The notes under the pieces: model-generated
What the model was told of the DNA's origin: nothing
Database searches by the model: none
The model's input: only the letters and a program-made list of their open reading frames with translations
NCBI GenBank assembly: GCA_003265685.1
Contig: KZ836109.1
Location: 1-64,000 of the forward strand
Origin: Piscinibacter caeni
GTDB taxonomy: Bacteria > Pseudomonadota > Gammaproteobacteria > Burkholderiales > Burkholderiaceae_C
DNA: 64,000 nt
Reading direction: 5' to 3'
Made by a program: the position numbers and the translations under genes
In this document: positions 1 to 64,000 of the stretch, piece after piece
How the letters are laid out: each line of letters begins with the position of its first letter
How positions within the stretch are numbered: position 1 is the stretch's first letter

Positions 1-1674
1 GCTCGGCGCAGTGAGGTCGATGGCACCGGCGTCATTGGCCGATGCCGAGTTGCCAGCCGCATCGGTGGCGGTGGCGACCACGGTGTAGTTGCCCTCGGCG
101 AGCGCCACGGGCACGTCGACCGAGTACGTACCGCCCGGCTGCACCGTGGCCAGCACGGTCTGCTGGGCACCGTTGGCGTCGGTGACCAGCAGGCTGACCG
201 TCGAGCCCGCGGGCAGGTTGGTGGTGCCGGTGATGGTCGGAGTGGCGTCGTTGGTCAGCGCAGGGGCATCGACCGTGATGCTCGGCGCAGTGAGGTCGAT
301 GGCACCGGCGTCATTGGCCGATGCCGAGTTGCCAGCCGCATCGGTGGCGGTGGCGACCACGGTGTAGTTGCCCTCGGCGAGCGCCACGGGCACGTCGACC
401 GAGTACGTACCGCCCGGCTGCACCGTGGCCAGCACGGTCTGCTGGGCACCGTTGGCGTCGGTGACCAGCAGGCTGACCGTCGAGCCCGCGGGTAGGTTGG
501 TGGTGCCGGTGATCGTCGGTGTCGAGTCGCCCGTCAGTGCCGGGGCATCGACCGTGACACTCGGCGCGGTCAGATCGATGGCTCCGGAGTCGTTGGCGGT
601 GGCGGCGTTGCCCGCTGCGTCGGTCGCGGTGGCGACGACGGTGTAGCTCCCCTCGGCCAGCGCATTGGGCACGTCGACCGAGTAGCTGCCGCCCGGCTGA
701 ACCGTGGCCAGCACGGTCTGCTGAACGCCGTTGGCATCGGTGACCAGGAGGCTGACGGTTGACCCCGCCGGCAGGTTGGTGGTGCCGTTGATGGTGGGCG
801 TCGAGTCGTTGGAGAGCGCCGGAGCGTCGACGGTGATGCTCGGCGGACTGAGATCGATCGCGCCCGAGTCCTTGGCCGTGGCGGCATTGCCCGCTGCATC
901 GGTGGCAGTGGCGACGACGGTGTAGCTGCCCTCGGCCAGCGCATTGGGCACGTCGACCGCATAGGTGCCGCCGGGCTGGACGGTGGCCTGCACCGTCTGC
1001 TGGACGCCATTGGCATCCGTGACCAGCAGGCCGATGGTGGAACCGGCCGGCAGGTTGGTCGTGCCGGTGATGGTCGGGGTCGAATCGTTGGTCAGCGCCG
1101 GAGCGTCAACCGTGACGATCGGAGCCGTCAGGTCGATCACGCCTGAATCATTGGCCGTGGCGGCATTGCCCGCCGTGTCGGTGGCGGTGGCGACGACGGT
1201 GTAGCTGCCCTCGGCGAGGGCGACAGGCAAATCGACCGAGTAGGTGCCACCGGGCTGGACCGTGGCGGAGATCGTCTGGCTTGCACCGTTGGCGTCAGTG
1301 ACAACGAGCGCAATGGTCGACCCAGCCGGCAGGTTGGTGGTGCCAGTGATCGTCGGCGTGACATCGTTCGTCAGCGCAGGAGCGTCGACCGTGACGCTCG
1401 GTGCCGTCAGGTCGATGGCACCGGAGTCGTTCGCGTTGGCGACGTTGCCTGCCGCGTCAGTAGCCGTCGCGACGACGGTGTAGTTGCCCTCGGCGAGTGC
1501 ACTGGGCACGTCGACCGAGTAGGTGCCGCCGGGCCGGACGGTGGCCTGCACGGTCTGCTGGGCACCGTTCGCATCGGTGACCAGCAGGCTGACGGACGAA
1601 CCCGCCGGCAGGTTGGTCGTCCCGGTGATCGTCGGCGTCGTGTCGCGGGTCACGGCCGGCGCATCCACCGTGAT
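1..1674. repeat. six tandem 279-bp repeats inside the adhesin gene
   Basis: A 279-base unit (93 codons) recurs with boundaries near 1, 280, 559, 838, 1117 and 1396. Bases 1-213 and 280-492 are identical by eye; the first difference is base 214 (C) against 493 (T). Older copies to the right differ more, mainly at third positions. This pattern fits recent duplication at the distal side of the array. The period keeps the reading frame, so these are protein domains. The array continues beyond the left edge. Confidence 0.95.
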
Positions 1675-2136
1675 GCTCGGCGTGCCGTCGGAGGGCGTCG
1701 CCTCGCGCGTTGCGCCGGCCGCGCCGCCGGGGAACTCGACGCGTGGCACGGCCTGGCTGCCGCTGCCGGGGCCGTCGCCGCCGGCCAGGTTCTCGGCGAT
1801 CCGCTCGACCCGCAAACCCTCCTGCAGGCTGCCGTCGCCACCGCCGGCCAGGCCGGCCCCTGGCGCCGTGCCGGCGTCGCCGCGGTTCAGCCCGGTGATG
1901 ACCTGCTCGAGTTCGCCCTCGGCCGGCGCCGCCTGCGGCCTGGCCGCGGTCGTGGCGCCCGCCCCGTCGTCGGGGTCGATCTGCACGATGCCGTCCTGCG
2001 TCGTCAGGATCTGGTCGCCGCGCTCCACCCGGTCGCCGACCTTCAGCTCGCGCATCGTTCCGTCCGCGTTCCGGATCAGGGCGCGCCCCCACAGCGCGGT
2101 GACAACTCCCTGGGCGGCTTGGGCGATGGTGGGCAT
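1..2136 (-). CDS. LapA-like retention-module adhesin, N-terminal 712 codons (cut by window edge)
   Basis: Large surface adhesin exported by a type I system; the frame stays open to base 1, so the C-terminus (normally carrying the secretion signal) is outside the window. Residues 1-60 resemble the LapA retention module, which plugs the outer-membrane pore and holds the adhesin on the surface (short hydrophobic start, then RNADG, LKVGDRVERGDQI, VQIDPDDG). A glycine/alanine-rich linker spans about 60-150. From about residue 150 come Ig-like domains of 93 residues, each with TPTITGTTNLPAGS, VQPGGTYSVDVP and ALAEGNYTVVATATDAAGN. The start ATG at 2136 has an AAGG motif 8 bases upstream. The secretion ATPase and adaptor genes lie immediately upstream on the same strand. 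The adhesin family and role in biofilm attachment are inferred from the retention module and this neighbourhood. Confidence 0.88.
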   Translation of the reverse strand, partial: MPTIAQAAQGVVTALWGRALIRNADGTMRELKVGDRVERGDQILTTQDGIVQIDPDDGAGATTAARPQAAPAEGELEQVITGLNRGDAGTAPGAGLAGGGDGSLQEGLRVERIAENLAGGDGPGSGSQAVPRVEFPGGAAGATREATPSDGTPSITVDAPAVTRDTTPTITGTTNLPAGSSVSLLVTDANGAQQTVQATVRPGGTYSVDVPSALAEGNYTVVATATDAAGNVANANDSGAIDLTAPSVTVDAPALTNDVTPTITGTTNLPAGSTIALVVTDANGASQTISATVQPGGTYSVDLPVALAEGSYTVVATATDTAGNAATANDSGVIDLTAPIVTVDAPALTNDSTPTITGTTNLPAGSTIGLLVTDANGVQQTVQATVQPGGTYAVDVPNALAEGSYTVVATATDAAGNAATAKDSGAIDLSPPSITVDAPALSNDSTPTINGTTNLPAGSTVSLLVTDANGVQQTVLATVQPGGSYSVDVPNALAEGSYTVVATATDAAGNAATANDSGAIDLTAPSVTVDAPALTGDSTPTITGTTNLPAGSTVSLLVTDANGAQQTVLATVQPGGTYSVDVPVALAEGNYTVVATATDAAGNSASANDAGAIDLTAPSITVDAPALTNDATPTITGTTNLPAGSTVSLLVTDANGAQQTVLATVQPGGTYSVDVPVALAEGNYTVVATATDAAGNSASANDAGAIDLTAPS

Positions 2137-2360
2137 GGTCGAGCCTTGTTCTGCGCGAGTCATAAATGCGAAACCGAGCGTAACTGAGGCGGAATGCCTT
2201 AAACCTGTCAGTGCATGTACCGTTCGTGAGGTTCTGCACCGAAAGCCGGCGAACCGGCGCGCTTAAGACACGCGTGTCAGGCCGGCCGGCAGCGCACGCG
2301 CAGGCCCGCCGACCGGGTTGTCGGCCGGCAGCGCAGGAACTTGAGGGGCGGGAAAGGGAA

Positions 2361-3743
2361 TCAGCGCTCGCGCAGCGCGTAGGCCTTGGCCTTGAGCACC
2401 GGCTTGAGCAGGTAGGACAGCACCGACTTGTTGCCGGTCAGGATGTCCACCTCGGCGGTCATGCCCGGGATGATGGGCAGCTTGTCGTTGAACTTGGAGC
2501 CCTTGGTGCGCACCCGCACCAGGTAGAAGGCGTTGCCCTTGTCGTCGACGATGGTGTCCGGGCTGATGTTCTCCACCGCGGCGGCCATGCCGCCGTAGAT
2601 GGCGAAGTCGTATGCGCTGAACTTCACGGTCGCGGCCTGGCCCGGGGCGATGAAGGCGATGTCCTTGGGCTGCACGCGCGCCTCGAGCACCAGCGCGTCG
2701 TCCAGCGGCACGATCTCGACGATGTCCTTGCCCGGCTGCACCACGCCGCCCACGGTGTTGGCCAGCAGGCGCTGCACGCGGCCACGCACCGGGCTCCTGA
2801 TCTGGCTCTTGTCCACCTTGTCGGCCAGCGCCACCGCGCCCTCGTTCAGCGCGTTCAGCTTGCCCAGCACCTCGGCCATCTCCTTGCGCGCCTCGTTGCG
2901 GAAGGTGAGGTCGGTCTCCTGGATCTTGCGCTGCGCCTCGCCGATGGCCGCCTGTACCCTGGCGATCTGCGCGCCGGCCTGCTCGGCCTCGCCGCGGGCC
3001 CGCGCGACGTCGCGCTCCAGGCGCAGGATGTCCACCTCGGAGACGGCGCCGCTGGCCAGCAGCGGGCGGGTCTTGGCGAGTTCCTGCTGGCTCAGATCCA
3101 GGCTGCGCTCGGCCGAGGCGCGCCGGGCGCGCACCTCGGAGAGCTCCTGCTCGCGCTGCTGCAACTGCTGCCGGTTGATGGCCAGCAGCGTCTCCAGCTC
3201 CGAGCGGCGCGACTCGTACAGGCGCCGCTCGTCGCCGACGGTGCGCTCCTCCTCGGGGCTGGCGGGCACCGGCGGCGCGAACGCGCTGCCCTCGGCCAGC
3301 GCACGCAGCCGGGCCAGGCGCGCGCGCAGCGCCAGGCCCTGCGCCGCGCTCTCGCGCACGCCGGAGGTGGCGCGGGTCTCGTCGATCTTCAGCAGCAGCT
3401 GGTCGCGCTCGACCACCTGGCCTTCGGTGACGAGGATCTCCGAGACCACGCCGCCGTCGAGCGACTGCACCGTCTGCAGCTGGCGCGAGGGGATCACCCG
3501 GGCGTCGCCGCGCGTCACCTCGTCCACGTGCGCCAGTGCGGCCCAGACGATCAGCAGCAGCACGAACACCAGCGCGGTGCGCACGATCAGCTGGGCGCGC
3601 TGCGTGCGGCTGCGCGACATCACCGCGTCGGCCTGCGCCTCGAAGCTGCGCAGGCCGGCGTCGGCGTTCAGGTCCGGCGCGGCGAACAGCTCGCGCAGGA
3701 TGCGCTTCCACAGCGCGGCCGGGGGTTGGGCCGCCGTGTTCAT
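2361..3743 (-). CDS. HlyD-family type I secretion membrane fusion protein (LapC-like)
   Basis: Periplasmic adaptor linking the inner-membrane ATPase to a TolC-type outer-membrane channel; 460 residues, normal for the family. Layout: cytoplasmic N-terminus, one membrane segment at about residues 52-70 (VFVLLLIVWAALAHVDEVTRG), a biotinyl-lipoyl half motif (SLDGGVVSEILVTEGQVV), a long coiled coil (about 140-310, rich in E/Q/R/L), the second lipoyl half (IRSPVRGRVQRLL) and a beta-barrel end. The start ATG overlaps the ATPase stop by 4 bases (ATGA), so the two are translationally coupled. With the adhesin downstream this forms an ATPase-adaptor-substrate set; the outer-membrane channel is not in the window. 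Confidence 0.93.
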   Translation of the reverse strand: MNTAAQPPAALWKRILRELFAAPDLNADAGLRSFEAQADAVMSRSRTQRAQLIVRTALVFVLLLIVWAALAHVDEVTRGDARVIPSRQLQTVQSLDGGVVSEILVTEGQVVERDQLLLKIDETRATSGVRESAAQGLALRARLARLRALAEGSAFAPPVPASPEEERTVGDERRLYESRRSELETLLAINRQQLQQREQELSEVRARRASAERSLDLSQQELAKTRPLLASGAVSEVDILRLERDVARARGEAEQAGAQIARVQAAIGEAQRKIQETDLTFRNEARKEMAEVLGKLNALNEGAVALADKVDKSQIRSPVRGRVQRLLANTVGGVVQPGKDIVEIVPLDDALVLEARVQPKDIAFIAPGQAATVKFSAYDFAIYGGMAAAVENISPDTIVDDKGNAFYLVRVRTKGSKFNDKLPIIPGMTAEVDILTGNKSVLSYLLKPVLKAKAYALRER

Positions 3744-5920
3744 GCCGCCTTCGCGATGCGCCCGCTGGCGAGCGCTTCCATGATGCGGTCGCGCGGGCCG
3801 TCGGCCACGATGCGCCCGCCGTCGATCACGATCACGCGGTGGACGAGCGCCAGCAGCGAGGTGCGGTGCGTCACCAGCACCACCGTCTTGCCCTGCGCGA
3901 ACTGCGTCATGCGCTGCGTGACCTGGGCCTCGGAGCTGAAATCCATCGCGCTGGTCGGCTCGTCCAGCAGCAGGATCGGCGCGTTGTGCAGCAGCGCCCG
4001 TGCCAGGCCGACCGACTGGCGCTGCCCGCCCGAGAGCGACTCGCCGCGCTCGCCCACGGGCATGTCGAAGCCGCGCGGGTGGCGGTTGACGAACTCCGCC
4101 AGCCCGGCGGTCTCGGCCGCCGCCAGCACCGCCGCATCGTCGGCGAAGGGCAGGCCGAGCGTGATGTTCTCGCGCAGGCTGCCGTAGAACAGCATCACGT
4201 CCTGCGACACGCAGCCGAGGTTGCGCCGCACGTCGGCCGGGTCGAGCTGGCGCAGGTCGATGCCGTCCAGCAGCACCGCGCCGTCGGTGGGCTGGTACAG
4301 GCCCATGATCAGGCGCTGGATGGTCGACTTGCCCGAGCCGACGCGCCCGATCAGCGCCACGTGCTCGCCCGGGTTGATCTTGAAGCTGATGCCGTCGAGC
4401 GCCGCGTCCTGCCGGTTCGGGTAGCTGAACTTGACGTTGCGGAACTCGATCTCGCCGCTGAGCTGCGGGCGGTGGATGAAGTTGTCGCCGGCCGGGCGCT
4501 CCACCGGCTTGGCCATCACCTGCTCGAGCCCGTCCATCGCGGTGCGCGCGCCCTGGTACTGCATCAGCAGGCCGACGATCTGCCCGGCCGGCGCCAGCGC
4601 GCGGCCGGCCAGCATCGAGGCGGCGATCAGCGCGCCCATGGTCAGCTCGCGCTCGCCGATCAGGTAGACGCCGATGATCACGATGGCGATCGTCACGGCC
4701 TGCGAGAGGAAGTTGCTCGTGTACATCGCCGTCGACGAGACCGCGCGCATCTTCACGTTGGTCTGCGCCAGGAAGGCGTTGGCGCGCTCCCAGCGCGCCT
4801 GCACCACGCCCTCGGCGCCCTGCGACTTGATGGTCTCGATGCCGGTCAGGCTTTCCACCAGCGTCGCGTTGCGCTGGGCGCCGGCGCGCCAGGTGGACTG
4901 CGAGAGCTCGTGCAGCCGGTGCTGCAGCGCCCAGCCCAGCAGCAGGATCAGCGCCCCGGCCACCAGCACCGGCAGCGCGAGCCAGGGCGAGATCCACAGC
5001 AGCACGCCGACGAACAGCAGCGCGAACGGCAGGTCGATCAGCGCGGTCACGGTGCCCGAGGCGATGAAGTCGCGCACCTGCTCGAAGCCGCGCAGGTTGG
5101 AGGCGAACGAGCCCACCGATTCCGGCCGGTGCTCCAGCCGCATGCCCAGCACCCGCTCCATCAGCGCGGCGGAGATCTTGACGTCGACGCGCGCGCTCGC
5201 CTCGTCGACGAAGCGGCTGCGCAGCAGGCGCATGAACAGGTCGCCCGCGATCACCAGTACCACGCCGATGGCCAGCGCCCAGAGCGTCTCGACCGCGTGG
5301 TTGGGCACCACGCGGTCGTAGACGTTCATCGAGAACATCGGGAACACGATCGCGAACAGGTTCACCAGCAGCGCCGCCCACAGCACGTCGCGGTAGACGA
5401 AGCGCTGCTCGAGCAGTGCGCCCCAGAACCAGTGCGCCGAGCGCGGCGGCTTCGTGGTGGCGCTCTCGGTGCGCGCGTCGAAGCGGAAATGCGGCCGGGC
5501 GAACAGCACCACGCCGGCATAGCGGCTGTCGAGGTGCTCGCGCGGCAGGCTCACCGAGCCCTGGCCGGTCTCGGGCAGCAGCACGCGTGCCTCGCCGCTC
5601 TCGCTCCAGCCCAGCAGCACGCAGGCGTGGTTGTCCTTCAGGATCAGGATGGCCGGCAGCGCGGCCACCTCGATCTGCGCCAGCGGCAAGCGCTGCAGCC
5701 GGGTGGCCATGCCGGCGCGCGCGGCGGCGCGCTCCGCCAGCTCGATGCTGAGCCGGCCGTCGCGCAGCGGCAGCGCGGCCGAGAGCGAGGCGCGCGTGGC
5801 CGCCTGGCCGTTCAGGCGGCACAGCTCGACCAGGCAGTCCAGCAGCGGATCCGGGTGGATCAGGTCTTCGCGCAGGCGCACCGCCTGGGCGGCGGTGGGC
5901 GGCGCGGGGGGCAGGCTCAT
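3740..5920 (-). CDS. type I secretion permease/ATPase with C39-like domain (LapB-like)
   Basis: Inner-membrane ABC exporter that powers adhesin secretion; 726 residues. The N-terminal 130 residues look like a C39-peptidase-like domain, but no catalytic-cysteine QxxxxDCG motif is visible, which is usual for exporters of uncleaved RTX/LapA adhesins. A six-helix membrane domain follows (about 160-430). The nucleotide-binding domain has Walker A GRVGSGKST, signature LSGGQRQ, Walker B ILLLDEPTSAMD and switch histidine VTHR. It ends overlapping the adaptor start. Substrate assignment to the adjacent adhesin is inferred from gene order. The name lapB here refers to the Pseudomonas secretion ATPase and not to the LPS assembly gene at 35 kb. 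Confidence 0.94.
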   Translation of the reverse strand: MSLPPAPPTAAQAVRLREDLIHPDPLLDCLVELCRLNGQAATRASLSAALPLRDGRLSIELAERAAARAGMATRLQRLPLAQIEVAALPAILILKDNHACVLLGWSESGEARVLLPETGQGSVSLPREHLDSRYAGVVLFARPHFRFDARTESATTKPPRSAHWFWGALLEQRFVYRDVLWAALLVNLFAIVFPMFSMNVYDRVVPNHAVETLWALAIGVVLVIAGDLFMRLLRSRFVDEASARVDVKISAALMERVLGMRLEHRPESVGSFASNLRGFEQVRDFIASGTVTALIDLPFALLFVGVLLWISPWLALPVLVAGALILLLGWALQHRLHELSQSTWRAGAQRNATLVESLTGIETIKSQGAEGVVQARWERANAFLAQTNVKMRAVSSTAMYTSNFLSQAVTIAIVIIGVYLIGERELTMGALIAASMLAGRALAPAGQIVGLLMQYQGARTAMDGLEQVMAKPVERPAGDNFIHRPQLSGEIEFRNVKFSYPNRQDAALDGISFKINPGEHVALIGRVGSGKSTIQRLIMGLYQPTDGAVLLDGIDLRQLDPADVRRNLGCVSQDVMLFYGSLRENITLGLPFADDAAVLAAAETAGLAEFVNRHPRGFDMPVGERGESLSGGQRQSVGLARALLHNAPILLLDEPTSAMDFSSEAQVTQRMTQFAQGKTVVLVTHRTSLLALVHRVIVIDGGRIVADGPRDRIMEALASGRIAKAA

Positions 5921-5936
5921 GGCGTCCGGGAGGTGA

Positions 5937-6482
5937 TCAGCCGATATCGGCGCAGTGCAGGCTGAACTGACCCCGCCGGCGATCCTCGAAGAAACAGCGC
6001 AGGGTTTCCTTCACGGTGCGGAAGGCGAGTTCGTCCCAGGGCACCTCGGCCTCGTCGAACAGGCGCGCCTCGATCGTCTCCGGGCCGGGCTCGAAGCGGG
6101 TGTCGCGCAGCCGGGCGCGGTAGTAGAGGTGGACCTGGCCGACCTTGACCACGTTCATCACCGAGAACAGCTCCTGCAGCTCGATGTTCGCGCCGGCCTC
6201 CTCGACCGTCTCGCGCAGCGCGCCCTCGGCGGTGGTCTCGCCGAGCTCCATGAAGCCGGCCGGCAGCGTCCACAGGCCGTAGCGCGGCTCGATGTTGCGC
6301 CGGCACAGCAGCACCTGCTCGCCCCACACGGGCACGGTGCCGACGATGTTGGTCGGGTTCTCGTAGTGGATGGTGCCGCAGGCGCTGCAGGTGGCGCGCT
6401 CGCGGTTGTCGCCCTCGGGAACGAGGTAGCGGGTCGGCGCGCCGCAGGTCCGGCAATGCTTGATGGCGCGGGGCACGAGCAT
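5937..6482 (-). CDS. Nudix hydrolase with N-terminal zinc ribbon
   Basis: Predicted to hydrolyse a nucleoside diphosphate linked to another moiety; 181 residues. A four-cysteine zinc ribbon (CRTC near residues 10-13 and CSAC near 32-35) precedes the Nudix fold. The Nudix box is complete: GFMELGETTAEGALRETVEEAGA, matching GX5EX7REUXEEXGU with the metal-binding RETVEE. A zinc ribbon before a Nudix box resembles NudC-type NADH pyrophosphatases and related betaproteobacterial proteins, but the substrate cannot be told from sequence. It sits 16 bases upstream of the secretion ATPase gene on the same strand. No Shine-Dalgarno motif precedes the ATG; a TAAACT hexamer lies 8 bases before it (see promoter entry). 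Confidence 0.9.
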   Translation of the reverse strand: MLVPRAIKHCRTCGAPTRYLVPEGDNRERATCSACGTIHYENPTNIVGTVPVWGEQVLLCRRNIEPRYGLWTLPAGFMELGETTAEGALRETVEEAGANIELQELFSVMNVVKVGQVHLYYRARLRDTRFEPGPETIEARLFDEAEVPWDELAFRTVKETLRCFFEDRRRGQFSLHCADIG

Positions 6483-6490
6483 GGCCGGCG

Positions 6491-6496
6491 AGTTTA
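6491..6496 (-). promoter_or_regulatory. -10-like hexamer for the Nudix gene, leaderless configuration
   Basis: On the minus strand TAAACT is followed by CGCCGGCC and then the start ATG. Transcription starting about 7-8 bases after the hexamer would begin at or next to the A of ATG. The same spacer octamer occurs before the genes starting at 25161 and 58566. No convincing -35 element is visible. Confidence 0.5.
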
Positions 6497-6571
6497 GCGC
6501 GCGCCCCGTCGGCGCCCCGGGGGCTGCGTGGCATCATTCCGCGCTCCGTCGCTGCCCGAGAGAGCGCTGCC

Positions 6572-7285
6572 ATGAGCTACGTGCTGAACCCGCCGCCTGT
6601 TGCCGCCGTGCCCGTTGCCGGTACGGCGCCGGGGGCCCTGTTCCCGGTGCACCGCATCTACTGCGTGGGCCGCAACTACGTCGAGCATGCCAAGGAGATG
6701 GGCTTCACCGGCCGCGAGCCGCCGTTCTTCTTCATGAAGCCGGCCGACGCGGTGCTGCCGGTGGCCGACGGCCAGGTCGGCACGATGGCCTATCCGAGCC
6801 TGACGAAGGACCTGCACCACGAGGTGGAAGTCGTCGTGGCGATCGGGCAGGGCGGCCGCGCCATCAAGGCGGCCGACGCGCTGCGCCATGTCTGGGGCTA
6901 TGCGGTCGGCCTGGACATGACGCGGCGCGACCTGCAGGGCGAGGCCAAGAAGCAGGGCCGCCCGTGGTGCATTGGCAAGGGCTTCGACGCGTCGGCACCG
7001 ATCGGGCCGATCCGCCGCGCCGCGGACTGCACGGTCGGCCCGGACACCGCCATCGTGCTCGAGGTGAACGGCGCACCGCGCCAGAAGAGCACCCTCGGCA
7101 AGCTGATCTGGAGCGTGCCGGAGATCATCGAGCACGTGTCCGCCGCCTGGGAGCTGCAGCCGGGCGACCTGATCTTCACCGGCACGCCCGAGGGCGTGGC
7201 CGCGGTCGTGCCGGGCGACCTGCTCGCGGCGCGCATCGAAGGGGTGGGCAGCCTGCAGCTGCGCATCGGCGAACCGGCGCCCTGA
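6572..7285 (+). CDS. fumarylacetoacetate hydrolase family protein (fumarylpyruvate hydrolase-like)
   Basis: 237-residue single-domain FAH-fold C-C bond hydrolase. Visible family motifs are IYCVGRNYVEHAKEMG, the metal-site acidic HHEVEVVVAIG, GYAVGLDMTRRDLQ and GDLIFTGTPEGV. The length matches fumarylpyruvate/acylpyruvate hydrolases and not the ~430-residue fumarylacetoacetase of tyrosine breakdown. The next gene, 5 bases on, is a zeta-class glutathione-dependent isomerase, and such pairs work in gentisate catabolism: maleylpyruvate to fumarylpyruvate, then fumarate plus pyruvate. No gentisate dioxygenase is nearby, so the real substrate is uncertain. A purine-rich GAGAGAG stretch precedes the ATG. 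Confidence 0.88.
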   Translation: MSYVLNPPPVAAVPVAGTAPGALFPVHRIYCVGRNYVEHAKEMGFTGREPPFFFMKPADAVLPVADGQVGTMAYPSLTKDLHHEVEVVVAIGQGGRAIKAADALRHVWGYAVGLDMTRRDLQGEAKKQGRPWCIGKGFDASAPIGPIRRAADCTVGPDTAIVLEVNGAPRQKSTLGKLIWSVPEIIEHVSAAWELQPGDLIFTGTPEGVAAVVPGDLLAARIEGVGSLQLRIGEPAP

Positions 7286-7290
7286 ACGAC

Positions 7291-7929
7291 ATGCAGCTCT
7301 ACAACTACTTCCGCTCCTCGGCCTCGTACCGGGTGCGCATCGCGCTCGCGCTCAAGGGCCTCGACTACGACTACCTGCCGGTGCACCTGCAGAAGAACGA
7401 GCAGCTGCAGGAGTCGTACGCGGCGCTCTCGCCGGCCCGGCTGGTGCCGTTGCTGAAGGACGGCGACAGCTACCTGCACCAGTCGCTCGCGATCATCGAG
7501 TACCTCGACGAGACGCACCCCGAGCCGCCGCTGCTGCCGGGCGACGCGGTGGCGCGCGCGCGCATCCGTGCGCTGGCGCTGGACGTGGCCTGCGAGATCC
7601 ACCCGCTGAACAACCTGCGCGTGCTGCGTTACCTGGTGCGCGACCTGAAGGTGGCGGAGGACGACAAGAACCGCTGGTACCGCCACTGGGTCGAGACCGG
7701 CCTGGAGGCGGTGGAGACGCAGATCGCGCGCCACCCGGCCACCGGGCGCTTCTGCCACGGCGACACGCCGACCCTGGCCGACTGCGTGCTGGTGCCGCAG
7801 ATCCACAACGCCCAGCGCTTCGACTGCCGGCTCGAGCACGTGCCGACCGTGATGCGGGTGTTCGAGGCCTGCATGGCGCTGGATGCATTCGCCAAGACGC
7901 AGCCCTCGGCCTGCCCGGACGCGGCCTGA
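7291..7929 (+). CDS. maiA: maleylacetoacetate/maleylpyruvate isomerase (zeta-class GST)
   Basis: Glutathione-dependent cis-trans isomerase of 212 residues. The N-terminal thioredoxin-like domain carries the zeta-class active-site segment RSSASYRVRIALALKG (SSCSxRVRIAL in many homologues; here alanine replaces the cysteine, as in other betaproteobacterial members known to me), then HQSLAIIEYLDETHPEPPLLP. The C-terminal helical domain has the family signature CHGDTPTLADCVLVPQIHNAQRF. It is five bases downstream of the FAH-family hydrolase and abuts pgeF, suggesting one transcript. Whether maleylacetoacetate or maleylpyruvate is the substrate cannot be decided from sequence. Confidence 0.9.
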   Translation: MQLYNYFRSSASYRVRIALALKGLDYDYLPVHLQKNEQLQESYAALSPARLVPLLKDGDSYLHQSLAIIEYLDETHPEPPLLPGDAVARARIRALALDVACEIHPLNNLRVLRYLVRDLKVAEDDKNRWYRHWVETGLEAVETQIARHPATGRFCHGDTPTLADCVLVPQIHNAQRFDCRLEHVPTVMRVFEACMALDAFAKTQPSACPDAA

Positions 7930-8676
7930 ATGGCGCTCGCGCCGCACCCCGACTGGCTGCAGCCCGACTGGCACGCGCCCGGCGTCGGCGCGCTGATGAC
8001 GACGCGCCGCGGCGGCGTCAGCGCCGGCGCGTTCGACAGCCTGAACCTGAAGCCCGGACTGGGCGACGACGACACCGCGGTGGCGGCCAACCAGGCGCTG
8101 CTGCAGCAGGCCATCGGCGCGCAGCCGCAATGGCTGGATCAGGTGCACGGGCGCGAGGTCGTGCGCCTGGGCGTCAGCACGGCCGCTCGCCCCTGCGCCG
8201 ATGCCAGCCTCACCACCGAGCCCGGCGTGGCCTGCGTGGTTCAGGTGGCCGACTGCCTGCCGGTGCTGTTCGCCGCGCCCGGCGCGCGCGGGGTCGCCGC
8301 GGCGCATGCCGGCTGGCGCGGCCTGGCCGCCGGTGTGCTGGAGGCCACGCTCGCCGCACTGTGCGACGCCACCGGCGCCGCGCCGGAGGAGGTCCAGGTC
8401 TGGCTGGGCGCCTGCATCGGGCCACGCCGCTTCGAGGTCGGGCCGGACGTGCTGCAGGCCTTCGGCCCGGCGGCCGAGGGGCACTTTCGCCCGCAGCGCG
8501 AGGGCAAGTGGCTGGCCGACCTGCCCGGCCTGGCGCGCGACCGGCTCGCCGCCGCCGGCGTGCGGCGGCTCAGCGGCGGCGCGTGGTGCACCGTCGAGGA
8601 CGTGTCACGGTTCTTTTCGTTCCGGCGCGACGGCGTCACCGGCCGCATGGCCGCCGCCATCTGGCTCGAGCGCTGA
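7930..8676 (+). CDS. pgeF: PgeF/YfiH family multicopper-oxidase-like purine nucleoside phosphorylase
   Basis: 248-residue YfiH/LACC1-type protein. In this family the enzyme acts on adenosine and inosine, and in E. coli it has been linked to peptidoglycan editing. The fold-defining motifs are present: TTRRGGVSAGAFDSLNLKPG, the histidine of DQVHGREVV, the cysteine of VADCLPVLFA and the histidine of AAHAGWRGL, which together form the zinc/active site, plus GACIGPRRFEVG. Its ATG follows the maiA stop directly. A pgeF gene just upstream of phaC is a frequent arrangement in Burkholderiales. The 3' end overlaps the opposite-strand gene at 8605-8883 by 72 bases. Confidence 0.93.
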   Translation: MALAPHPDWLQPDWHAPGVGALMTTRRGGVSAGAFDSLNLKPGLGDDDTAVAANQALLQQAIGAQPQWLDQVHGREVVRLGVSTAARPCADASLTTEPGVACVVQVADCLPVLFAAPGARGVAAAHAGWRGLAAGVLEATLAALCDATGAAPEEVQVWLGACIGPRRFEVGPDVLQAFGPAAEGHFRPQREGKWLADLPGLARDRLAAAGVRRLSGGAWCTVEDVSRFFSFRRDGVTGRMAAAIWLER

Positions 8677-8883
8677 CGCGGCGGCCGCCTCGCGCGCCGC
8701 GCGAATGCGCTTGCGCATCGGCGTGGCCATCACGTAGAGCACCAGCGAGAGCGGCAGCACGCCGTAGCCCAGGAAGCTGAAAACCGCGCCGAGCACAGTC
8801 CCATGCGGGCTGGTGGCCTCGGCGACGGCCATCATCAGCGTCACGTACAGCCAGGCCACGGTGACCAGGAGCATCGCCAGCAT
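8605..8883 (-). CDS. small two-helix membrane protein, function unknown
   Basis: 92 residues with two hydrophobic helices (about 1-22 and 32-52, the second beginning near AVFSFLGYGVLPLSLVLYVM), a basic loop (PMRKRIRAAREAA) and a polar, Gly/Glu-rich tail. No family is recognised with certainty. The C-terminal 72 bases lie antisense to the end of pgeF, so the tail may be shorter in other strains. The membrane character and the sensible start next to the phaC promoter region argue for a real gene. A TAGAAG hexamer lies 8 bases before the ATG on the minus strand. Confidence 0.6.
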   Translation of the reverse strand: MLAMLLVTVAWLYVTLMMAVAEATSPHGTVLGAVFSFLGYGVLPLSLVLYVMATPMRKRIRAAREAAAASALEPDGGGHAAGDAVAPERKEP

Positions 8884-9001
8884 CGTACGTACTTCTACCG
8901 AATGGTGAAATGCTCTGTCATGATGTGGTAAGCTATCGCCCGTACAAACGCTCGAACAAGAACCAGTTCACGGCCAACAGAGTTTGCGCGAGGAGACTGA
9001 C

Positions 9002-10729
9002 GTGAAACCGACCAAGCGGGCTGCTGCCCCGAGTTCCGCCCCTGTTCCCGACATGGCCGAATCGGCCAAGGCCTTCGGCTCGACCGTGGGCGAGATCTGG
9101 AAGTCCATGCAGGGCCTGTCGCTGCCGCTGCCGGCGCTCACCGAGCTGCAGGCCGAGTACGTGAAGCAGGCCACCGAGCTGTGGAACCAGAACCTGCAGC
9201 AGGTGCAGGACAGCGGCAAGCCGGCCGCGCCGCACGGCGACCGGCGCTTCGCCGCGCAGGCCTGGGCCGAGAACCCGGCCAGTGCCTACCTGGCGCAGAT
9301 GTACCTGCTGAACGCGCGCACGCTGATGCAGATGGCCGACCGGGTGGAGGGCGACCGCAAGACGCGCCAGCGCATCCGCTTCGCGGTACAGCAGTGGGTC
9401 GACCTCGCCGCGCCGAGCAACTTCCTGGCGCTGAACCCCGAGGCGCAGCGCAAGGCGCTGGAGAGCAAGGGCGAGAGCATCGCGCAGGGCATGCGGCTGC
9501 TGTGGAACGACATCCAGCAGGGCCACCTGTCGCAGACCGACGAGAGCGTGTTCGAGGTCGGCCGCAACGTCGCCACGACCGAGGGCGCGGTGGTGTTCGA
9601 GAACGAGCTGTTCCAGCTGATCGAATACAAGCCGCTGACCGCCAAGGTGTACGAGCGGCCGATGCTGTTCGTGCCGCCGTGCATCAACAAGTTCTACATC
9701 CTCGACCTGCAGCCGGAGAACTCGCTGATCCGCTACACCGTCGAGCAGGGCCACCGGGTGTTCGTCGTCAGCTGGCGCAACCCCGACGAATCGATGGCCC
9801 GGTTCACCTGGGACCAGTACATCGAGGACGCCGCGATCCGCGCCATCAAGGAGGTGCAGGACATCACCGGCGTCGAGCAGATCAACACGCTGGGCTTCTG
9901 CGTCGGCGGCACCATCCTGGCCACCGCGCTGGCGGTGCTGGCCGCGCGCGGCGACAAGCCGGCCGCCAGCATGACGCTGCTGACCACCTTCCTCGACTTC
10001 ACCGACACCGGCATCCTCGACCTGTTCGTCGACGAGGCGCTGGTGCAGGTGCGCGAGATGACGCTGGGGCCGGCCAGCCCGGGCGGCGGCAACCTGCTCA
10101 AGGGGCAGGAACTGTCGTCCACCTTCAGCTTCCTGCGCCCGAACGACCTGGTGTGGAACTACGTCGTCGGCAACTACCTGAAGGGCGAGACACCCCCGCC
10201 GTTCGACCTGCTGTACTGGAACAGCGACAGCACCAACCTGCCGGGGCCGATGTACTGCTGGTACCTGCGCAACACCTACCTCGAGAACAACCTGATCAAG
10301 CCGGGCAAGACGACGGTGTGCGGCGAGCAGATCGACCTGGGCAGGATCGACTGGCCGACCTACCTGTACGCCTCGCGCGAGGACCACATCGTGCCCTGGG
10401 ACGGTGCGTACCGCAGCATCCAGGCGCTGCCCGGCGCGAAGGGCAAGATCCGCTTCATGCTCGGCGCCTCGGGCCACATCGCCGGCGTGATCAACCCGCC
10501 GGCCAAGAACAAGCGCAGCCACTGGGTCGGCGCGGCCGGCGCCTTCCCGGCGCAGGCGCAGGACTGGTTCGACAAGGCCAAGGAACAGCCTGGCAGCTGG
10601 TGGCCCGACTGGGCCGCCTGGCTGAAGTCCCAGGGCGGCAAGCAGGTCCCGGCGCCCAAGGCCTACGGCAACCGCACCCACCAGGCGATCGAGCCGGCCC
10701 CGGGCCGCTATGTCAAGCAGAAGGCTTGA
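9002..10729 (+). CDS. phaC: class I poly(3-hydroxyalkanoate) synthase
   Basis: Polymerises (R)-3-hydroxyacyl-CoA into PHA on the granule surface; 575 residues, typical for class I. The lipase-like box is LGFCVGGTI with catalytic Cys300; the catalytic Asp lies in SREDHIVPWDGAY and the His in GASGHIAGVINPP. The N-terminal PhaC_N region spans about residues 80-250. I chose GTG at 9002 because AGGAG sits 6 bases before it; a TTG 18 bases upstream is possible but has no ribosome-binding site. First gene of phaC-phaA-phaB, the Cupriavidus necator-type order for PHB synthesis from acetyl-CoA. Confidence 0.97.
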   Translation: MKPTKRAAAPSSAPVPDMAESAKAFGSTVGEIWKSMQGLSLPLPALTELQAEYVKQATELWNQNLQQVQDSGKPAAPHGDRRFAAQAWAENPASAYLAQMYLLNARTLMQMADRVEGDRKTRQRIRFAVQQWVDLAAPSNFLALNPEAQRKALESKGESIAQGMRLLWNDIQQGHLSQTDESVFEVGRNVATTEGAVVFENELFQLIEYKPLTAKVYERPMLFVPPCINKFYILDLQPENSLIRYTVEQGHRVFVVSWRNPDESMARFTWDQYIEDAAIRAIKEVQDITGVEQINTLGFCVGGTILATALAVLAARGDKPAASMTLLTTFLDFTDTGILDLFVDEALVQVREMTLGPASPGGGNLLKGQELSSTFSFLRPNDLVWNYVVGNYLKGETPPPFDLLYWNSDSTNLPGPMYCWYLRNTYLENNLIKPGKTTVCGEQIDLGRIDWPTYLYASREDHIVPWDGAYRSIQALPGAKGKIRFMLGASGHIAGVINPPAKNKRSHWVGAAGAFPAQAQDWFDKAKEQPGSWWPDWAAWLKSQGGKQVPAPKAYGNRTHQAIEPAPGRYVKQKA

Positions 10730-10816
10730 TGCAGGAAAAGGCTTGATGCCACGCGGACGAAGCGCGACAGTGCGCCTTGTCCGCTCTCACTCACACCCGT
10801 TTTGCAGGAGACATCC

Positions 10817-11998
10817 ATGAGCACCGACATCGTCATCGTCGCCGCGGCCCGCACCGCCGTCGGCAAGTTCGGCGGCACCCTCGCCTCGACCCCCGCGCCC
10901 GAGCTGGGCGCGGCCGTGCTGAACGAACTGCTGAAGCGCGCCAGGCTTGAGGGCGGCCAGATCGGCGAGGTCATCCTCGGCCAGGTGCTGCAGGCTGGCG
11001 CCGGCCAGAACCCGGCGCGCCAGTCGGTCATCAAGGCCGGCTTCCCGAAGTCGGTGCCCGCGATGACCATCAACAAGGTCTGCGGCTCGGGCCTGAAGGC
11101 GGTGATGCTGGCCGCGCAGGCGATCCGCGACGGCGACAGCGAGATCATCATCGCCGGCGGCCAGGAGAACATGAGCCTCGCCCCGCACGTGCTGCCGAAC
11201 TCGCGCAACGGCGCGCGCATGGGCGACTGGAAGCTCGTGGACTCGATGATCGTCGACGGCCTGTGGGACGTCTACAACCAGTACCACATGGGTATCACGG
11301 CCGAGAACGTGGCCAAGCAGTACGGCATCAGCCGCGAGGCGCAGGATGCGCTCGCGCTGGCCAGCCAGCAGAAGGCCGCCGCGGCGCAGGACGCCGGGCG
11401 CTTCAAGGACGAGATCGTGCCCTTCAGCATCGCGCAGAAGAAGGGCGACCCGATCGTCTTCGCCAACGACGAGTTCCTCAACCGCAAGACCAGCGCCGAA
11501 GGCCTGGCCGGCCTGCGCCCGGCGTTCGACAAGGCCGGCAGCGTGACCGCCGGCAACGCCTCGGGCCTGAACGACGGCGCGGCCGGCGTGGTGGTGATGA
11601 GCGCCAAGACCGCCGACAAGCTGGGCCTGACCCCGCTGGCGCGCATCGCCTCCTACGCTTCCGCGGGCCTCGACCCGGCCACGATGGGCATGGGCCCGGT
11701 GCCGGCGTCCAAGCGTGCGCTCGAGCGCGCCGGCTGGAAGCCTGCCGACCTCGACCTGCTCGAGATCAACGAGGCCTTCGCCGCGCAGGCCTGCGCGGTG
11801 CACAACGAGATGGGCTGGGACACCAGCAAGGTCAACGTCAACGGCGGCGCGATCGCGATCGGCCACCCGATCGGCGCCTCGGGCTGCCGCATCCTCGTCA
11901 CGCTGCTGCACGAGATGCAGAAGCGCAACGCGAAGAAGGGCATCGCCTCGCTGTGCATCGGCGGCGGCATGGGCGTCGCGCTGACGGTCGAACGCTGA
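10817..11998 (+). CDS. phaA: acetyl-CoA acetyltransferase (beta-ketothiolase)
   Basis: Condenses two acetyl-CoA to acetoacetyl-CoA, the first step of PHB synthesis; 393 residues. The nucleophile Cys89 lies in [11 protein letters not shown], His350 in [14 protein letters not shown] and the second catalytic Cys380 in [11 protein letters not shown]. The ATG at 10817 follows GCAGGAGACATCC, a good ribosome-binding site; an in-frame start 15 bases earlier is less likely. It lies 87 bases after phaC and 31 before phaB in the same direction, consistent with one operon. Confidence 0.97.
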
Positions 11999-12029
11999 AC
12001 CCGATTTCAACATCACCAGGAGAAGACAA

Positions 12030-12767
12030 ATGGCTCAGAAACTCGCATACGTCACCGGCGGCATGGGCGGCATCGGCACCGCGATGTGCCAGGGCCTGCA
12101 CAAGCACGGCTTCAAGGTCATCGCCGGCTGCGGCCCGAGCCGCGACCACGCCAAGTGGCTCGCCGAGCAGAAGGCGCTGGGCTACGACTTCTACGTCTCG
12201 GTCGGCAACGTGGGCGACTGGGACTCGACCGTCGCCGCGTTCGAGAAGGTCAAGGCCGAGCACGGCACGGTCGACGTGCTGGTCAACAACGCCGGCATCA
12301 CGCGCGACGGCGTGTTCCGCAAGATGAGCCGTGCCGACTGGGACGCGGTGATCGAGACCAACCTGACCAGCCTGTTCAACGTCACCAAGCAGGTGATCGA
12401 CGGCATGCTCGAGAAGGGCTGGGGCCGCATCATCAACATCAGCTCGGTGAACGGCGAGAAGGGCCAGTTCGGCCAGACCAACTACTCGGCCGCCAAGGCC
12501 GGCATGCACGGCTTCACGATGGCCCTGGCGCAGGAAGTGGCCAACAAGGGTGTGACCGTGAACACGGTGAGCCCGGGCTACATCGGCACCGACATGGTCC
12601 GCGCGATCCGCCAGGACGTGCTAGACAAGATCATCGCCGGCATCCCGGTCAAGCGCCTGGGCACGCCGGAGGAGATCGCCTCGATCGTCGGCTGGCTGGC
12701 GGGCGAGGAGTCGGGCTTCACCACCGGTGCGGACTTCTCGTGCAACGGGGGCTTGCACATGGGGTGA
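12030..12767 (+). CDS. phaB: acetoacetyl-CoA reductase
   Basis: NADPH-dependent reduction of acetoacetyl-CoA to (R)-3-hydroxybutyryl-CoA, the monomer for PhaC; 245 residues of the short-chain dehydrogenase fold. The cofactor glycine motif is TGGMGGIG (residues 9-16), NNAG follows near residue 88, and the catalytic Tyr152 and Lys156 are in NYSAAKAGM, preceded by NISSVNG with the catalytic serine. A CACCAGGAGAAGACAA ribosome-binding site precedes the ATG. Last gene of the PHB operon, followed by two hairpins. Confidence 0.97.
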   Translation: MAQKLAYVTGGMGGIGTAMCQGLHKHGFKVIAGCGPSRDHAKWLAEQKALGYDFYVSVGNVGDWDSTVAAFEKVKAEHGTVDVLVNNAGITRDGVFRKMSRADWDAVIETNLTSLFNVTKQVIDGMLEKGWGRIINISSVNGEKGQFGQTNYSAAKAGMHGFTMALAQEVANKGVTVNTVSPGYIGTDMVRAIRQDVLDKIIAGIPVKRLGTPEEIASIVGWLAGEESGFTTGADFSCNGGLHMG

Positions 12768-12775
12768 CCGTGGAC

Positions 12776-12802
12776 GAGAGATCGTCCTGAGGACGATCTC
12801 TC
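12776..12802 (+). other. perfect 12-bp hairpin after phaB
   Basis: GAGAGATCGTCC and GGACGATCTCTC are perfectly complementary around a TGA loop, starting nine bases after the phaB stop codon. No T-run follows, so it may protect the mRNA 3' end, or act as a first stage before the real terminator at 12858. Confidence 0.7.
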
Positions 12803-12857
12803 GCCTCGGTCACGGCCTTGCGCATGCTTGCGCGAGGCCTGGGGTACGCACAGCGAA

Positions 12858-12884
12858 GGCCTGGCCAAACGCCAGGCCATTTTC
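12858..12884 (+). terminator. intrinsic terminator of the pha operon
   Basis: GGCCTGGC, loop CAAAC, GCCAGGCC, followed by ATTTTCGTTT. It ends a few bases from the convergent gene ending at 12888. Confidence 0.8.
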
Positions 12885-12887
12885 GTT

Positions 12888-13493
12888 TCAGAACGCCGCG
12901 TAGCGCCCCGGCCGGTGGTTCAGTGCCAGCGTGAGGTTCAGCGCCAGCGCCCCGACGATCGACAGCCCCACGCGCTGCGGCGGCAGCATCGCCAGCGCGC
13001 CGAGCAGGATCGCGCCGTCGATGCCCATCTGCACCCAGCCGGCGCGCCAGCCGAAGCGCTGCTGCAGCCACAGCACCAGCACGTTCAGCCCGCCCAGGCT
13101 GCCGTGGTGGCGGAACAGCATCAGGAAACCCGCGCCCATCAGCAACCCGCCGGCGATGGCGGCGAACCACGGGTCCAGCGTCGCGAAGCCGGCCCAGCGC
13201 GGCAACACGCTGGTCAGCAGCGCGAGCAGGCTCACCGCCGCAAAGGTCTTCAGCGTGAAGGCCCGGCCCATGCGCCACCAGGCAAGCACGTAGAACGGCA
13301 GGTTGATCACGAAGAACAGCGGGCCGAAGCCGAGGCCGGTCGCGTAGTGCGCGAGGAAGGCGAGCCCCGCGGTGCCGCCGGTCAGCAGCCCGGCGTGCGA
13401 GAACATCACCACGCCGAAGGCGATGAACAGCGTGCCGGTGCCGAAGGCCAGCAGGTCGTCGTACCAGGCGTGGCGCAGCGCAGCGGTGTTCAA
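12888..13493 (-). CDS. YitT family membrane protein
   Basis: 201-residue inner-membrane protein with about five to six hydrophobic helices. It matches the YitT/DUF161 family by pattern: GTLFIAFGVVMFSHAGLLTGGTAGL, ATGLGFGPLFFVINLPFYVL and GSLGGLNVLVLWLQQRFGWRAGW. Function of the family is not established; transport is presumed. The start is a TTG whose bases overlap the stop of the DUF2788 gene (TTGA), implying translational coupling; no in-frame ATG exists before the first conserved helix. Confidence 0.85.
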   Translation of the reverse strand: MNTAALRHAWYDDLLAFGTGTLFIAFGVVMFSHAGLLTGGTAGLAFLAHYATGLGFGPLFFVINLPFYVLAWWRMGRAFTLKTFAAVSLLALLTSVLPRWAGFATLDPWFAAIAGGLLMGAGFLMLFRHHGSLGGLNVLVLWLQQRFGWRAGWVQMGIDGAILLGALAMLPPQRVGLSIVGALALNLTLALNHRPGRYAAF

Positions 13494-13708
13494 TCGCCCA
13501 CCCCGGCCAGGAAGAACTTGATCAGGCCCTTGGCCGCGAAGCCGATCAGGCCCACGCCCAGTCCCAGCAGCAGCACGAAGGTGCCGAAGCGCCCGGCCTT
13601 CGACTCGCGCGCCAGCTGCAGGATGATGAACACCATGTACAGCATGAAGGCCGTGACGCCGACCGTCAGGCCGAACTGCGAGATCTGCTCTTCGGTGTAG
13701 CCGAACAT
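13490..13708 (-). CDS. DUF2788 small membrane protein
   Basis: 72 residues with two transmembrane helices (about 11-30, VGVTAFMLYMVFIILQLA, and 41-65, FVLLLGLGVGLIGFAAKGLIKFFL). The start MFGYTEEQISQFG is typical of the DUF2788 proteins seen in betaproteobacteria, and I prefer it over an upstream alternative that would add a low-complexity leader. It lies 13 bases after the DUF2189 gene and overlaps the YitT gene by 4 bases. Function unknown. Confidence 0.8.
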   Translation of the reverse strand: MFGYTEEQISQFGLTVGVTAFMLYMVFIILQLARESKAGRFGTFVLLLGLGVGLIGFAAKGLIKFFLAGVGD

Positions 13709-13721
13709 GGACGGTGCGGCC

Positions 13722-14510
13722 TTACGGCCGTTCGGCGAGGCCGGCGGTGTCGACCAGGTCGCGGTACGCGTGCCAGCTCGCATGCCCGAGCCAGGGCACG
13801 ACGATCACCAGCCCGACCATCAGCGTGGCCATGCCGGCCAGCGTCAGCCCGAGCAGCAGGCCGGCCCACAGCGCCAGCGGCACCGGGTTCTCCATCACCA
13901 CGCGCCAGCTCGTGAACACCGCGCCGAGCACGCCGATCTCGCGGTCCAGCAGCAGCGGGATGGCCACCACGCTGGAGGCGAACACCGGCGCGGCCAGCAC
14001 GCCGCCCAGCGCCAGCCACGCTTCGAACAGGAAGCCCCGGTCGGCCAGCACCACGACACGCAGGAACTCGATCGGGTTGCGCACCGGCGCGCTGGTGAAG
14101 CCGGTGATCAGCGCCGCGGAGGTCATCACCCAGCCGGTGCCGGCGAAGGCCAGCAGCAGGCCGAACACGATCAGCCGGCCGTCGCGCGGGCGCCAGGCCG
14201 CCAGCGCGGTGGCGAGGCTGGCGCGGCCGCTGCGCTCGAGTTCGCGGCTGATGGCGTACAGCCCGGTGGCGACGATCGGGGCGACGATCAGGAAACCCGA
14301 GAACGCGCCCGACAGCAGCCAGAAATGGTTGCGCGCAACCCAGAACAGCGTGCCGCCGAACAGCGCACACAGCAGGCCGTGCACCAGACCCGGCACGGGG
14401 CAGCGCATGAAGTCGCGCCAGCCCGCGATCAGCCAGCCGAGCGGGCGCAGCCAGGGCACGCTGCGGGTGCCGAAGCGGCGCGATTCGACGAGGGCGGGGC
14501 TGTCACGCAT
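13722..14510 (-). CDS. DUF2189 integral membrane protein
   Basis: 262 residues with about six hydrophobic helices; the opening WLRPLGWLIAGWRDFMRCPVPGLVHGLL and closing GLVIVVPWLGHASWHAYRDLV are DUF2189 hallmarks as I know them. Function unknown; the family resembles small cytochrome c oxidase-like or stress-related membrane proteins only in general shape. First of three co-directional membrane protein genes. A CAGACT hexamer lies 8 bases upstream of the ATG and no Shine-Dalgarno motif is evident. Confidence 0.83.
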   Translation of the reverse strand: MRDSPALVESRRFGTRSVPWLRPLGWLIAGWRDFMRCPVPGLVHGLLCALFGGTLFWVARNHFWLLSGAFSGFLIVAPIVATGLYAISRELERSGRASLATALAAWRPRDGRLIVFGLLLAFAGTGWVMTSAALITGFTSAPVRNPIEFLRVVVLADRGFLFEAWLALGGVLAAPVFASSVVAIPLLLDREIGVLGAVFTSWRVVMENPVPLALWAGLLLGLTLAGMATLMVGLVIVVPWLGHASWHAYRDLVDTAGLAERP

Positions 14511-14608
14511 GGGGCGGCAGTCTGCCAGTTCCGGAGTGCGCTGGGCTTGACGAACGTCACGCGGACCCGGCGGCTTGCTGCGCCGCAGCAGACCGGCGCA
14601 CAACCGGC

Positions 14609-14614
14609 TACAAT
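14609..14614 (+). promoter_or_regulatory. -10 element (TACAAT) of the DEAD-box helicase leader
   Basis: TACAAT lies 169 bases before the helicase start, at the start of a 272-base intergenic stretch. The -35 region is not convincing. Transcription would start near 14621, giving a leader of about 160 bases. Confidence 0.5.
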
Positions 14615-14624
14615 GCGCTCCTCG

Positions 14625-14647
14625 GCCGGCGCACTGCGCCGGCTTTT
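14625..14647 (+). promoter_or_regulatory. terminator-like hairpin in the helicase mRNA leader (candidate attenuator)
   Basis: GCCGGCGC, loop ACT, GCGCCGGC, followed by TTTTCG. No plus-strand gene ends upstream, since the neighbouring gene is divergent, so this is not an ordinary gene terminator. It lies 140 bases before the helicase start codon, which suggests premature termination control of the helicase gene or a very short RNA. Confidence 0.55.
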
Positions 14648-14782
14648 CGTTCGTCTCCTCTGACCACTCCAGGTCTCCCGCAGAGCTTTCGCGCGGGTCC
14701 CGGTCGGCGGCGATGCCGTCGCACACCGCGACCTCTCCACGGCCGACGCCGAAGCGCGGCCGTTCATGCTCGAAAGACTGCC

Positions 14783-16067
<1,285 letters not shown>

Positions 16068-16090
<23 letters not shown>

Positions 16091-16388
16091 TCTCGTTCTT
16101 CACGGCCTTCACGCCCTTCACGCCGCGGGCGATGTTCTCCGCGGTGTCGCGTTCGACCGAGCTCTTCGCGAAGCCGGACAGCAGCACCGTGCCGTTCAGC
16201 GTCTCGACGCTGATCGCGGCGGCGTCGACCTGCTTGTTCTCCACCATGCGGGCCTTGACCTGCGTGGTGATGGTCGAGTCGTCGATGTATTCGCCCACCG
16301 TCGACTGACCGCGCGTGACGGCGCAGCCGGGCAGGACGATCAGGGTGGTGGCGGCCAGGGCCGCGGCGAGGGCATGACGGACTTGCAT
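16068..16388 (-). CDS. BON-domain lipoprotein
   Basis: 106 residues. A signal peptide with lipobox LPGC places the acylated cysteine at residue 22. One BON domain follows (about 33-104): DDSTITTQVKARMVENKQVDAAAISVETLNGTVLLSGFAKS. BON proteins such as OsmY/DolP associate with the envelope and phospholipids and are often stress induced. The ATG at 16388 follows AAGGAGAGCACC. It is the last of four small co-directional genes (DUF1328, DUF883, 40-residue protein, BON) that look like one stress-type unit next to a two-component system. Confidence 0.88.
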
Positions 16389-16432
16389 GGTGCTCTCCTT
16401 TCGAGCGGTGGTGGAAGGGGTGGGAACGGGGT

Positions 16433-16555
16433 TCATTCATTGGCTCGGTTCTCGCCGGACGCTCGCGTGCCGACACCGATGCCGCGCAGCGCCAGCACCA
16501 CGGCGACCACGAACCCCAGCAGGGCCAGCAGGAACAGGCACCAGAGCCCGCTCAT
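16433..16555 (-). CDS. predicted 40-residue single-helix membrane protein
   Basis: Short frame starting MSGLWCLFLLALLGFVVAVV with one transmembrane helix (residues 4-24) and a polar tail (about 25-40, GIGVGTRASGENRANE). It fills the gap between the DUF883-like and BON genes on the same strand, with a GGGGGATGAG stretch before the ATG. No family is recognised. Position and hydrophobic pattern are the only evidence. Confidence 0.45.
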   Translation of the reverse strand: MSGLWCLFLLALLGFVVAVVLALRGIGVGTRASGENRANE

Positions 16556-16596
16556 CGCTCATCCCCCGTGATCCGGGCGTCCGGCACGGCCCGGGC

Positions 16597-16917
16597 TCAG
16601 TCGGCACTGCGCCGGCGGCCGACCAGCTGGGCCAGGACCATCAGCGCGGCACCACCGGCCGCGGCGATCAGCACCGACTTGAGCGGCTCGTCGCGGATGT
16701 AGTCGACGGTGCGGTCGGAGGCGCGCAGCGCGCCGTCGCGCAGCTGGCGCGAGCCGTCGCGCACGGCCTCGGCGCCGCGCTCGAGCAGCGCGCCGGCCTG
16801 CTCGGCCACGCGCAGCAGCGCCGGGGCGGCCTGCGCCTGCACGACATCGGCCTGGTCGGCCACGGCCTGCAGGGCGTCGTCGGAGCGGCGGGCGGCGGTG
16901 CGGGGGGTCACGGTCAT
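16597..16917 (-). CDS. DUF883 (ElaB/YqjD-like) membrane-anchored protein
   Basis: 106 residues: an amphipathic helical region (about 12-75, rich in Ala, Asp and Arg) followed by the DUF883 C-terminal signature RTVDYIRDEPLKSVLIAAAGGAALMVL and a basic end. Family members such as E. coli ElaB/YqjD are tail-anchored inner-membrane proteins; YqjD binds ribosomes in stationary phase. That role is not shown here. A strong AAAAGGAGTTGC ribosome-binding site precedes the ATG. Confidence 0.85.
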   Translation of the reverse strand: MTVTPRTAARRSDDALQAVADQADVVQAQAAPALLRVAEQAGALLERGAEAVRDGSRQLRDGALRASDRTVDYIRDEPLKSVLIAAAGGAALMVLAQLVGRRRSAD

Positions 16918-16951
16918 GATGCAACTCCTTTTCTGGGTTAGCGTTCAAGGG

Positions 16952-17110
16952 CTAGCGGAACAGGCCGATCACGAAGCTCGCGACGGCCAGGATGGCGAAC
17001 AGGATGAACAGGATCTTGGCGATGCCGGCCGCACTGGCGGCGATGCCGCCGAAGCCGAACAGCGCCGCGATCAGCGCGATGATGAAGAAGACGACGGCGT
17101 AGTGCAGCAA
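16952..17110 (-). CDS. DUF1328 (YtjA-like) small membrane protein
   Basis: 52 residues, two transmembrane helices joined by a glycine-rich turn: [25 protein letters not shown] then [26 protein letters not shown], the DUF1328 pattern. The start is TTG at 17110, supported by GGAGG seven bases upstream; no ATG is available. Too short for ordinary gene callers. First of the small stress-type gene set reading leftwards. Confidence 0.85.
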
Positions 17111-17246
17111 GGCGGGCCTCCGTGGGGCTGGGGTCGTGATGGCTCCAGCTTAGGAAGCACGCGCCGCCGCGGACATCGCCGCGGGCCGCATCGGCGTGTA
17201 GGACGGCGCCCCGTCGCCCGGCCGGCGCCGTCCGGCGCGGTCCGGC

Positions 17247-18608
17247 TCAGGCCGCGCGCGCCGGCAGCAGGGCCTCGAGCCGCGTGCCGCGGCCCGGTGC
17301 GGAGTCGATGCGCAGCCGGCCGCCGGCCGCCTCGACGCGGTAGTGCATGCCCAGCAGCCCGTGCGACGAGGGCTTGCTCGTGGCCGGATCGAAGCCGCAG
17401 CCGTCATCCTCGACGGCCACGCGCACCTGGCCCTCGGCGCCGGGCTCCAGCCTCACCGTGACCCGGCGCGCGCCGGCATGCTTGCTGATGTTGGTCAGCG
17501 CCTCCTGTACCAGGCGGTAGGCGGTGAGCTCGGCGGCCGGGTCGAGTGCCACCTCGGCCAGGCGCGCCTCGATGGCGAGCCCGGCGCGCTGCGCATGTTC
17601 GCTCGTCAGGTTCTCCAGCGCCGGCACCAGGCCGAGGTTGGCGAGCGCCGAGGGGCGCAGGTCCTCGATGATGCGGCGCTTCAACGCGATGCCGCTGTTC
17701 AGCGTCTGCGTCAGGTGCGCGAGCCGCTCCAGCACCTCGGGGCCGAGCCCGGCCACGCGGGTCTTCAGGCGCGCCGCGTCGAGCTTGGCCGCGGTCAGCA
17801 GCGCGCCGAGCTCGTCGTGCAGCTCGCGCGCCAGGTGGCTGCGCTCGTCCTCGCGTGCGCTCTGCAGGTGGCGCGCCAGCTCGGCCAGCTGCGCGGTGCG
17901 GCGCTGCACCTGGCGCTCGAGCTGGTCGCGCTCGTCCTGGATGGCCTGGGCCTGCTGCGCGCGCTGGCGCTCCAGCGCGGCCGACTGGCGCAGGTACAGG
18001 TAGACCGCCAGCAGCGCCAGCGCCGCCAGCGTGCCGACGCCGATGCGGCTGAGCTGCAGCGTGTCGTACACGTCGCGCCGGCCGGCCTCGACCTTGTGCG
18101 ACTCCTGCGCCAGCAACTGCTCCGACAAGGCGCGGATGCGGTCCATCTGCTCCCTGCCGATGTCGGTGGACAGCAGCGCGCGCCAGTTCTCCTCCTTGCC
18201 CTCGTCGTACAGCGCGAGCGAGGTGTCCAGCTCGGACATCTTGCCCTGCACCAGCTGGTCCAGCTCGGTCATCGTGGCCTGCTGGGCGCCGTCGGCGTAG
18301 TGGGCGCGCAGGCGCTTCAGGGTGCCCTGCAGCTCCTCGTTGGCCTCGCGGTAGGGGGAGAGGTACTCCTTGCGGCCGGTCAGCAGGTAGCCGCGCTGGC
18401 CGGTCTCGGCGTCGAGCATCAGGCGGTGCAGCGACTGGATCGCGCTGCGCGCCTGGCCCAGCGTGCCGAGTTCGTTCATCGAGGCGCGCGCGCGCCAGTA
18501 CGAACTCTCGCTGACGAGCAGCAGCGCCAGGGCCGCCAGCGCCGCCAGCGGGAAGGCGAAGGCGCTGCGGCGCAGCCGCACGGCGAACTGACGCGAGGTG
18601 TCGAGCAT
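17247..18608 (-). CDS. CHASE3-domain NarL-type sensor histidine kinase
   Basis: 453 residues. Two membrane helices (about 17-35 and 188-206) flank a periplasmic CHASE3 domain with the motif LMLDAETGQRGYLLTGRKEYLSPY. A coiled linker leads to a HisKA_3 dimerisation domain with phospho-acceptor His264 in HLARELHDELGALL. The ATPase domain has the N box LVQEALTNISKHAGA and G box DDGCGFDP, ending GLLGMHYRVEAAGGRL. It is divergent from the LuxR-type regulator gene with 27 bases between their starts, so the two are presumably partners. The signal is unknown. Confidence 0.93.
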   Translation of the reverse strand: MLDTSRQFAVRLRRSAFAFPLAALAALALLLVSESSYWRARASMNELGTLGQARSAIQSLHRLMLDAETGQRGYLLTGRKEYLSPYREANEELQGTLKRLRAHYADGAQQATMTELDQLVQGKMSELDTSLALYDEGKEENWRALLSTDIGREQMDRIRALSEQLLAQESHKVEAGRRDVYDTLQLSRIGVGTLAALALLAVYLYLRQSAALERQRAQQAQAIQDERDQLERQVQRRTAQLAELARHLQSAREDERSHLARELHDELGALLTAAKLDAARLKTRVAGLGPEVLERLAHLTQTLNSGIALKRRIIEDLRPSALANLGLVPALENLTSEHAQRAGLAIEARLAEVALDPAAELTAYRLVQEALTNISKHAGARRVTVRLEPGAEGQVRVAVEDDGCGFDPATSKPSSHGLLGMHYRVEAAGGRLRIDSAPGRGTRLEALLPARAA

Positions 18609-18635
18609 CTACACTCCCCGGCCGAGGGCTCCATC

Positions 18636-19268
18636 ATGATCCGAGTTGCCATCGTCGACGACCATGCCATCGTGCGTACCGGGCTGCGGCAGTTCTTCGC
18701 CGAGCAGGTGGACCTTCGCGTGGTCGGCGAGGCGGCCAGCGCGCGCGAGGCGCTCGACCTGCTGCGCGGCCAGGAGATCGACGTGATGGTGCTCGACCTG
18801 AGCATGCCCGGGCAGGGCGGCGTGGACGCGCTGGCGGCCATCAAGGCGCGTGCGCCGCAGCTGCCGGTGCTGATCCTGTCCGGCTTTCCGGAGGCGCAGT
18901 ACGCCACCACGCTGCTGCGCCAGGGTGCGAGCGGCTACCTGAACAAGGAATGCGACCCGGAGGAGATCGTCAAGGCGATCCGCACGCTCGCGCTGGGCCG
19001 GCGCTACATCACGCCGGCGGTGGCCGAGCTGCTGGCCGACACGCTGAACCCGGGCGCCGAGAAGCTGCCGCATGAGCTGCTGTCCGAGCGCGAGCTGCAG
19101 GTCTTCCTGCACCTGGCGCGCGGCGCGACGGTGGGCCAGCTCGCCGAGTCGCTGTCGCTGTCGGTCAAGACGGTCAGCACCTACCGCTCGCGCGTGCTCG
19201 AGAAGATGAAGCTCGGCTCGAACAGCGAGCTGACCTACTACGCGGTGAAGAACGGCCTGATCCAGTGA
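18636..19268 (+). CDS. LuxR/NarL-family response regulator
   Basis: 210 residues: receiver domain with phospho-acceptor Asp54 (VMVLDLSMPG), acidic pocket IVDDH and conserved Lys in GYLNKE, then a GerE/LuxR helix-turn-helix (LSERELQVFLHLARG, SLSVKTVSTYRSRVLEKM). Overall like UvrY/GacA. ATG at 18636 follows GAGGG; a TACACT -10-like element lies at 18610-18615. Pairs with the divergent CHASE3 kinase. A palindrome matching the GacA-box spacing at 19752 is a candidate target site. Confidence 0.92.
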   Translation: MIRVAIVDDHAIVRTGLRQFFAEQVDLRVVGEAASAREALDLLRGQEIDVMVLDLSMPGQGGVDALAAIKARAPQLPVLILSGFPEAQYATTLLRQGASGYLNKECDPEEIVKAIRTLALGRRYITPAVAELLADTLNPGAEKLPHELLSERELQVFLHLARGATVGQLAESLSLSVKTVSTYRSRVLEKMKLGSNSELTYYAVKNGLIQ

Positions 19269-19288
19269 CGGCCCGCCGCGCGCACCGC

Positions 19289-19678
19289 TCATGCGGTGCC
19301 GCGGCCCGCCGCGAGCCCGGCGCACCAGTCGAGCAGCGCCTCGATGTCGTTGGACTTGTCGAACACTGCGTCGGCCCCGAGCGCGAGGCAGCGCCGGCGC
19401 AGGTCGGGCGTGGCGAAGTTGCTCAGCACCACGCGCTTGCAGGCGCGGCCGGTGGCCTGCAGCGCCTGCAGCAGGCCGAGCCCGGAGCCCTGGCGCAGGA
19501 AGATGTCGACGATCACGAGGTCGCAGTCGTGCGCCGGGTCGTCGAGCCAGAGCCGCGCGCCGCGTTCGTCCTCCGCGCTGCCGACCACCTGCACCGGGGC
19601 CATCTCCTCCAGCGTCGCGATCAGGTTCTCGCGGATGACGGGGCTGTCTTCGACGATGTAGGTCTTCAAGGCGGGCAC
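19289..19678 (-). CDS. stand-alone receiver-domain protein (CheY-like)
   Basis: 129 residues containing only a receiver domain: acidic pair in YIVEDSP, phospho-acceptor Asp58 (LVIVDIF), switch region VVLSNFA and Lys in FDKSND. No output domain. I chose GTG at 19678 because AAGGA lies 8 bases upstream; a TTG 33 bases earlier gives a poor leader. It converges on the LuxR-type regulator gene and may tune the neighbouring phosphorelay or act through protein contacts; the partner is unknown. Confidence 0.82.
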   Translation of the reverse strand: MPALKTYIVEDSPVIRENLIATLEEMAPVQVVGSAEDERGARLWLDDPAHDCDLVIVDIFLRQGSGLGLLQALQATGRACKRVVLSNFATPDLRRRCLALGADAVFDKSNDIEALLDWCAGLAAGRGTA

Positions 19679-19751
19679 GGCGGCGGTCCTTCGGGATCCC
19701 GATGATGGCAAGCAGGCGTGTCCGATTGAATCAGGCGCCGGACCGTGGCGC

Positions 19752-19769
19752 TGTAGGACGGGTCCTACA
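19752..19769. promoter_or_regulatory. 18-bp palindrome resembling a GacA/UvrY box
   Basis: TGTAGGAC-GG-GTCCTACA, perfect over 8-bp arms. The GacA consensus TGTAAG-N6-CTTACA has the same length and spacing; here each arm has one change (TGTAGG-N6-CCTACA). It lies 74 bases upstream of the stand-alone receiver gene start. A half-site TGTAGGACGG recurs at 17199-17208, upstream of the DUF1328 gene. Confidence 0.6.
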
Positions 19770-20669
19770 TCAGCGCTGGCGGCGCACCTGCACCTGGACG
19801 TCCATGCCCAGGTAGGCGTTCGGCGGGCCGTACCAGGTGCCCGCGACGGGCGCCGCCTGACCAGGGTGGCGCGCCACGCCGACGCGGATCAGCGAGTAGC
19901 CGCCCAGCAGGTTGTTGGTCGGGTCGAACGGCACCCAGCCGGCGCCGGGCAGGTAGGCCTGCAGCCAGGCGTGGGTGCTGCCGGCCCCCAGCGTCTCGGG
20001 CTCGCCCGGTTCGGCTGCGGCCGATTCGTCCAGCGCCGGGTCGTACAGGTAGCCGGAGACGAAGCGCGTGGCCACGCCGAGCCGGCGCGCCGCCTCCATC
20101 ATCAGCAGCGCGAAGTCGCGGCAGCTGCCGCGGCCGCGCTCGAGCGTCTCGAGCGGGCCCTGCGTGCCTTCCTCGTCGCGCGCGGCGTACTCGAAGTGGT
20201 CGCGGATGTGCTGGTTCATCTGCACCAGCAGCTCGCGCGTGCCGGTCGGCCCGTCGGTGCGGATGAACCGGCGCGCCCAGGCGGTGAGCTTGCCGTCCGG
20301 GTCGTCGTGGTGCGGGCGCAGGTAGTGCTCGAGGTCGAAGCGCTCCTCCACCGAGTAGGCGAACGGGAAGTGCTCAGCCGAGGGCGCCAGCGGCAGCTCG
20401 AGGTTGTGGCTGTGCGCATGCTCGATCGTGAAGGTGCAGACGATCTTCAGCTCGGCCGCCGGCGCGAGCGGCTGGACCAGCGCCACCGAGTTGGAATGCG
20501 GGTCCTGGATCAGGCGCACCTCGGATTGCGGGCTGACCTCCAGGTCGGTGGCCAGCACGCGCAGGTCGTGGCTGTCGCGCGGGCGGAACATCACGCGGTG
20601 CTCGCCGAAGCGCACCGGCTCGCGGTAGCGGTACACCGTCGTGTGGACGATGTCGTAGCGGATGGTCAT
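19770..20669 (-). CDS. transglutaminase-like cysteine peptidase family protein
   Basis: 299 residues, soluble. An N-terminal beta-rich domain (IRYDIVHTTVYRYREPVRFGEHRVMFRPR) precedes the transglutaminase-like core. The catalytic triad residues are in GRGSCRDFA (Cys), STHAWLQAYLPG (His) and WVPFDPTNN (Asp). This architecture is common in proteobacterial proteins annotated as transglutaminase family; substrates are unknown, with proteolysis or amide chemistry possible. An interspersed repeat lies immediately upstream of its start, between it and the FKBP gene. Confidence 0.9.
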   Translation of the reverse strand: MTIRYDIVHTTVYRYREPVRFGEHRVMFRPRDSHDLRVLATDLEVSPQSEVRLIQDPHSNSVALVQPLAPAAELKIVCTFTIEHAHSHNLELPLAPSAEHFPFAYSVEERFDLEHYLRPHHDDPDGKLTAWARRFIRTDGPTGTRELLVQMNQHIRDHFEYAARDEEGTQGPLETLERGRGSCRDFALLMMEAARRLGVATRFVSGYLYDPALDESAAAEPGEPETLGAGSTHAWLQAYLPGAGWVPFDPTNNLLGGYSLIRVGVARHPGQAAPVAGTWYGPPNAYLGMDVQVQVRRQR

Positions 20670-20681
20670 GTCGGTGCGGCG

Positions 20682-20755
20682 GGGCGGGCCGAGCGCCGGG
20701 CCGATTCCAAGCCGGCCCGCTGCCCCCTCGGGGGGCGAGGGAGCCGTACCCGGCG
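20682..20755. repeat. interspersed intergenic repeat, copy A
   Basis: Bases 20682-20720 match 22030-22068 at 37 of 39 positions (opening GGGCGGGCCGAGCGCCGGGC). A C-run/G-run hairpin (CCCCCTCGGGGGG) and the shared CGTACCCGGCG at 20745-20755 follow. Both copies lie between co-directional minus-strand genes. Confidence 0.85.
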
Positions 20756-20766
20756 ACCGGGGGTGG

Positions 20767-21114
20767 TCATGTCCCGAGCAGCTCGACCTCGAACATCAGC
20801 GTCGCGTTGGGCGGGATCACGCCGCCGGCGCCGCGCGCGCCATAGCCGAGCTGCGGCGGGATCAGCAGCACCCGCGTGCCGCCGACCTTCATGCCCTGCA
20901 CGCCCTCGTCCCAGCCGCGGATCACCATGCCGGCGCCGAGCGGGAAGTCGAACGGGTCGCCGCGGTCCTTGCTGCTGTCGAACTTCGCGCCCTTGGCGCC
21001 GTTCTCGTGCAGCCAGCCGGTGTAGTGCACCGTGACATGCTGGCCGGCGCTCGCCTCGGGGCCGCTGCCGACGACGGTGTCCTCGTACTGCAGGCCGGAT
21101 GCGGTGGTGATCAT
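20767..21114 (-). CDS. FKBP-type peptidyl-prolyl isomerase
   Basis: Catalyses cis-trans isomerisation of prolyl bonds; 115 residues, the size of a minimal FKBP domain without signal peptide, so cytoplasmic. Family motifs are VTVHYTGWL, FDSSKDRGDPFDFPLG, VIRGWDEGVQGMKVGG and YGARGAGGVIPPNATLMFEVELL. I chose the ATG at 21114, from which translation reads MITTASGLQYED, the usual FKBP beginning, with a GAGGACACGCC ribosome-binding region. Confidence 0.93.
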   Translation of the reverse strand: MITTASGLQYEDTVVGSGPEASAGQHVTVHYTGWLHENGAKGAKFDSSKDRGDPFDFPLGAGMVIRGWDEGVQGMKVGGTRVLLIPPQLGYGARGAGGVIPPNATLMFEVELLGT

Positions 21115-21146
21115 GGCGTGTCCTCGGGGGTCTGGAAGGGGCGCCA

Positions 21147-22022
21147 TCATAGAGGGCCCCAGGCGGCATGCCAGGCGCGGGTGGCGGCGGAAAGCCAGCC
21201 GGCCGTGTCGGCCCCGTCGGCGTGCAGGCCGAGCGCGCTGCCGGCCGCGCGCAGCGCCGCTAGCGGGTCGGAGAGATCGAGGGCCCGTGCGCCGTTCTGC
21301 TTCGACAGCTTCTCGCCATCCGCGCCGAGCACCAGCGGCGTGTGCAGGTAGCGCGGCGTGGGCAGGCCGAGGGCGCGCTGCAGCAGGATCTGGCGCGGCG
21401 TGTTGTCGGCCAGGTCCGCGCCGCGCACGACGTCGGTGATGCCCTGCGCCGCGTCGTCGACGACCACGGCCAGCTGGTAGGCCCACAGTCCGTCGGCACG
21501 GCGCAGCACGAAGTCGCCGACCTCGGCCTGAACGTCCTGCCGCTGCGGCCCGAGGCGACGGTCGTGCCAGTCCACCACGCCGGCCTCGCAGCGCAGCCGC
21601 CAGGCGCGCGCCGGCTTGCCGTCCAGGCCTGCGCGGCAGGTGCCGGGGTAGACCAGCTCTCCGTGCCGCGGCCGGGCCACGCCGCGCGCGGCCCAGGCGA
21701 GCTCGATGTCGCGCCGCGTGCAGCCGCAGGGGTAGGCGCGGCCGGCGGCCACCAGCGTGTCGAGCGCGCCCTGGTACAGCGCGCCGCGCTGCGACTGCCA
21801 CACCGGCGGCTCGTCCGGCACCAGGCCGCAGGCGGCCAGCTGCTGCAGGATGAGCCGGTCGGCGCCGGCCACGCAGCGGGGCCCGTCGACATCCTCGATG
21901 CGCACCAGCCAGCGCCCGCCGTGCGCGCGCGCGTCCAGCCACGAGGCCAGCGCAGCCACCAGCGAGCCGGCGTGCAGCAGGCCGGTAGGCGAGGGCGCGA
22001 AGCGGCCGACGTAGCCGCTCAC
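21147..22022 (-). CDS. gluQ: glutamyl-Q tRNA(Asp) synthetase
   Basis: Attaches glutamate to queuosine at the wobble position of tRNA(Asp); 291 residues, the truncated GluRS paralogue without anticodon-binding domain. Visible: [20 protein letters not shown] (HIGH-like motif), a cysteine pair of the zinc site in [19 protein letters not shown], and the KMSKS equivalent [10 protein letters not shown] prefer GTG at 22022 ([14 protein letters not shown]) because any earlier start would read into the upstream interspersed repeat. Confidence 0.92.
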
Positions 22023-22029
22023 GCGATCC

Positions 22030-22101
22030 GGGCGGGCCGAGCGCCGGGCCGCTCCCAAGCCGGCCCGCATCCCCCCGGGGGATCGTCCGACGTACCCGGC
22101 G
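22030..22101. repeat. interspersed intergenic repeat, copy B
   Basis: Second copy of the element at 20682. It includes the 39-base near-identical head, a CCCCCCGGGGGG self-complementary core and CGTACCCGGCG at 22091-22101. It lies between the LysR-type gene and gluQ, 7 bases upstream of the gluQ start. Confidence 0.85.
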
Positions 22102-22116
22102 GACGAGGGGTCGTCA

Positions 22117-23100
22117 TCATCCGCCCCAGGGACCGGCGTGCCGCTCGAGCAGCGCGCGCCGCGTGGCCGGGCTGTCGAGCTGCTTGAGCCACCACTGCAG
22201 CGCCAGCCCCAGCGGCGCGCGCTGGCCCTTCGGGCCGGTGCCGCAGCGCCAGGCGTAGCCCATCGCGGCCGGCTGGCGATGGCGCTGCACCTGCTTGACG
22301 ACCAGGCGGCCGGCCTCGATGTGGTAACGCGCCATCGGCTCGGGGATGAAGCCGCAGCCCAGGCAGCGCAGCTGGGCCTCGATCTTGGCCTCGGTGCTGG
22401 CCACGGTCAGCACGTCCTGCCCGGGCAGCAGGTTGACGGTCAGCGGCGCGAGGCGCTGGGCCGAGTCGGCCACCGCGACGGCGCGGTGCTTCAGCAGTTC
22501 GGCGTCGCTGATGGGCTCGGGCATCGCGGCCAGCGGGTGGTGCGGCGCGACCGCGAACACGAACTCCAGCTCGCCCAGCGGCGCGTACTCGATGCCCGCC
22601 GGCGGCGCGGTGCGCGGGCCGACGCCGATCGCCAGGTCGGCCTCGCCCGACAGCAGGGCCTCCCAGGTGCCGGCCAGCACCTCGGTGCGCAGGCGCAGCC
22701 GCGTGCCCTGGCCCTCGGCATGTTCACGCGAGGTCGCGAAGAAAGCTTCGCACAGCTCGAACATCGTGACCTGCGAGATCACACCGTCCACCGCCACGGT
22801 GAGCTGCGTCTCCCAGCCGGTGGCTACGCGGCGCACGCGGTTGGCCACCGCGTCGATCTCGGTCAGCAGCCGGCGGCCCTCGTGCAGCAACTCCTCGCCC
22901 GCGGCGGTGAGCTGGGCCTGGCGCGAACTGCGGTCGAACAGCAGCACGTCGAGCGCGTCCTCGAGCTGGCGCACGTTGTAGGTCAGCGCGGAGGGCACCT
23001 TGCCGAGCTCGCGCGCCGCGGCGGCGAAGCTGCCGGTGCGCGCGATGGTGTCCATCATCGCCAGGGCTTCGGGCGTCAGCACGTTGCGGCGGTCGGGCAT
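22117..23100 (-). CDS. LysR-type transcriptional regulator
   Basis: 327 residues. N-terminal winged helix-turn-helix ([43 protein letters not shown], with the LysR pattern RTGSF..AA..L and the dimer helix following), then a two-lobed substrate-binding domain (about 95-300). Divergent from a pirin gene with a TTGAA-N7-TTCAA palindrome between them, so it probably controls that redox cluster and itself. The effector is unknown. Confidence 0.92.
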
Positions 23101-23136
23101 GGGCGGGGCGGGCAGCGGCGAAGGCTTTCATCTTAT

Positions 23137-23153
23137 TTGAATGCGAGCTTCAA
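23137..23153. promoter_or_regulatory. LysR-type operator candidate
   Basis: TTGAA-TGCGAGC-TTCAA: a perfect 5-bp dyad with a 7-base centre, the geometry of LysR-regulator sites. It lies 37 bases upstream of the LysR gene start and about 80 upstream of the pirin start. Confidence 0.6.
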
Positions 23154-23232
23154 GCCCGCGCCGCCTCGGCGCCGCACCCGGCCCCTACATTGGCTTCATC
23201 GACCTCACCACCTCTCACGGAGATCCCGACTC

Positions 23233-23961
23233 ATGATGGCGCTGCGCAAGTCCTGCGAACGGGGATATGCGGACCATGGCTGGCTGAAGAGCTTCCACAG
23301 CTTCTCCTTCGCCGACTACCACGACCCGAAGCACATGGGCTTCGGCAACCTGCGGGTGATCAACGAGGACCGCATCGCTCCGGGCACCGGCTTCGGCACG
23401 CACGGGCACCGCGACATGGAGATCATCAGCTACGTGCTCGCCGGCGAGCTGGCGCACCAGGACAGCATGGGCAACGGCACGGCCGGGGGCGCGAACGCCG
23501 GCGTGATCCGCCCTGGCGACGTGCAGCGCATGAGCGCCGGGCGCGGCGTGCGGCACAGCGAGTTCAACCACGCGCCGAAGGACACCACGCACTTCCTGCA
23601 GATCTGGATCCTGCCCGACCGCGACCAGCTCGGCATCGAGCCCGGCTACGAGCAGAAGCGCTTCGAGGACAGCGAGAAGCGCGGCCGGCTGCGCCTGGTC
23701 GCGAGCCCCGACGGTGCCGACGGCTCGGTGACCATCCACGCCGATGCCCGCATGTACGCCGGGTTGTTCGACGCTGGCGAGAATGCCGAGCTCGTGCTCG
23801 ACCCGGCGCGACGCAGCTACGTGCACCTGGTGCGCGGCGAGCTGTCCGTCAACGGCCAGCGCCTGCGTGGTGGCGATGCGCTCGCGCTGAGCGAGGAGTC
23901 GCGCCTGCAGCTGGGCGAGGGGCGCGACGCCGAGGTCATCGTGTTCGACCTGGCCGCCTGA
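23233..23961 (+). CDS. pirin family protein (YhhW-type bicupin)
   Basis: 242 residues, cupin fold. The metal ligands are in GTHGHRDMEIISYVL (two His and Glu) and MSAGRGVRHSEFNHA. Members bind iron or other metals; E. coli YhhW has quercetin 2,3-dioxygenase activity, but the physiological role is unclear. Two adjacent ATGs exist; the first (23233) follows a CACGGAGATC ribosome-binding site. First gene of a run with two flavoproteins and divergent from a LysR regulator, an arrangement often linked to quinone or electrophile stress. Confidence 0.92.
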   Translation: MMALRKSCERGYADHGWLKSFHSFSFADYHDPKHMGFGNLRVINEDRIAPGTGFGTHGHRDMEIISYVLAGELAHQDSMGNGTAGGANAGVIRPGDVQRMSAGRGVRHSEFNHAPKDTTHFLQIWILPDRDQLGIEPGYEQKRFEDSEKRGRLRLVASPDGADGSVTIHADARMYAGLFDAGENAELVLDPARRSYVHLVRGELSVNGQRLRGGDALALSEESRLQLGEGRDAEVIVFDLAA

Positions 23962-23988
23962 ATCATCATCACCACACGGAGAACAAGC

Positions 23989-24543
23989 ATGTCCAAGATC
24001 GTCATCGTCTACCACAGCGGCTATGGCCACACGAAGAAGGTCGCCGAAGCCGTGGCCGAAGGCTCGGGCGGCACGCTGCTGGCCATCGACCCCGAGGGCA
24101 ACCTGCCCGAAGGCGGCTGGGAGCAGCTCGCCGCCGCGGGTGCCGTCGTGTTCGGCGCGCCCACCTACATGGGCGGCCCGAGCTGGCAGTTCAAGAAGTT
24201 CGCCGACGCCTCGTCCAAGCCCTGGTTCGTCAAGGCCTGGCGCAACAAGCTGGCCGCCGGCTTCACGAACTCGGCCACGCTCAACGGCGACAAGTTCTCG
24301 ACCATCACCTACTTTTTCACCCTGTCGCAGCAGCACGGCATGTTCTGGGTCGGCTCGGGCATGCACCCGAGCAACGCCAAGGCGCACACCCGCGACGACC
24401 TGAACAACCTGGGCGGCTATGCCGGCCTGATCACCGCCACGCCCTCGGACGCCTCGGTCGACGAGATGGTGCCGGGTGACCTGAAGACGGCCAGGGCCTT
24501 CGGCGCGCGCATCGCCGAGGCGGTCGCGGCCTTCGCGAAGTGA
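23989..24543 (+). CDS. flavodoxin-like NAD(P)H:quinone oxidoreductase (WrbA-related)
   Basis: 184 residues with the flavodoxin fold. The FMN phosphate loop is YHSGYGHTKKVAEAV and the isoalloxazine loop FGAPTYMGGPSWQFKKF. Related to WrbA-type quinone reductases, which perform two-electron reduction of quinones. It lies 27 bases after pirin with CACGGAGAACAAGC before the ATG, and 7 bases before the next flavoprotein, so the three are probably co-transcribed. Confidence 0.87.
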   Translation: MSKIVIVYHSGYGHTKKVAEAVAEGSGGTLLAIDPEGNLPEGGWEQLAAAGAVVFGAPTYMGGPSWQFKKFADASSKPWFVKAWRNKLAAGFTNSATLNGDKFSTITYFFTLSQQHGMFWVGSGMHPSNAKAHTRDDLNNLGGYAGLITATPSDASVDEMVPGDLKTARAFGARIAEAVAAFAK

Positions 24544-24550
24544 GTCGGTC

Positions 24551-25144
24551 ATGAGCGGGCTGCGCCTGCTGCTGCTCGCGGGCAGCGAACGGCAGGGGTC
24601 GTACAACAAGAAGCTGGCCGCGGTGGCCGGCGAGGCGGCGCGGCGCACCGGCGCCGAGGTCTTGCCGCTGGACCTGCGCTCGCTCGCGCTGCCGCTGTAC
24701 GACGGCGACCTGGAGAAGTCGCAGGGCGTGCCGGCCGGTGCGCGCACGCTGCGCGACGCGCTGCTGGCCAGCGACGCGGTGCTGCTGGCCACACCCGAGT
24801 ACAACGGCTTCCCGACGCCGCTGGTGATCAACAGCTTCGACTGGCTGTCGCGCCTGCAGCCGGAAGACGGCAAGCCGTCGGGGCTGGGCACCACGGCGAA
24901 CAAGCCGCTGGGCATGCTCGCCGCCTCGCCCGGCCTGCTCGGCGCGCTGCGCTCGCTGAACTACACCAAGCAGTTCCTGTCGATGACCTTCGCGATGCTG
25001 GCGGTGCCGCAGCAGTTCGCGCTGGCCAGGGCGAACGAGGCCTTCGACGAACACGGTGCGCTGAAGGATGCGAAGCAGCAGGCCGCGGTCGAGAACGTCG
25101 TCAATGCGCTGCTGCGCGTGGCCGGGGCCATGAAGGCCGCGTGA
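24551..25144 (+). CDS. NADPH-dependent FMN reductase family protein
   Basis: 197 residues. The FMN_red family motifs are LAGSERQGSYNKKLA (phosphate binding) and ATPEYNGFPTPLVINSFDWLSR. These azoreductase/chromate-reductase-like flavoproteins reduce quinones or metals with NAD(P)H. Third gene of the pirin cluster, starting 7 bases after the WrbA-like gene stop. Substrate unknown. Confidence 0.88.
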   Translation: MSGLRLLLLAGSERQGSYNKKLAAVAGEAARRTGAEVLPLDLRSLALPLYDGDLEKSQGVPAGARTLRDALLASDAVLLATPEYNGFPTPLVINSFDWLSRLQPEDGKPSGLGTTANKPLGMLAASPGLLGALRSLNYTKQFLSMTFAMLAVPQQFALARANEAFDEHGALKDAKQQAAVENVVNALLRVAGAMKAA

Positions 25145-25146
25145 GC

Positions 25147-25152
25147 TACAGT
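25147..25152 (+). promoter_or_regulatory. -10-like hexamer for the DUF599 gene, leaderless configuration
   Basis: TACAGT, then CGCCGGCC, then ATG. The spacer is identical to those before the genes starting at 6482 and 58566. The element overlaps the end of the preceding gene (stop at 25144). Confidence 0.5.
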
Positions 25153-25160
25153 CGCCGGCC

Positions 25161-25880
25161 ATGGAGCCGGCGATCAAGTTGCTGTCGCTGCTGCCCTGGC
25201 AGGACTGGGCGGCGCTGCTCTTCTTCCTCGCGGGCTGGGGCGGCTACGTGGTGTTCGCCAAGCGGCGCAGCACCGCGCAGCCCTCGGTGCTGGACACGAC
25301 GAACCGCATCCGCCGCCAGTGGATGCTGCAGTCCACCTACCGCGAGGTGCGGGTGATCGACGGCATCGTGATCCAGAGCCTGTCGACCAGTCCGTCGTTC
25401 TTCGCCTCCACCACCATCCTGATCATCGGCGGCCTGCTCGCGGTGCTGGGCACCACCGAGAAGGCGAGCGAACTGGTGCGCGAGATCCCCTTCGCCGCGC
25501 GCACCTCGGTGCTGGTGTTCGACATGAAGGTGGTGCTGCTGCTGGCCATCTTCGTCTACGCCTTCTTCCGCTTCACCTGGTCGATGCGGCAGTACACCTT
25601 CGGCGCGCTGCTGGTGGCTTCGCTGCCCGAGCGCGACCTGCTGAACGAGCAGGGCGAGCAGGGCGAGGCGGCACGCCGGGCCTTCGCCGACCGCGCGGGC
25701 CGGGTCGTCGGCATGGCGGCCGAGACCTTCAACGACGGGCTGCGCGGCTACTACTTCGCCTTCGCGGCGATCGGCTGGTTCTTCTCGCCGCTGGTGTTCG
25801 CACTCGCCACCGCGGGCGTGATCTGGATCCTCTACCAGCGCGAGTTCCGCTCGGAGGTGCTGGAGGCGCTGCGCGAGTGA
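25161..25880 (+). CDS. DUF599 membrane protein
   Basis: 239 residues with four hydrophobic helices (about 15-33, 80-100, 113-135 and 190-222). DUF599 pattern: a conserved stretch RRQWMLQSTYREVRVIDGIVIQSLSTSPSFFASTTILIIGGLLAVLG and FRFTWSMRQYTFGALLVASLP. Function unknown. It follows the redox cluster by 16 bases but has its own -10-like element, and converges with egtB (2 bases apart). Confidence 0.85.
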   Translation: MEPAIKLLSLLPWQDWAALLFFLAGWGGYVVFAKRRSTAQPSVLDTTNRIRRQWMLQSTYREVRVIDGIVIQSLSTSPSFFASTTILIIGGLLAVLGTTEKASELVREIPFAARTSVLVFDMKVVLLLAIFVYAFFRFTWSMRQYTFGALLVASLPERDLLNEQGEQGEAARRAFADRAGRVVGMAAETFNDGLRGYYFAFAAIGWFFSPLVFALATAGVIWILYQREFRSEVLEALRE

Positions 25881-25881
25881 T

Positions 25882-27072
25882 TCATCGCGCCAGGCGCAGC
25901 CCGCTGAACTGCCACTGCGCCTCGGGCGGGAAGAAGTTGCGGTAGCTCGCGCGGGCGTGGCCGTCCGGCGTGGCCCAGGAGCTGCCGCGCAGCACCTGCT
26001 GCTGGCTCATGAACTTGCCGTTGTACTCGCCCACCGCGCCGGGCAGCGGCCGGAAGCCGGGGTAGGGCAGGTAGGCCGAGGCGGTCCACTGCCACACGTC
26101 GCCGAACAGGCCGTCGAGCCGCTGCGCACCCTGGCGCGCGGCCAGCTCCCACTCCTGCTCGGTGGGCAGGCGCGCGCCGGCCCAGCGGGCATAGGCGTCG
26201 GCCTCGAAGTGGCACAGGTGGCACACGCTGGCGTTCGGGTCGAGCTCGACCAGGCCGTGTACGCCGTGCTGCCGCCAGCGGCCCTCGTGCTCGCGCCAGT
26301 AGAACGGCGCGCGGCGGGCGCCGGCGCGCACCCAGTCCCAGCCGAGCGAGAGCCACAGCTCGGGCCGCGTGTAGCCGCCGTCCTGCACGAACGCGAGGAA
26401 CTCGCCGTTGCTCACCGGCCGCGAGGCGATCTCGAACGGCGCCAGCCAGGCGCGGTGGCGCGGGGTCTCGTTGTCGAAGCAGAACGCGCCGTCGCGGGCC
26501 GGGTCGTGGCCGGTGTCCACCAGGCCGCCGTCGAAGCCGAACCAGGCCAGCGGGCGCGCCGCGGCCGCCACCTGCGGCCACTGCGCCGCCCAGGGCGCAT
26601 GGCCCGGGTTGAACGAGAGCGCGTGCAGCAGGTCGGTGACCATCAGCTCCTGGTGCTGCTGCTCGTGCTGCAGGCCCAGGCGCACCAGCGTGGCCACGGC
26701 CGGGTCGTCGCCGCGGCGCTGCAGCAGCGCGGCGACGCGCTCGTCGACCTGCGCCCGCCAGCGCTGCACCGTGGCCAGCGTCGGCGCCAGGATCAGGCCG
26801 CGCTGCGGGCGCGGATGCATCGCACCCACGCCCTGGTAGTAGCTGTTGAAGAGCACCCGGAAGCGCTCGTCGAAGGCGTGGAAGCCGCCCTCGTGGCGCT
26901 CCAGCACGAAGGTCTCGAAGAACCAGGTGACATGCGCCAGGTGCCACTTGATCGGGCTGGCGTCGGGCATCGACTGCACCTGGCAGTCCTCGGCCGAGAG
27001 CGGCGCGGCGAGCCACTGGCTGTGCGCGCGCACGCGGCGGTAGTCGTCGAGCAGGGTCGTGGTGGTGTTCAT
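25882..27072 (-). CDS. egtB: ergothioneine biosynthesis sulfoxide synthase EgtB
   Basis: Non-haem iron enzyme that joins hercynine to a thiol with oxygen; 396 residues. The N-terminal DinB-like helical domain carries iron ligands in KWHLAHVTWFFE and LQHEQQHQELMVTD. The C-terminal formylglycine-generating-enzyme (FGE) domain includes ASRPVSNGEFLAFVQDGGY, ARLPTEQEWELAAR, GDVWQWTASAYLPYPGF and RGSSWATPDGHARASYRNFFPP. No egtD methyltransferase gene is adjacent, although the two are often paired, so the pathway partner must be elsewhere. A GGAGCCGGCCG stretch precedes the ATG. Confidence 0.93.
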   Translation of the reverse strand: MNTTTTLLDDYRRVRAHSQWLAAPLSAEDCQVQSMPDASPIKWHLAHVTWFFETFVLERHEGGFHAFDERFRVLFNSYYQGVGAMHPRPQRGLILAPTLATVQRWRAQVDERVAALLQRRGDDPAVATLVRLGLQHEQQHQELMVTDLLHALSFNPGHAPWAAQWPQVAAAARPLAWFGFDGGLVDTGHDPARDGAFCFDNETPRHRAWLAPFEIASRPVSNGEFLAFVQDGGYTRPELWLSLGWDWVRAGARRAPFYWREHEGRWRQHGVHGLVELDPNASVCHLCHFEADAYARWAGARLPTEQEWELAARQGAQRLDGLFGDVWQWTASAYLPYPGFRPLPGAVGEYNGKFMSQQQVLRGSSWATPDGHARASYRNFFPPEAQWQFSGLRLAR

Positions 27073-27113
27073 CGGCCGGCTCCTCGGTGTCCGTCGTGCG
27101 CGGCCGCGGCAGC

Positions 27114-27848
27114 TTACGCCGGGCCGGCCGGCTGCAGCGCGGCGTCGAGCAGCTGGCGTTCGTCGAACACGAAGCAGCGGCCCTCGAAATGCCGGCCGCC
27201 GGTCTGCTCGAAGTACTTGAGGATCCCCCCGTCGAGCTGGAAGACCGACTCGACGCCGGCCTCCTGCAGGACGAGCGCCGCCTTCTCGCAGCGGATGCCG
27301 CCGGTGCAGTAGCTCACCACCGTCTTGCCGGCCAGCGCCGCGGCCTGCGCCTGCACGGCGGCGGGGAAGTCGCTGAAGCGTTGCAGGCGCCAGTCGAGCG
27401 CGCCCTTGAAGCGCCCGGCGTCGACCTCGAAGGCGTTGCGCGTGTCCAGCGTCACCACCTCGCGCCCGGCGTCGTCGCGGCCGGTGTCGAGCCAGCGCGC
27501 CAGGGTTGATGCGTCGAGCACCGGCGCGCGGCGCTGCTGCGGCCGGATCGTCGGGTGGTTCATGCGGATGATCTCGCGCTTGACCTTGACCTTCAGGCGG
27601 CGCAACGGGAGTGCGTCGGACCAGCTTTCCTTGGTCTCCAGGCCCGCGAACGGCGCCTGTGCGCGCAGCCAGGCGACGAAGCCGCGCAGCGTGTCGGGCG
27701 GGCCGGCCAGGAACAGGTTGATGCCTTCCTCGGCCAGCAGCAGCGTGCCCTTCAGGCCGGCCGCGTGCGCGAGGAAACGCTCGCGCCAGCCCGGCAGGTC
27801 GTCCAGCGCGACGAAGCGGTAGGCACTGACATTCAGGAAGCGGTCCAC
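27114..27848 (-). CDS. trhO: rhodanese-type tRNA uridine(34) hydroxylase
   Basis: Oxygen-dependent 5-hydroxylation of U34 in tRNAs (YceA/TrhO family); 244 residues. Acylphosphatase-like N-terminal domain (LLAEEGINLFLAGPPDTLRGFV) and rhodanese domain with active Cys in VVSYCTGGIRCEKAALVLQEAG, then QLDGGILKYFEQTGG and the family-specific CFVFDER. The GTG start at 27848 gives VDRFLNVSAYRFV, the normal family beginning. There is no ribosome-binding site; TAGAAT lies 7 bases upstream, mirrored by the dnaE promoter. Confidence 0.92.
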   Translation of the reverse strand: MDRFLNVSAYRFVALDDLPGWRERFLAHAAGLKGTLLLAEEGINLFLAGPPDTLRGFVAWLRAQAPFAGLETKESWSDALPLRRLKVKVKREIIRMNHPTIRPQQRRAPVLDASTLARWLDTGRDDAGREVVTLDTRNAFEVDAGRFKGALDWRLQRFSDFPAAVQAQAAALAGKTVVSYCTGGIRCEKAALVLQEAGVESVFQLDGGILKYFEQTGGRHFEGRCFVFDERQLLDAALQPAGPA

Positions 27849-27855
27849 GCGACGG

Positions 27856-27883
27856 ATTCTAGGCAGCCGCCCCTGCCTAGAAT
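27856..27883. promoter_or_regulatory. symmetric divergent promoter trhO/dnaE
   Basis: ATTCTAGGCAG-CCGCCC-CTGCCTAGAAT is a perfect 11-bp inverted repeat. It places a TAGAAT -10 hexamer on each strand (27861 to 27856 reading leftwards, 27878 to 27883 reading rightwards), each ending exactly 7 bases before its start codon (trhO GTG at 27848, dnaE ATG at 27891). Both mRNAs are predicted to be leaderless or nearly so. Confidence 0.65.
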
Positions 27884-27890
27884 GCGGCTC

Positions 27891-30800
27891 ATGGACTTCG
27901 TTCACCTGCGTGCGCACACCGAGTTCTCGGTCGTCGACGGGACCCTGCGCATCGACGATCTGGTGGCCAGCGCGGCCGCCGACCGGCAGGGCGCGCTGGC
28001 CGTCACCGACCTCTCCAACCTGTTCGGCGCAGTCAAGTTCTACAACGCGGCGCGCAAGAAGGGCATCAAGCCCATCCTCGGCGCGGACGTCTGGCTCGAA
28101 CCCGAAGTGGCCGGCCAGGGCGCGAGCCGCCTGCTGCTGCTGGTGCAGGACCAGGCCGGCTACCTGAACCTGTGCGAGATCCTCTCGCGCGCCTGGCTGG
28201 TCAACGTGCAGCGCGGCCAGGCCTGGGTGAAGTGGGAATGGCTGCGCGAGCACGGCGCCGGGCTGATCGTGCTGTCCGGTGCCACCGAGGGCGCCATCGG
28301 CCAGGCGCTGCTGGCCGGCGACAGCGAACGTGCCCGCGGCATCGCGCGGCGCCTGGCGGAGCTGTTCCCGCGCCGCTTCTACCTCGAGCTGCAGCGCGCC
28401 GGGCTGCCGGGCCACGAGGCCCAGGTGCGCGCCGCGGTGCCGCTGGCCGCCGAGCTCGGCCTGCCGGTGGTGGCCACGCACCCGGTGCAGTTCCTCACGC
28501 CGGAAGACTTCGAGGCGCACGAGGCCCGCGTCTGCATCGCCGAGGGCGAGGCGCTCGGCAACCCCAAGCGCATCAAGCGCTTCGGCCGCGAGCAGTACTT
28601 CAAGACGCAGGCGCAGATGGCCGCGCTGTTCGCCGACGTCCCCTCGGCACTCGCCAATGCGGTGGAGATCGGCAAGCGCTGCAACCTGAGCCTGGTGCTC
28701 GGCAAGCCGCAGCTGCCCGACTTCCCGACCCCGCTGGTGGACGGCGTGCCGATGCCGATGGCCGACTACTTCCGCCAGCTCTCGCACGAGGGCCTGGAGG
28801 AGCGGCTGCAGCAGCTCTACCCCGATGCAGCGCAGCGCGAGCAGCAGCGCCCGCGCTACGTGCAGCGGCTCGACTTCGAGATCGGCACGATCCTGAAGAT
28901 GGGCTTCCCGGGCTACTTCCTGATCGTCGCGGACTTCATCAACTGGGCCAAGAACCACGGCTGCCCGGTCGGCCCCGGCCGCGGCTCGGGCGCGGGCTCG
29001 CTGGTGGCCTACTCGCTGAAGATCACCGACCTCGACCCGCTGCGCTACAACCTGCTGTTCGAGCGCTTCCTGAATCCGGAGCGCGTGTCGATGCCCGACT
29101 TCGACGTCGACTTCTGCCAGGGCAACCGCGACCGGGTGATCGACTACGTCAAGCAGAAGTACGGCCGCGACGCGGTGAGCCAGATCGCCACCTTCGGCAC
29201 CATGGCCGCCAAGGCCGCGCTGCGCGACGTGGGCCGCGTGCTCGGCATGGGCTACGGCCATGTCGACAGCGTCGCCAAGCTGGTGCCCGCCCCGCCGGGC
29301 AAGACGGTCACGCTGCGCCGCCCGCCCGACCCGCCGGACAACTCGGTGATCTACGCGCGCAAGGAGGCGCCCGAGATCGAGGAGCGCGAGAAGAACGAGG
29401 AGGAGGTGGCCGAGCTGCTCGCGCTCGCGGAGCGCGTCGAGGGCATGGTGCGCAACATCGGCATGCATGCCGGCGGCGTGCTGATCGCGCCGGGCAGGAT
29501 CACCGACTTCTGCCCGCTCTACCAGCAGCCCGGCAGCGACAGCGCGGTCAGCCAGTACGACAAGGACGACGTCGAGGCGATCGGCCTGGTCAAGTTCGAC
29601 TTCCTCGGCCTGGCCACGCTCACCATCCTCGAGCTCGCGAAGGACTACATCCGCGCGCGCCGCAAGGGCCAGGAGAACTTCGCCTTCGAGACCCTGCCGC
29701 TGGACGACAAGGCCTCCTACCGGCTGATGGCCGAGGGCAAGACGGTGGCGGTGTTCCAGCTCGAATCCTCCGGCATGCAGCGCATGCTGAAGGACGCCAA
29801 GCCCAGCGTGTTCGAGGACGTGATCGCGCTCGTGGCGCTGTACCGCCCCGGCCCGATGGACCTGATCCCGACCTTCTGCGCCCGCAAGCACGGGCGCGAG
29901 GAGGTGGAGTACCCGCATCCGCTGATGAAGGAGGTGCTCGAGGAGACCTACGGGATCATGGTCTACCAGGAGCAGGTGATGCAGGTGGCCCAGATCGTCG
30001 GCGGCTACTCGCTCGGCGGTGCCGACCTGCTGCGCCGCGCGATGGGCAAGAAGAAGCCCGAGGAGATGGCCAAGCACCGCGTCACCTTCGCGGAGGGCGC
30101 GGCCAAGCAGGGCATTCCCGAGCCGAAGGCCAACGAGATCTTCGACCTGATGGAGAAGTTCGCGGGCTACGGCTTCAACAAGTCGCATGCCGCCGCGTAC
30201 GCGCTGCTCGCCTACCACACGGCCTACCTGAAGGCGCATTACCCGGCCGAGTTCACCGCCGCCAACATGAGCGTGGCGCTGGACGACACCGACAAGCTGA
30301 AGATCTTCCACGACGATGCGGTCGGCACGCTGGGCCTGCGCTTCGAGCCGCCCGACGTCAACACCGGCGCCTACCGCTTCGAGCCGGTGGCCGACGACGT
30401 GGTGCGCTACGGCCTGGGGGCCGTCAAGGGCACCGGGCAGAGTGCGATCGAGGCGATCATCGCGGCGCGCGAGGAAGGTGGCGCGTTCAAGAGCCTGTTC
30501 GACTTCTGCAACCGGGTCGACCGCTCGCGCGTCAACAAGCGCACCGTCGAGGCGCTGATCAAGGCCGGCGCGTTCGACCAGCTGCACCCCGAACGTGCCG
30601 CGATGGTGGCGAGCATCGGCCTGGCGTTCGACTACGCCGAGACGCAGGCCGCCAACGCCAACCAGGGCGGGCTGTTCGATTTCGCTGACTCGCAGGCAGC
30701 GAGCACGCAGGAGCCCGCGCTGGTGGCCGCCGAGCCCTGGAGCATCAAGGAGCGGCTCGGCTTCGAGAAGACCGCGCTCGGCTTCTACCTCTCCGGCCAC

Positions 30801-31394
30801 CTGTTCGACCAGAGTGCCGACGAGGTGCGCCGCATCGTGCGCCGCCGCAATGCCGACCTGATCGACTCGCGCGAGCCGCAGCTGCTGGCCGGCATCGTCG
30901 GCGACCTGCGGGTCGTCAACGGCCAGCGCGGGCGGGTGGCGATCTTCAAGCTCGACGACAAGACCGAGGCCATCGAGGCGGTCGCCAACGAGGACCTGCT
31001 GAACGCGAACAAGGAGCTGCTGAAGGACGACGAGCTCGTGATCGTGCAGGGCAAGCTGCAGCCCGACCGCTTCTCCGGCGGGCTGCGCCTGAACGTCAAC
31101 CAGGTGTGGGACCTGGCCGCCGCGCGCTGCCGCTTCGGCAAGTACCTGCGCGTGGAGGTCAACGGCAGCGTGCCGCCGGTGGCCGAGGTGCTGCGCGACT
31201 ACCCGTCGCGCCGCGTCGTCACCGAGCATGGCGACCTGCCGCAGGGCCTGACGGTGCGCCTGGCGCTGCACCGCGAGCGCGCCAGCGGCGAGATCGACCT
31301 CGGCGACGCGGCGCGTTTCTACCCGACCGACGATGCGCTCGAACGCTGGCGCTCGAGCGCGCACGAAGGTCGCGCCGAGGTCGTCTACGAGTGA
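27891..31394 (+). CDS. dnaE: DNA polymerase III subunit alpha
   Basis: Replicative polymerase of 1167 residues. N-terminal PHP domain (VHLRAHTEFSVVDG), then the polymerase core: PGRGSGAGSLVAYSL in the palm, catalytic Asp403 and Asp405 in MPDFDVDFCQ, and the YRPGPMDLIP and GYGFNKSHAAAYALL motifs. A helix-hairpin-helix region near 830-860 and a C-terminal OB fold (QLLAGIVGDLRVV, IVQGKLQPDRFSGGLRL) complete the DnaE1 layout. The ATG at 27891 lacks a ribosome-binding site and lies 7 bases after TAGAAT. The stop overlaps the patatin start. Confidence 0.97.
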   Translation: MDFVHLRAHTEFSVVDGTLRIDDLVASAAADRQGALAVTDLSNLFGAVKFYNAARKKGIKPILGADVWLEPEVAGQGASRLLLLVQDQAGYLNLCEILSRAWLVNVQRGQAWVKWEWLREHGAGLIVLSGATEGAIGQALLAGDSERARGIARRLAELFPRRFYLELQRAGLPGHEAQVRAAVPLAAELGLPVVATHPVQFLTPEDFEAHEARVCIAEGEALGNPKRIKRFGREQYFKTQAQMAALFADVPSALANAVEIGKRCNLSLVLGKPQLPDFPTPLVDGVPMPMADYFRQLSHEGLEERLQQLYPDAAQREQQRPRYVQRLDFEIGTILKMGFPGYFLIVADFINWAKNHGCPVGPGRGSGAGSLVAYSLKITDLDPLRYNLLFERFLNPERVSMPDFDVDFCQGNRDRVIDYVKQKYGRDAVSQIATFGTMAAKAALRDVGRVLGMGYGHVDSVAKLVPAPPGKTVTLRRPPDPPDNSVIYARKEAPEIEEREKNEEEVAELLALAERVEGMVRNIGMHAGGVLIAPGRITDFCPLYQQPGSDSAVSQYDKDDVEAIGLVKFDFLGLATLTILELAKDYIRARRKGQENFAFETLPLDDKASYRLMAEGKTVAVFQLESSGMQRMLKDAKPSVFEDVIALVALYRPGPMDLIPTFCARKHGREEVEYPHPLMKEVLEETYGIMVYQEQVMQVAQIVGGYSLGGADLLRRAMGKKKPEEMAKHRVTFAEGAAKQGIPEPKANEIFDLMEKFAGYGFNKSHAAAYALLAYHTAYLKAHYPAEFTAANMSVALDDTDKLKIFHDDAVGTLGLRFEPPDVNTGAYRFEPVADDVVRYGLGAVKGTGQSAIEAIIAAREEGGAFKSLFDFCNRVDRSRVNKRTVEALIKAGAFDQLHPERAAMVASIGLAFDYAETQAANANQGGLFDFADSQAASTQEPALVAAEPWSIKERLGFEKTALGFYLSGHLFDQSADEVRRIVRRRNADLIDSREPQLLAGIVGDLRVVNGQRGRVAIFKLDDKTEAIEAVANEDLLNANKELLKDDELVIVQGKLQPDRFSGGLRLNVNQVWDLAAARCRFGKYLRVEVNGSVPPVAEVLRDYPSRRVVTEHGDLPQGLTVRLALHRERASGEIDLGDAARFYPTDDALERWRSSAHEGRAEVVYE

Positions 31395-32578
31395 GCCCGA
31401 CCGAGGCGCCCGTCACGGGCCTCGTGCTCACGGGCGGCGGTGCGCGTGCCGCCTACCAGGTCGGGGTGCTGAAGGCGGTGGCGCAGATCCGGCGCGAATC
31501 GATCGCGCCGGCCGAGAACCCGTTCCCGGTGATCACCGGCACCTCGGCCGGCGCGATCAACGCCGCGGCGCTGGCCTGCCGCTGCAACGACTTCGAGGCC
31601 GGCGTGCGCGCGCTGGTCGAGGTGTGGGAGAACTTCCACGCCGAGCAGGTGTACCGGTCCGACTCGCTGGGCGTGATCCGCACCGGCGCGCGCTGGCTGA
31701 CGCTGTTCTCGATCGGCTGGCTGATCGCCCGCTGGCGCCGCGCGCGACCGAAATCGCTGCTCGACAACTCGCCGGCGGCCAACCTGCTGCGCCGCATGGT
31801 CAGCACCGAGCGGCTGCGCCAGATGATGCACGAGGGGCACCTGCGCGCGATCGCCGTGACGGCCTCGAGCTACGGCTCGGGTCTGCACGTGACCTTCTAC
31901 GACGCGCTGCAGGAGATCGTGCCGTGGACACGCTCGCAGCGCATCGCGGTGCGCTCGGAGATCGGCGTGCCGCACCTGATGGCCTCGTCGGCGATCCCGT
32001 TCGTCTTCCCGGCCGTGGCGCTGCCGATCGACGGGCGCAGCGAGTACTTCGGCGACGGCTCGATGCGCCAGGCCGCGCCGATCTCGCCGGCCGTGCACCT
32101 GGGCGCCACGCGCATCCTGATCATCGGTGCCGGCCGCATGCACGAGCCGCCGGGCGCGCGCGCACACAGCGAGGAGTACCCGAACCTGGCGCAGATCGCC
32201 GGCCATGCGATGTCCAACATCTTCCTCGACGCGCTGGCGGTGGACGTGGAGCGGCTGCAGCGCATCAACGCGACGCTGAAGCTGCTGCCGCCGCAGGCCC
32301 TGGCGCACACCACGCTGCGGCCGATCGAGACGCTGGTGATCGCGCCCAGCCAGCGGCTGGACGATCTCGCCGCCAAGCACCTGCGCAGCCTGCCGGCGCC
32401 GATCCGCGCGATGCTGCGCGGCGTGGGCGTGAGCGGCAGCGGCGAGGGCGCACGCGGTGCGGCGCTGGCCAGCTACCTGCTGTTCGAGTCGCCCTACACA
32501 CGCGAGCTGGTGGCCCTCGGCACGGCGGACACGCTGGCGCGCCGCGACGAGGTGAAGACCTTCTTTGGCTGGGGCTGA
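31391..32578 (+). CDS. patatin-like phospholipase family protein
   Basis: 395 residues. The patatin hydrolase motifs are the oxyanion-hole GGGARAAYQVGVL (about 15-27), nucleophile Ser52 in GTSAGAINAAAL, and catalytic Asp222 in FGDGSMRQ (DGS rather than the commoner DGG/DGA). Expected to hydrolyse acyl lipids at the membrane. The GTG start overlaps the dnaE stop (GTGA), so it is translationally coupled to dnaE; I see no functional reason for this coupling, though a patatin gene after dnaE is found in related genomes as far as I recall. Confidence 0.88.
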   Translation: MSPTEAPVTGLVLTGGGARAAYQVGVLKAVAQIRRESIAPAENPFPVITGTSAGAINAAALACRCNDFEAGVRALVEVWENFHAEQVYRSDSLGVIRTGARWLTLFSIGWLIARWRRARPKSLLDNSPAANLLRRMVSTERLRQMMHEGHLRAIAVTASSYGSGLHVTFYDALQEIVPWTRSQRIAVRSEIGVPHLMASSAIPFVFPAVALPIDGRSEYFGDGSMRQAAPISPAVHLGATRILIIGAGRMHEPPGARAHSEEYPNLAQIAGHAMSNIFLDALAVDVERLQRINATLKLLPPQALAHTTLRPIETLVIAPSQRLDDLAAKHLRSLPAPIRAMLRGVGVSGSGEGARGAALASYLLFESPYTRELVALGTADTLARRDEVKTFFGWG

Positions 32579-32585
32579 GGCGCTC

Positions 32586-32939
32586 TCACGAGGCCAGCTT
32601 GTCGCCCTTCTTCTCGCCCTTCTCGCCCTTCTCGGGCTTGGCCTTGGGCGCCTTGTAGACCGCCGGCGCCGAGGCGGTGTAGGCCTTGCCGTTGACCGTC
32701 AGGCCGTTCTCGGAGAACTTCTGCGCCTTGCTCTCGCCCACGCCCTTGACGCGGGTGCGCAGGTCGGCCCAGTCGGCGAACGGGCCGGTCTTGCGCGCAT
32801 CGAGCATGCGCTGAGCCATGCCCGGGCCGATGCCCTTGACGGCCTCGAGCTCGGCCTGGCCGGCCTTGTTGATGTCGGTGGCTGCCGCGGCGAGGGTGGT
32901 GACGAGGGCGAGGGCGGCGGCGGCGATGAACTTGAACAT
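32586..32939 (-). CDS. secreted helix-hairpin-helix protein (ComEA-like)
   Basis: 117 residues: Sec signal peptide (about 1-20, AAAALALVTTLAAAA), then a ComEA-type double helix-hairpin-helix DNA-binding region (DINKAGQAELEAVKGIGPGMAQRMLDAR, FADWADLRTRVKGVGESKAQK), then a Lys/Glu-rich tail (KPEKGEKGEKKGDK). ComEA proteins bind incoming DNA in the periplasm during transformation; here this is inferred from the fold only, and the charged tail is unusual. AAGGAGCTCGTC precedes the ATG. Confidence 0.85.
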   Translation of the reverse strand: MFKFIAAAALALVTTLAAAATDINKAGQAELEAVKGIGPGMAQRMLDARKTGPFADWADLRTRVKGVGESKAQKFSENGLTVNGKAYTASAPAVYKAPKAKPEKGEKGEKKGDKLAS

Positions 32940-33026
32940 GACGAGCTCCTTGGGTCGGTTGACGAGCCGCGGAAGTGCGGGCTCGGAGCTCATTGTTCGA
33001 AGCGCGCCGTGGTGCGTGAATCGCCA

Positions 33027-33044
33027 CCGCGGGGTCCCCCGCGG
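33027..33044. repeat. GC-rich palindrome downstream of hldD
   Basis: CCGCGGGG-TC-CCCCGCGG, followed by CCCCCCGACGGGGG at 33049-33062. It lies between the hldD stop and the HHH gene start. It may be a terminator-like structure for hldD or a diverged relative of the repeats at 20.7 and 22.0 kb, which also contain C-run/G-run cores. Confidence 0.5.
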
Positions 33045-33066
33045 CATTCCCCCCGACGGGGGCCCG

Positions 33067-34071
33067 CTACGCGGACGGCTGCGCCGCCAGCCAGTTCACG
33101 TAACGGGTGACGCCGCTGGCCACGTCGGCGAACGCATGGTCGCAGCCGGTGGCACGCAGGGCGGCCAGGTCGGCCTGCGTGAAGCACTGGTACTTGCCCA
33201 CCAGCGCCTCGGGGAAGGGGATGTACTCGACCAGCCCGCGCGCGACGAGCTCGGCCAGCGGCAGCGCGGCCTCCCCCTTCAGGGCGCGTGCCGCGTTGAC
33301 GGTCGCGTGGGCCACGTCGTTGAACGGCTGGGCCCGGCCGGTGCCGAGGTTGAAGATGCCGCTCTTGTCCGGGTGCTGCAGGAACCACAGCTTGACGGCC
33401 ACCACGTCCTCGACGAAGACGAAGTCGCGCGACTGCATGCCCGGGCCGTAGCCGCCGTACTCGCCGAACAGCTTGACCTTGCCGTGCTCGCGGAACTGGT
33501 GGAAGTGGTGGAAGGCCACCGAGGCCATGCGCGCCTTGTGCTGCTCGCGCGGGCCATAGACGTTGAAGTAGCGGAAGCCGGCCACCTGCGCCCTGGAGCC
33601 CGGCAGCATCCGGCGCACGACGTTGTCGAACAGCAGCTTGCTGTACCCGTAGACGTTCAGCGGTTGCTCGAACTGCGGTTCCTCGCGGAAGCTCGCGCTG
33701 CCGCCATAGGTGGCCGCCGACGAGGCGTACAGCAGCCGCGTGCCCTGCGCCTGGCAGGCGTCGAGCAGGTCCTTCGAACACCGGTAGTTGGTGTCCATCA
33801 TGTAGCGGCCGTTGTGCTCCATCGTGTCGGAGCAGGCGCCCTCGTGCAGCACGGCCTCGACGCGACCGAAGTCGCCGCGCGCGAAGCGGGCGTAGAAGTC
33901 GGTCTTGTCGTAGTAGTCGGCGATCCGCGCGCCGAGCAGGTTGCGGTACTTCGGGCCGTTGGTGAGGTTGTCGACGGCGATGATGTCGTCGATGCCCAGC
34001 GCGTTCAGCCCCTGGACCATGTTGCTGCCGATCATGCCGGCCGCGCCGGTGACCACCACTCTCGTGCTCAT
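33067..34071 (-). CDS. hldD: ADP-glyceromanno-heptose 6-epimerase
   Basis: Converts ADP-D,D-heptose to ADP-L,D-heptose for the LPS inner core; 334 residues, extended SDR fold. The cofactor motif is [12 protein letters not shown], with SSAATYGG and NVYGYSK (Tyr-x3-Lys) at the active site; [21 protein letters not shown] and [20 protein letters not shown] are HldD-specific. The start overlaps the end of the heptose kinase gene by 4 bases (ATGA), placing both in the lapA-lapB-rfaE-hldD transcript. Confidence 0.95.
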
Positions 34072-35015
34072 GCAAACAACTCCTCGTACGCCACGCTCGC
34101 GGTGCCGAACTTGCCGACCACGATGCCGCCGGCCCGGTTGGCGTGCACCATCGCCTCGCGCAGGCCGAGGCCGCTGGCGAGCATCACGGCCATGGTCGCG
34201 ATCACGGTGTCGCCAGCGCCGGTGACGTCGAACACCTCGCGCGCCTGGGCCGGGATCTGCACGTGGCCCTGGGCGTCGAAGAGCGACATGCCGTCCTCGC
34301 TGCGCGTCAGCAGCAGGCCTCCGAGGCCGAGCCGCTCGCGCAGCGCGAAGGCCCGCTCGTGCAATTGCGCCTCGCTGCTCCACGCGCCGATCACCTGCGC
34401 CAGCTCGGCGCGATTCGGAGTGATCACGGTGGCGCCGCGGTAGCGCTCGTAGTCGCTGCCCTTCGGGTCGACCAGCACGGGCCGCCCGGCCGCGCGCGCC
34501 AGCTCGATCATGCGCGGGATGTGGGTCAGGCCGCCCTTGCCGTAGTCGGAGAACAGCACCACGTCGGAGACCGCCAGCGTCTGCTCGTACTGCGCGAGCA
34601 GGTCCTCCAGCACCTCGTGGTCGGGCTCCTCCTCGAAGTCGACGCGCAGCAGTTGCTGAGAGCGCCCGATCACGCGCAGCTTGACGATGGTGGTCATGCG
34701 CGGGTCGCGCTTGAAAAGCGACTCGACGCCGCTCTTCGCCAGCAAGGCCTCGAGCCGGTGGCCATGTTCGTCGTCGCCGATGGCGGTCAGCAACCGCGCG
34801 GTGGCGCCGAGCGCGCGCGCGTTCCAGGCCACGTTGGCGGCACCGCCCAGGCGCTCCTGCTCCTTGGCGCGGTTGACGCGCACCACCGGCACCGGCGCCT
34901 CCGGCGAGATGCGGTCGACGGCGCCGAACCAGTAGCGGTCCAGCATCGCGTCGCCGACCACCAGCACGCGGGCGCGGCCGACCTGCTCGCGCGTGGGTTG
35001 GGTCGCTGTCGTCAC
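34068..35015 (-). CDS. rfaE1: D-glycero-beta-D-manno-heptose-7-phosphate kinase
   Basis: Phosphorylates heptose-7-phosphate at C1 in ADP-heptose synthesis; 315 residues, PfkB-type sugar kinase without the adenylyltransferase domain that is fused in E. coli HldE. Motifs: [42 protein letters not shown] and [15 protein letters not shown] with the catalytic Asp. A separate RfaE2 must exist elsewhere. The GTG start overlaps the LapB stop (GTGA). Confidence 0.94.
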
Positions 35016-36160
35016 AGGTCCTCCAGCCGTTGGGGCGGGTAGGTGTCCCAGCCCAGGCAGGCGGGACATTGCCAGAAGTAGTTCTGCGCCTCGAAGGCGC
35101 AGGCGGCGCAGCGGTAGCGCTGCAGCGGCCTGGCCGAGCGGCCCACGGCCTCGCGCAGCGCGAGCGCCTCGGCCTCGTCGAACGCCGTGCCGCCGGCCTG
35201 CAGCAGGCCCTGCGCGGCGGCGAGCGAGGGGTGCTGCTGCAGGTGCGCGAGCAGCCGTTGGCGGTGCCGTGCCGGATCGTCGTCGAGCAGCGCGAGCGCG
35301 GCCAGCAGGTCGCTGCCCGGGCTGCGCCGGTACAGCGCCTCGAGCTGCTCGTAGGCCGGGCCGGGTTCGCCGAGCTGCCGCGCGCTGTCGGCGTAGTCGC
35401 GTGCGACCAGGTTGAACGCGGCCGGGTGCGCCGCCATCAGCGTGCCCCAGGCCTGCAGCGCCTCGCGGTGCTCGCCGCGTGCGCGGGCGCGCTGGCCGGC
35501 CAGGATCAGCGGGCGCGGCGCCTGCGGCGCGGCCTCGCGGGCGCGCTGCAGGGCCTCGGCGGCCTCGGCCTCCTGCTGGCGCGCCTGCGCTTCGAGCGCC
35601 AGCTCGCACCAGTAGTGCGCGATGCGGGCCTTGAACGAGCCGCTGCCGGCCCGCTCGAGCCGCGCCGCCACCTCGGCGGCGGCGCGCCATTCGCGCGAGC
35701 GCTCGTGCAGCGCCAGCAGCGCCAGGCGCGCCTCGGTGTCGAAGGGCGTGCCCTCGAGCGCCTCGAAGGCCTGCTCGGCGCGGTCGAACAGCCCGGCCTT
35801 CATGAAGTCCTGCGCCAGCGCGTGCTGGGCGCGCTCGCGGTCGGCGCTGACCAGGTCGCCGCGCTGCAGCAGGTGCTCGTGCACCCGCACCGCCCGCTCG
35901 TACTCGCCGCGGCGGCGGAACAGGTTGCCGAGCGCGAAATGCAGCTCGGTGGTGTCGGGGTCGTGCTGCACCGCCTCGATGAAGGCGTCGATCGCCTTGT
36001 CGTGCTGCTCGTTGAGCAGCAGGTTCAGGCCCTTGTAGTAGGCCTTGGGCGATTCCTGCTGCTCGCGCTTCCACTGGCGCAGGTCCAGGCGCGAGGCGAG
36101 CCAGCCGAGCGCGAAGGCCACCGGCAGCCCGAGCAGCAGCCACTGCAGGTCAAATTCCAT
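35012..36160 (-). CDS. lapB: LPS assembly protein LapB (YciM)
   Basis: Inner-membrane TPR protein that controls LpxC stability and LPS assembly; 382 residues. One N-terminal membrane helix (about 5-23), then TPR repeats ([51 protein letters not shown] and others) and a C-terminal rubredoxin-like metal site (YRCAACAF and [11 protein letters not shown], four cysteines). Overlaps lapA by 11 bases and rfaE1 by 4 bases. Confidence 0.95.
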
Positions 36161-36461
36161 CGCGCGGCGGGTATTCCGGGGTGGGCGGCAGCACGAGCTG
36201 GGAGGTGTCGGTCGCGGCGCCGGGTTCGTCGTCGGACGTGCGGCGGCGCGCCACGCGGCGGTGCCGCCACCAGCTCGGCAGCATCGCCAGCACGCCGGCC
36301 ACGCAGCCGAACGCGAAGGCGGCGAGCACGACGAACACCATCGACGTGCGCCACTCGTAGCCGAAGAACCAGCGGATGGCCGCGTCGTGCTGGTTGTTCA
36401 GCGCGAACGCGAAGAGAACGAAGAAGAGGAAGGCCCGGGCGAGCCAGATGACGATGCGCAT
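36150..36461 (-). CDS. lapA: LapA/YciS (DUF1049) membrane protein
   Basis: 103 residues with two membrane helices (about 5-20 and 41-61), the DUF1049 pattern: ALNNQHDAAIRWFFG after the first helix and VFVVLAAFAFGCVAGVLAMLPSWWRHRR. It works with LapB in LPS assembly. Its last 11 bases overlap the lapB start. A TAGAAT on the minus strand (36482 to 36477) lies 15 bases before the ATG and may be its promoter. Confidence 0.92.
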   Translation of the reverse strand: MRIVIWLARAFLFFVLFAFALNNQHDAAIRWFFGYEWRTSMVFVVLAAFAFGCVAGVLAMLPSWWRHRRVARRRTSDDEPGAATDTSQLVLPPTPEYPPRDGI

Positions 36462-36501
36462 CGGTGGGTCGCGCCGATTCTAACGACGCGACCCCCGGGA
36501 A

Positions 36502-36825
36502 TCAGCCGGCCGTGTCGGCCGGGCCCGGTTCGTCGCGCACCGGCACGTGGGCGTCGACCGCCTCGCGCAGGGCCTTGCCGGGCTTGAAATGGGGCACCAG
36601 CTTCTCGGGGATGATCACCTGCTCGCCGCTGCGCGGGTTGCGGCCCACGCGCGGCGGGCGGCGGTTGATCGAGAAGCTGCCGAAGCCGCGGATCTCGATG
36701 CGGTGCCCGCGCGCGAGCGCGTCGGACATCGCATCGAGGATCGTCTTGACCGCGAACTCGGTGTCGCGGTGGGTCAGCTGGCCGAAGCGCTCGGCCAGCT
36801 TGGTCACCAGGTCGGATCGGGTCAT
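36502..36825 (-). CDS. ihfB: integration host factor subunit beta
   Basis: DNA-bending nucleoid protein that pairs with IhfA; 107 residues. Typical [17 protein letters not shown] start, GRGSF-equivalent [26 protein letters not shown] with the minor-groove proline (GRNP) and [14 protein letters not shown] charged tail of about 12 residues ([14 protein letters not shown]) extends past the usual end. 29 bases after rpsA, the usual rpsA-ihfB-lapA order. Confidence 0.95.
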
Positions 36826-36854
36826 GACGGTCCGTCGGCTCGCGGAAGTTCAGC

Positions 36855-38567
36855 TCACTCCGACTTGTTGTCCAGCTTGGCGCGCAGCAGGGCGCCCAGG
36901 CTGGTGGTGCCGGCGGTCTCGCGCTCGTTGGTCTGTGCCAGACGCTGCATCGCTTCCTGCTGGTCGGCGCTGTCCTTGGCCTTGATCGACAACTGGATCG
37001 AGCGCGTCTTGCGGTCGATGTTGATGATCAGGGCGGTGACCTCGTCGCCTTCCTTCAGCACGTTGCGCGCGTCTTCCACGCGGTCGCGGCTGATCTCGGA
37101 GGCGCGCAGGTAACCCGTCACGTCGGCGTTGAGCTGGATCTCGGCGCCGCGGGGGTCGACGCTCTTGACCTTGCCGGACACCGTCGCACCGCGGTCGTTG
37201 ACCGAGGTGTAGCTGGTGAACGGGTCGGAATCGAGCTGCTTGATGCCCAGCGAGATGCGCTCGCGGTCGACGTCGACGGCCAGCACCACGGCCTCGACTT
37301 CCTGGCCCTTCTTGTAGTTGCGCACCGCGCTCTCGCCCGGCTCGTTCCAGGACAGGTCGGACAGGTGCACCAGGCCGTCGATGCCGGCGGCCAGGCCGAC
37401 AAACACGCCGAAGTCGGTGATCGACTTGACCGGGCCCTTGACCTTGTCGCCACGCTGCACGGTGGCGGCGAACTCCTCCCAGGGGTTCGCCTTGCACTGC
37501 TTCATGCCCAGGCTGATGCGGCGCTTGTCCTCGTCGATCTCGAGCACCATGACCTCGACTTCCTCGCCGAGGGAGACCACCTTGTTCGGGGCGACGTTCT
37601 TGTTGGTCCAGTCCATCTCGGAGACGTGCACCAGGCCTTCGATGCCCGGCTCGATCTCGACGAAGGCGCCGTAGTCGGCGATGTTGGTGACCTTGCCGAA
37701 CAGGCGCGTGCCCTGCGGGTAGCGGCGCGAGACGCCGTGCCACGGGTCGTCGCCGAGCTGCTTGAGGCCGAGCGAGACGCGGTTCTTCTCGGCGTCGAAC
37801 TTCAGCACCTTGGCGTCGAGCTCCTGGCCGACCTGCACCACCTCGCTCGGGTGCCGCACGCGGCGCCAGGCCATGTCGGTGATGTGCAGCAGGCCGTCGA
37901 TGCCGCCGAGGTCGACGAACGCACCGTACTCGGTGATGTTCTTGACCACGCCGTGCACGATCGCGCCTTCATGCAGCGTCTCGAGCAGCTTGGCGCGCTC
38001 TTCGCCCATCGAGGCCTCGACCACCGCGCGGCGCGACAACACGACGTTGTTGCGCTTGCGGTCGAGCTTGATGACCTTGAACTCCATGGTCTTGCCCTCG
38101 AACGGCGTCATGTCCTTGACAGGACGCGTGTCGAGCAGCGAGCCGGGGAGGAAGGCGCGGATGCCGTTGACCAGCACCGTCAGGCCGCCCTTGACCTTGC
38201 CGTTCACCGTGCCGGTGACGAAGTCGCCCGACTCGAGCGCCTTCTCGAGCGCCAGCCAGGAGGCCAGGCGCTTGGCCTTGTCGCGCGACAGGATGGTGTC
38301 GCCGTAGCCGTTCTCGAGCGCGTCGATGGCCACCGAGACGAAATCGCCCACCTGGACCTCGAGGCCGCCGGTGTCGTTCTTGAATTCGTCGATGGGGATG
38401 TAGGCTTCCGACTTCAGGCCGGCATTGACCACCACGAAGTTGTAGTCGACACGGACGACTTCGGCCGTGATGACCTCGCCACTGCGCATCTCCGAGCGCT
38501 TGAGCGATTCTTCGAACAGGGCGGCAAAGGATTCGCCGCCGCCGGTGGCTTGTTGAACTTGGGACAT
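36855..38567 (-). CDS. rpsA: 30S ribosomal protein S1
   Basis: mRNA-binding ribosomal protein; 570 residues with six S1 domains. Recognisable repeats include [91 protein letters not shown] and [22 protein letters not shown]. The 96-base leader contains a GCGCC-GCAA-GGCGC hairpin near 38630-38644; S1 genes are commonly autoregulated through their leaders, which is only inferred here. Confidence 0.97.
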
Positions 38568-38663
38568 GGGGACTTTCGGGTGCGGCTTGCGCCGCGGGTT
38601 GCGGTTGACGATCCGTCGCCCCGGCGCGCCTTGCGGCGCTGGAGGGGAGGCGACGGGCCTTCT

Positions 38664-40673
38664 TCAGTGGCCCTTTGCCGAGGCGAAGGGCCGACGCTGC
38701 TCCCAGGCTTCCAGCACCAGGGCCATCGAGTCGTCGACGCCCAGGGCCGAGTTGTCCAGCAGCAGCGCCTTCGGGGCCGGCTTCAAGGGGGCGACGCTGC
38801 GGTTCGAATCCCTCGCATCGCGCGCCTCGAGATCGGCTCGAAGGTCGTCGATGCTAGCCGGAATTCCCTTTGAAATCAACTGCTTGTAGCGTCGCTCCGC
38901 GCGTGTGGCGGCACTCGCCGTGAGGAACACCTTGAGGTCGGCGCCGGGGAAGATCACCGTGCCCATGTCGCGCCCATCGGCCACCAGCCCGGGCACGCGC
39001 CGGAATCCGAGCTGCAGCTGGCGCAGCGCCTCGCGCACCGCCGGCCAGGCGGCCACGCGCGAGGCCATCAGGCCCACCTGCTCGTCGCGCAGCGCCTCGG
39101 CGACGTTCTCGGCGCCCAGGTGGGCATCGCCGCCGACGAAATGCAGGTCCAGCCCGGCCGCGACGCGGGCCAGCGCAGCCTCGTCGTCGCCCGGCACGCC
39201 CTGGCGCATCGCGGTCAGCGCGGTCGCGCGGTAGACCGCGCCGGAGTCGAGGAAGTGGTAGCCCAGCGCCTTGGCGACGGCGCTGGCGAGCGTGCCCTTG
39301 CCGGAGGCGGTGGGGCCGTCGACCGTGATGACGGGGATGTCGTCCAGCCGCGTACGCACCAGGCCGAACAGCGCCTCGAAGTACTCCGGGAAGGTCTTGG
39401 CGACGCACTTCGGGTCGAGGATGCGCACCGGCGCGCCGGCGAAGGCGGCCAGCGAGAAGCACATCGCGATGCGGTGGTCGTCGTAGGTGCGGACCGCGGC
39501 GGGGCTCGTGCGCGCCGGCGGCGTGACGGCGATGGAATCGGCGCCTTCCTCGACCGTGGCGCCGAGCTTGCGCAGCTCGGCGGCCATCGCGGCGATGCGG
39601 TCGGTCTCCTTGACGCGCCAGCTGGCGATGTTCGTCAGCCGCGTGGTGCCCTGGGCGAAGAGCGCCATGACGGCCAGCGTCATCGCGGCGTCGGGGATGT
39701 GGTTGCAGTCCAGCGTGATCGCCTGCAGCGGGAAGCGGCTGCGCTTGACCTCGAGCCAGCCGGGGCCGCTCGTCACGTCGGCGCCCATCGCCTGCGCCGC
39801 CTCGACGAAGCGGATGTCGCCCTGGATCGAATCGCTGCCCACGCCCTCGATGCGCACCGGCGCGTCGGGCGCGGCGATCGCGCCGAGCGCGATGAAGTAC
39901 GAGGCCGAGGACGCATCACCCTCGACGTGGATGCTGCCCGGCGAACTGTAGGCGCTGCCCTGCGGGATCGTGAAGCGCTGCCAGCCCTCGCGCCGCACCG
40001 CGATACCGAAGCGCGCCAGCAGGTTCAGCGTGATCTCGACGTAGGGCTTGGAGATCAGTTCGCCCTCGACCTCGACGACGATGTCGTTGCCCTGTGCCAC
40101 CAGCGGCAGCGCGAGCAGCAGTGCGGTGAGGAACTGGCTGGAGACGTCGCCCCGGACACGGATGGCGCGGATCGGCGCGGTGGTGCGCAGCGCGCCGGCA
40201 GACAGGCGCAGCGGCGGGTAACCGTCCTGGCCGAGGTAATCCACCGTGCAGCCGAGCTGGCGCAGTGCGTCGACCAGGTCGCCGATCGGCCGCTCGTGCA
40301 TGCGCGGCACGCCGGAGAGTTCGAAGCGACCGCCCTGCGTGGCGGCGAGCACCGCCAGCGCGGCGGTCAGCGGCCGCATCGCGGTGCCGGCGTTGCCGAG
40401 GAAGAGCTGCGCCTCGGTGGTCTTCAGGCGCGCGCCGAGGCCGGTGACGCGCAGCGCCTCACCCTCGCGCTCAAGCCCGCAGCCCAGCGTGCGCAGGGCC
40501 TCGAGCATCACGCGCGTGTCGTCGGAGTCGAGCAGGTCGTGCACGACGGTCGTGCCCGCGCTCAGCCCGGCCAGCAGCAGCACGCGGTTGGAGATGCTCT
40601 TGGAGCCCGGCAGGCGCACCAGGCCGGAGGCGGTCTGCAGCGGGGGAAGGTCGAGGAACTCGGTGGCGAACAT
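38664..40673 (-). CDS. aroA-cmk: bifunctional EPSP synthase / cytidylate kinase fusion
   Basis: 669 residues joining two enzymes. Residues 1-440 are 3-phosphoshikimate 1-carboxyvinyltransferase (shikimate pathway): [51 protein letters not shown] and [19 protein letters not shown]. From about 445 follows cytidylate kinase, which phosphorylates CMP: P-loop [26 protein letters not shown] and [16 protein letters not shown]. No stop separates the domains. This fusion is known in Comamonadaceae-like Burkholderiales. Ten bases after tyrA. Confidence 0.95.
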
Positions 40674-40683
40674 GCGCGGCGCG

Positions 40684-41568
40684 TCAGCGGTTGCCGCCGG
40701 GCTTGCCGCTGCCCATGTGCCAGCCGGCGCGCGCCTCGGAGGCCTTGCGGATCAGGTCCTCGAGCGCCTCGGCGTTGCCGGTCTTGATGACATGCTCCAT
40801 CGCGTCCAGCGTGTGCCGGAAGCGCTGCGACTGCTTGAGGATCTCTTCGCGGTTGGACATCAGGATGTCGCGCCAGACCGTCGGGTCGCTGGCGGCGATG
40901 CGGGTGAAGTCGCGGAAGCCCGGGCCGGCGAGGGAGAGGAAGTCGCGCCCGGCCGGCTGGCGCGCCACCGAGTTGAAGTAGGCGAAGGCCAGCATGTGCG
41001 GCAGGTGGCTGACGGCGGCGAACGCGGCGTCGTGGTTCTCCGGCGTCATGCGCAGCACCTGCGCGCCGATCGCGGCCCAGCAGTCGGTGGCCTTCTGCAC
41101 CAGCTCGGGCGTGGTCTGCGGCAGCGGCGTGAGGATCACCTGGCGGCCGCTGTAGAGCGCCGCGTCGGCATGGGCGATGCCGGCCACCTCCTTGCCGGCG
41201 ATCGGGTGCGCCGGCACGAACGAGGGCACGCGCTCCTTGAGCACCCGGCGCGCGGCGTCCACCACGTCGCGCTTGGTCGAGCCCACGTCCATGAACAGCA
41301 CGCCGGGTTCGACCAGGTGACGGATCGCCTTGAAGGTGGACTCGGTGGCCGACACCGGCACCGAGATCAGCACCACGTCCGAGCCGGAGACCGCCAGCAG
41401 CGCCGACTCGGCCGCCTGGTCGATCACGCCGAGCTGGCGCGCGCGCTCGGTGGTGGAGGGCGACTTGCTGTAGCCGATCACGCGCTTGACCAGGCCGGCG
41501 CGCTTGAGCGCCAGCGCGAACGAACCGCCCATCAAGCCGCAACCGATGACACCGAGCTGGTTGAACAT
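40684..41568 (-). CDS. tyrA: prephenate dehydrogenase
   Basis: Oxidative decarboxylation of prephenate to 4-hydroxyphenylpyruvate for tyrosine; 294 residues. Rossmann motif [46 protein letters not shown] with the conserved His of the active site, and [12 protein letters not shown]. Lies between pheA (17 bases upstream) and aroA-cmk (10 bases downstream). The usual hisC between pheA and tyrA is missing here. Confidence 0.94.
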
Positions 41569-41585
41569 CTGCGAGTCGGTCCTGG

Positions 41586-42692
41586 TCAGTGCACGTCGAT
41601 GGGATAGGTGCCCAGCACCTTGAAGAACGCGCACACGCCGCGCAGCTCCCTGAGCGCCTGCGCCACGTGCGGCTGGTCCGGGTGGCCCTGCAGGTCGATG
41701 TAGAAGTAGTACTCCCACTGGCCCGAACGTGCCGGGCGCGACTCGAAGCGGCTCATCGACACGCCGTGCTGCTTCAGCGGCACCAGCATGTCGTGCACCG
41801 CGCCGGGCTTGTTGGCCACCGAGACCACGAGGCTGGTGCAGTCGTGGCCCGAGGCGGCCGGGCGCGGGTGGCGGTCCGGGTGCGCCAGGATCGCGAAACG
41901 GGTGCGGTTGTGCGCCTCGTCCTGGATCGCCGGGGCCACCACGTGCAGGCCGAACTCGCTGCCGGCGCGCTCGCTGGCAATCGCCGCCAGGCCGGTGTCG
42001 GCGGCCGCCAGGCGCGCGCCCTCGGCATTGCTGGCCACCGGGCGGCGCTCCACCTGCGGCAGGTGGTTGGACAGCCAGCCGTGGCATTGCGCGAGCGCCT
42101 GCGGGTGGGCGCAGACGGCCTTGATGCCCCCCAGCGAGTTCTCGCGCCGCAGCAGGTTGTGCTTCACCACCAGGCTGGTCTCGCCGATGATGAACAGCGG
42201 CGTGGTCAGGAACAGGTCGAGCGAGCGCGTCACCACGCCCTCGGTGGAGTTCTCGACCGGCACGACGCCGAAGTCGGCCGCGCCGGCCACCGTCTGGTGC
42301 AGCACCTCGTCGAAGTTGGCGCAGGGCACGCGCACGATCGACGAGCCGAAGAAGCCGAGCGCCGCCTCCTCGCTGAAGGTGCCGGCCGGGCCCAGGTAGG
42401 CCACCCGCGTGGGGGTCTCGAGCGCGCGGCAGGCCGACATGATCTCGCGCCAGATCGGCGCCACGCTCTCGGACTTCAGCGGCCCCGGGTTGGCGGCCTT
42501 CAGCCCGTCGATCACCTGCGCCTCGCGCTCGGGGCGGAACACCACCGAGCCCTCCTTCTTCTTCAGCTCGCCGACCTGCTGGGCCAGCTGCGCACGGCGG
42601 TTCAGCAGCGCGAGCAGCTCGCGGTCGAGCCCGTCGATCTGCGTGCGCAGCGCGAGCAGCTCGGGCAGGGGCGAGGCGGGAGAGTCAGCCAT
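41586..42692 (-). CDS. pheA: bifunctional chorismate mutase / prephenate dehydratase
   Basis: Chorismate to prephenate to phenylpyruvate; 368 residues. AroQ-type mutase at 1-95 (LRTQIDGLDRELLALLNRRAQLAQQVGELK), prephenate dehydratase core (YLGPAGTFSEEAALGFFG, VVPVENSTEGVVTRSLDLF, TRFAILA) and a C-terminal ACT domain (CTSLVVSVANKPGAVHDMLVPL, SRFESRPARSGQWEYYFYID) for phenylalanine feedback, with the ESRP motif intact. A GACAAT -10-like hexamer lies 9 bases before the ATG. Confidence 0.95.
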   Translation of the reverse strand: MADSPASPLPELLALRTQIDGLDRELLALLNRRAQLAQQVGELKKKEGSVVFRPEREAQVIDGLKAANPGPLKSESVAPIWREIMSACRALETPTRVAYLGPAGTFSEEAALGFFGSSIVRVPCANFDEVLHQTVAGAADFGVVPVENSTEGVVTRSLDLFLTTPLFIIGETSLVVKHNLLRRENSLGGIKAVCAHPQALAQCHGWLSNHLPQVERRPVASNAEGARLAAADTGLAAIASERAGSEFGLHVVAPAIQDEAHNRTRFAILAHPDRHPRPAASGHDCTSLVVSVANKPGAVHDMLVPLKQHGVSMSRFESRPARSGQWEYYFYIDLQGHPDQPHVAQALRELRGVCAFFKVLGTYPIDVH

Positions 42693-42701
42693 GGGCCGGA
42701 A

Positions 42702-42707
42702 ATTGTC
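42702..42707 (-). promoter_or_regulatory. -10-like hexamer for pheA
   Basis: GACAAT on the minus strand, nine bases before the pheA ATG, with no Shine-Dalgarno sequence between. The 73-base gap after gyrA suggests an independent pheA promoter giving a leaderless or near-leaderless transcript. Confidence 0.4.
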
Positions 42708-42765
42708 GCATCAGTTGCCTTCCGGCCAGGCGGCGCGGGCCGCCGGGCGGGCCGGGCACGCGGCC

Positions 42766-45369
<2,604 letters not shown>

Positions 45370-45626
45370 GCGGCGCTCGAGGCAGGGCTCGTGGAGGAGG
45401 TGGCGTCGCGGGGCTGGAGCCGGCGCCACGCAAAACGATTGATTCTAATTGCGCTACCTTGTGGCACCTGCGCAACATCGTCACCGACGTACCGCAGGCC
45501 CGAGGCCAAAATCAAGTCACGGAAAGGCCCTATGGCACAATCCGCCGTCGGTGGTCGGCACCCGCGGACGAGGGCTTTGCCAGCGTTCTCGAAGACCAAC
45601 TGCTCAATTCCCTCGAGAGGAGAATC

Positions 45627-46295
45627 ATGAAGAAACTGAACAAGGTGGCGTCGCTCTTCGCAACCGCCGCGCTTGCCGCCTCCGCGTCGGGTGTGTCCGC
45701 CCAGACGATCGACAACTGGGTCAACAGCACCGGCATCACCTGGAAGAACGGCACCAACGAGCTGTGCTGGCGTGATGCCAACTGGACGCCGGCCACCGCC
45801 AAGGAAGACTGCGACGGCGCGCTGAAGAAGGCCGCTCCGGCCCCGGCGCCCGCCCCGGCCCCCGCGCCCGCCCCGGCGCCCGCGCCCGCCCCGGTCGCTC
45901 CGCCGCCCCCGCCGGCGCCGCCGGCCGCTCCGGTGAGCGAGAAGGTCACGTTCGCGGCCGACGCGTTCTTCGACACCGACAAGGCCGTGCTGAAGCCCGA
46001 GGGCAAGGCAAAGCTGGACGACCTGACCAGCAAGATCTCCGGCATCAACCTCGAAGTCATCATCGCCGTCGGCCACACCGACAGCGACGGCTCGGATGCG
46101 TACAACCAGAAGCTGTCGGTGCGTCGCGCCGAGGCCGTCAAGGAGTACCTGACGAGCAAGGGCGTCGAGAAGAACCGCGTCTACACCGAAGGCAAGGGCG
46201 AGAAGCAGCCCGTGGCCGACAACAAGACCAAGGAAGGCAAGGCGAAGAACCGCCGCGTCGAGATCGAGGTCGTCGGCACCCGCACCAAGAAGTGA
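45627..46295 (+). CDS. ompA: OmpA-family outer membrane protein with Pro-Ala linker
   Basis: 222 residues. Signal peptide about 1-25 (cleavage after VSA), a short domain with NELCWRDANWTPATAKEDCDG (two cysteines probably disulfide-bonded), a (Pro-Ala)n linker at about 70-100, and an OmpA-like peptidoglycan-binding domain (FFDTDKAVLKPEGKAKLDDL, AVGHTDSDGSDAYNQKLSVRRAEAVKEYL, NRRVEIEV). No eight-stranded barrel, so it is the compact betaproteobacterial type next to gyrA. GAGAGGAGAATC precedes the ATG, and an intrinsic terminator follows. Confidence 0.94.
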   Translation: MKKLNKVASLFATAALAASASGVSAQTIDNWVNSTGITWKNGTNELCWRDANWTPATAKEDCDGALKKAAPAPAPAPAPAPAPAPAPAPVAPPPPPAPPAAPVSEKVTFAADAFFDTDKAVLKPEGKAKLDDLTSKISGINLEVIIAVGHTDSDGSDAYNQKLSVRRAEAVKEYLTSKGVEKNRVYTEGKGEKQPVADNKTKEGKAKNRRVEIEVVGTRTKK

Positions 46296-46319
46296 CCTGA
46301 CGGTCCTTCCGACGCAGAC

Positions 46320-46345
46320 AAACCCCGCCCCGGCGGGGTTTGTTG
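46320..46345 (+). terminator. intrinsic terminator of ompA
   Basis: AAACCCCGCC, loop CC, GGCGGGGTTT, then GTTG. 25 bases after the ompA stop. Confidence 0.85.
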
Positions 46346-46360
46346 TTTCTGGCCTTTACC

Positions 46361-46366
46361 TACCAT
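46361..46366 (+). promoter_or_regulatory. -10-like hexamer for ubiG, leaderless configuration
   Basis: TACCAT, then CCGCGC, then ATG; no Shine-Dalgarno sequence. It lies just beyond the ompA terminator, so ubiG needs its own promoter. Confidence 0.45.
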
Positions 46367-46372
46367 CCGCGC

Positions 46373-47083
46373 ATGAGCACGAGCGCCAACGTCGACCCGC
46401 AGGAACTCGCCAAGTTCAGCGAACTGGCCCACCGCTGGTGGGACCCGGAGAGCGAGTTCCGCCCCCTGCACCAGATCAATCCGCTGCGGCTGGACTGGAT
46501 CGCGTCGCTGATGCCGCTGGCGGGCAAGCGCATCGTCGACGTCGGCTGCGGCGGCGGCATCCTGGCCGACGCGATGGCGCGCCGCGGCGCCGACGTGCTG
46601 GGCATCGACCTCGCCACCAAGCCGCTGCGCGTGGCGCAGTTGCACGCGCTCGAGGCCGGCACCACCTCGGTGGCCTATCGCGAGATCGCCGCCGAGGCGC
46701 TGGCGGCAGAGCAGCCCGGCAGCTTCGATGCCGTCACCTGCATGGAGATGCTCGAGCACGTGCCCGACCCGGCCTCGACGGTGCAGGCCTGCGCGACGCT
46801 CGCCAAGCCGGGCGGCTGGGTGTTCTTCTCGACGCTGAACCGCAACCCGAAGTCCTTCCTGTTCGCGATCGTCGGCGCGGAGTACGTGCTGCGCCTGCTG
46901 CCGCGCGGCACGCACGAATACGCCCGCTTCATCCGGCCGAGCGAGCTGGCGCGCTGGTGCCGCGACGCCGGGCTCGACGCCACCGCCACGCGCGGCCTGG
47001 GGTACAACCCGCTGACCAAGCGCTACGCCCTGAACGCCGACACGAGCGTGAACTACCTCGTGGCCTGCCGCAAGAGCGCATGA
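46373..47083 (+). CDS. ubiG: 3-demethylubiquinol / 2-polyprenyl-6-hydroxyphenol O-methyltransferase
   Basis: SAM-dependent O-methylation at two steps of ubiquinone synthesis; 236 residues. Motif [28 protein letters not shown], the family start [44 protein letters not shown] and the C-terminal [24 protein letters not shown] are all UbiG hallmarks. I chose ATG 46373 ([12 protein letters not shown]); an earlier in-frame start lies inside the ompA terminator. Overlaps gph by 4 bases. Confidence 0.95.
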
Positions 47084-47745
47084 GGCTCGCCGTGCGGGCG
47101 GTGCTGTTCGACCTGGACGGCACCCTGATCGACAGCGCGCCCGACCTGGCCGGCACGGGCAACGACATGCGCGCCGCGCGCGGCCTGCCGCTGCTGCCGC
47201 TGGATGAACTGCGGCCGATGGTGGGCGCCGGCGCCCGCGGCATGGTCGGGCGGGCGCTCGGTGTCGCCCCGGGGCAGGCCGGGTTCGAGGCGCTGCGCGA
47301 CGAGTTCCTGCAGCGCTACGAGGCCCGCATGACGCGCGAGACACGGGTGTTCGAAGCGATACAGCCGGTGCTCGCGGCGCTGGCCTCGCGCCGGCACCCC
47401 TGGGGCATCGTCACCAACAAGGTGACGCGCTACACCGAGCCCATCGTGCGCGCACTCGGGCTGGCCGAGGCCGCGGCGGTGGTGGTGTGCGGCGACACCA
47501 CGCCGCACGCCAAGCCGCACCCGGCCCCGCTGCTCGAGGCAGCACGGCGCATCGGGCTGGAGCCGGGCGAGTGCGTCTACGTCGGCGACGACCTGCGCGA
47601 CGTGCAGGCCGGCCGCGCCGCCGGCATGGCCACCGTGGCCGCCGCATGGGGCTACCTCGGCGACGGCGACCACATCGACGACTGGGGCGCCGACCACGTG
47701 ATCGCCGAACCCGGCCAGCTCTTGAACTTGCTGTCGCTGGCCTAA
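47080..47745 (+). CDS. gph: phosphoglycolate phosphatase (HAD family)
   Basis: Removes phosphate from 2-phosphoglycolate; 221 residues. HAD motif I with nucleophile Asp11 and Asp13 ([15 protein letters not shown]), motif II in [14 protein letters not shown], motif III Lys in [17 protein letters not shown] and motif [23 protein letters not shown] overlaps the ubiG stop, the standard ubiG-gph pair of betaproteobacteria. Its 3' end carries the ssrA promoter. Confidence 0.92.
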
Positions 47746-47748
47746 ACT
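47722..47748 (+). promoter_or_regulatory. ssrA: ssrA promoter inside the gph 3' end
   Basis: TTGAAC (47722-47727), 15-base spacer, TAAACT (47743-47748). The hexamer ends 9 bases before the predicted tmRNA 5' end. The spacer is slightly short, but position and both hexamers fit. Confidence 0.55.
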
Positions 47749-47757
47749 ACGGGCTGA

Positions 47758-48128
47758 GGGGCTGACCTGGCTTCGACGTGGGTGCGGAGTCGGTTCAGGG
47801 CATGCCGAGCACCAGTTCGCTCGTAAATCCACTGGAAACAAAGTAACTGCGAACGACTCTTCGTACGCTCTCGCCGCTTAAAACCGGTGAGCCTCGCAAC
47901 AGCTGGCCCATGGGCTGGGTCTGACGGGAAACCGGAGGACTGCGAGGTCATTCACATGGGATCGTCCTGAGCCGGGTCACTCGGCCCAGGATCAAATCAA
48001 GTGACTCGTGGTGACGGCAGCGTGCTGCTGCGCGGCCGGCACCATCAAACTCAAATCAGTCAGCTAAGCATGTAGAACTGGCCGGTGATGGCTTGCGGAC
48101 GGGGGTTCGATTCCCCCCAGCTCCACCA
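47758..48128 (+). ncRNA. ssrA: transfer-messenger RNA (tmRNA)
   Basis: 371-base RNA that rescues stalled ribosomes. The 5' end GGGGCTGACCTGGCTTCGAC pairs with the 3' end CCAGCTCCACCA, giving the alanyl acceptor stem with encoded CCA; GGTTCGATTCC forms the T arm. The tag frame (47849-47881) encodes ANDSSYALAA followed by TAA. Several pseudoknot-prone GC stretches lie between (for example GAGCCGGGTCACTCGGCCC). A single continuous molecule, as usual in betaproteobacteria. It ends 9 bases before an intrinsic terminator. Confidence 0.97.
47849..47881 (+). CDS. ssrA: tmRNA proteolysis tag reading frame
   Basis: Resume codon GCG followed by AAC GAC TCT TCG TAC GCT CTC GCC GCT TAA, giving ANDSSYALAA. 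The ALAA end is the ClpXP/ClpAP degradation signal. The resume codon follows GTAACT as in other tmRNAs. Confidence 0.93.
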   Translation, partial: ANDSSYALAA

Positions 48129-48136
48129 AACAACGA

Positions 48137-48170
48137 GGCCCTGGCGTCGCAAGACACCAGGGCCTTCGTC
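48137..48170 (+). terminator. ssrA: intrinsic terminator of ssrA
   Basis: GGCCCTGGCGTC, loop GCAA, GACACCAGGGCC (one C-A mismatch), then TTCGTCTTGT. It lies 8 bases after the tmRNA CCA end and before the convergent YvcK-like gene. Confidence 0.8.
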
Positions 48171-48187
48171 TTGTCCGGCCGGCCGCG

Positions 48188-49168
48188 CTAGGCCGTGCCG
48201 GCGAGATCCGGCCACAGCGCCAGCACCACCCGTTCGGCGTCGTGACGGGCAAGCGATTCGCCCGTCATGAACGAGCCGGCGATCACGCGCGGCACCAGCG
48301 CGTGGAGCCGCTCGAGCTGCGGCGCCACCGGGTGCGCGCCTTCCTCCGCGTAGCGCGCTGCCAGCACCGGTGGCGGCATGCCGGTGTTGACGACCACGGT
48401 GTCGACGCGCCGGCCGAGGTGGCGGTGCACCTCCGCCACGAAGTCCGCGGCGCCGAAGCCGTCGGTCTCGCCCCGTTTGGTCATCACGTTGCACACGTAG
48501 ACCACCTCGCCCTCGCAGGCGCGGATCGCCTCGGCCACGCCGTCCACCAGCAGGCAGGGCAACACGCTGGTGTAGAGGTCACCCGGCCCGAGCAGCAGCG
48601 TGTCGGCGCGCATCAGCGCCTTGCGCGCTGCCGCCAGCACGCCGGCCGGCGGATCGAGGAAGACGCGCCGGATCGGCTGCACCGGCCGCTCGCCGGGGCA
48701 GTCGATCGCGTCCTCGCCGCGCACCAGGCTGCCGTCGCCGAGCTCGGCGCACAGCGTCGCCTGGCCGAGCGTCACCGGCAGGACCCGGCCGGCCGCTTCG
48801 AGCATCTGTTGCGCGTCCTCGAGCGCGTCGAGCAGGTCGCCGCCGTTGCGGTCCTGCAGCGCATGCAGGATCAGGTTGCCGAGGGAATGGCCGCCGACGT
48901 TGTCGTTCGGCCCGGCCGGAAAGCGGTAGCTGAACAGGTCGCGCCACAGGCTGCTCGAGCGCGCCAGCGCCACCAGCGCCTGGCGCAGATCGCCCAGCGG
49001 CAGCGGCCGGCCGAATTCGTCCATCAGGCGGCGCGAGGAGCCGCCCGAGTCGGTCATCGCGACGATCGCCGTGAGCCGCGCCGCGACCTTCTTCAGCTCC
49101 GAGAGCATCGCGAACGAGCCGGTGCCGCCGCCGACGGTGACGATCCGATCGCTGATCTGCTGGCGCAT
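48188..49168 (-). CDS. YvcK/CofD-like family protein (gluconeogenesis factor type)
   Basis: 326 residues. VTVGGGTGSFAMLSELKKV near the N-terminus and MTDSGGSSRRLMDEFGRPLPLGDLRQALVAL are diagnostic of the YvcK/CofD superfamily; NDNVGGHSLGNLILHAL, LLLGPGDLYTSVLPCLLVDG and VCNVMTKRGETDGF confirm it. Bacillus YvcK binds UDP-sugars and affects cell-wall growth on gluconeogenic carbon; the proteobacterial role is not established. Convergent with ssrA. Confidence 0.9.
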   Translation of the reverse strand: MRQQISDRIVTVGGGTGSFAMLSELKKVAARLTAIVAMTDSGGSSRRLMDEFGRPLPLGDLRQALVALARSSSLWRDLFSYRFPAGPNDNVGGHSLGNLILHALQDRNGGDLLDALEDAQQMLEAAGRVLPVTLGQATLCAELGDGSLVRGEDAIDCPGERPVQPIRRVFLDPPAGVLAAARKALMRADTLLLGPGDLYTSVLPCLLVDGVAEAIRACEGEVVYVCNVMTKRGETDGFGAADFVAEVHRHLGRRVDTVVVNTGMPPPVLAARYAEEGAHPVAPQLERLHALVPRVIAGSFMTGESLARHDAERVVLALWPDLAGTA

Positions 49169-49365
49169 GGAACACGGGCCCGGACGGGCACAAGGGACGT
49201 GAGCGCGATGTTGCCACCACGCCGGCGCGCGCCGGCTGCTGCGCCGCAGCTAAGGGTTCGTGCAGGCGGTCCGGGGGGCGCGCGCGCTGAACTCGGATCG
49301 CCGGGCCGGATCCCACCCTGCGCAGATGATGGACATGAAGTGAACCAACCGGAGCTCATCGGAGC

Positions 49366-50001
49366 ATGTACGAACGATCCTTGCTGGACCTCGGGGCGCC
49401 GCTCGCGCCCGGAGAACTCTGCGTGCTGCCGGGCGGCGCGGGGCTGGTGGTGTTTGCCCACGCCGACGGCGAGGCGCGCACCACCCCCCGCAGTGCCGAC
49501 CTGGCGCTGCGCCTGCAGCGGCGCGAACTGGGCACGCTGCTGTTCGACCTGCTCGGGCCGGACGAGCCGAACGCCACGCTGGCGCAGGACGTGCCCCTGC
49601 TGGCGGCCCGCCTCGAGCAGGCCCTGGACGCCCTGCCGCCGGCCCTGCAGAGCGAGCCGATCGGCCTGATCGGCACCGACGCCGGGGCCGCGGCGGCCCT
49701 GGTGGTGGCCGCGCGCCGACCGCAGCAGGTGCGCGCCGTGGTCTCGCGCGGCGGCCGTCCGGACCTGGCTGGCGCGGCGCTCGGCGACGTGCGCGCGCCG
49801 ACGCTGCTGCTGGTCGGCGCGGCCGATGCCGAGGTGCTCGAGCTGAATCGCCAGGCCTACGCGCGGCTGCGCGGCGAGAAGCGCATCGACGTGGTGCCGC
49901 GTGCCACGCACCTGTTCCTCGAGGCCGGGGCGCTCGACGTCGTGGCCCAGCACGCCGGGGACTGGTTCCTCGCCCATCTCGGGCCCCCGCCTGCGCGCTG
50001 A
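49366..50001 (+). CDS. alpha/beta-hydrolase-fold protein with Asp in place of nucleophilic Ser
   Basis: 211 residues resembling the small dienelactone-hydrolase-like family often seen in stress/PHB gene clusters. The nucleophile elbow reads GLIGTDAGAAAALV where GxSxG is expected, putting Asp105 at the serine position. The other triad residues seem kept: Asp in LVGAADAEVLELN and His in VPRATHLFLE. Family landmarks RAVVSRGGRPDLA and GDWFLAHL are intact. Enzymatic serine-hydrolase activity is therefore unlikely, and a haloalkane-like Asp mechanism is only a speculation. Paralogue of the next gene, 44 bases on. Confidence 0.75.
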   Translation: MYERSLLDLGAPLAPGELCVLPGGAGLVVFAHADGEARTTPRSADLALRLQRRELGTLLFDLLGPDEPNATLAQDVPLLAARLEQALDALPPALQSEPIGLIGTDAGAAAALVVAARRPQQVRAVVSRGGRPDLAGAALGDVRAPTLLLVGAADAEVLELNRQAYARLRGEKRIDVVPRATHLFLEAGALDVVAQHAGDWFLAHLGPPPAR

Positions 50002-50032
50002 GCGCGCTCAACGCGTGCGCCGGGCGGCAGCC

Positions 50033-50038
50033 TAGATT
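50033..50038 (+). promoter_or_regulatory. -10-like hexamer for the second hydrolase-like gene
   Basis: TAGATT, then GCCCCCC, then ATG at 50046. There is no Shine-Dalgarno sequence; same leaderless layout as at dnaE and thyA. Confidence 0.45.
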
Positions 50039-50045
50039 GCCCCCC

Positions 50046-50585
50046 ATGGTCGGCACACGGCAGCAGGACGCGCCGGCCGGTCCGGTGCTGATGGCGGCGC
50101 CGGCCGGCTCGCGGCACGCGAACGCGGTGGCCGCCGCGCTGCTGCGGCAGCGGCTGTGTGTGATCGCCGTGCAGGGGGCCCCGCGCTCGGCCGCGGCCTT
50201 CGAGGCGGCGCTGCGGCAACTGCTGCGAGCCCCCGACCTGACGGGCCAGCGCGTCGGCCTGTACGGCTGCGGGCCGGCGGTGTTGGCGGTGCTGCGCGTC
50301 GCCGCCGCGGCGCCCGCCCTGGTGGCCGCGGTGGTGGCCTGCGAAGGCCGGCCGGACCGGGCCGGGCCGGCGCTCGCCGCCGTGCAGGCGCCGACCCTGC
50401 TGCTGCTCGGCGCCGGCCAGGCCGCTCCGCTGGCCGCCGGACGCGCCGCGATGCAGCGCCTGGACTGCCGCAAGCGCCTCGAGGTGGTGCCCGGTGGCGT
50501 CGACGAGCCGGCGGCGCTGGCCGCCCTGGCCGAGCTGGCCGCGGACTGGTTCGCCAGCCACCTGGCCGAGCCGCCGCGCGCCTGA
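50046..50585 (+). CDS. degenerate alpha/beta-hydrolase-fold paralogue
   Basis: 179 residues aligning along the C-terminal two thirds of the preceding protein: GLYGCGPAVLAVLRVA at the nucleophile elbow (Gly76 where Ser is expected), AAVVACEGRPDRAGPALAAVQAPTLLLLGAG, and VPGGVDEPAALAALAELAADWFASHL, where the catalytic Asp and His positions are also changed. All three triad residues thus appear lost while the fold-forming segments remain. Probably a non-catalytic partner or binding protein; it could also be a decaying copy, although the frame is intact. Confidence 0.7.
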   Translation: MVGTRQQDAPAGPVLMAAPAGSRHANAVAAALLRQRLCVIAVQGAPRSAAAFEAALRQLLRAPDLTGQRVGLYGCGPAVLAVLRVAAAAPALVAAVVACEGRPDRAGPALAAVQAPTLLLLGAGQAAPLAAGRAAMQRLDCRKRLEVVPGGVDEPAALAALAELAADWFASHLAEPPRA

Positions 50586-50604
50586 GCGCCGCGGGCAGTG
50601 GGGC

Positions 50605-51282
50605 TCAGCCGAGCGTGGTGTCGCCGGCCAGGCCGTGTTCCATGCCGTAGCGGATCAGCGCCGCGGTGTTGGGCAGCTGCAGCTTGTCCATGATGCGGCT
50701 CTTGTGCGTGCTGACCGTCTTGATCGACAGGTGCAGCGCGTCGGCGATCTGCTTCGGCCGCTCGCCGGCCACCAGGCGGCGCAGCACCTCGAGCTCGCGG
50801 TCCGACAGCCCGGCATGCGCCTCCGGTTCGCTGCCGCGCTGCAGCTGCAGCACCACGCGCTCGGCCAGCGCCGGCGTCACGTAGGCGCCGCCGCTGGCCA
50901 CCTTGCGCACCGCCTGCACCAGCTCGGCGGCGGCGCCGTCCTTGGTGACATAGCCGTTGGCGCCGTTCTTGAATGCGCGCATCGCGTACTGCTCCTCCGC
51001 ATGCATCGACAGCACCAGCACGCCGACACGCGGATACCCGGCCCGGATGCGCCGGATCAGCTCCAGCCCGTTCATGCCCGGCATCGACAGGTCGACGATC
51101 GCGATGTCCACCGGCGCCTGGCGCAGCACCTCGAGCGCCTGGAAGCCGGTGCTGGCCTCGGTGATGGTCCAGCCCTCGGCCGTGGCGTCGAGGATGCGCT
51201 TCATGCCCTCGCGCACGATCGCGTGGTCGTCGGCGATCAGCAGGCGCAGCGGCTCGCGGCGCGGGCTCAGGGGGTCGGCCAT
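50605..51282 (-). CDS. LuxR/NarL-family response regulator
   Basis: 225 residues: receiver with acidic pocket IADDH, phospho-acceptor Asp64 (IAIVDLSMPGMNG) and Lys in NGYVTKDG, then a LuxR-type helix-turn-helix (LSDRELEVLRRLVAGERPKQIADALHLSIKTVSTHKSRIM). Its start overlaps the end of the kinase gene by 16 bases, so the pair is co-translated and surely cognate. Converges with the hydrolase-like pair. Target genes unknown; the LuxR-type relation to the regulator at 18.6 kb is only family level. Confidence 0.92.
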   Translation of the reverse strand: MADPLSPRREPLRLLIADDHAIVREGMKRILDATAEGWTITEASTGFQALEVLRQAPVDIAIVDLSMPGMNGLELIRRIRAGYPRVGVLVLSMHAEEQYAMRAFKNGANGYVTKDGAAAELVQAVRKVASGGAYVTPALAERVVLQLQRGSEPEAHAGLSDRELEVLRRLVAGERPKQIADALHLSIKTVSTHKSRIMDKLQLPNTAALIRYGMEHGLAGDTTLG

Positions 51283-52748
51283 GGTTCGTCGTCGGCCGCC
51301 GCGGCGGCCTGCGTGTCGTACGCCGGCGGGAGGTGCACGCGCACCCGGGCGCCGCCGCCCGGCGGGTTGTCGATCTCGAGCCGGCCGCCGAGCAGTTCGG
51401 CGCGCTCGCGCATGCCCAGCAGCCCCCAGCGGCCCTCGCGCTGCAGCGCACGCTCGGGGAAACCGACGCCGTCGTCGTGCACGCTCAGGTGCAGCCCGTC
51501 GTCGCGCCGCCGCAACTGCACGCTGGCGTGGCCGGCGCGGGCGTGGCGCGCCACGTTGGTCAGGGCCTCCTGCACCATGCGGTAGAGCGCGATCGCGACC
51601 CGCTCGTCGACCTCCGGCACCTCGTCCAGATCGACCTGCACGCGGATGCCGAGCCGGCGCGAGGCCTCGATCGCCAGCCACTCGATGGCGGCGTTCAGGC
51701 CCAGGTCGTCGAGCATCAGCGGCCGCAGGTCGGCGGCGATGCGGCGCAGCGCGGCCACCGTCTCGTCGAGCATCGCGAGCATGGCCGGCAGGCGCGAGCC
51801 GCCGCCGGACCGGCTGGACAGCTCCATCTTCAGCGCCGTCAGCCGCTGGCCCAGCTCGTCGTGCAGTTCGCGCGCGATGCGCCGGCGCTCGTCCTCGCGC
51901 GCCTCCATCACGCTGACCGAGAGCTGCCGCAGCCGGCGCTGCAGGCGCCGCGCCTCGCGCGCCTCGGCGCGCTGCCGGGTGACGTCGGCCACCACCATCT
52001 GCACCGTGGTGCGGCCGTGGTCGGGCAGGGCGGCCAGCGCGATCTCGACCTCGCGCGCCTGCCCGTCGGGGCGCGCCAGGCGTCCCTGCACCTGGCCCAT
52101 GCCGTGCCCGCCCGCCAGCACGCCGGTCACCTGCTCGCGCAGTGCCGCGTGCGACTCCGGCTGCAGCAGCGAATAGACCGACTCGCCCACCAGCGGGTGG
52201 GCGTCGCCGAGCAGCCGTGCGGCGGCCCGGTTGGCGAACACGATGCGGTCGCTGTCGGCGATCCACAGTGCCACCGGCGCCAGCTCGAACACCGCCCGCA
52301 GGCGCTGCTGCAGCCTGCGCAGCTCGTCCTGCAGGCCACGTTCGCCGCTCAGGTCGCGCAGCAGCGCGGCGACGAAGCGGCGCGTCCCCTGCGGGCCGGC
52401 CACGTCGACCCCGCTGAGCCACACCTCGGCGGGGAACTCGCGGCCATCGGCGCGCAGCGCCACCACCTGGCGGTGCGCGCGCACCGCGTGCTCGTCGGCG
52501 CTCGCGGCCGACCAGTCGCGCACCAGCTGCTCGTGCAGGCCGCGTTGGCGCGAGGGGAGGAAATCCGCCAGCGGCCGGCCGAGCGCCTGTGCGGCGCTGC
52601 AGCCGAAGATGCGCTGCGCCGCCGGGTTCAGCGCGACGACCTGCTGGCCTTCGTCGACCATCAGGATGGCCTCGTGCGCGGCCTGCAGCACGCCGCCCAG
52701 GGGCAGCGCGAACAGGTCGAGACCTTCCGCCGGCGTCGCGTCGTTCAT
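51267..52748 (-). CDS. cytoplasmic PAS-PAS sensor histidine kinase (NarL type)
   Basis: 493 residues without membrane helices. Two PAS domains (about 15-130, AAHEAILMVDEGQQVVALNPAAQRIFG; about 150-265, ELAPVALWIADSDRIVFANRAAARLLG), HisKA_3 with His296 in RIARELHDELGQRLTALKME, and an ATPase domain with N box YRMVQEALTNVARHARA and G box DDGVGFPERA. The soluble form suggests an internal signal such as redox state or oxygen, but I see no haem or Fe-S motif. The start ATG (MNDATPAEGLDLF) is chosen over an upstream non-conserved extension. Confidence 0.92.
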   Translation of the reverse strand: MNDATPAEGLDLFALPLGGVLQAAHEAILMVDEGQQVVALNPAAQRIFGCSAAQALGRPLADFLPSRQRGLHEQLVRDWSAASADEHAVRAHRQVVALRADGREFPAEVWLSGVDVAGPQGTRRFVAALLRDLSGERGLQDELRRLQQRLRAVFELAPVALWIADSDRIVFANRAAARLLGDAHPLVGESVYSLLQPESHAALREQVTGVLAGGHGMGQVQGRLARPDGQAREVEIALAALPDHGRTTVQMVVADVTRQRAEAREARRLQRRLRQLSVSVMEAREDERRRIARELHDELGQRLTALKMELSSRSGGGSRLPAMLAMLDETVAALRRIAADLRPLMLDDLGLNAAIEWLAIEASRRLGIRVQVDLDEVPEVDERVAIALYRMVQEALTNVARHARAGHASVQLRRRDDGLHLSVHDDGVGFPERALQREGRWGLLGMRERAELLGGRLEIDNPPGGGARVRVHLPPAYDTQAAAAADDEPWPTP

Positions 52749-52933
52749 GACCCCTACCCTGCCCGGATCGCGCCGCGGTGGGATGACGCAGCGCAAGAAA
52801 CCCGGCCCTCGCGGCGGGGTCGGAATCGTCCTAACGCGGGTCCGGAAAGGGCCGACGCCGGCCCGCAGGAACGGCCGATTGCCGTGCCGCGGCGCCGCGC
52901 GGATGCTGGCTGGGTCGTACCGCGGAGATTGCC

Positions 52934-53692
52934 ATGCCCGTCGCGTCCCTGTCCGAGTCGCTCAATGACCTGCTGCGCCTGTGGGGCGGCGACTCGCCGC
53001 GAGCCGCCTGCGCCGGGCAGACGGTGCTGCCGGTGTGGCGCGTGCGCGCCGGCGCGCCGCTGCTGCTGGAGGGCGCCCCGGCGGACCTGGTGCACGTGGT
53101 GCGCACCGGCTCCTTCAAGTGCCAGCGGGTCGGCGAGGACGGCTACGAGCAGGTGCTGGCCTTCCTCGGCCCGGGCGACGTGCCCGGCATCGATGCGCTC
53201 GGGTCGGGCCGGCAGAGCTGCGGCGTGGTCGCGCTGGAGGACAGCACGGTCTACGCGCTGCCGGCCCGCGAGCTCGACCGGCTGCGCCTGCTGCACCCGG
53301 CGCTCGACCAGGGCCTGCAGCGCGCCGTGGCGCGCCAGCTCGCCGATGCGCGCCATGCGGTCGAGATGATGTCGGCCGTGGCCGCCGAGGTGCGGCTCGG
53401 GCGCTTCCTGCTCTGGCTGTCGGAGAACATGGCCGCGCGCGGACAGTCGCCGCGCCGTCTGCTGCTGCGCATGAGCCGGCGCGACATCGCCAGCCTGCTG
53501 GGCATCGCCCACGAGACCGTCAGCCGGGCCTTCTCGGCGCTGACCGAGCTGGGGCTGCTGCGCGTGGAGAACCGCGACGTCGAGCTGCTCGACCTCGACG
53601 GCCTGCGCCGCTGCACACGCGCCACGCGCAGCACGCTGGTGGACCTGCCGGCCACGGCCGCGGCGCGGCACGCGCCGGTGCTGGCGGCCTGA
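52934..53692 (+). CDS. Crp/Fnr family transcriptional regulator
   Basis: 252 residues. Cyclic-nucleotide-binding-like domain (about 30-145: RVRAGAPLLLEGAPADLVHVVRTGSFK, VLAFLGPGDVPGIDALG) and a winged helix (MSRRDIASLLGIAHETVSRAFSALTELGLLRVENRDVELLD) with the E-x-x-S-R recognition-helix pattern of FNR-type proteins. The N-terminal four-cysteine Fe-S motif of true FNR is absent, so oxygen sensing by an Fe-S cluster is not expected. GGAG precedes the ATG. Divergent from the PAS kinase. Confidence 0.9.
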   Translation: MPVASLSESLNDLLRLWGGDSPRAACAGQTVLPVWRVRAGAPLLLEGAPADLVHVVRTGSFKCQRVGEDGYEQVLAFLGPGDVPGIDALGSGRQSCGVVALEDSTVYALPARELDRLRLLHPALDQGLQRAVARQLADARHAVEMMSAVAAEVRLGRFLLWLSENMAARGQSPRRLLLRMSRRDIASLLGIAHETVSRAFSALTELGLLRVENRDVELLDLDGLRRCTRATRSTLVDLPATAAARHAPVLAA

Positions 53693-54010
53693 TCAGCCCA
53701 GCTGTTCGCTGCCGCGCTCGAGGAAGGGCGCCCACGGCGCCCACCAGGCCTGCAGCAGGGGCCCGCCGGCCCGCAGCAGCTCGTCGCTCACGCCGGGCCA
53801 GGCGGCCGGCGGCCAGGCCGCGGTCGGCGCCGACAGGGCGTCGAGCCAGGCCAACCAGGCCCGGGCGGCGACCTGCTGCTGCTGCGCCCAGTAGCCCAGC
53901 AGGGCCGCGTACCCGTCGCGCTGCTGATCGATCCAGGCCGCGAGCGCCTCGTTCGAGTCGGAGCGGACGTCGATCGCGGCCGCCTCGGCCGCCGGCTTGC
54001 CTCTTGCCAT
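53693..54010 (-). CDS. tryptophan-rich small protein, function unknown
   Basis: 105 residues with nine Trp, mostly in amphipathic stretches (AAWIDQQRDGYAALLGYWAQQQQ, RAWLAWLDAL, WPPAAWPGV, LLQAWWAPWAPFLERG). No signal peptide or clear membrane helix. The helical, Trp/Ala-rich character is compatible with an amphipathic granule- or membrane-surface protein of phasin type, which is a guess only. Its stop abuts the convergent Crp/Fnr gene stop with no gap; the thyA gene is 23 bases upstream. Confidence 0.6.
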   Translation of the reverse strand: MARGKPAAEAAAIDVRSDSNEALAAWIDQQRDGYAALLGYWAQQQQVAARAWLAWLDALSAPTAAWPPAAWPGVSDELLRAGGPLLQAWWAPWAPFLERGSEQLG

Positions 54011-54033
54011 GTTGATGCTCCTGGGTGACGCGG

Positions 54034-54858
54034 CTACACGGCGACGGGCGCCTTGATGGCCGGGTGGTGCTGGTACTCGAGCACCTCGAAGTCCTCGAAC
54101 GCGTAGTCGAAGATCGAGGGCGGGCGACGCCTGATCGCGAGCACCGGGTAGGGGAAGGGCGTGCGCGACAGCTGCAGGCGCACCTGCTCGGCGTGGTTGC
54201 TGTAGATGTGGCAGTCGCCGCCGGTCCAGATGAAGTCGCCGACCTCGAGATCGCACTGCTGCGCCAGCATGTGGGTCAGCAGCGCGTAGCTCGCGATGTT
54301 GAACGGCACGCCGAGGAAGATGTCGGCGCTGCGCTGGTAGAGCTGGCAACTCAGGCGGCCCTCGGCGACGTAGAACTGGAAGAACGCGTGGCAGGGCAGC
54401 AGCGCCATCTTCGACAGCTCGGCCACGTTCCACGCACTGACGATGATGCGGCGCGATTCGGGTGTGGTCTTGATCTGGCGCACCACCTCGGCGATCTGGT
54501 CCACGTGGCCGCCGTCGGGCGTCGGCCAGGAGCGCCACTGCACGCCGTAGACCGGGCCGAGTTCGCCGTCCTCGCGCGCCCACTCGTCCCAGATCGTCAC
54601 GCCGCGTTCCTGCAGCCAGCGCACGTTGCTGTCGCCGCGCAGGAACCACAGCAGCTCGAGGATGATGGACTTCAGGTGCACCTTCTTCGTGGTGACCAGC
54701 GGGAAGCCTTCGCGCAGGTCGAAGCGCATCTGGTGGCCGAACACGCTGCGCGTGCCGGTGCCGGTGCGGTCGCCGCGGTCGACGCCATGTTCGGCCACAT
54801 GGCGCATGAAGTCCTCGTACTGCGAGCGGACGGGGCGCGTGGGGGTCTTGGCGAGCAT
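54034..54858 (-). CDS. thyA: thymidylate synthase
   Basis: Reductive methylation of dUMP to dTMP; 274 residues. Catalytic Cys156 in [12 protein letters not shown]; folate and phosphate residues in [53 protein letters not shown] and DCHIYSNH. The ATG has no Shine-Dalgarno sequence; TAGAAT ends 7 bases upstream, and a palindrome lies further upstream. Its genuine partner folA is not in the window. Confidence 0.96.
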
Positions 54859-54865
54859 TCGCGCG

Positions 54866-54871
54866 ATTCTA
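54866..54871 (-). promoter_or_regulatory. thyA: -10 hexamer of thyA, leaderless configuration
   Basis: TAGAAT on the minus strand, then CGCGCGA, then the thyA ATG. Confidence 0.55.
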
Positions 54872-54890
54872 TGGTTGCCACAGCCGGCGA

Positions 54891-54904
54891 CTGTTGGCCA
54901 ACAG
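54891..54904. promoter_or_regulatory. 14-bp perfect palindrome upstream of thyA
   Basis: CTGTTGGCCAACAG is its own reverse complement. It lies 20-33 bases upstream of the thyA -10 hexamer, around the -35 region, and 62 bases past the end of the peptidase gene. It could be an operator or chance. Confidence 0.35.
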
Positions 54905-54965
54905 ATCCGTTACGCGAGCACCCAAGTCGAATTCTTCGGCCCTACCCTGGAGCAGTCTGGCGCCG

Positions 54966-55952
54966 TTATGCGAGCGAAACCAGTTGCAGTTCCTCAAGGC
55001 GGATTGCCATCGCTTCTACTGACACACCGAACATGGCCGCTAGCGAGACGATCTGCCGGCCGTCGAAGCGTATGGCACCCGCGACGAGCCGAGCGAAGTC
55101 ACGCTGTGTCTTGCATCGCATGCGTGTGTCCGCTAGAGACTCTCCAAGAAGTGCAAAGGCCGTTTGGTCATCAAGAACAAGCAGGCGACGACCGAAAATG
55201 CCCGCGAAGCGATCCCCGACCAGCTTCGCGGGTAACAGGAACAAGGTGGCGAAGCGATCGGCCTCACGCTCTTGCGGATCCTTTGCCGAGGCAGTCCCGT
55301 CCAACGGGCGATCTCGGTGCATTGCGGCGAGGCCACTATGTAGCCTCGCGTGTCCCAACTCGTGAGCGAGGGTGAAGTTGCGAATCGCACGCACAAATTG
55401 CCCGGACACTCGAACCATCCGAGAGTCGTTGTCGATCAAGCCAGCGACCTCGATGAGCCCCGAATCGGACCGCCACTGTCCGAGCGTTTCCTCCTCGACA
55501 CACTCATACCCCAACATCTCTAAAGCAACCACTGGGTTCAGTAACTCAATCGGGTCAACGTCGACAGATTCGCCGAAGAAGGTGGTCCGGTTCCGCCAGA
55601 GTTCTCGAAGCAGGTCTCGGACGTTTGCCTCAATCTCAGACTCTGCGAGCCGTTGTTCGCTCCGGCCTCCACGGCCGTGCGATGGCGCTCGACCCGAGTC
55701 GCCCGAATTCGAGGGCGACGACGCGGGCTGTCGGAGGGACGGCGCATGTGCTAGCGCAGACTTCGTGCCGCTGCCGTCAAGGTGAGCGTACTGATTCTCG
55801 AGCAGGCGGCGATCCGTCTCGACGGCGATGGCGGACGCGAGCACGGCGCCATCTGTCGGAACTTCGTCGGACTCCAGGTACTCGACTAGCGCATACGGAT
55901 TCCCGAGGCGTCGGCGCTGCTCGCGCACTGAAGCCAAGGTCAATTGATCCAT
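54966..55952 (-). CDS. ImmA/IrrE-family metallopeptidase with novel N-terminal region
   Basis: 328 residues. The zinc site is LAHELGHARLH (His197, Glu198, His201) with the downstream acidic EREAD (228-232) and RFATLFLLPAKL, the ImmA/IrrE (COG2856) pattern. Residues 1-120 are an unrecognised helical part plus a Ser/Gly-rich linker (about 62-98). Such peptidases cleave repressors of mobile elements or stress regulons and are normally next to an XRE-type gene; none is present. Base composition is clearly lower in GC than its neighbours and codon use is mixed, so horizontal origin is likely. The start ATG reads MDQLTLASVREQRRRLGNP. Confidence 0.85.
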   Translation of the reverse strand: MDQLTLASVREQRRRLGNPYALVEYLESDEVPTDGAVLASAIAVETDRRLLENQYAHLDGSGTKSALAHAPSLRQPASSPSNSGDSGRAPSHGRGGRSEQRLAESEIEANVRDLLRELWRNRTTFFGESVDVDPIELLNPVVALEMLGYECVEEETLGQWRSDSGLIEVAGLIDNDSRMVRVSGQFVRAIRNFTLAHELGHARLHSGLAAMHRDRPLDGTASAKDPQEREADRFATLFLLPAKLVGDRFAGIFGRRLLVLDDQTAFALLGESLADTRMRCKTQRDFARLVAGAIRFDGRQIVSLAAMFGVSVEAMAIRLEELQLVSLA

Positions 55953-56014
55953 CAAGCACCCCCGCCTATACCTAGCCATCTGCAGTCTAGCAGCGGAGGG
56001 ATGCCACCGTGCGT

Positions 56015-56665
56015 TCACCCCTGCGGCACCGGCTCCCTCAGGAAGATCTCCACGCGCCGGTTCTGCGCCCGGCCGGACTCGCTGGCGTTGTCGGCCACCG
56101 GCTCGCGCGCGCCGTGGCCTTCGGTCTCGACACGCGCCGGCGCCACGCCGCGCGTGGCGAGGTAGTCGCGCACGCTCTGCGCGCGCTCCACCGACAGCGG
56201 GTTGTTGATCGCGTCGCTGCCGGTGCTGTCGGTGTGGCCGACGATGCGCACCCGCATGGCCGGGTCGAGGCCGGAGGCGAACTGGTCGAGCACCGGCCGC
56301 ATCGCCGGCTTGATGGCGGCACGGCCGACGTCGAACGAGAAGTCGCTCGGCACGTTGACCTTGAGCTGGTTGTCGGCGGTGCGGCTGACGTCGATGCCGG
56401 TGCCCTGCGTGGCCTGCTGCATGGCGGCGTGTTTCTCCTCCATGCGCTTGGACCACAGGTTGCCGGCCACCGCGCCGATCGCGCCGCCGACCACCGCGCC
56501 GATGCCGGCCTTGCCGCCGGTGGCGGAGCTGAGTACCGCGCCGACGCCGGCGCCGATGCCGGCCCCGACCGCGGTGCCCTTCTGGCGTTCGCTCATGTTG
56601 GCGCAGCCGACCAGCAGCGCGGCGGCCAGCGCGACGGCGGTGACGGGGCGAAGACGTTCTTGCAT
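56015..56665 (-). CDS. OmpA-family lipoprotein with glycine-zipper domain (YiaD-like)
   Basis: 216 residues. Lipobox LLVGC with acylated Cys21, a glycine-zipper membrane-interacting region (about 33-70, GAGIGAGVGAVLSSATGG, GAVVGGAIGAVAGNLW), then an OmpA-like peptidoglycan-binding domain (VRIVGHTDSTGSDAINNPLSVERAQSVRDYL, RRVEIFL). Outer-membrane anchored, probably holding the membrane to the cell wall. CGAGGAGATCCGC precedes the ATG. Confidence 0.92.
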   Translation of the reverse strand: MQERLRPVTAVALAAALLVGCANMSERQKGTAVGAGIGAGVGAVLSSATGGKAGIGAVVGGAIGAVAGNLWSKRMEEKHAAMQQATQGTGIDVSRTADNQLKVNVPSDFSFDVGRAAIKPAMRPVLDQFASGLDPAMRVRIVGHTDSTGSDAINNPLSVERAQSVRDYLATRGVAPARVETEGHGAREPVADNASESGRAQNRRVEIFLREPVPQG

Positions 56666-56754
56666 GCGGATCTCCTCGGGTGGGAACCCGTGATCGACCC
56701 GCCGGCGCGGCCCGGAGTTCGCCGCCCGGGCCGCCGGCAAGGTTTCCGGCTGTG

Positions 56755-58566
56755 TCAGACGGTGTCGGCGGATGCCGGCTGGTCGAACTGCAGCGCGGCC
56801 AGGCGCGCGTACAGCCCGCCGGCAGCCGCGAGCTGCGCATGCGTGCCGGTCTCCACGATGCGGCCGGCCTCCATCACGACGATGCGGTCGGCGCTCTGCA
56901 CCGTGGCCAGCCGGTGCGCGATGACGAGCGTGGTGCGGTCCTTCATCGCCGCCTCGAGCGCGGCCTGCACCGCGCGCTCGCTCTCGGCGTCGAGCGCGCT
57001 GGTGGCCTCGTCGAGCAGCAGCAGCGGCGGATTCTTCAGGATCGCGCGTGCGATGCTGATGCGCTGCCGCTGCCCGCCCGACAGCCGCACGCCGCGCTCG
57101 CCGAGGAAGGTCCGGTAGCCCTCGGGCAGGGCGCTGATGAAGTCGTGCGCGTAGGCCGCCTGCGCCGCGGCCATCACCTCCGCGTCGCTTGCCCCGGGCC
57201 GGCCGTAGCGGATGTTCTCCAGCGCGTCGGCGCTGAAGATCACGCTGTCCTGCGGCACGATGCCGATGCGGCCGCGCAGCTCCTCCAGCGCGGCCTCGCG
57301 CACCGGCACGCCGTCGAGCTCGATGCGCCCGGCGTTCGCGTCGTAGTAGCGCAGCAGCAGCTGGAACACGGTGGTCTTGCCGGCGCCGCTCGGGCCCACC
57401 AGCGCGACCGTCTCGCCCGGTTTCACGTCCAGCGTGAAGCCGTCCAGTGCCGCGTGCTGCGGGCGCGAGGGGTAGCGGAAGGTCACGCCGCGCAGTGCCA
57501 GCGACGAACCGCCGCGCGTGGGCGGCAGCGGCTTCGGGTCGGGCGGGGACTCGATCGGCGAGCGCGCCGCGAGCAGTTCCATCAGCCGCTCGGTCGCGCC
57601 GGCGGCGCGCAGCAGATCGCCGTACACCTCGGACAGCACCGCCACCGAGCCGATCAGGATGGTGACGAACACCACCGTCTGCGCCAGGTGGCCGGCGCTG
57701 GTCTTGCCGTCCAGCACCGATTGCGTGCCCTGGTACAGGCCCCACAGCAGCGCGCCGAAGGTGGCGGTGATGATGAAAGCGACCAGGAACGAGCGCACCC
57801 GCGTGCGGCGCCGCGCGGTGTCGAAGGCGTTCTCGGTGGCGGCGTCGAAGCGCTGCGCCTCGCGCGCCTCCTGCACGTAGCTCTGCACCACCGGCACCGC
57901 GTTCAGCACCTCGGCGGCGATCGCGCTGGAGTCGGCCACGCGGTCCTGGCTGGCGCGGCTGAGCTTGCGCACGCGCCGTCCCAGCCAGATGCTGGGCAGC
58001 ACCACCAGCACCAGCGTGCCCAGCACCTGCGACATCACGTAGGGGTTGGTGACGACCAGCATGCCGAGCGCGCCGATGCCCATCACCGTGTTGCGCAGGC
58101 CCATGCTGAGGCTGGAGCCCACGACCGTCTGCACCAGTGTCGTGTCGGTGGTCAGGCGCGAGATCACCTCGCCGGTCTGCGTGGTCTCGAAGAACTGCGG
58201 GCTCTGCCGCACCACGTGGGCGTAGACGGCGTTGCGCAGGTCGGCGGTGACGCGCTCGCCCAGCCAGGTGACCATGTAGAAGCGTGCCGCCGAGAACACC
58301 CCGAGCGCCGCGCCCACGCCGAACAGCGCGAAGAAGTGCCCGCGCAGCGCCATCACGCGCGCGCCCGGGTCGCTCGCGACCAGGCCCTGGTCGATGAGCG
58401 ACTTCAGCGCGATCGGGAAGGCCAGCGTGGCGAGCGCCGCCAGCACGAGGAACAGCAGCGCGAGCGCGATGCGGGCGCGGTACGGGCGCAGGAAGGGCAG
58501 CAGGCCTGACAGCGAGCGCACCGGGCGCTTGTCGGCCGCGCCGGGGCGCGAGGAAGGGACAGCCAT
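56755..58566 (-). CDS. MsbA-like ABC exporter (fused permease/ATPase)
   Basis: 603 residues: six-helix ABC_membrane domain (about 30-310) with QSPQFFETTQTGEVISRLTTDTTLVQ, and a nucleotide-binding domain with Walker A GPSGAGKTT, Q loop IVPQD, signature RLSGGQRQRISIARAIL, Walker B LLLLDEATSALD and switch His IAHRL. This half-transporter type exports lipids or drugs as a homodimer; substrate unknown. Its start carries the TAGACT-N8-ATG leaderless pattern. It is divergent from the MarR-efflux operon. Confidence 0.92.
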   Translation of the reverse strand: MAVPSSRPGAADKRPVRSLSGLLPFLRPYRARIALALLFLVLAALATLAFPIALKSLIDQGLVASDPGARVMALRGHFFALFGVGAALGVFSAARFYMVTWLGERVTADLRNAVYAHVVRQSPQFFETTQTGEVISRLTTDTTLVQTVVGSSLSMGLRNTVMGIGALGMLVVTNPYVMSQVLGTLVLVVLPSIWLGRRVRKLSRASQDRVADSSAIAAEVLNAVPVVQSYVQEAREAQRFDAATENAFDTARRRTRVRSFLVAFIITATFGALLWGLYQGTQSVLDGKTSAGHLAQTVVFVTILIGSVAVLSEVYGDLLRAAGATERLMELLAARSPIESPPDPKPLPPTRGGSSLALRGVTFRYPSRPQHAALDGFTLDVKPGETVALVGPSGAGKTTVFQLLLRYYDANAGRIELDGVPVREAALEELRGRIGIVPQDSVIFSADALENIRYGRPGASDAEVMAAAQAAYAHDFISALPEGYRTFLGERGVRLSGGQRQRISIARAILKNPPLLLLDEATSALDAESERAVQAALEAAMKDRTTLVIAHRLATVQSADRIVVMEAGRIVETGTHAQLAAAGGLYARLAALQFDQPASADTV

Positions 58567-58574
58567 GGCCGGCG

Positions 58575-58580
58575 AGTCTA
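58575..58580 (-). promoter_or_regulatory. -10-like hexamer for the ABC exporter, leaderless configuration
   Basis: TAGACT, then CGCCGGCC, then ATG on the minus strand. The same spacer occurs before the genes starting at 6482 and 25161. Confidence 0.5.
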
Positions 58581-58636
58581 GGGGCGCGGCGCGAATACCC
58601 GCGTGCGCCGTCGGGATTTTGATGCCCGGTCAAAAT

Positions 58637-58648
58637 TTGCCTAGACAA
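58637..58648. promoter_or_regulatory. MarR-type operator upstream of the efflux operon
   Basis: TTGCCTAGACAA is an imperfect 6+6 dyad (one mismatch) in an A/T-rich patch CAAAATTTGCCTAGACAATAATTG, rare in this genome. It overlaps a probable promoter (TTGATG at 58619-58624, GACAAT at 58644-58649) and lies 45 bases before the marR-like start. Confidence 0.6.
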
Positions 58649-58692
58649 TAATTGCTCAGGCCAGTATCGGGCCGGAGCCGAGGAGTGGCGCG

Positions 58693-59175
58693 ATGTCCGA
58701 ATCGCCTTGTTTCTACGCGGGAGACCGCTACAACTTCAACGACAGCATCGGCCACCGCCTGTTCGGCGTGATGATGATGTTCCGCCGCGAGGCCGATGCG
58801 CGCATGGCGCGCCACGGGCTGACCGACGCGCAGTGGAAGCCGCTGTGGATGATCCAGTCCGGCCGCGCCACCACCGCCAACGAGCTGGCGCGCGAGTCGG
58901 GCATCGATGCCGGCGCGGTGACGCGCATGCTCGACCGGCTCGAGGCCAAGGGCCTGGTCGAGCGCCTGCGCTCCGAGAGCGACCGCCGCGTCGTGCACCT
59001 GAAGCTCACCGAGGCCGGCCAGGCCGCGGCAGCGCACATCCCGCACGTGCTGGCCTCGGTCAACAACGACTTCCTGCGCGGCTTCTCGGAACGTGACTTC
59101 CAGGCCCTGCGCAAGCTGCTCGACCGGATGGCCGACAACGGCCGCGCGCTGCAGGGCGCCGAGGAGGCGGCATGA
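58693..59175 (+). CDS. MarR-family transcriptional repressor
   Basis: 160 residues, winged helix: LTDAQWKPLWMIQSGRATTANELARESGIDAGAVTRMLDRLEAKGLVERLRSESDRRVVHLKLTEAG, with the conserved D-x-R-x wing (SDRRVV). It heads a MarR-NodT-EmrA-EmrB operon and probably represses it through the dyad at 58637 until a ligand (phenolic or drug) binds. GAGGAGTGGCGCG precedes the ATG. Its stop overlaps the next start by 4 bases. Confidence 0.93.
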   Translation: MSESPCFYAGDRYNFNDSIGHRLFGVMMMFRREADARMARHGLTDAQWKPLWMIQSGRATTANELARESGIDAGAVTRMLDRLEAKGLVERLRSESDRRVVHLKLTEAGQAAAAHIPHVLASVNNDFLRGFSERDFQALRKLLDRMADNGRALQGAEEAA

Positions 59176-60566
59176 GGACCTCTCACCTCGCCGCACTCGC
59201 GGCCGCGGCCCTGCTGGCCGCCTGCGCATCGCCCGGGCCGCAGGCCACGCCGCGTGCGCTGCTCGAACCCGCCGCGCTCGGCGCCACCGGCGGCCAGGCG
59301 TCGTGGCCGGCCGAACGCTGGTGGACCGGCTGGCACGACGCGCAGCTCGACGCGCTGGTCGAGCGCGCGCTCGCCGGCCAGCCCAGCCTGCAGACTGCCG
59401 AGGCGCGTGTGCGCCAGGCGCGCGCCGCGGCCGATGCGGCCGGCGCGGCGCGTTCGCCGCAGGTGCGGCTGTCGGCCGACCTGAGCGACCAGCGCTTCAC
59501 CGCCAACGGCCTGGTGCCGCCGCCGCTGGCCGGCAGCGTGGAATGGAACAACGACGCCCGCCTCGGCGCGAGCTGGGAGCTCGACCTGTTCGGCCGCCAG
59601 CGCGCCGCGCTCGATGCGGCCATCGGCACCCTGCGTGCCGCCGAGGCGGATGCGCAGGCGGCGCGCGTGCTGCTGGCCGGCAACGTCGCGGCGGGCTGGT
59701 TCGGGCTGGCGCGGCTGGTCGAGAACCGCCGCCTCGCCGCCGAATCGCTGGACCAGCGGCGCCAGATCCTCGCGCTCGTCGAGCAACGGGTCGGCGCCGG
59801 GCTGGACACGCAGGTCGAGCGGCGCCAGGCCGAGGGCCTGGTGGCGCAGACCGAGGTCGAGCTGCACACGCTGGACGAGCAGATCGGCCGTGCCCGCCAC
59901 GCGTTGGCCGAACTCACCGGCCAGGGCCCGCAGGCGCTGGACGCTCTGGTGCCCATGCTCGCCGAGCTGCGCCCGGCGGCGCTGCCCGCGGCGCTGCCGG
60001 CCGAGCTGATCGGCCGCCGCGCCGACCTCGTCGCACAGCGCTGGCGGGTGGATGCGGCGACGCACGGCGTGGCGCAGGCGCGTGCCGAGTTCTATCCGAA
60101 CGTCAACCTGGTCGGCTTCGTCGGCCTGTCGAGCCTGGGGCTGGACAGGTTCCTGCAGGCCGGCTCGCGCACCTACGGCATCGGCCCCGCGCTGAGCCTG
60201 CCGATCCTCGACGGCGGCCGGCTGCGCGCCCAGCTCGCCACGCGCTCGGCCGAGGCCGATGCTGCGGTGGATGGCTACAACGCCGCGCTGCTGCGCGCCT
60301 TGCGCGAGGTGGCCGACGAGGTGACCACCTTGCAGACGCTGGAGCGCCAGCAGCGCGCGCAGGACGAGGCCACGGGGGCCGCCGAGGCCGCCGCGGATCT
60401 CGCATTGCAGCGCTACCGCGCCGGGCTCGGCAACTTCCTGACCGTGCTGACGGCCCAGACCAACGTGCTGACCCAGCGCCGCGCCGCAGCCGACCTGAAG
60501 GCGCGCCACCTGCTCGGCGAGGCCGCGCTGGCACGCGCGCTCGGCGGCGGCTGGCAAGAGGCCTGA
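59172..60566 (+). CDS. NodT-family outer membrane efflux lipoprotein
   Basis: TolC-like channel of 464 residues. Signal peptide and lipobox LAAC (acylated Cys18), two OEP repeats with long coiled-coil stretches (about 80-260 and 280-460), and the recurrent WWTGWHDAQLDALVERALAGQPSLQTAEARVRQARA opening and SWELDLFGRQRAALDAA motif of the NodT group. Forms the outer-membrane exit for the EmrAB pair encoded next. ATG overlaps the MarR stop (ATGA). Confidence 0.93.
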   Translation: MRTSHLAALAAAALLAACASPGPQATPRALLEPAALGATGGQASWPAERWWTGWHDAQLDALVERALAGQPSLQTAEARVRQARAAADAAGAARSPQVRLSADLSDQRFTANGLVPPPLAGSVEWNNDARLGASWELDLFGRQRAALDAAIGTLRAAEADAQAARVLLAGNVAAGWFGLARLVENRRLAAESLDQRRQILALVEQRVGAGLDTQVERRQAEGLVAQTEVELHTLDEQIGRARHALAELTGQGPQALDALVPMLAELRPAALPAALPAELIGRRADLVAQRWRVDAATHGVAQARAEFYPNVNLVGFVGLSSLGLDRFLQAGSRTYGIGPALSLPILDGGRLRAQLATRSAEADAAVDGYNAALLRALREVADEVTTLQTLERQQRAQDEATGAAEAAADLALQRYRAGLGNFLTVLTAQTNVLTQRRAAADLKARHLLGEAALARALGGGWQEA

Positions 60567-60600
60567 ACGGGCCCGACGAAGAACCAAGAGGACACACCCC

Positions 60601-61857
60601 ATGAGCGACCCGATTCCCTCTTCCGCCCCCGCCGTGCCGGCCGCGCGCCGCAAGCCGGCGCTGATCGCGGTGGCCGCCGCCACGCTGCTGGCGGGTGCCG
60701 CCTACGGCGCCTGGTGGGCCCTGGTGCTGCGCCACCACGAGGCCACCGACAACGCCTACGTGCAGGCGCCGGTGGTGCAGATCACGCCGCAGGTCGGCGG
60801 CACCGTGCTGGCGGTGCTGGCCGACGACACCGACGTCGTCAAGGCCGGCGCGCCGCTGGTGCGGCTCGACCCGTCCGACGCCAAGCTCGCGCTCGAGCGC
60901 GCCGAGGCCCAGCTGGCGCAGACGGTGCGCGAGGTGCGCACGCTGTACGCCAACAACGGCACGCTGGCCGCGACGATCCGCCAGCGCGAGGCCGACGTGC
61001 TGCGCGCGCAGTCCGAGGTGGCGCGCGCGAACGACGACGTCATGCGCCGCCGCCCGCTGGCGCAAAGCGGCGCAGTCGGCGGCGAGGAGATGAAACACGC
61101 CGAGGCGACGCTGGCGAGTGCGCAGTCGGCGCTGGCCGCCGCGCAGGGCGCGCTGGCCGCGGCACGCGAACAGGCCGCGAGCAACCAGGCGCTGACCGAG
61201 GGCACGCGCGTCGAGACGCACCCGAACGTCGAACGCGCCGCCGCCGCGGTGCGCGAGGCCTGGCTGGCGCTGCAGCGCACCGAGCTGCCGGCGCCGCTGG
61301 ACGGCCAGGTCGCCAAGCGCAGCGTGCAGGTCGGCCAGCGTGTGGCTGCCGGCACGCCGCTGATGACGGTGATCCCGCTCGACCAGGTCTGGGTCGAGGC
61401 CAACTTCAAGGAAGTGCAGCTGCGCCGCATGCGCATCGGCCAGCCGGTCAAGCTGACCGCCGACCTGTACGGCAGCAAGGTCGAGTACGACGGCCGCATC
61501 GCCGGCCTGGGCGCGGGCACCGGCGCGGCCTTCGCGCTGCTGCCGGCGCAGAACGCGACCGGCAACTGGATCAAGGTGGTGCAGCGCGTGCCGGTGCGTG
61601 TGGAGCTGGATGCGAAGCAGCTCGCCGCGCACCCGCTGCGTGTGGGCCTGTCGATGGAGGCGACCGTCGACGTGGGCGACGACGGCGGCGCGCCGCTGCT
61701 CGGCCAGGCCGTCTCGCGCAGCCAGGTCACGACCGCCTTCGAGCCCTCGGTCGCCGAGGCCGACCGGATCGTGCAGCAGATCATCGCCGGCAACCTCGGC
61801 CGGCCGGTGGTGCACGCCGCGGCCTCGGGCGTCGCGCTGGCCGCGCCGCTGCACTGA
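60601..61857 (+). CDS. EmrA-type HlyD membrane fusion protein
   Basis: 418 residues. One N-terminal membrane helix (about 22-42), lipoyl half motif TDNAYVQAPVVQITPQVGGTVLAVLADDTDVVKAGAPL, a coiled-coil hairpin (about 95-215), the second lipoyl half LPAPLDGQVAKRSVQVGQRVAAGTPLMTVIP and a beta-barrel WVEANFKEVQLRRMRIGQPVKLTADLYG, which is the EmrA signature. It bridges the EmrB transporter and the NodT channel. Starts 34 bases after the channel gene. Confidence 0.94.
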   Translation: MSDPIPSSAPAVPAARRKPALIAVAAATLLAGAAYGAWWALVLRHHEATDNAYVQAPVVQITPQVGGTVLAVLADDTDVVKAGAPLVRLDPSDAKLALERAEAQLAQTVREVRTLYANNGTLAATIRQREADVLRAQSEVARANDDVMRRRPLAQSGAVGGEEMKHAEATLASAQSALAAAQGALAAAREQAASNQALTEGTRVETHPNVERAAAAVREAWLALQRTELPAPLDGQVAKRSVQVGQRVAAGTPLMTVIPLDQVWVEANFKEVQLRRMRIGQPVKLTADLYGSKVEYDGRIAGLGAGTGAAFALLPAQNATGNWIKVVQRVPVRVELDAKQLAAHPLRVGLSMEATVDVGDDGGAPLLGQAVSRSQVTTAFEPSVAEADRIVQQIIAGNLGRPVVHAAASGVALAAPLH

Positions 61858-61867
61858 AAGGTTCCCG

Positions 61868-63466
61868 ATGAGTGCCGTTCTCGACGCGCGCGACGCGCCG
61901 CCGGCGCCGCCTGCGCCACCCCGCGCACCGGTGGCGTTTCCGCCACTCGATGGGTCGGCGCGCGTGCTCGGCACGCTGGCGCTGTCGCTCGCCACGTTCA
62001 TGAACGTGCTCGACTCGTCGATCGCGAACGTGTCGATCCCCGCCATCGCCGGCGACATGGGCGTCAGCCCGGCGCAGGGCACCTGGGTCATCACCTCGTT
62101 CGGCGTGGCCAACGCGATCTCGGTGCCGCTGACCGGCTGGCTGACGCAGCGCTTCGGCCAGGTGCGGCTGTTCGTCGCCAGCGTGCTGCTGTTCGTGATC
62201 ACGTCGTGGCTGTGCGGCCTCGCGCCGACCATCGAATCGCTGATCTTCTTCCGCGTGCTGCAGGGCCTGGTGGCCGGGCCGATGATCCCGCTGTCGCAGA
62301 CGCTGCTGCTGGCGAGCTACCCGCCCGCGAAGGCCGGCATGGCGATGGCGCTGTGGGCGATGACCACGCTGGTCGCGCCGGTGATGGGCCCGCTGCTGGG
62401 CGGCTGGATCACCGACAACATCGCCTGGCCGTGGATCTTCTACATCAACGTGCCGGTGGGCCTGGTGTCGGCGCTGCTGACCTGGTCGATCTACCGCAGC
62501 CGCGACCCCGGCCCGCGCCGTGTGCCGCTGGACGGCGTGGGCCTCGGCCTGCTGGTGCTGTGGGTCGGCGCGCTGCAGGTCATGATCGACAAGGGCAAGG
62601 AGCTCGACTGGTTCGCCTCCACGCAGATCGTCGCGCTGGCGGTCACGGCGGTGGTCGCGTTCGCGTTCTTCCTCGCCTGGGAGCTGACCGAGCGCCACCC
62701 GATCGTCAACCTGCGCCTGTTCGCGCGGCGCAACTTCGCGCTCGGCAGCCTCGCGCTTTCGCTCGCCTACGGGCTGTTCTTCGGCAACGTGGTGCTGCTG
62801 CCGCTGTGGCTGCAGCAGTACATGGGCTACACGGCCACCTGGGCCGGCCTCGCGATGGCGCCGGTCGGGCTGCTGGCGATCGTGCTCTCGCCGTGGGTCG
62901 GCAAGAACGTCTCGCGCATCGACCCGCGCAAGCTCGCCACGGTCGCCTTCCTCGGCTTCGCGCTGGTGCTGTGGATGCGCTCGCGCTTCGACACGCAGTC
63001 GCCGTTCGCCACCATCCTCGTGCCGACCGTGCTGCAGGGCGCGGCGATGGCGTTCTTCTTCATCCCGCTGCAGGCGATCGTCTTCAGCGGCCTGAAGCCC
63101 GAGCAGATGCCGGCCGCGGCGGGGATGTCGAATTTCGTGCGCATCACCGCGGGGGCGTTCGGCACCTCGATCTTCACCACGCTGTGGGAGGACCGCGCGG
63201 TGCTGCACCATGCGCAGCTGGTCGAGCGTGTGGACGCCGGCAACCTCGCCGCGACGCAGGCCTTCGCCCAGCTCGAGGCCGGCGGCCTGAGCGCCGGGCA
63301 GGTGCGCGCGACGATCACGCGCCTGGTCGACCAGCAGGCCTACACGGTGGCGGCGACCGACCTGTTCCTGGTCTCGTCGGTGCTGTTCCTGGTGCTGATC
63401 GGCGCGGTGTGGCTGACGCGGCCGCGCGGCGCCGCCGCAGCGGCCGACGCCGGCGGGGCGCACTGA
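61868..63466 (+). CDS. EmrB-type MFS transporter (DHA2, 14 helices)
   Basis: 532 residues, proton-driven drug exporter of the major facilitator DHA2 family. After a Pro/Ala-rich N-terminus: LATFMNVLDSSIANVSIPAIAGDMGVSPAQGTWVITSF (motif D1), LTQRFGQVRLF (motif A), RVLQGLVAGPMIPLSQTLLL (motif B) and APVMGPLLGGWI (motif C). It ends with the 14th helix VLFLVLIGAVWL. 10 bases after emrA. Substrates unknown; EmrB types export hydrophobic acids and uncouplers. Confidence 0.94.
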   Translation: MSAVLDARDAPPAPPAPPRAPVAFPPLDGSARVLGTLALSLATFMNVLDSSIANVSIPAIAGDMGVSPAQGTWVITSFGVANAISVPLTGWLTQRFGQVRLFVASVLLFVITSWLCGLAPTIESLIFFRVLQGLVAGPMIPLSQTLLLASYPPAKAGMAMALWAMTTLVAPVMGPLLGGWITDNIAWPWIFYINVPVGLVSALLTWSIYRSRDPGPRRVPLDGVGLGLLVLWVGALQVMIDKGKELDWFASTQIVALAVTAVVAFAFFLAWELTERHPIVNLRLFARRNFALGSLALSLAYGLFFGNVVLLPLWLQQYMGYTATWAGLAMAPVGLLAIVLSPWVGKNVSRIDPRKLATVAFLGFALVLWMRSRFDTQSPFATILVPTVLQGAAMAFFFIPLQAIVFSGLKPEQMPAAAGMSNFVRITAGAFGTSIFTTLWEDRAVLHHAQLVERVDAGNLAATQAFAQLEAGGLSAGQVRATITRLVDQQAYTVAATDLFLVSSVLFLVLIGAVWLTRPRGAAAAADAGGAH

Positions 63467-63500
63467 GCCGGTCCGGCCGGCCCGGAGGGCCCGGCACGCC

Positions 63501-64000
63501 TCAGCGCGCCGGAGCGGCGCAGGGGTCGCTCGCGCCGGGGCCGAGGTACTGTGCCAGCTCGGCGGCGCTCAGGCCGCGGCCGGCGGTGCGGCAGGCGAGT
63601 TCGGCCAGGTCCTCGCGGCGCAGCCGCCAGCGCCGCAGCGTGCCGTCGTAGGAGCCGGAGACCAGCCAGCGCGCGTCCGGGCTGAAGCCGAGGTGCGCCA
63701 CGGTGGCCTCGTGGCCGTGCAGTACCAGCGGCGCGGCGCCCGGCGCATCGGGCCGCCAGAGCCGGATCACGCGGTCCTCGCCGGCGGTGGCGAGCCACTG
63801 GCCGTCCGGGCTGAAGGCCGTGGCCAGGATGCGCGCCACATGGCCACGCAGCAGGCGCGGTTCGGCGTGCGCCGGGTCGTGCAGGTCGAGCAGCGCGGCG
63901 CTCGCGTCCCACGAGCCGAACGCGGCCCAGCGCCCGTCCGGCGAGATGGCGGCGCGGAACACGCGGTCGCCGAACGTCAGCTCGCGCGCCAGCGTCGGTG
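63501..64000 (-). CDS. WD40-repeat protein, C-terminal 166 codons (cut by window edge)
   Basis: Frame open to the right edge. At least three WD40 blades are seen: FRAAISPDGRWAAFGSWDASAALLDLHD, RILATAFSPDGQWLATAGEDRVIRLWRPD and VAHLGFSPDARWLVSGSYDGTLRRWRLR. The end LAELACRTAGRGLSAAELAQYLGPG with a final Cys resembles the cap that follows WD40 propellers in STAND-type NTPases and peptidase-WD40 proteins of proteobacteria. The N-terminal effector or NTPase domain, if any, lies outside the window. Convergent with emrB. Confidence 0.85.
   Translation of the reverse strand, partial: PTLARELTFGDRVFRAAISPDGRWAAFGSWDASAALLDLHDPAHAEPRLLRGHVARILATAFSPDGQWLATAGEDRVIRLWRPDAPGAAPLVLHGHEATVAHLGFSPDARWLVSGSYDGTLRRWRLRREDLAELACRTAGRGLSAAELAQYLGPGASDPCAAPAR

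Follow-up and report, generated by a model that had tools for sequence, protein, structure and literature searches.

Two adjoining 2o2g-family alpha/beta-hydrolase-fold proteins without the elbow serine beside a FixL-like PAS kinase locus in Piscinibacter caeni

Two neighboring forward-strand genes in the window (the whole stretch of DNA analyzed, 64,000 nucleotides) encode protein A (49366..50001, +), a dienelactone-hydrolase-like protein of 211 aa with an alpha/beta-hydrolase fold, and protein B (50046..50585, +), a 179-aa member of the same family, that of the solved structure 2o2g. Both open reading frames are present and intact, as originally predicted, with 44 bases between them; B probably starts at the ATG at 50046 rather than at the TTG at 50037, because its orthologue in the congeneric genome G004 matches it from the first residue. 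The two genes converge on that of a LuxR/NarL-type response regulator (50605..51282, −; REC and GerE domains, 225 aa), B ending at 50585 and the regulator at 50605, and the regulator start overlaps the stop of a sensor histidine kinase gene (51267..52748, −) with the architecture PAS-PAS-HisKA_3-HATPase. A gene for a Crp/Fnr family regulator (52934..53692, +) is divergent from the kinase gene and is followed by one for a Trp-rich protein of 105 aa (53693..54010, −), for which no Pfam or NCBIfam family was found at E 0.1. Relatives of the Trp-rich protein occur solely in G004 and G002 among 71 wide stretches, adjoining the same block, with dN/dS of 0.76 against G004 and 0.47 against G002 (values without an interval); it probably lies outside the wider module.

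Alpha/beta-hydrolase models in Pfam and NCBIfam match A just below cut-off, and no model from either collection matches B at E 0.1. The sole solved structure that matches both proteins by sequence is 2o2g, a “dienelactone hydrolase” from Anabaena variabilis, with phmmer E-values of 4.6e-45 for A (45% identity) and 2.9e-17 for B (residues 55–173), B having one further, unrelated row at 0.12. The AlphaFold2 model of A (mean pLDDT 95.1) is closest to 2o2g (Z 32.5, rmsd 1.5, 206 residues) and its 211 aa align end to end with the 216-residue structure, and 2o2g is likewise the best Foldseek match of the B model (2.3e-11; mean pLDDT 90.6). Haloalkane dehalogenases (ranks 7, 11, 22, and 31) and strigolactone-type receptors (ranks 15, 37, 41, and 45) appear among the structure matches of B, far below 2o2g. 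By sequence and fold, both proteins are members of the 2o2g family, the likeness extending over fold, length, and most pocket residues. They differ from 2o2g in the active site: A lacks the elbow serine and has a changed oxyanion loop, whereas B lacks the triad and has shortened loops. No report on the substrate of this hydrolase family was found in the literature, and the function of the 2o2g family or of its serine-less members is not reported in the abstracts surveyed.

Where an active member of the family has Ser-Asp-His, A has Asp-Asp-His and B has none of the three. The original prediction held that serine is missing from both nucleophile elbows (GTDAG and GCGPA), and alignment bears this out. 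The elbow of A is G103-T-D105-A-G107, in which Asp105 aligns with the elbow serine of 2o2g (GASTG) and lies, in the AlphaFold2 model, within a strand-turn-helix elbow (strand 99–103, helix from 106). Asp154 and His182 align with an Asp and a His of 2o2g, in line with the claim that A keeps these two triad residues, and the oxyanion loop reads HADG where HGSG is expected. None of the remaining serines of A (5, 43, 96, and 127) is at an elbow, and Ser127 is a general family residue (present in 99% of 70 serine-bearing rows); the fold prediction and homologue alignment proposed as a check thus place the elbow at 105 and show that the nucleophile does not lie elsewhere. In B, the elbow position reads GCGPA, a Gln occupies the acid position, and the His loop is shortened, so that the reported loss of all three triad residues is confirmed by alignment; its oxyanion loop failed to align.

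Serine is the usual residue in this family. Among the best 80 of 542 confirmed named homologues, 79 carry Ser-Asp-His and one carries Gly-Asp-His, in a sample biased to Ser or Asp elbows because one of the two search patterns demanded one of these residues. The 97 tree rows, which comprise fetched wide stretches and 20 of the named loci, have Ser in 70, Gly in 15, Asp in 4, and other residues in 8. Within the genus of the window, none of the 14 family copies has serine (eight genomes searched, seven with copies; G006 has no family copy, and a weak match in G005, seemingly a different hydrolase, was not counted). Serine in close relatives with decay only in this strain, the pattern that would have spoken against the original prediction, therefore did not occur. 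Strain-specific decay of A and B is rejected, the losses being common to several species and genera and dN/dS lying below 1.

The description of A and B as tandem paralogues stands as far as common family and adjoining position are concerned, but a careful tree sets them in different groups, A in a clade with support of 100/92 and B beyond a 99/95 split. This tree includes 57 of the 97 rows, six serine-less and 34 serine-bearing rows having been left out, and its bootstrap had not settled. Origin of the pair by one tandem duplication is disfavored by the careful tree, yet AU tests of a local A–B duplication do not reject it (p 0.30 in one test; p 0.55 in another, where the constrained tree scored slightly higher, from a set of four in which one finished).

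The A clade consists of eight sequences, namely seven profile matches and L108. The profile, made from six A-like sequences and searched against 399 genomes of the family, gave seven sequences at 335–375 bits, with the next at 255; G423 and G371 were not part of the profile, whereas the other five were and score high by construction. Conservation of Asp105, a further check proposed originally, is partial: Asp is present in five members (G000, G004, and G002 from the window's genus, and G241 and G371 from one other genus), Gly in three (G024, G423, and L108), and Ser in none. Position 34 holds Asp in five members, Asn in two, and His in one, and His32, Asp154, His182, and FLEAG are kept in all eight. 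When six A-clade rows were compared with the 70 serine-bearing rows, departures in five or six of the six were found at positions 33, 34, 36, 46, 74, 104, 105, and 106, with Gly33, Ser34, Ser36, and Ser105 changed throughout. Arg128, Arg131, Asn161, Glu186, and Trp200 are kept in all six, which also have Leu185 in common, a position occupied by Glu in 91% of the serine-bearing rows; most other invariant positions are kept in the clade, some with one or two exceptions. This pattern of changed and kept positions looks like a rebuilt active site rather than erosion. The clade (100/92) is nested among serine-bearing rows, with Paucibacter as its sister (99/91). None of its five members outside the genus adjoins the kinase, and the link of A to the kinase is therefore recent or incidental.

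The B group, which spans four genera, comprises 12 sequences (from seven genomes in the window's genus and five others). All of them lack the serine and the His, and the group is invariant at Arg162, Arg173, Glu175, Pro178, and Trp200 (A numbering). Because 10 of the 12 retain the acid Asp, alignment marks B and its G004 orthologue as the more eroded end of the group, which a further copy in G367 also fits (GTGTG, His replaced). Homologues of the kinase (at least 60 bits) and the regulator (at least 200 bits to that of the window) were found within 10 kb of all 12 B-group copies, compared with 5 of 52 serine-bearing copies in the wide sample, none of 79 in the named loci (flanks of 6 kb or less), 3 of 6 A-clade copies, and 2 of 9 other serine-less copies. 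The association with the kinase-regulator pair noted for the window thus extends to the whole B group; its Fisher p of 1.9e-9 exaggerates the case, since the test takes related rows for independent ones and the group was delimited with the synteny already known. The five serine-bearing copies in kinase loci indicate that a copy at such a locus need not be dead. The hydrolase gene is directly adjacent to the kinase-regulator pair in some B-group loci and not in all. A phosphoribosyltransferase gene separates regulator and hydrolase in six loci (L191, L194, L206, L211, L216, and L280), so the synteny may reflect co-regulation rather than contact.

One genome, G309 (L205), has a serine-bearing copy directly beside the regulator that branches next to the B group and likely represents, judging from this position, the state before serine loss; in G301, one locus carries a dead copy together with one of active type. 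The proposal that A and B form a heteromer fared less well. In the stretches read, five of the eight A-clade members have no second family copy (12.6 to 19.8 kb) and nine of the 12 B-group copies have no A-type copy, and an obligate A–B heteromer is not supported by this occurrence across loci.

We estimated dN/dS for the G000–G004 pair by the Nei-Gojobori method with a codon bootstrap (95% limits), the values being relative guides given a GC content of 73–76% in the locus. The ratio is 0.23 [0.11–0.39] for A and 0.52 [0.32–0.89] for B, compared with 0.20 for the regulator, 0.27 for the kinase, 0.13 for Crp/Fnr, and 0.20 for ThyA; A is under roughly the same constraint as ThyA and the regulator. 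Other B-group pairs gave 0.46 [0.32–0.65] (G137–G306) and 0.31 [0.19–0.47] (G001–G003). Upper limits are therefore below 1 for both genes, and together with losses common to species and genera, this backs the predicted selection for a non-hydrolytic role in the form of a role without serine.

The first PAS domain (PAS1) of the kinase is nearest to the haem PAS domains of FixL and DosP: 12 of the 13 solved sequences that match it are FixL, DosP, or haem-PAS entries, and His72 aligns with the proximal haem His of FixL, the haem ligand of that protein. Among 20 kinase matches in module loci, 16 align at PAS1 and 15 of these have the His, the exception being the distant L106; the aligned His is also present in the G367 kinase. 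PAS domains that bind no haem may also carry such a His motif. The kinase thus resembles an oxygen sensor in its PAS1, and the best solved relatives of the Crp/Fnr protein are FNR-type regulators. A FixL-like PAS kinase, a LuxR-type regulator, and a Crp/Fnr gene alongside recall FixL-FixJ-FixK and the low-oxygen regulators of Burkholderia, as outlined in PMC6127331 and PMC9104464, which describe low-oxygen regulation by FixLJ and Crp/Fnr proteins; the window's kinase differs from FixL in being of the HisKA_3 type and in scoring 59.7 of 850 bits against the NCBIfam FixL model, far below cut-off. For the regulators, the original description of the block as one without a described function was accordingly too strong.

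Our preferred reading, held tentatively and with confidence short of even, is that B is a dead-hydrolase partner of the FixL-like kinase and A a remodeled non-serine binding protein beside it. Both would descend from serine hydrolases of the 2o2g family and would now function in the absence of that residue. Synteny with a kinase, an inactivated site, and a set of conserved residues favor a partner role for B over an enzymatic one; as a catalytically dead protein of this fold, it would partner the PAS histidine kinase or its regulator in an RsbQ-like manner, passing a second cue to, or setting the output of, an oxygen- or redox-responsive kinase-regulator-Crp/Fnr cascade. In A, the pocket retains His32, Arg128, Arg131, Asp154, Asn161, and His182 around a changed oxyanion loop and elbow, and since it keeps His and Asp without the serine, ligand binding without covalent turnover appears the likeliest function. 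Standing beside B in this genus, A would probably feed the same cascade or be one of its outputs. We infer kinase binding, ligand binding, oxygen sensing, and regulation; what we observed are the losses, which several species share, together with purifying selection, the synteny of the B group, the predicted folds, and the PAS similarity.

A precedent is the RsbQ-PAS module (RsbQ-RsbP, or RsbQ with a PAS histidine kinase in Gram-negatives), in which, according to PMC3183031, the alpha/beta hydrolase contacts a PAS domain that belongs to a phosphatase, a cyclase, or, in Gram-negatives, a kinase. The likeness lies in an alpha/beta-hydrolase gene adjoining a PAS signaling protein, and the differences in the hydrolase family, the convergence of the hydrolase gene on the regulator, and the FixL-like PAS1. 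The same source gives RsbQ a conserved Ser-Asp-His triad needed for signaling, which neither A nor B has; B is therefore not an RsbQ, though it may work like one, and this loss counts against our reading, as does the higher dN/dS of B, which also fits relaxed constraint. A more specific version, which we consider unlikely, would make the B group a pseudoenzyme dedicated to feeding a haem-PAS oxygen kinase, independent of RsbQ and joined in this genus by A reading a small molecule, with the kinase integrating oxygen and a metabolic ligand.

A and B might instead be output effectors of the cascade, that is, stress proteins for low oxygen whose role would be that of a scaffold, a chaperone-like factor, or a binding protein, with no part in sensing, an alternative that we regard as plausible but doubtful. 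Hsp20, universal stress, CBS, BON, and alcohol dehydrogenase genes lie near the kinase in other genera, each of them at 2 to 4 of the 19 loci compared (clusters named by Pfam on one representative each), and phosphoribosyltransferase genes recur there as well; this mix recalls a low-oxygen-activated locus of Burkholderia (PMC6127331). However, all of these clusters of stress genes come from loci outside the window's genus. FNR-type boxes (TTGAT-N4-ATCAA, at most one mismatch) are present in 5 of 16 loci scanned, a count made with no chance control; they are perfect in L206 and L192, and in L206 and L211 a box is located ∼150–250 bases ahead of the kinase match. The window has a single such box, at 44735, which falls outside the block. 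In front of A no box is convincing: the best site (49326) has 2 of 10 fixed bases wrong, and 15 such two-mismatch sites occur in the window against 1.8 expected from single-base shuffles; nor is there a convincing box between the kinase and the Crp gene. Output effectors would also leave the serine loss in kinase-linked copies unexplained.

Enzymatic roles for A without serine are less probable. Haloalkane dehalogenases and epoxide hydrolases use an Asp nucleophile, and A shares their GxDxG elbow (GTDAG) with an Asp and His182 in place, so Asp105 could serve in an Asp-His-Asp triad and the word “lost” in the original prediction may be too strong for A. The Asp in five of five A-clade species of two genera and a dN/dS close to that of ThyA would fit this. 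We nevertheless keep a dehalogenase-like A only as a rival and think it quite unlikely, as Gly replaces Asp105 in three of eight clade members with the same His and Asp and the 211 aa leave no cap domain. A also falls outside the dehalogenase and epoxide hydrolase families, its oxyanion loop is altered too, and the haloalkane dehalogenase model scores very weakly (15.8 of 241 bits). Dehalogenases have a GHDWG elbow, with a halide-binding Trp after the Asp that GTDAG lacks; none is among the 50 matches listed for A, which is no exclusion. This fold also includes cofactor-free dioxygenases and hydroxynitrile lyases, which use a His-Asp general base without a nucleophile, and retention of His182 and Asp154 in all eight clade members, while position 105 is Asp or Gly, would suit such an enzyme; we judge it improbable given that position 34 varies too and that no such family model is among the Pfam and NCBIfam matches at E 0.1. 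Least probable is relaxed decay, with A and B as remnants of a lost hydrolase becoming pseudogenes. The ratio for B with its upper limit of 0.89, its lost loops, and the strong variation of the B group between species lean that way, but the aligned copies of the A clade and the B group have open frames, upper limits stay below 1, losses are common to several genera, and A is constrained to a degree at odds with decay.

Within a widespread hydrolase family that is often linked to phosphoribosyltransferase, one branch has no nucleophile and stands beside an oxygen-sensor-like kinase. Should B or A bind that kinase, this would be a second, independent bacterial conversion of a hydrolase to a sensor, parallel to RsbQ-PAS, for which the serine-bearing G309 copy is a natural comparison. 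It would likewise parallel the hydrolase-fold receptors of plants.

Several other family members deserve mention. Members of the 2o2g family are often near or fused with a phosphoribosyltransferase, a domain found in 45 of the 80 named loci (L108–L187; same locus in 31, same ORF in 14) across bacteria and archaea, a count in which L164 was confirmed by Pfam and some loci are short. At L106 (G009:C17), a serine-bearing copy next to a phosphoribosyltransferase gene lies 5 kb from a serine-less copy (GSHSA) that adjoins Crp/Fnr, regulator, and kinase genes of more remote kinship (108, 93, and 63 bits); a second genus may perhaps show this pattern. Classical dienelactone hydrolase has a Cys nucleophile, and L011 (G035:C103:30946-31500), which combines a GSCTG elbow with an intact HGSGS loop, Asp, and His, is a candidate Cys-nucleophile enzyme. 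L094/L193 (G192:C1:1846053-1846661) has Glu in place of the nucleophile (GAEIG) and lacks the His. The window's genome contains a third serine-less paralogue (L002/L103, G000:C3:157432-158016; elbow GVGTG, loop QGSGS), which, like its counterpart L104 (G004:C22), sits after an ABC-2 transporter permease gene (Pfam) and has a G000–G004 dN/dS of 0.51 [0.32–0.85]. In G001 and G003 (L097 and L098), the B-type copy adjoins, in place of A, a very divergent family member (GVNQA/GIGAA) with a dN/dS of 0.42.
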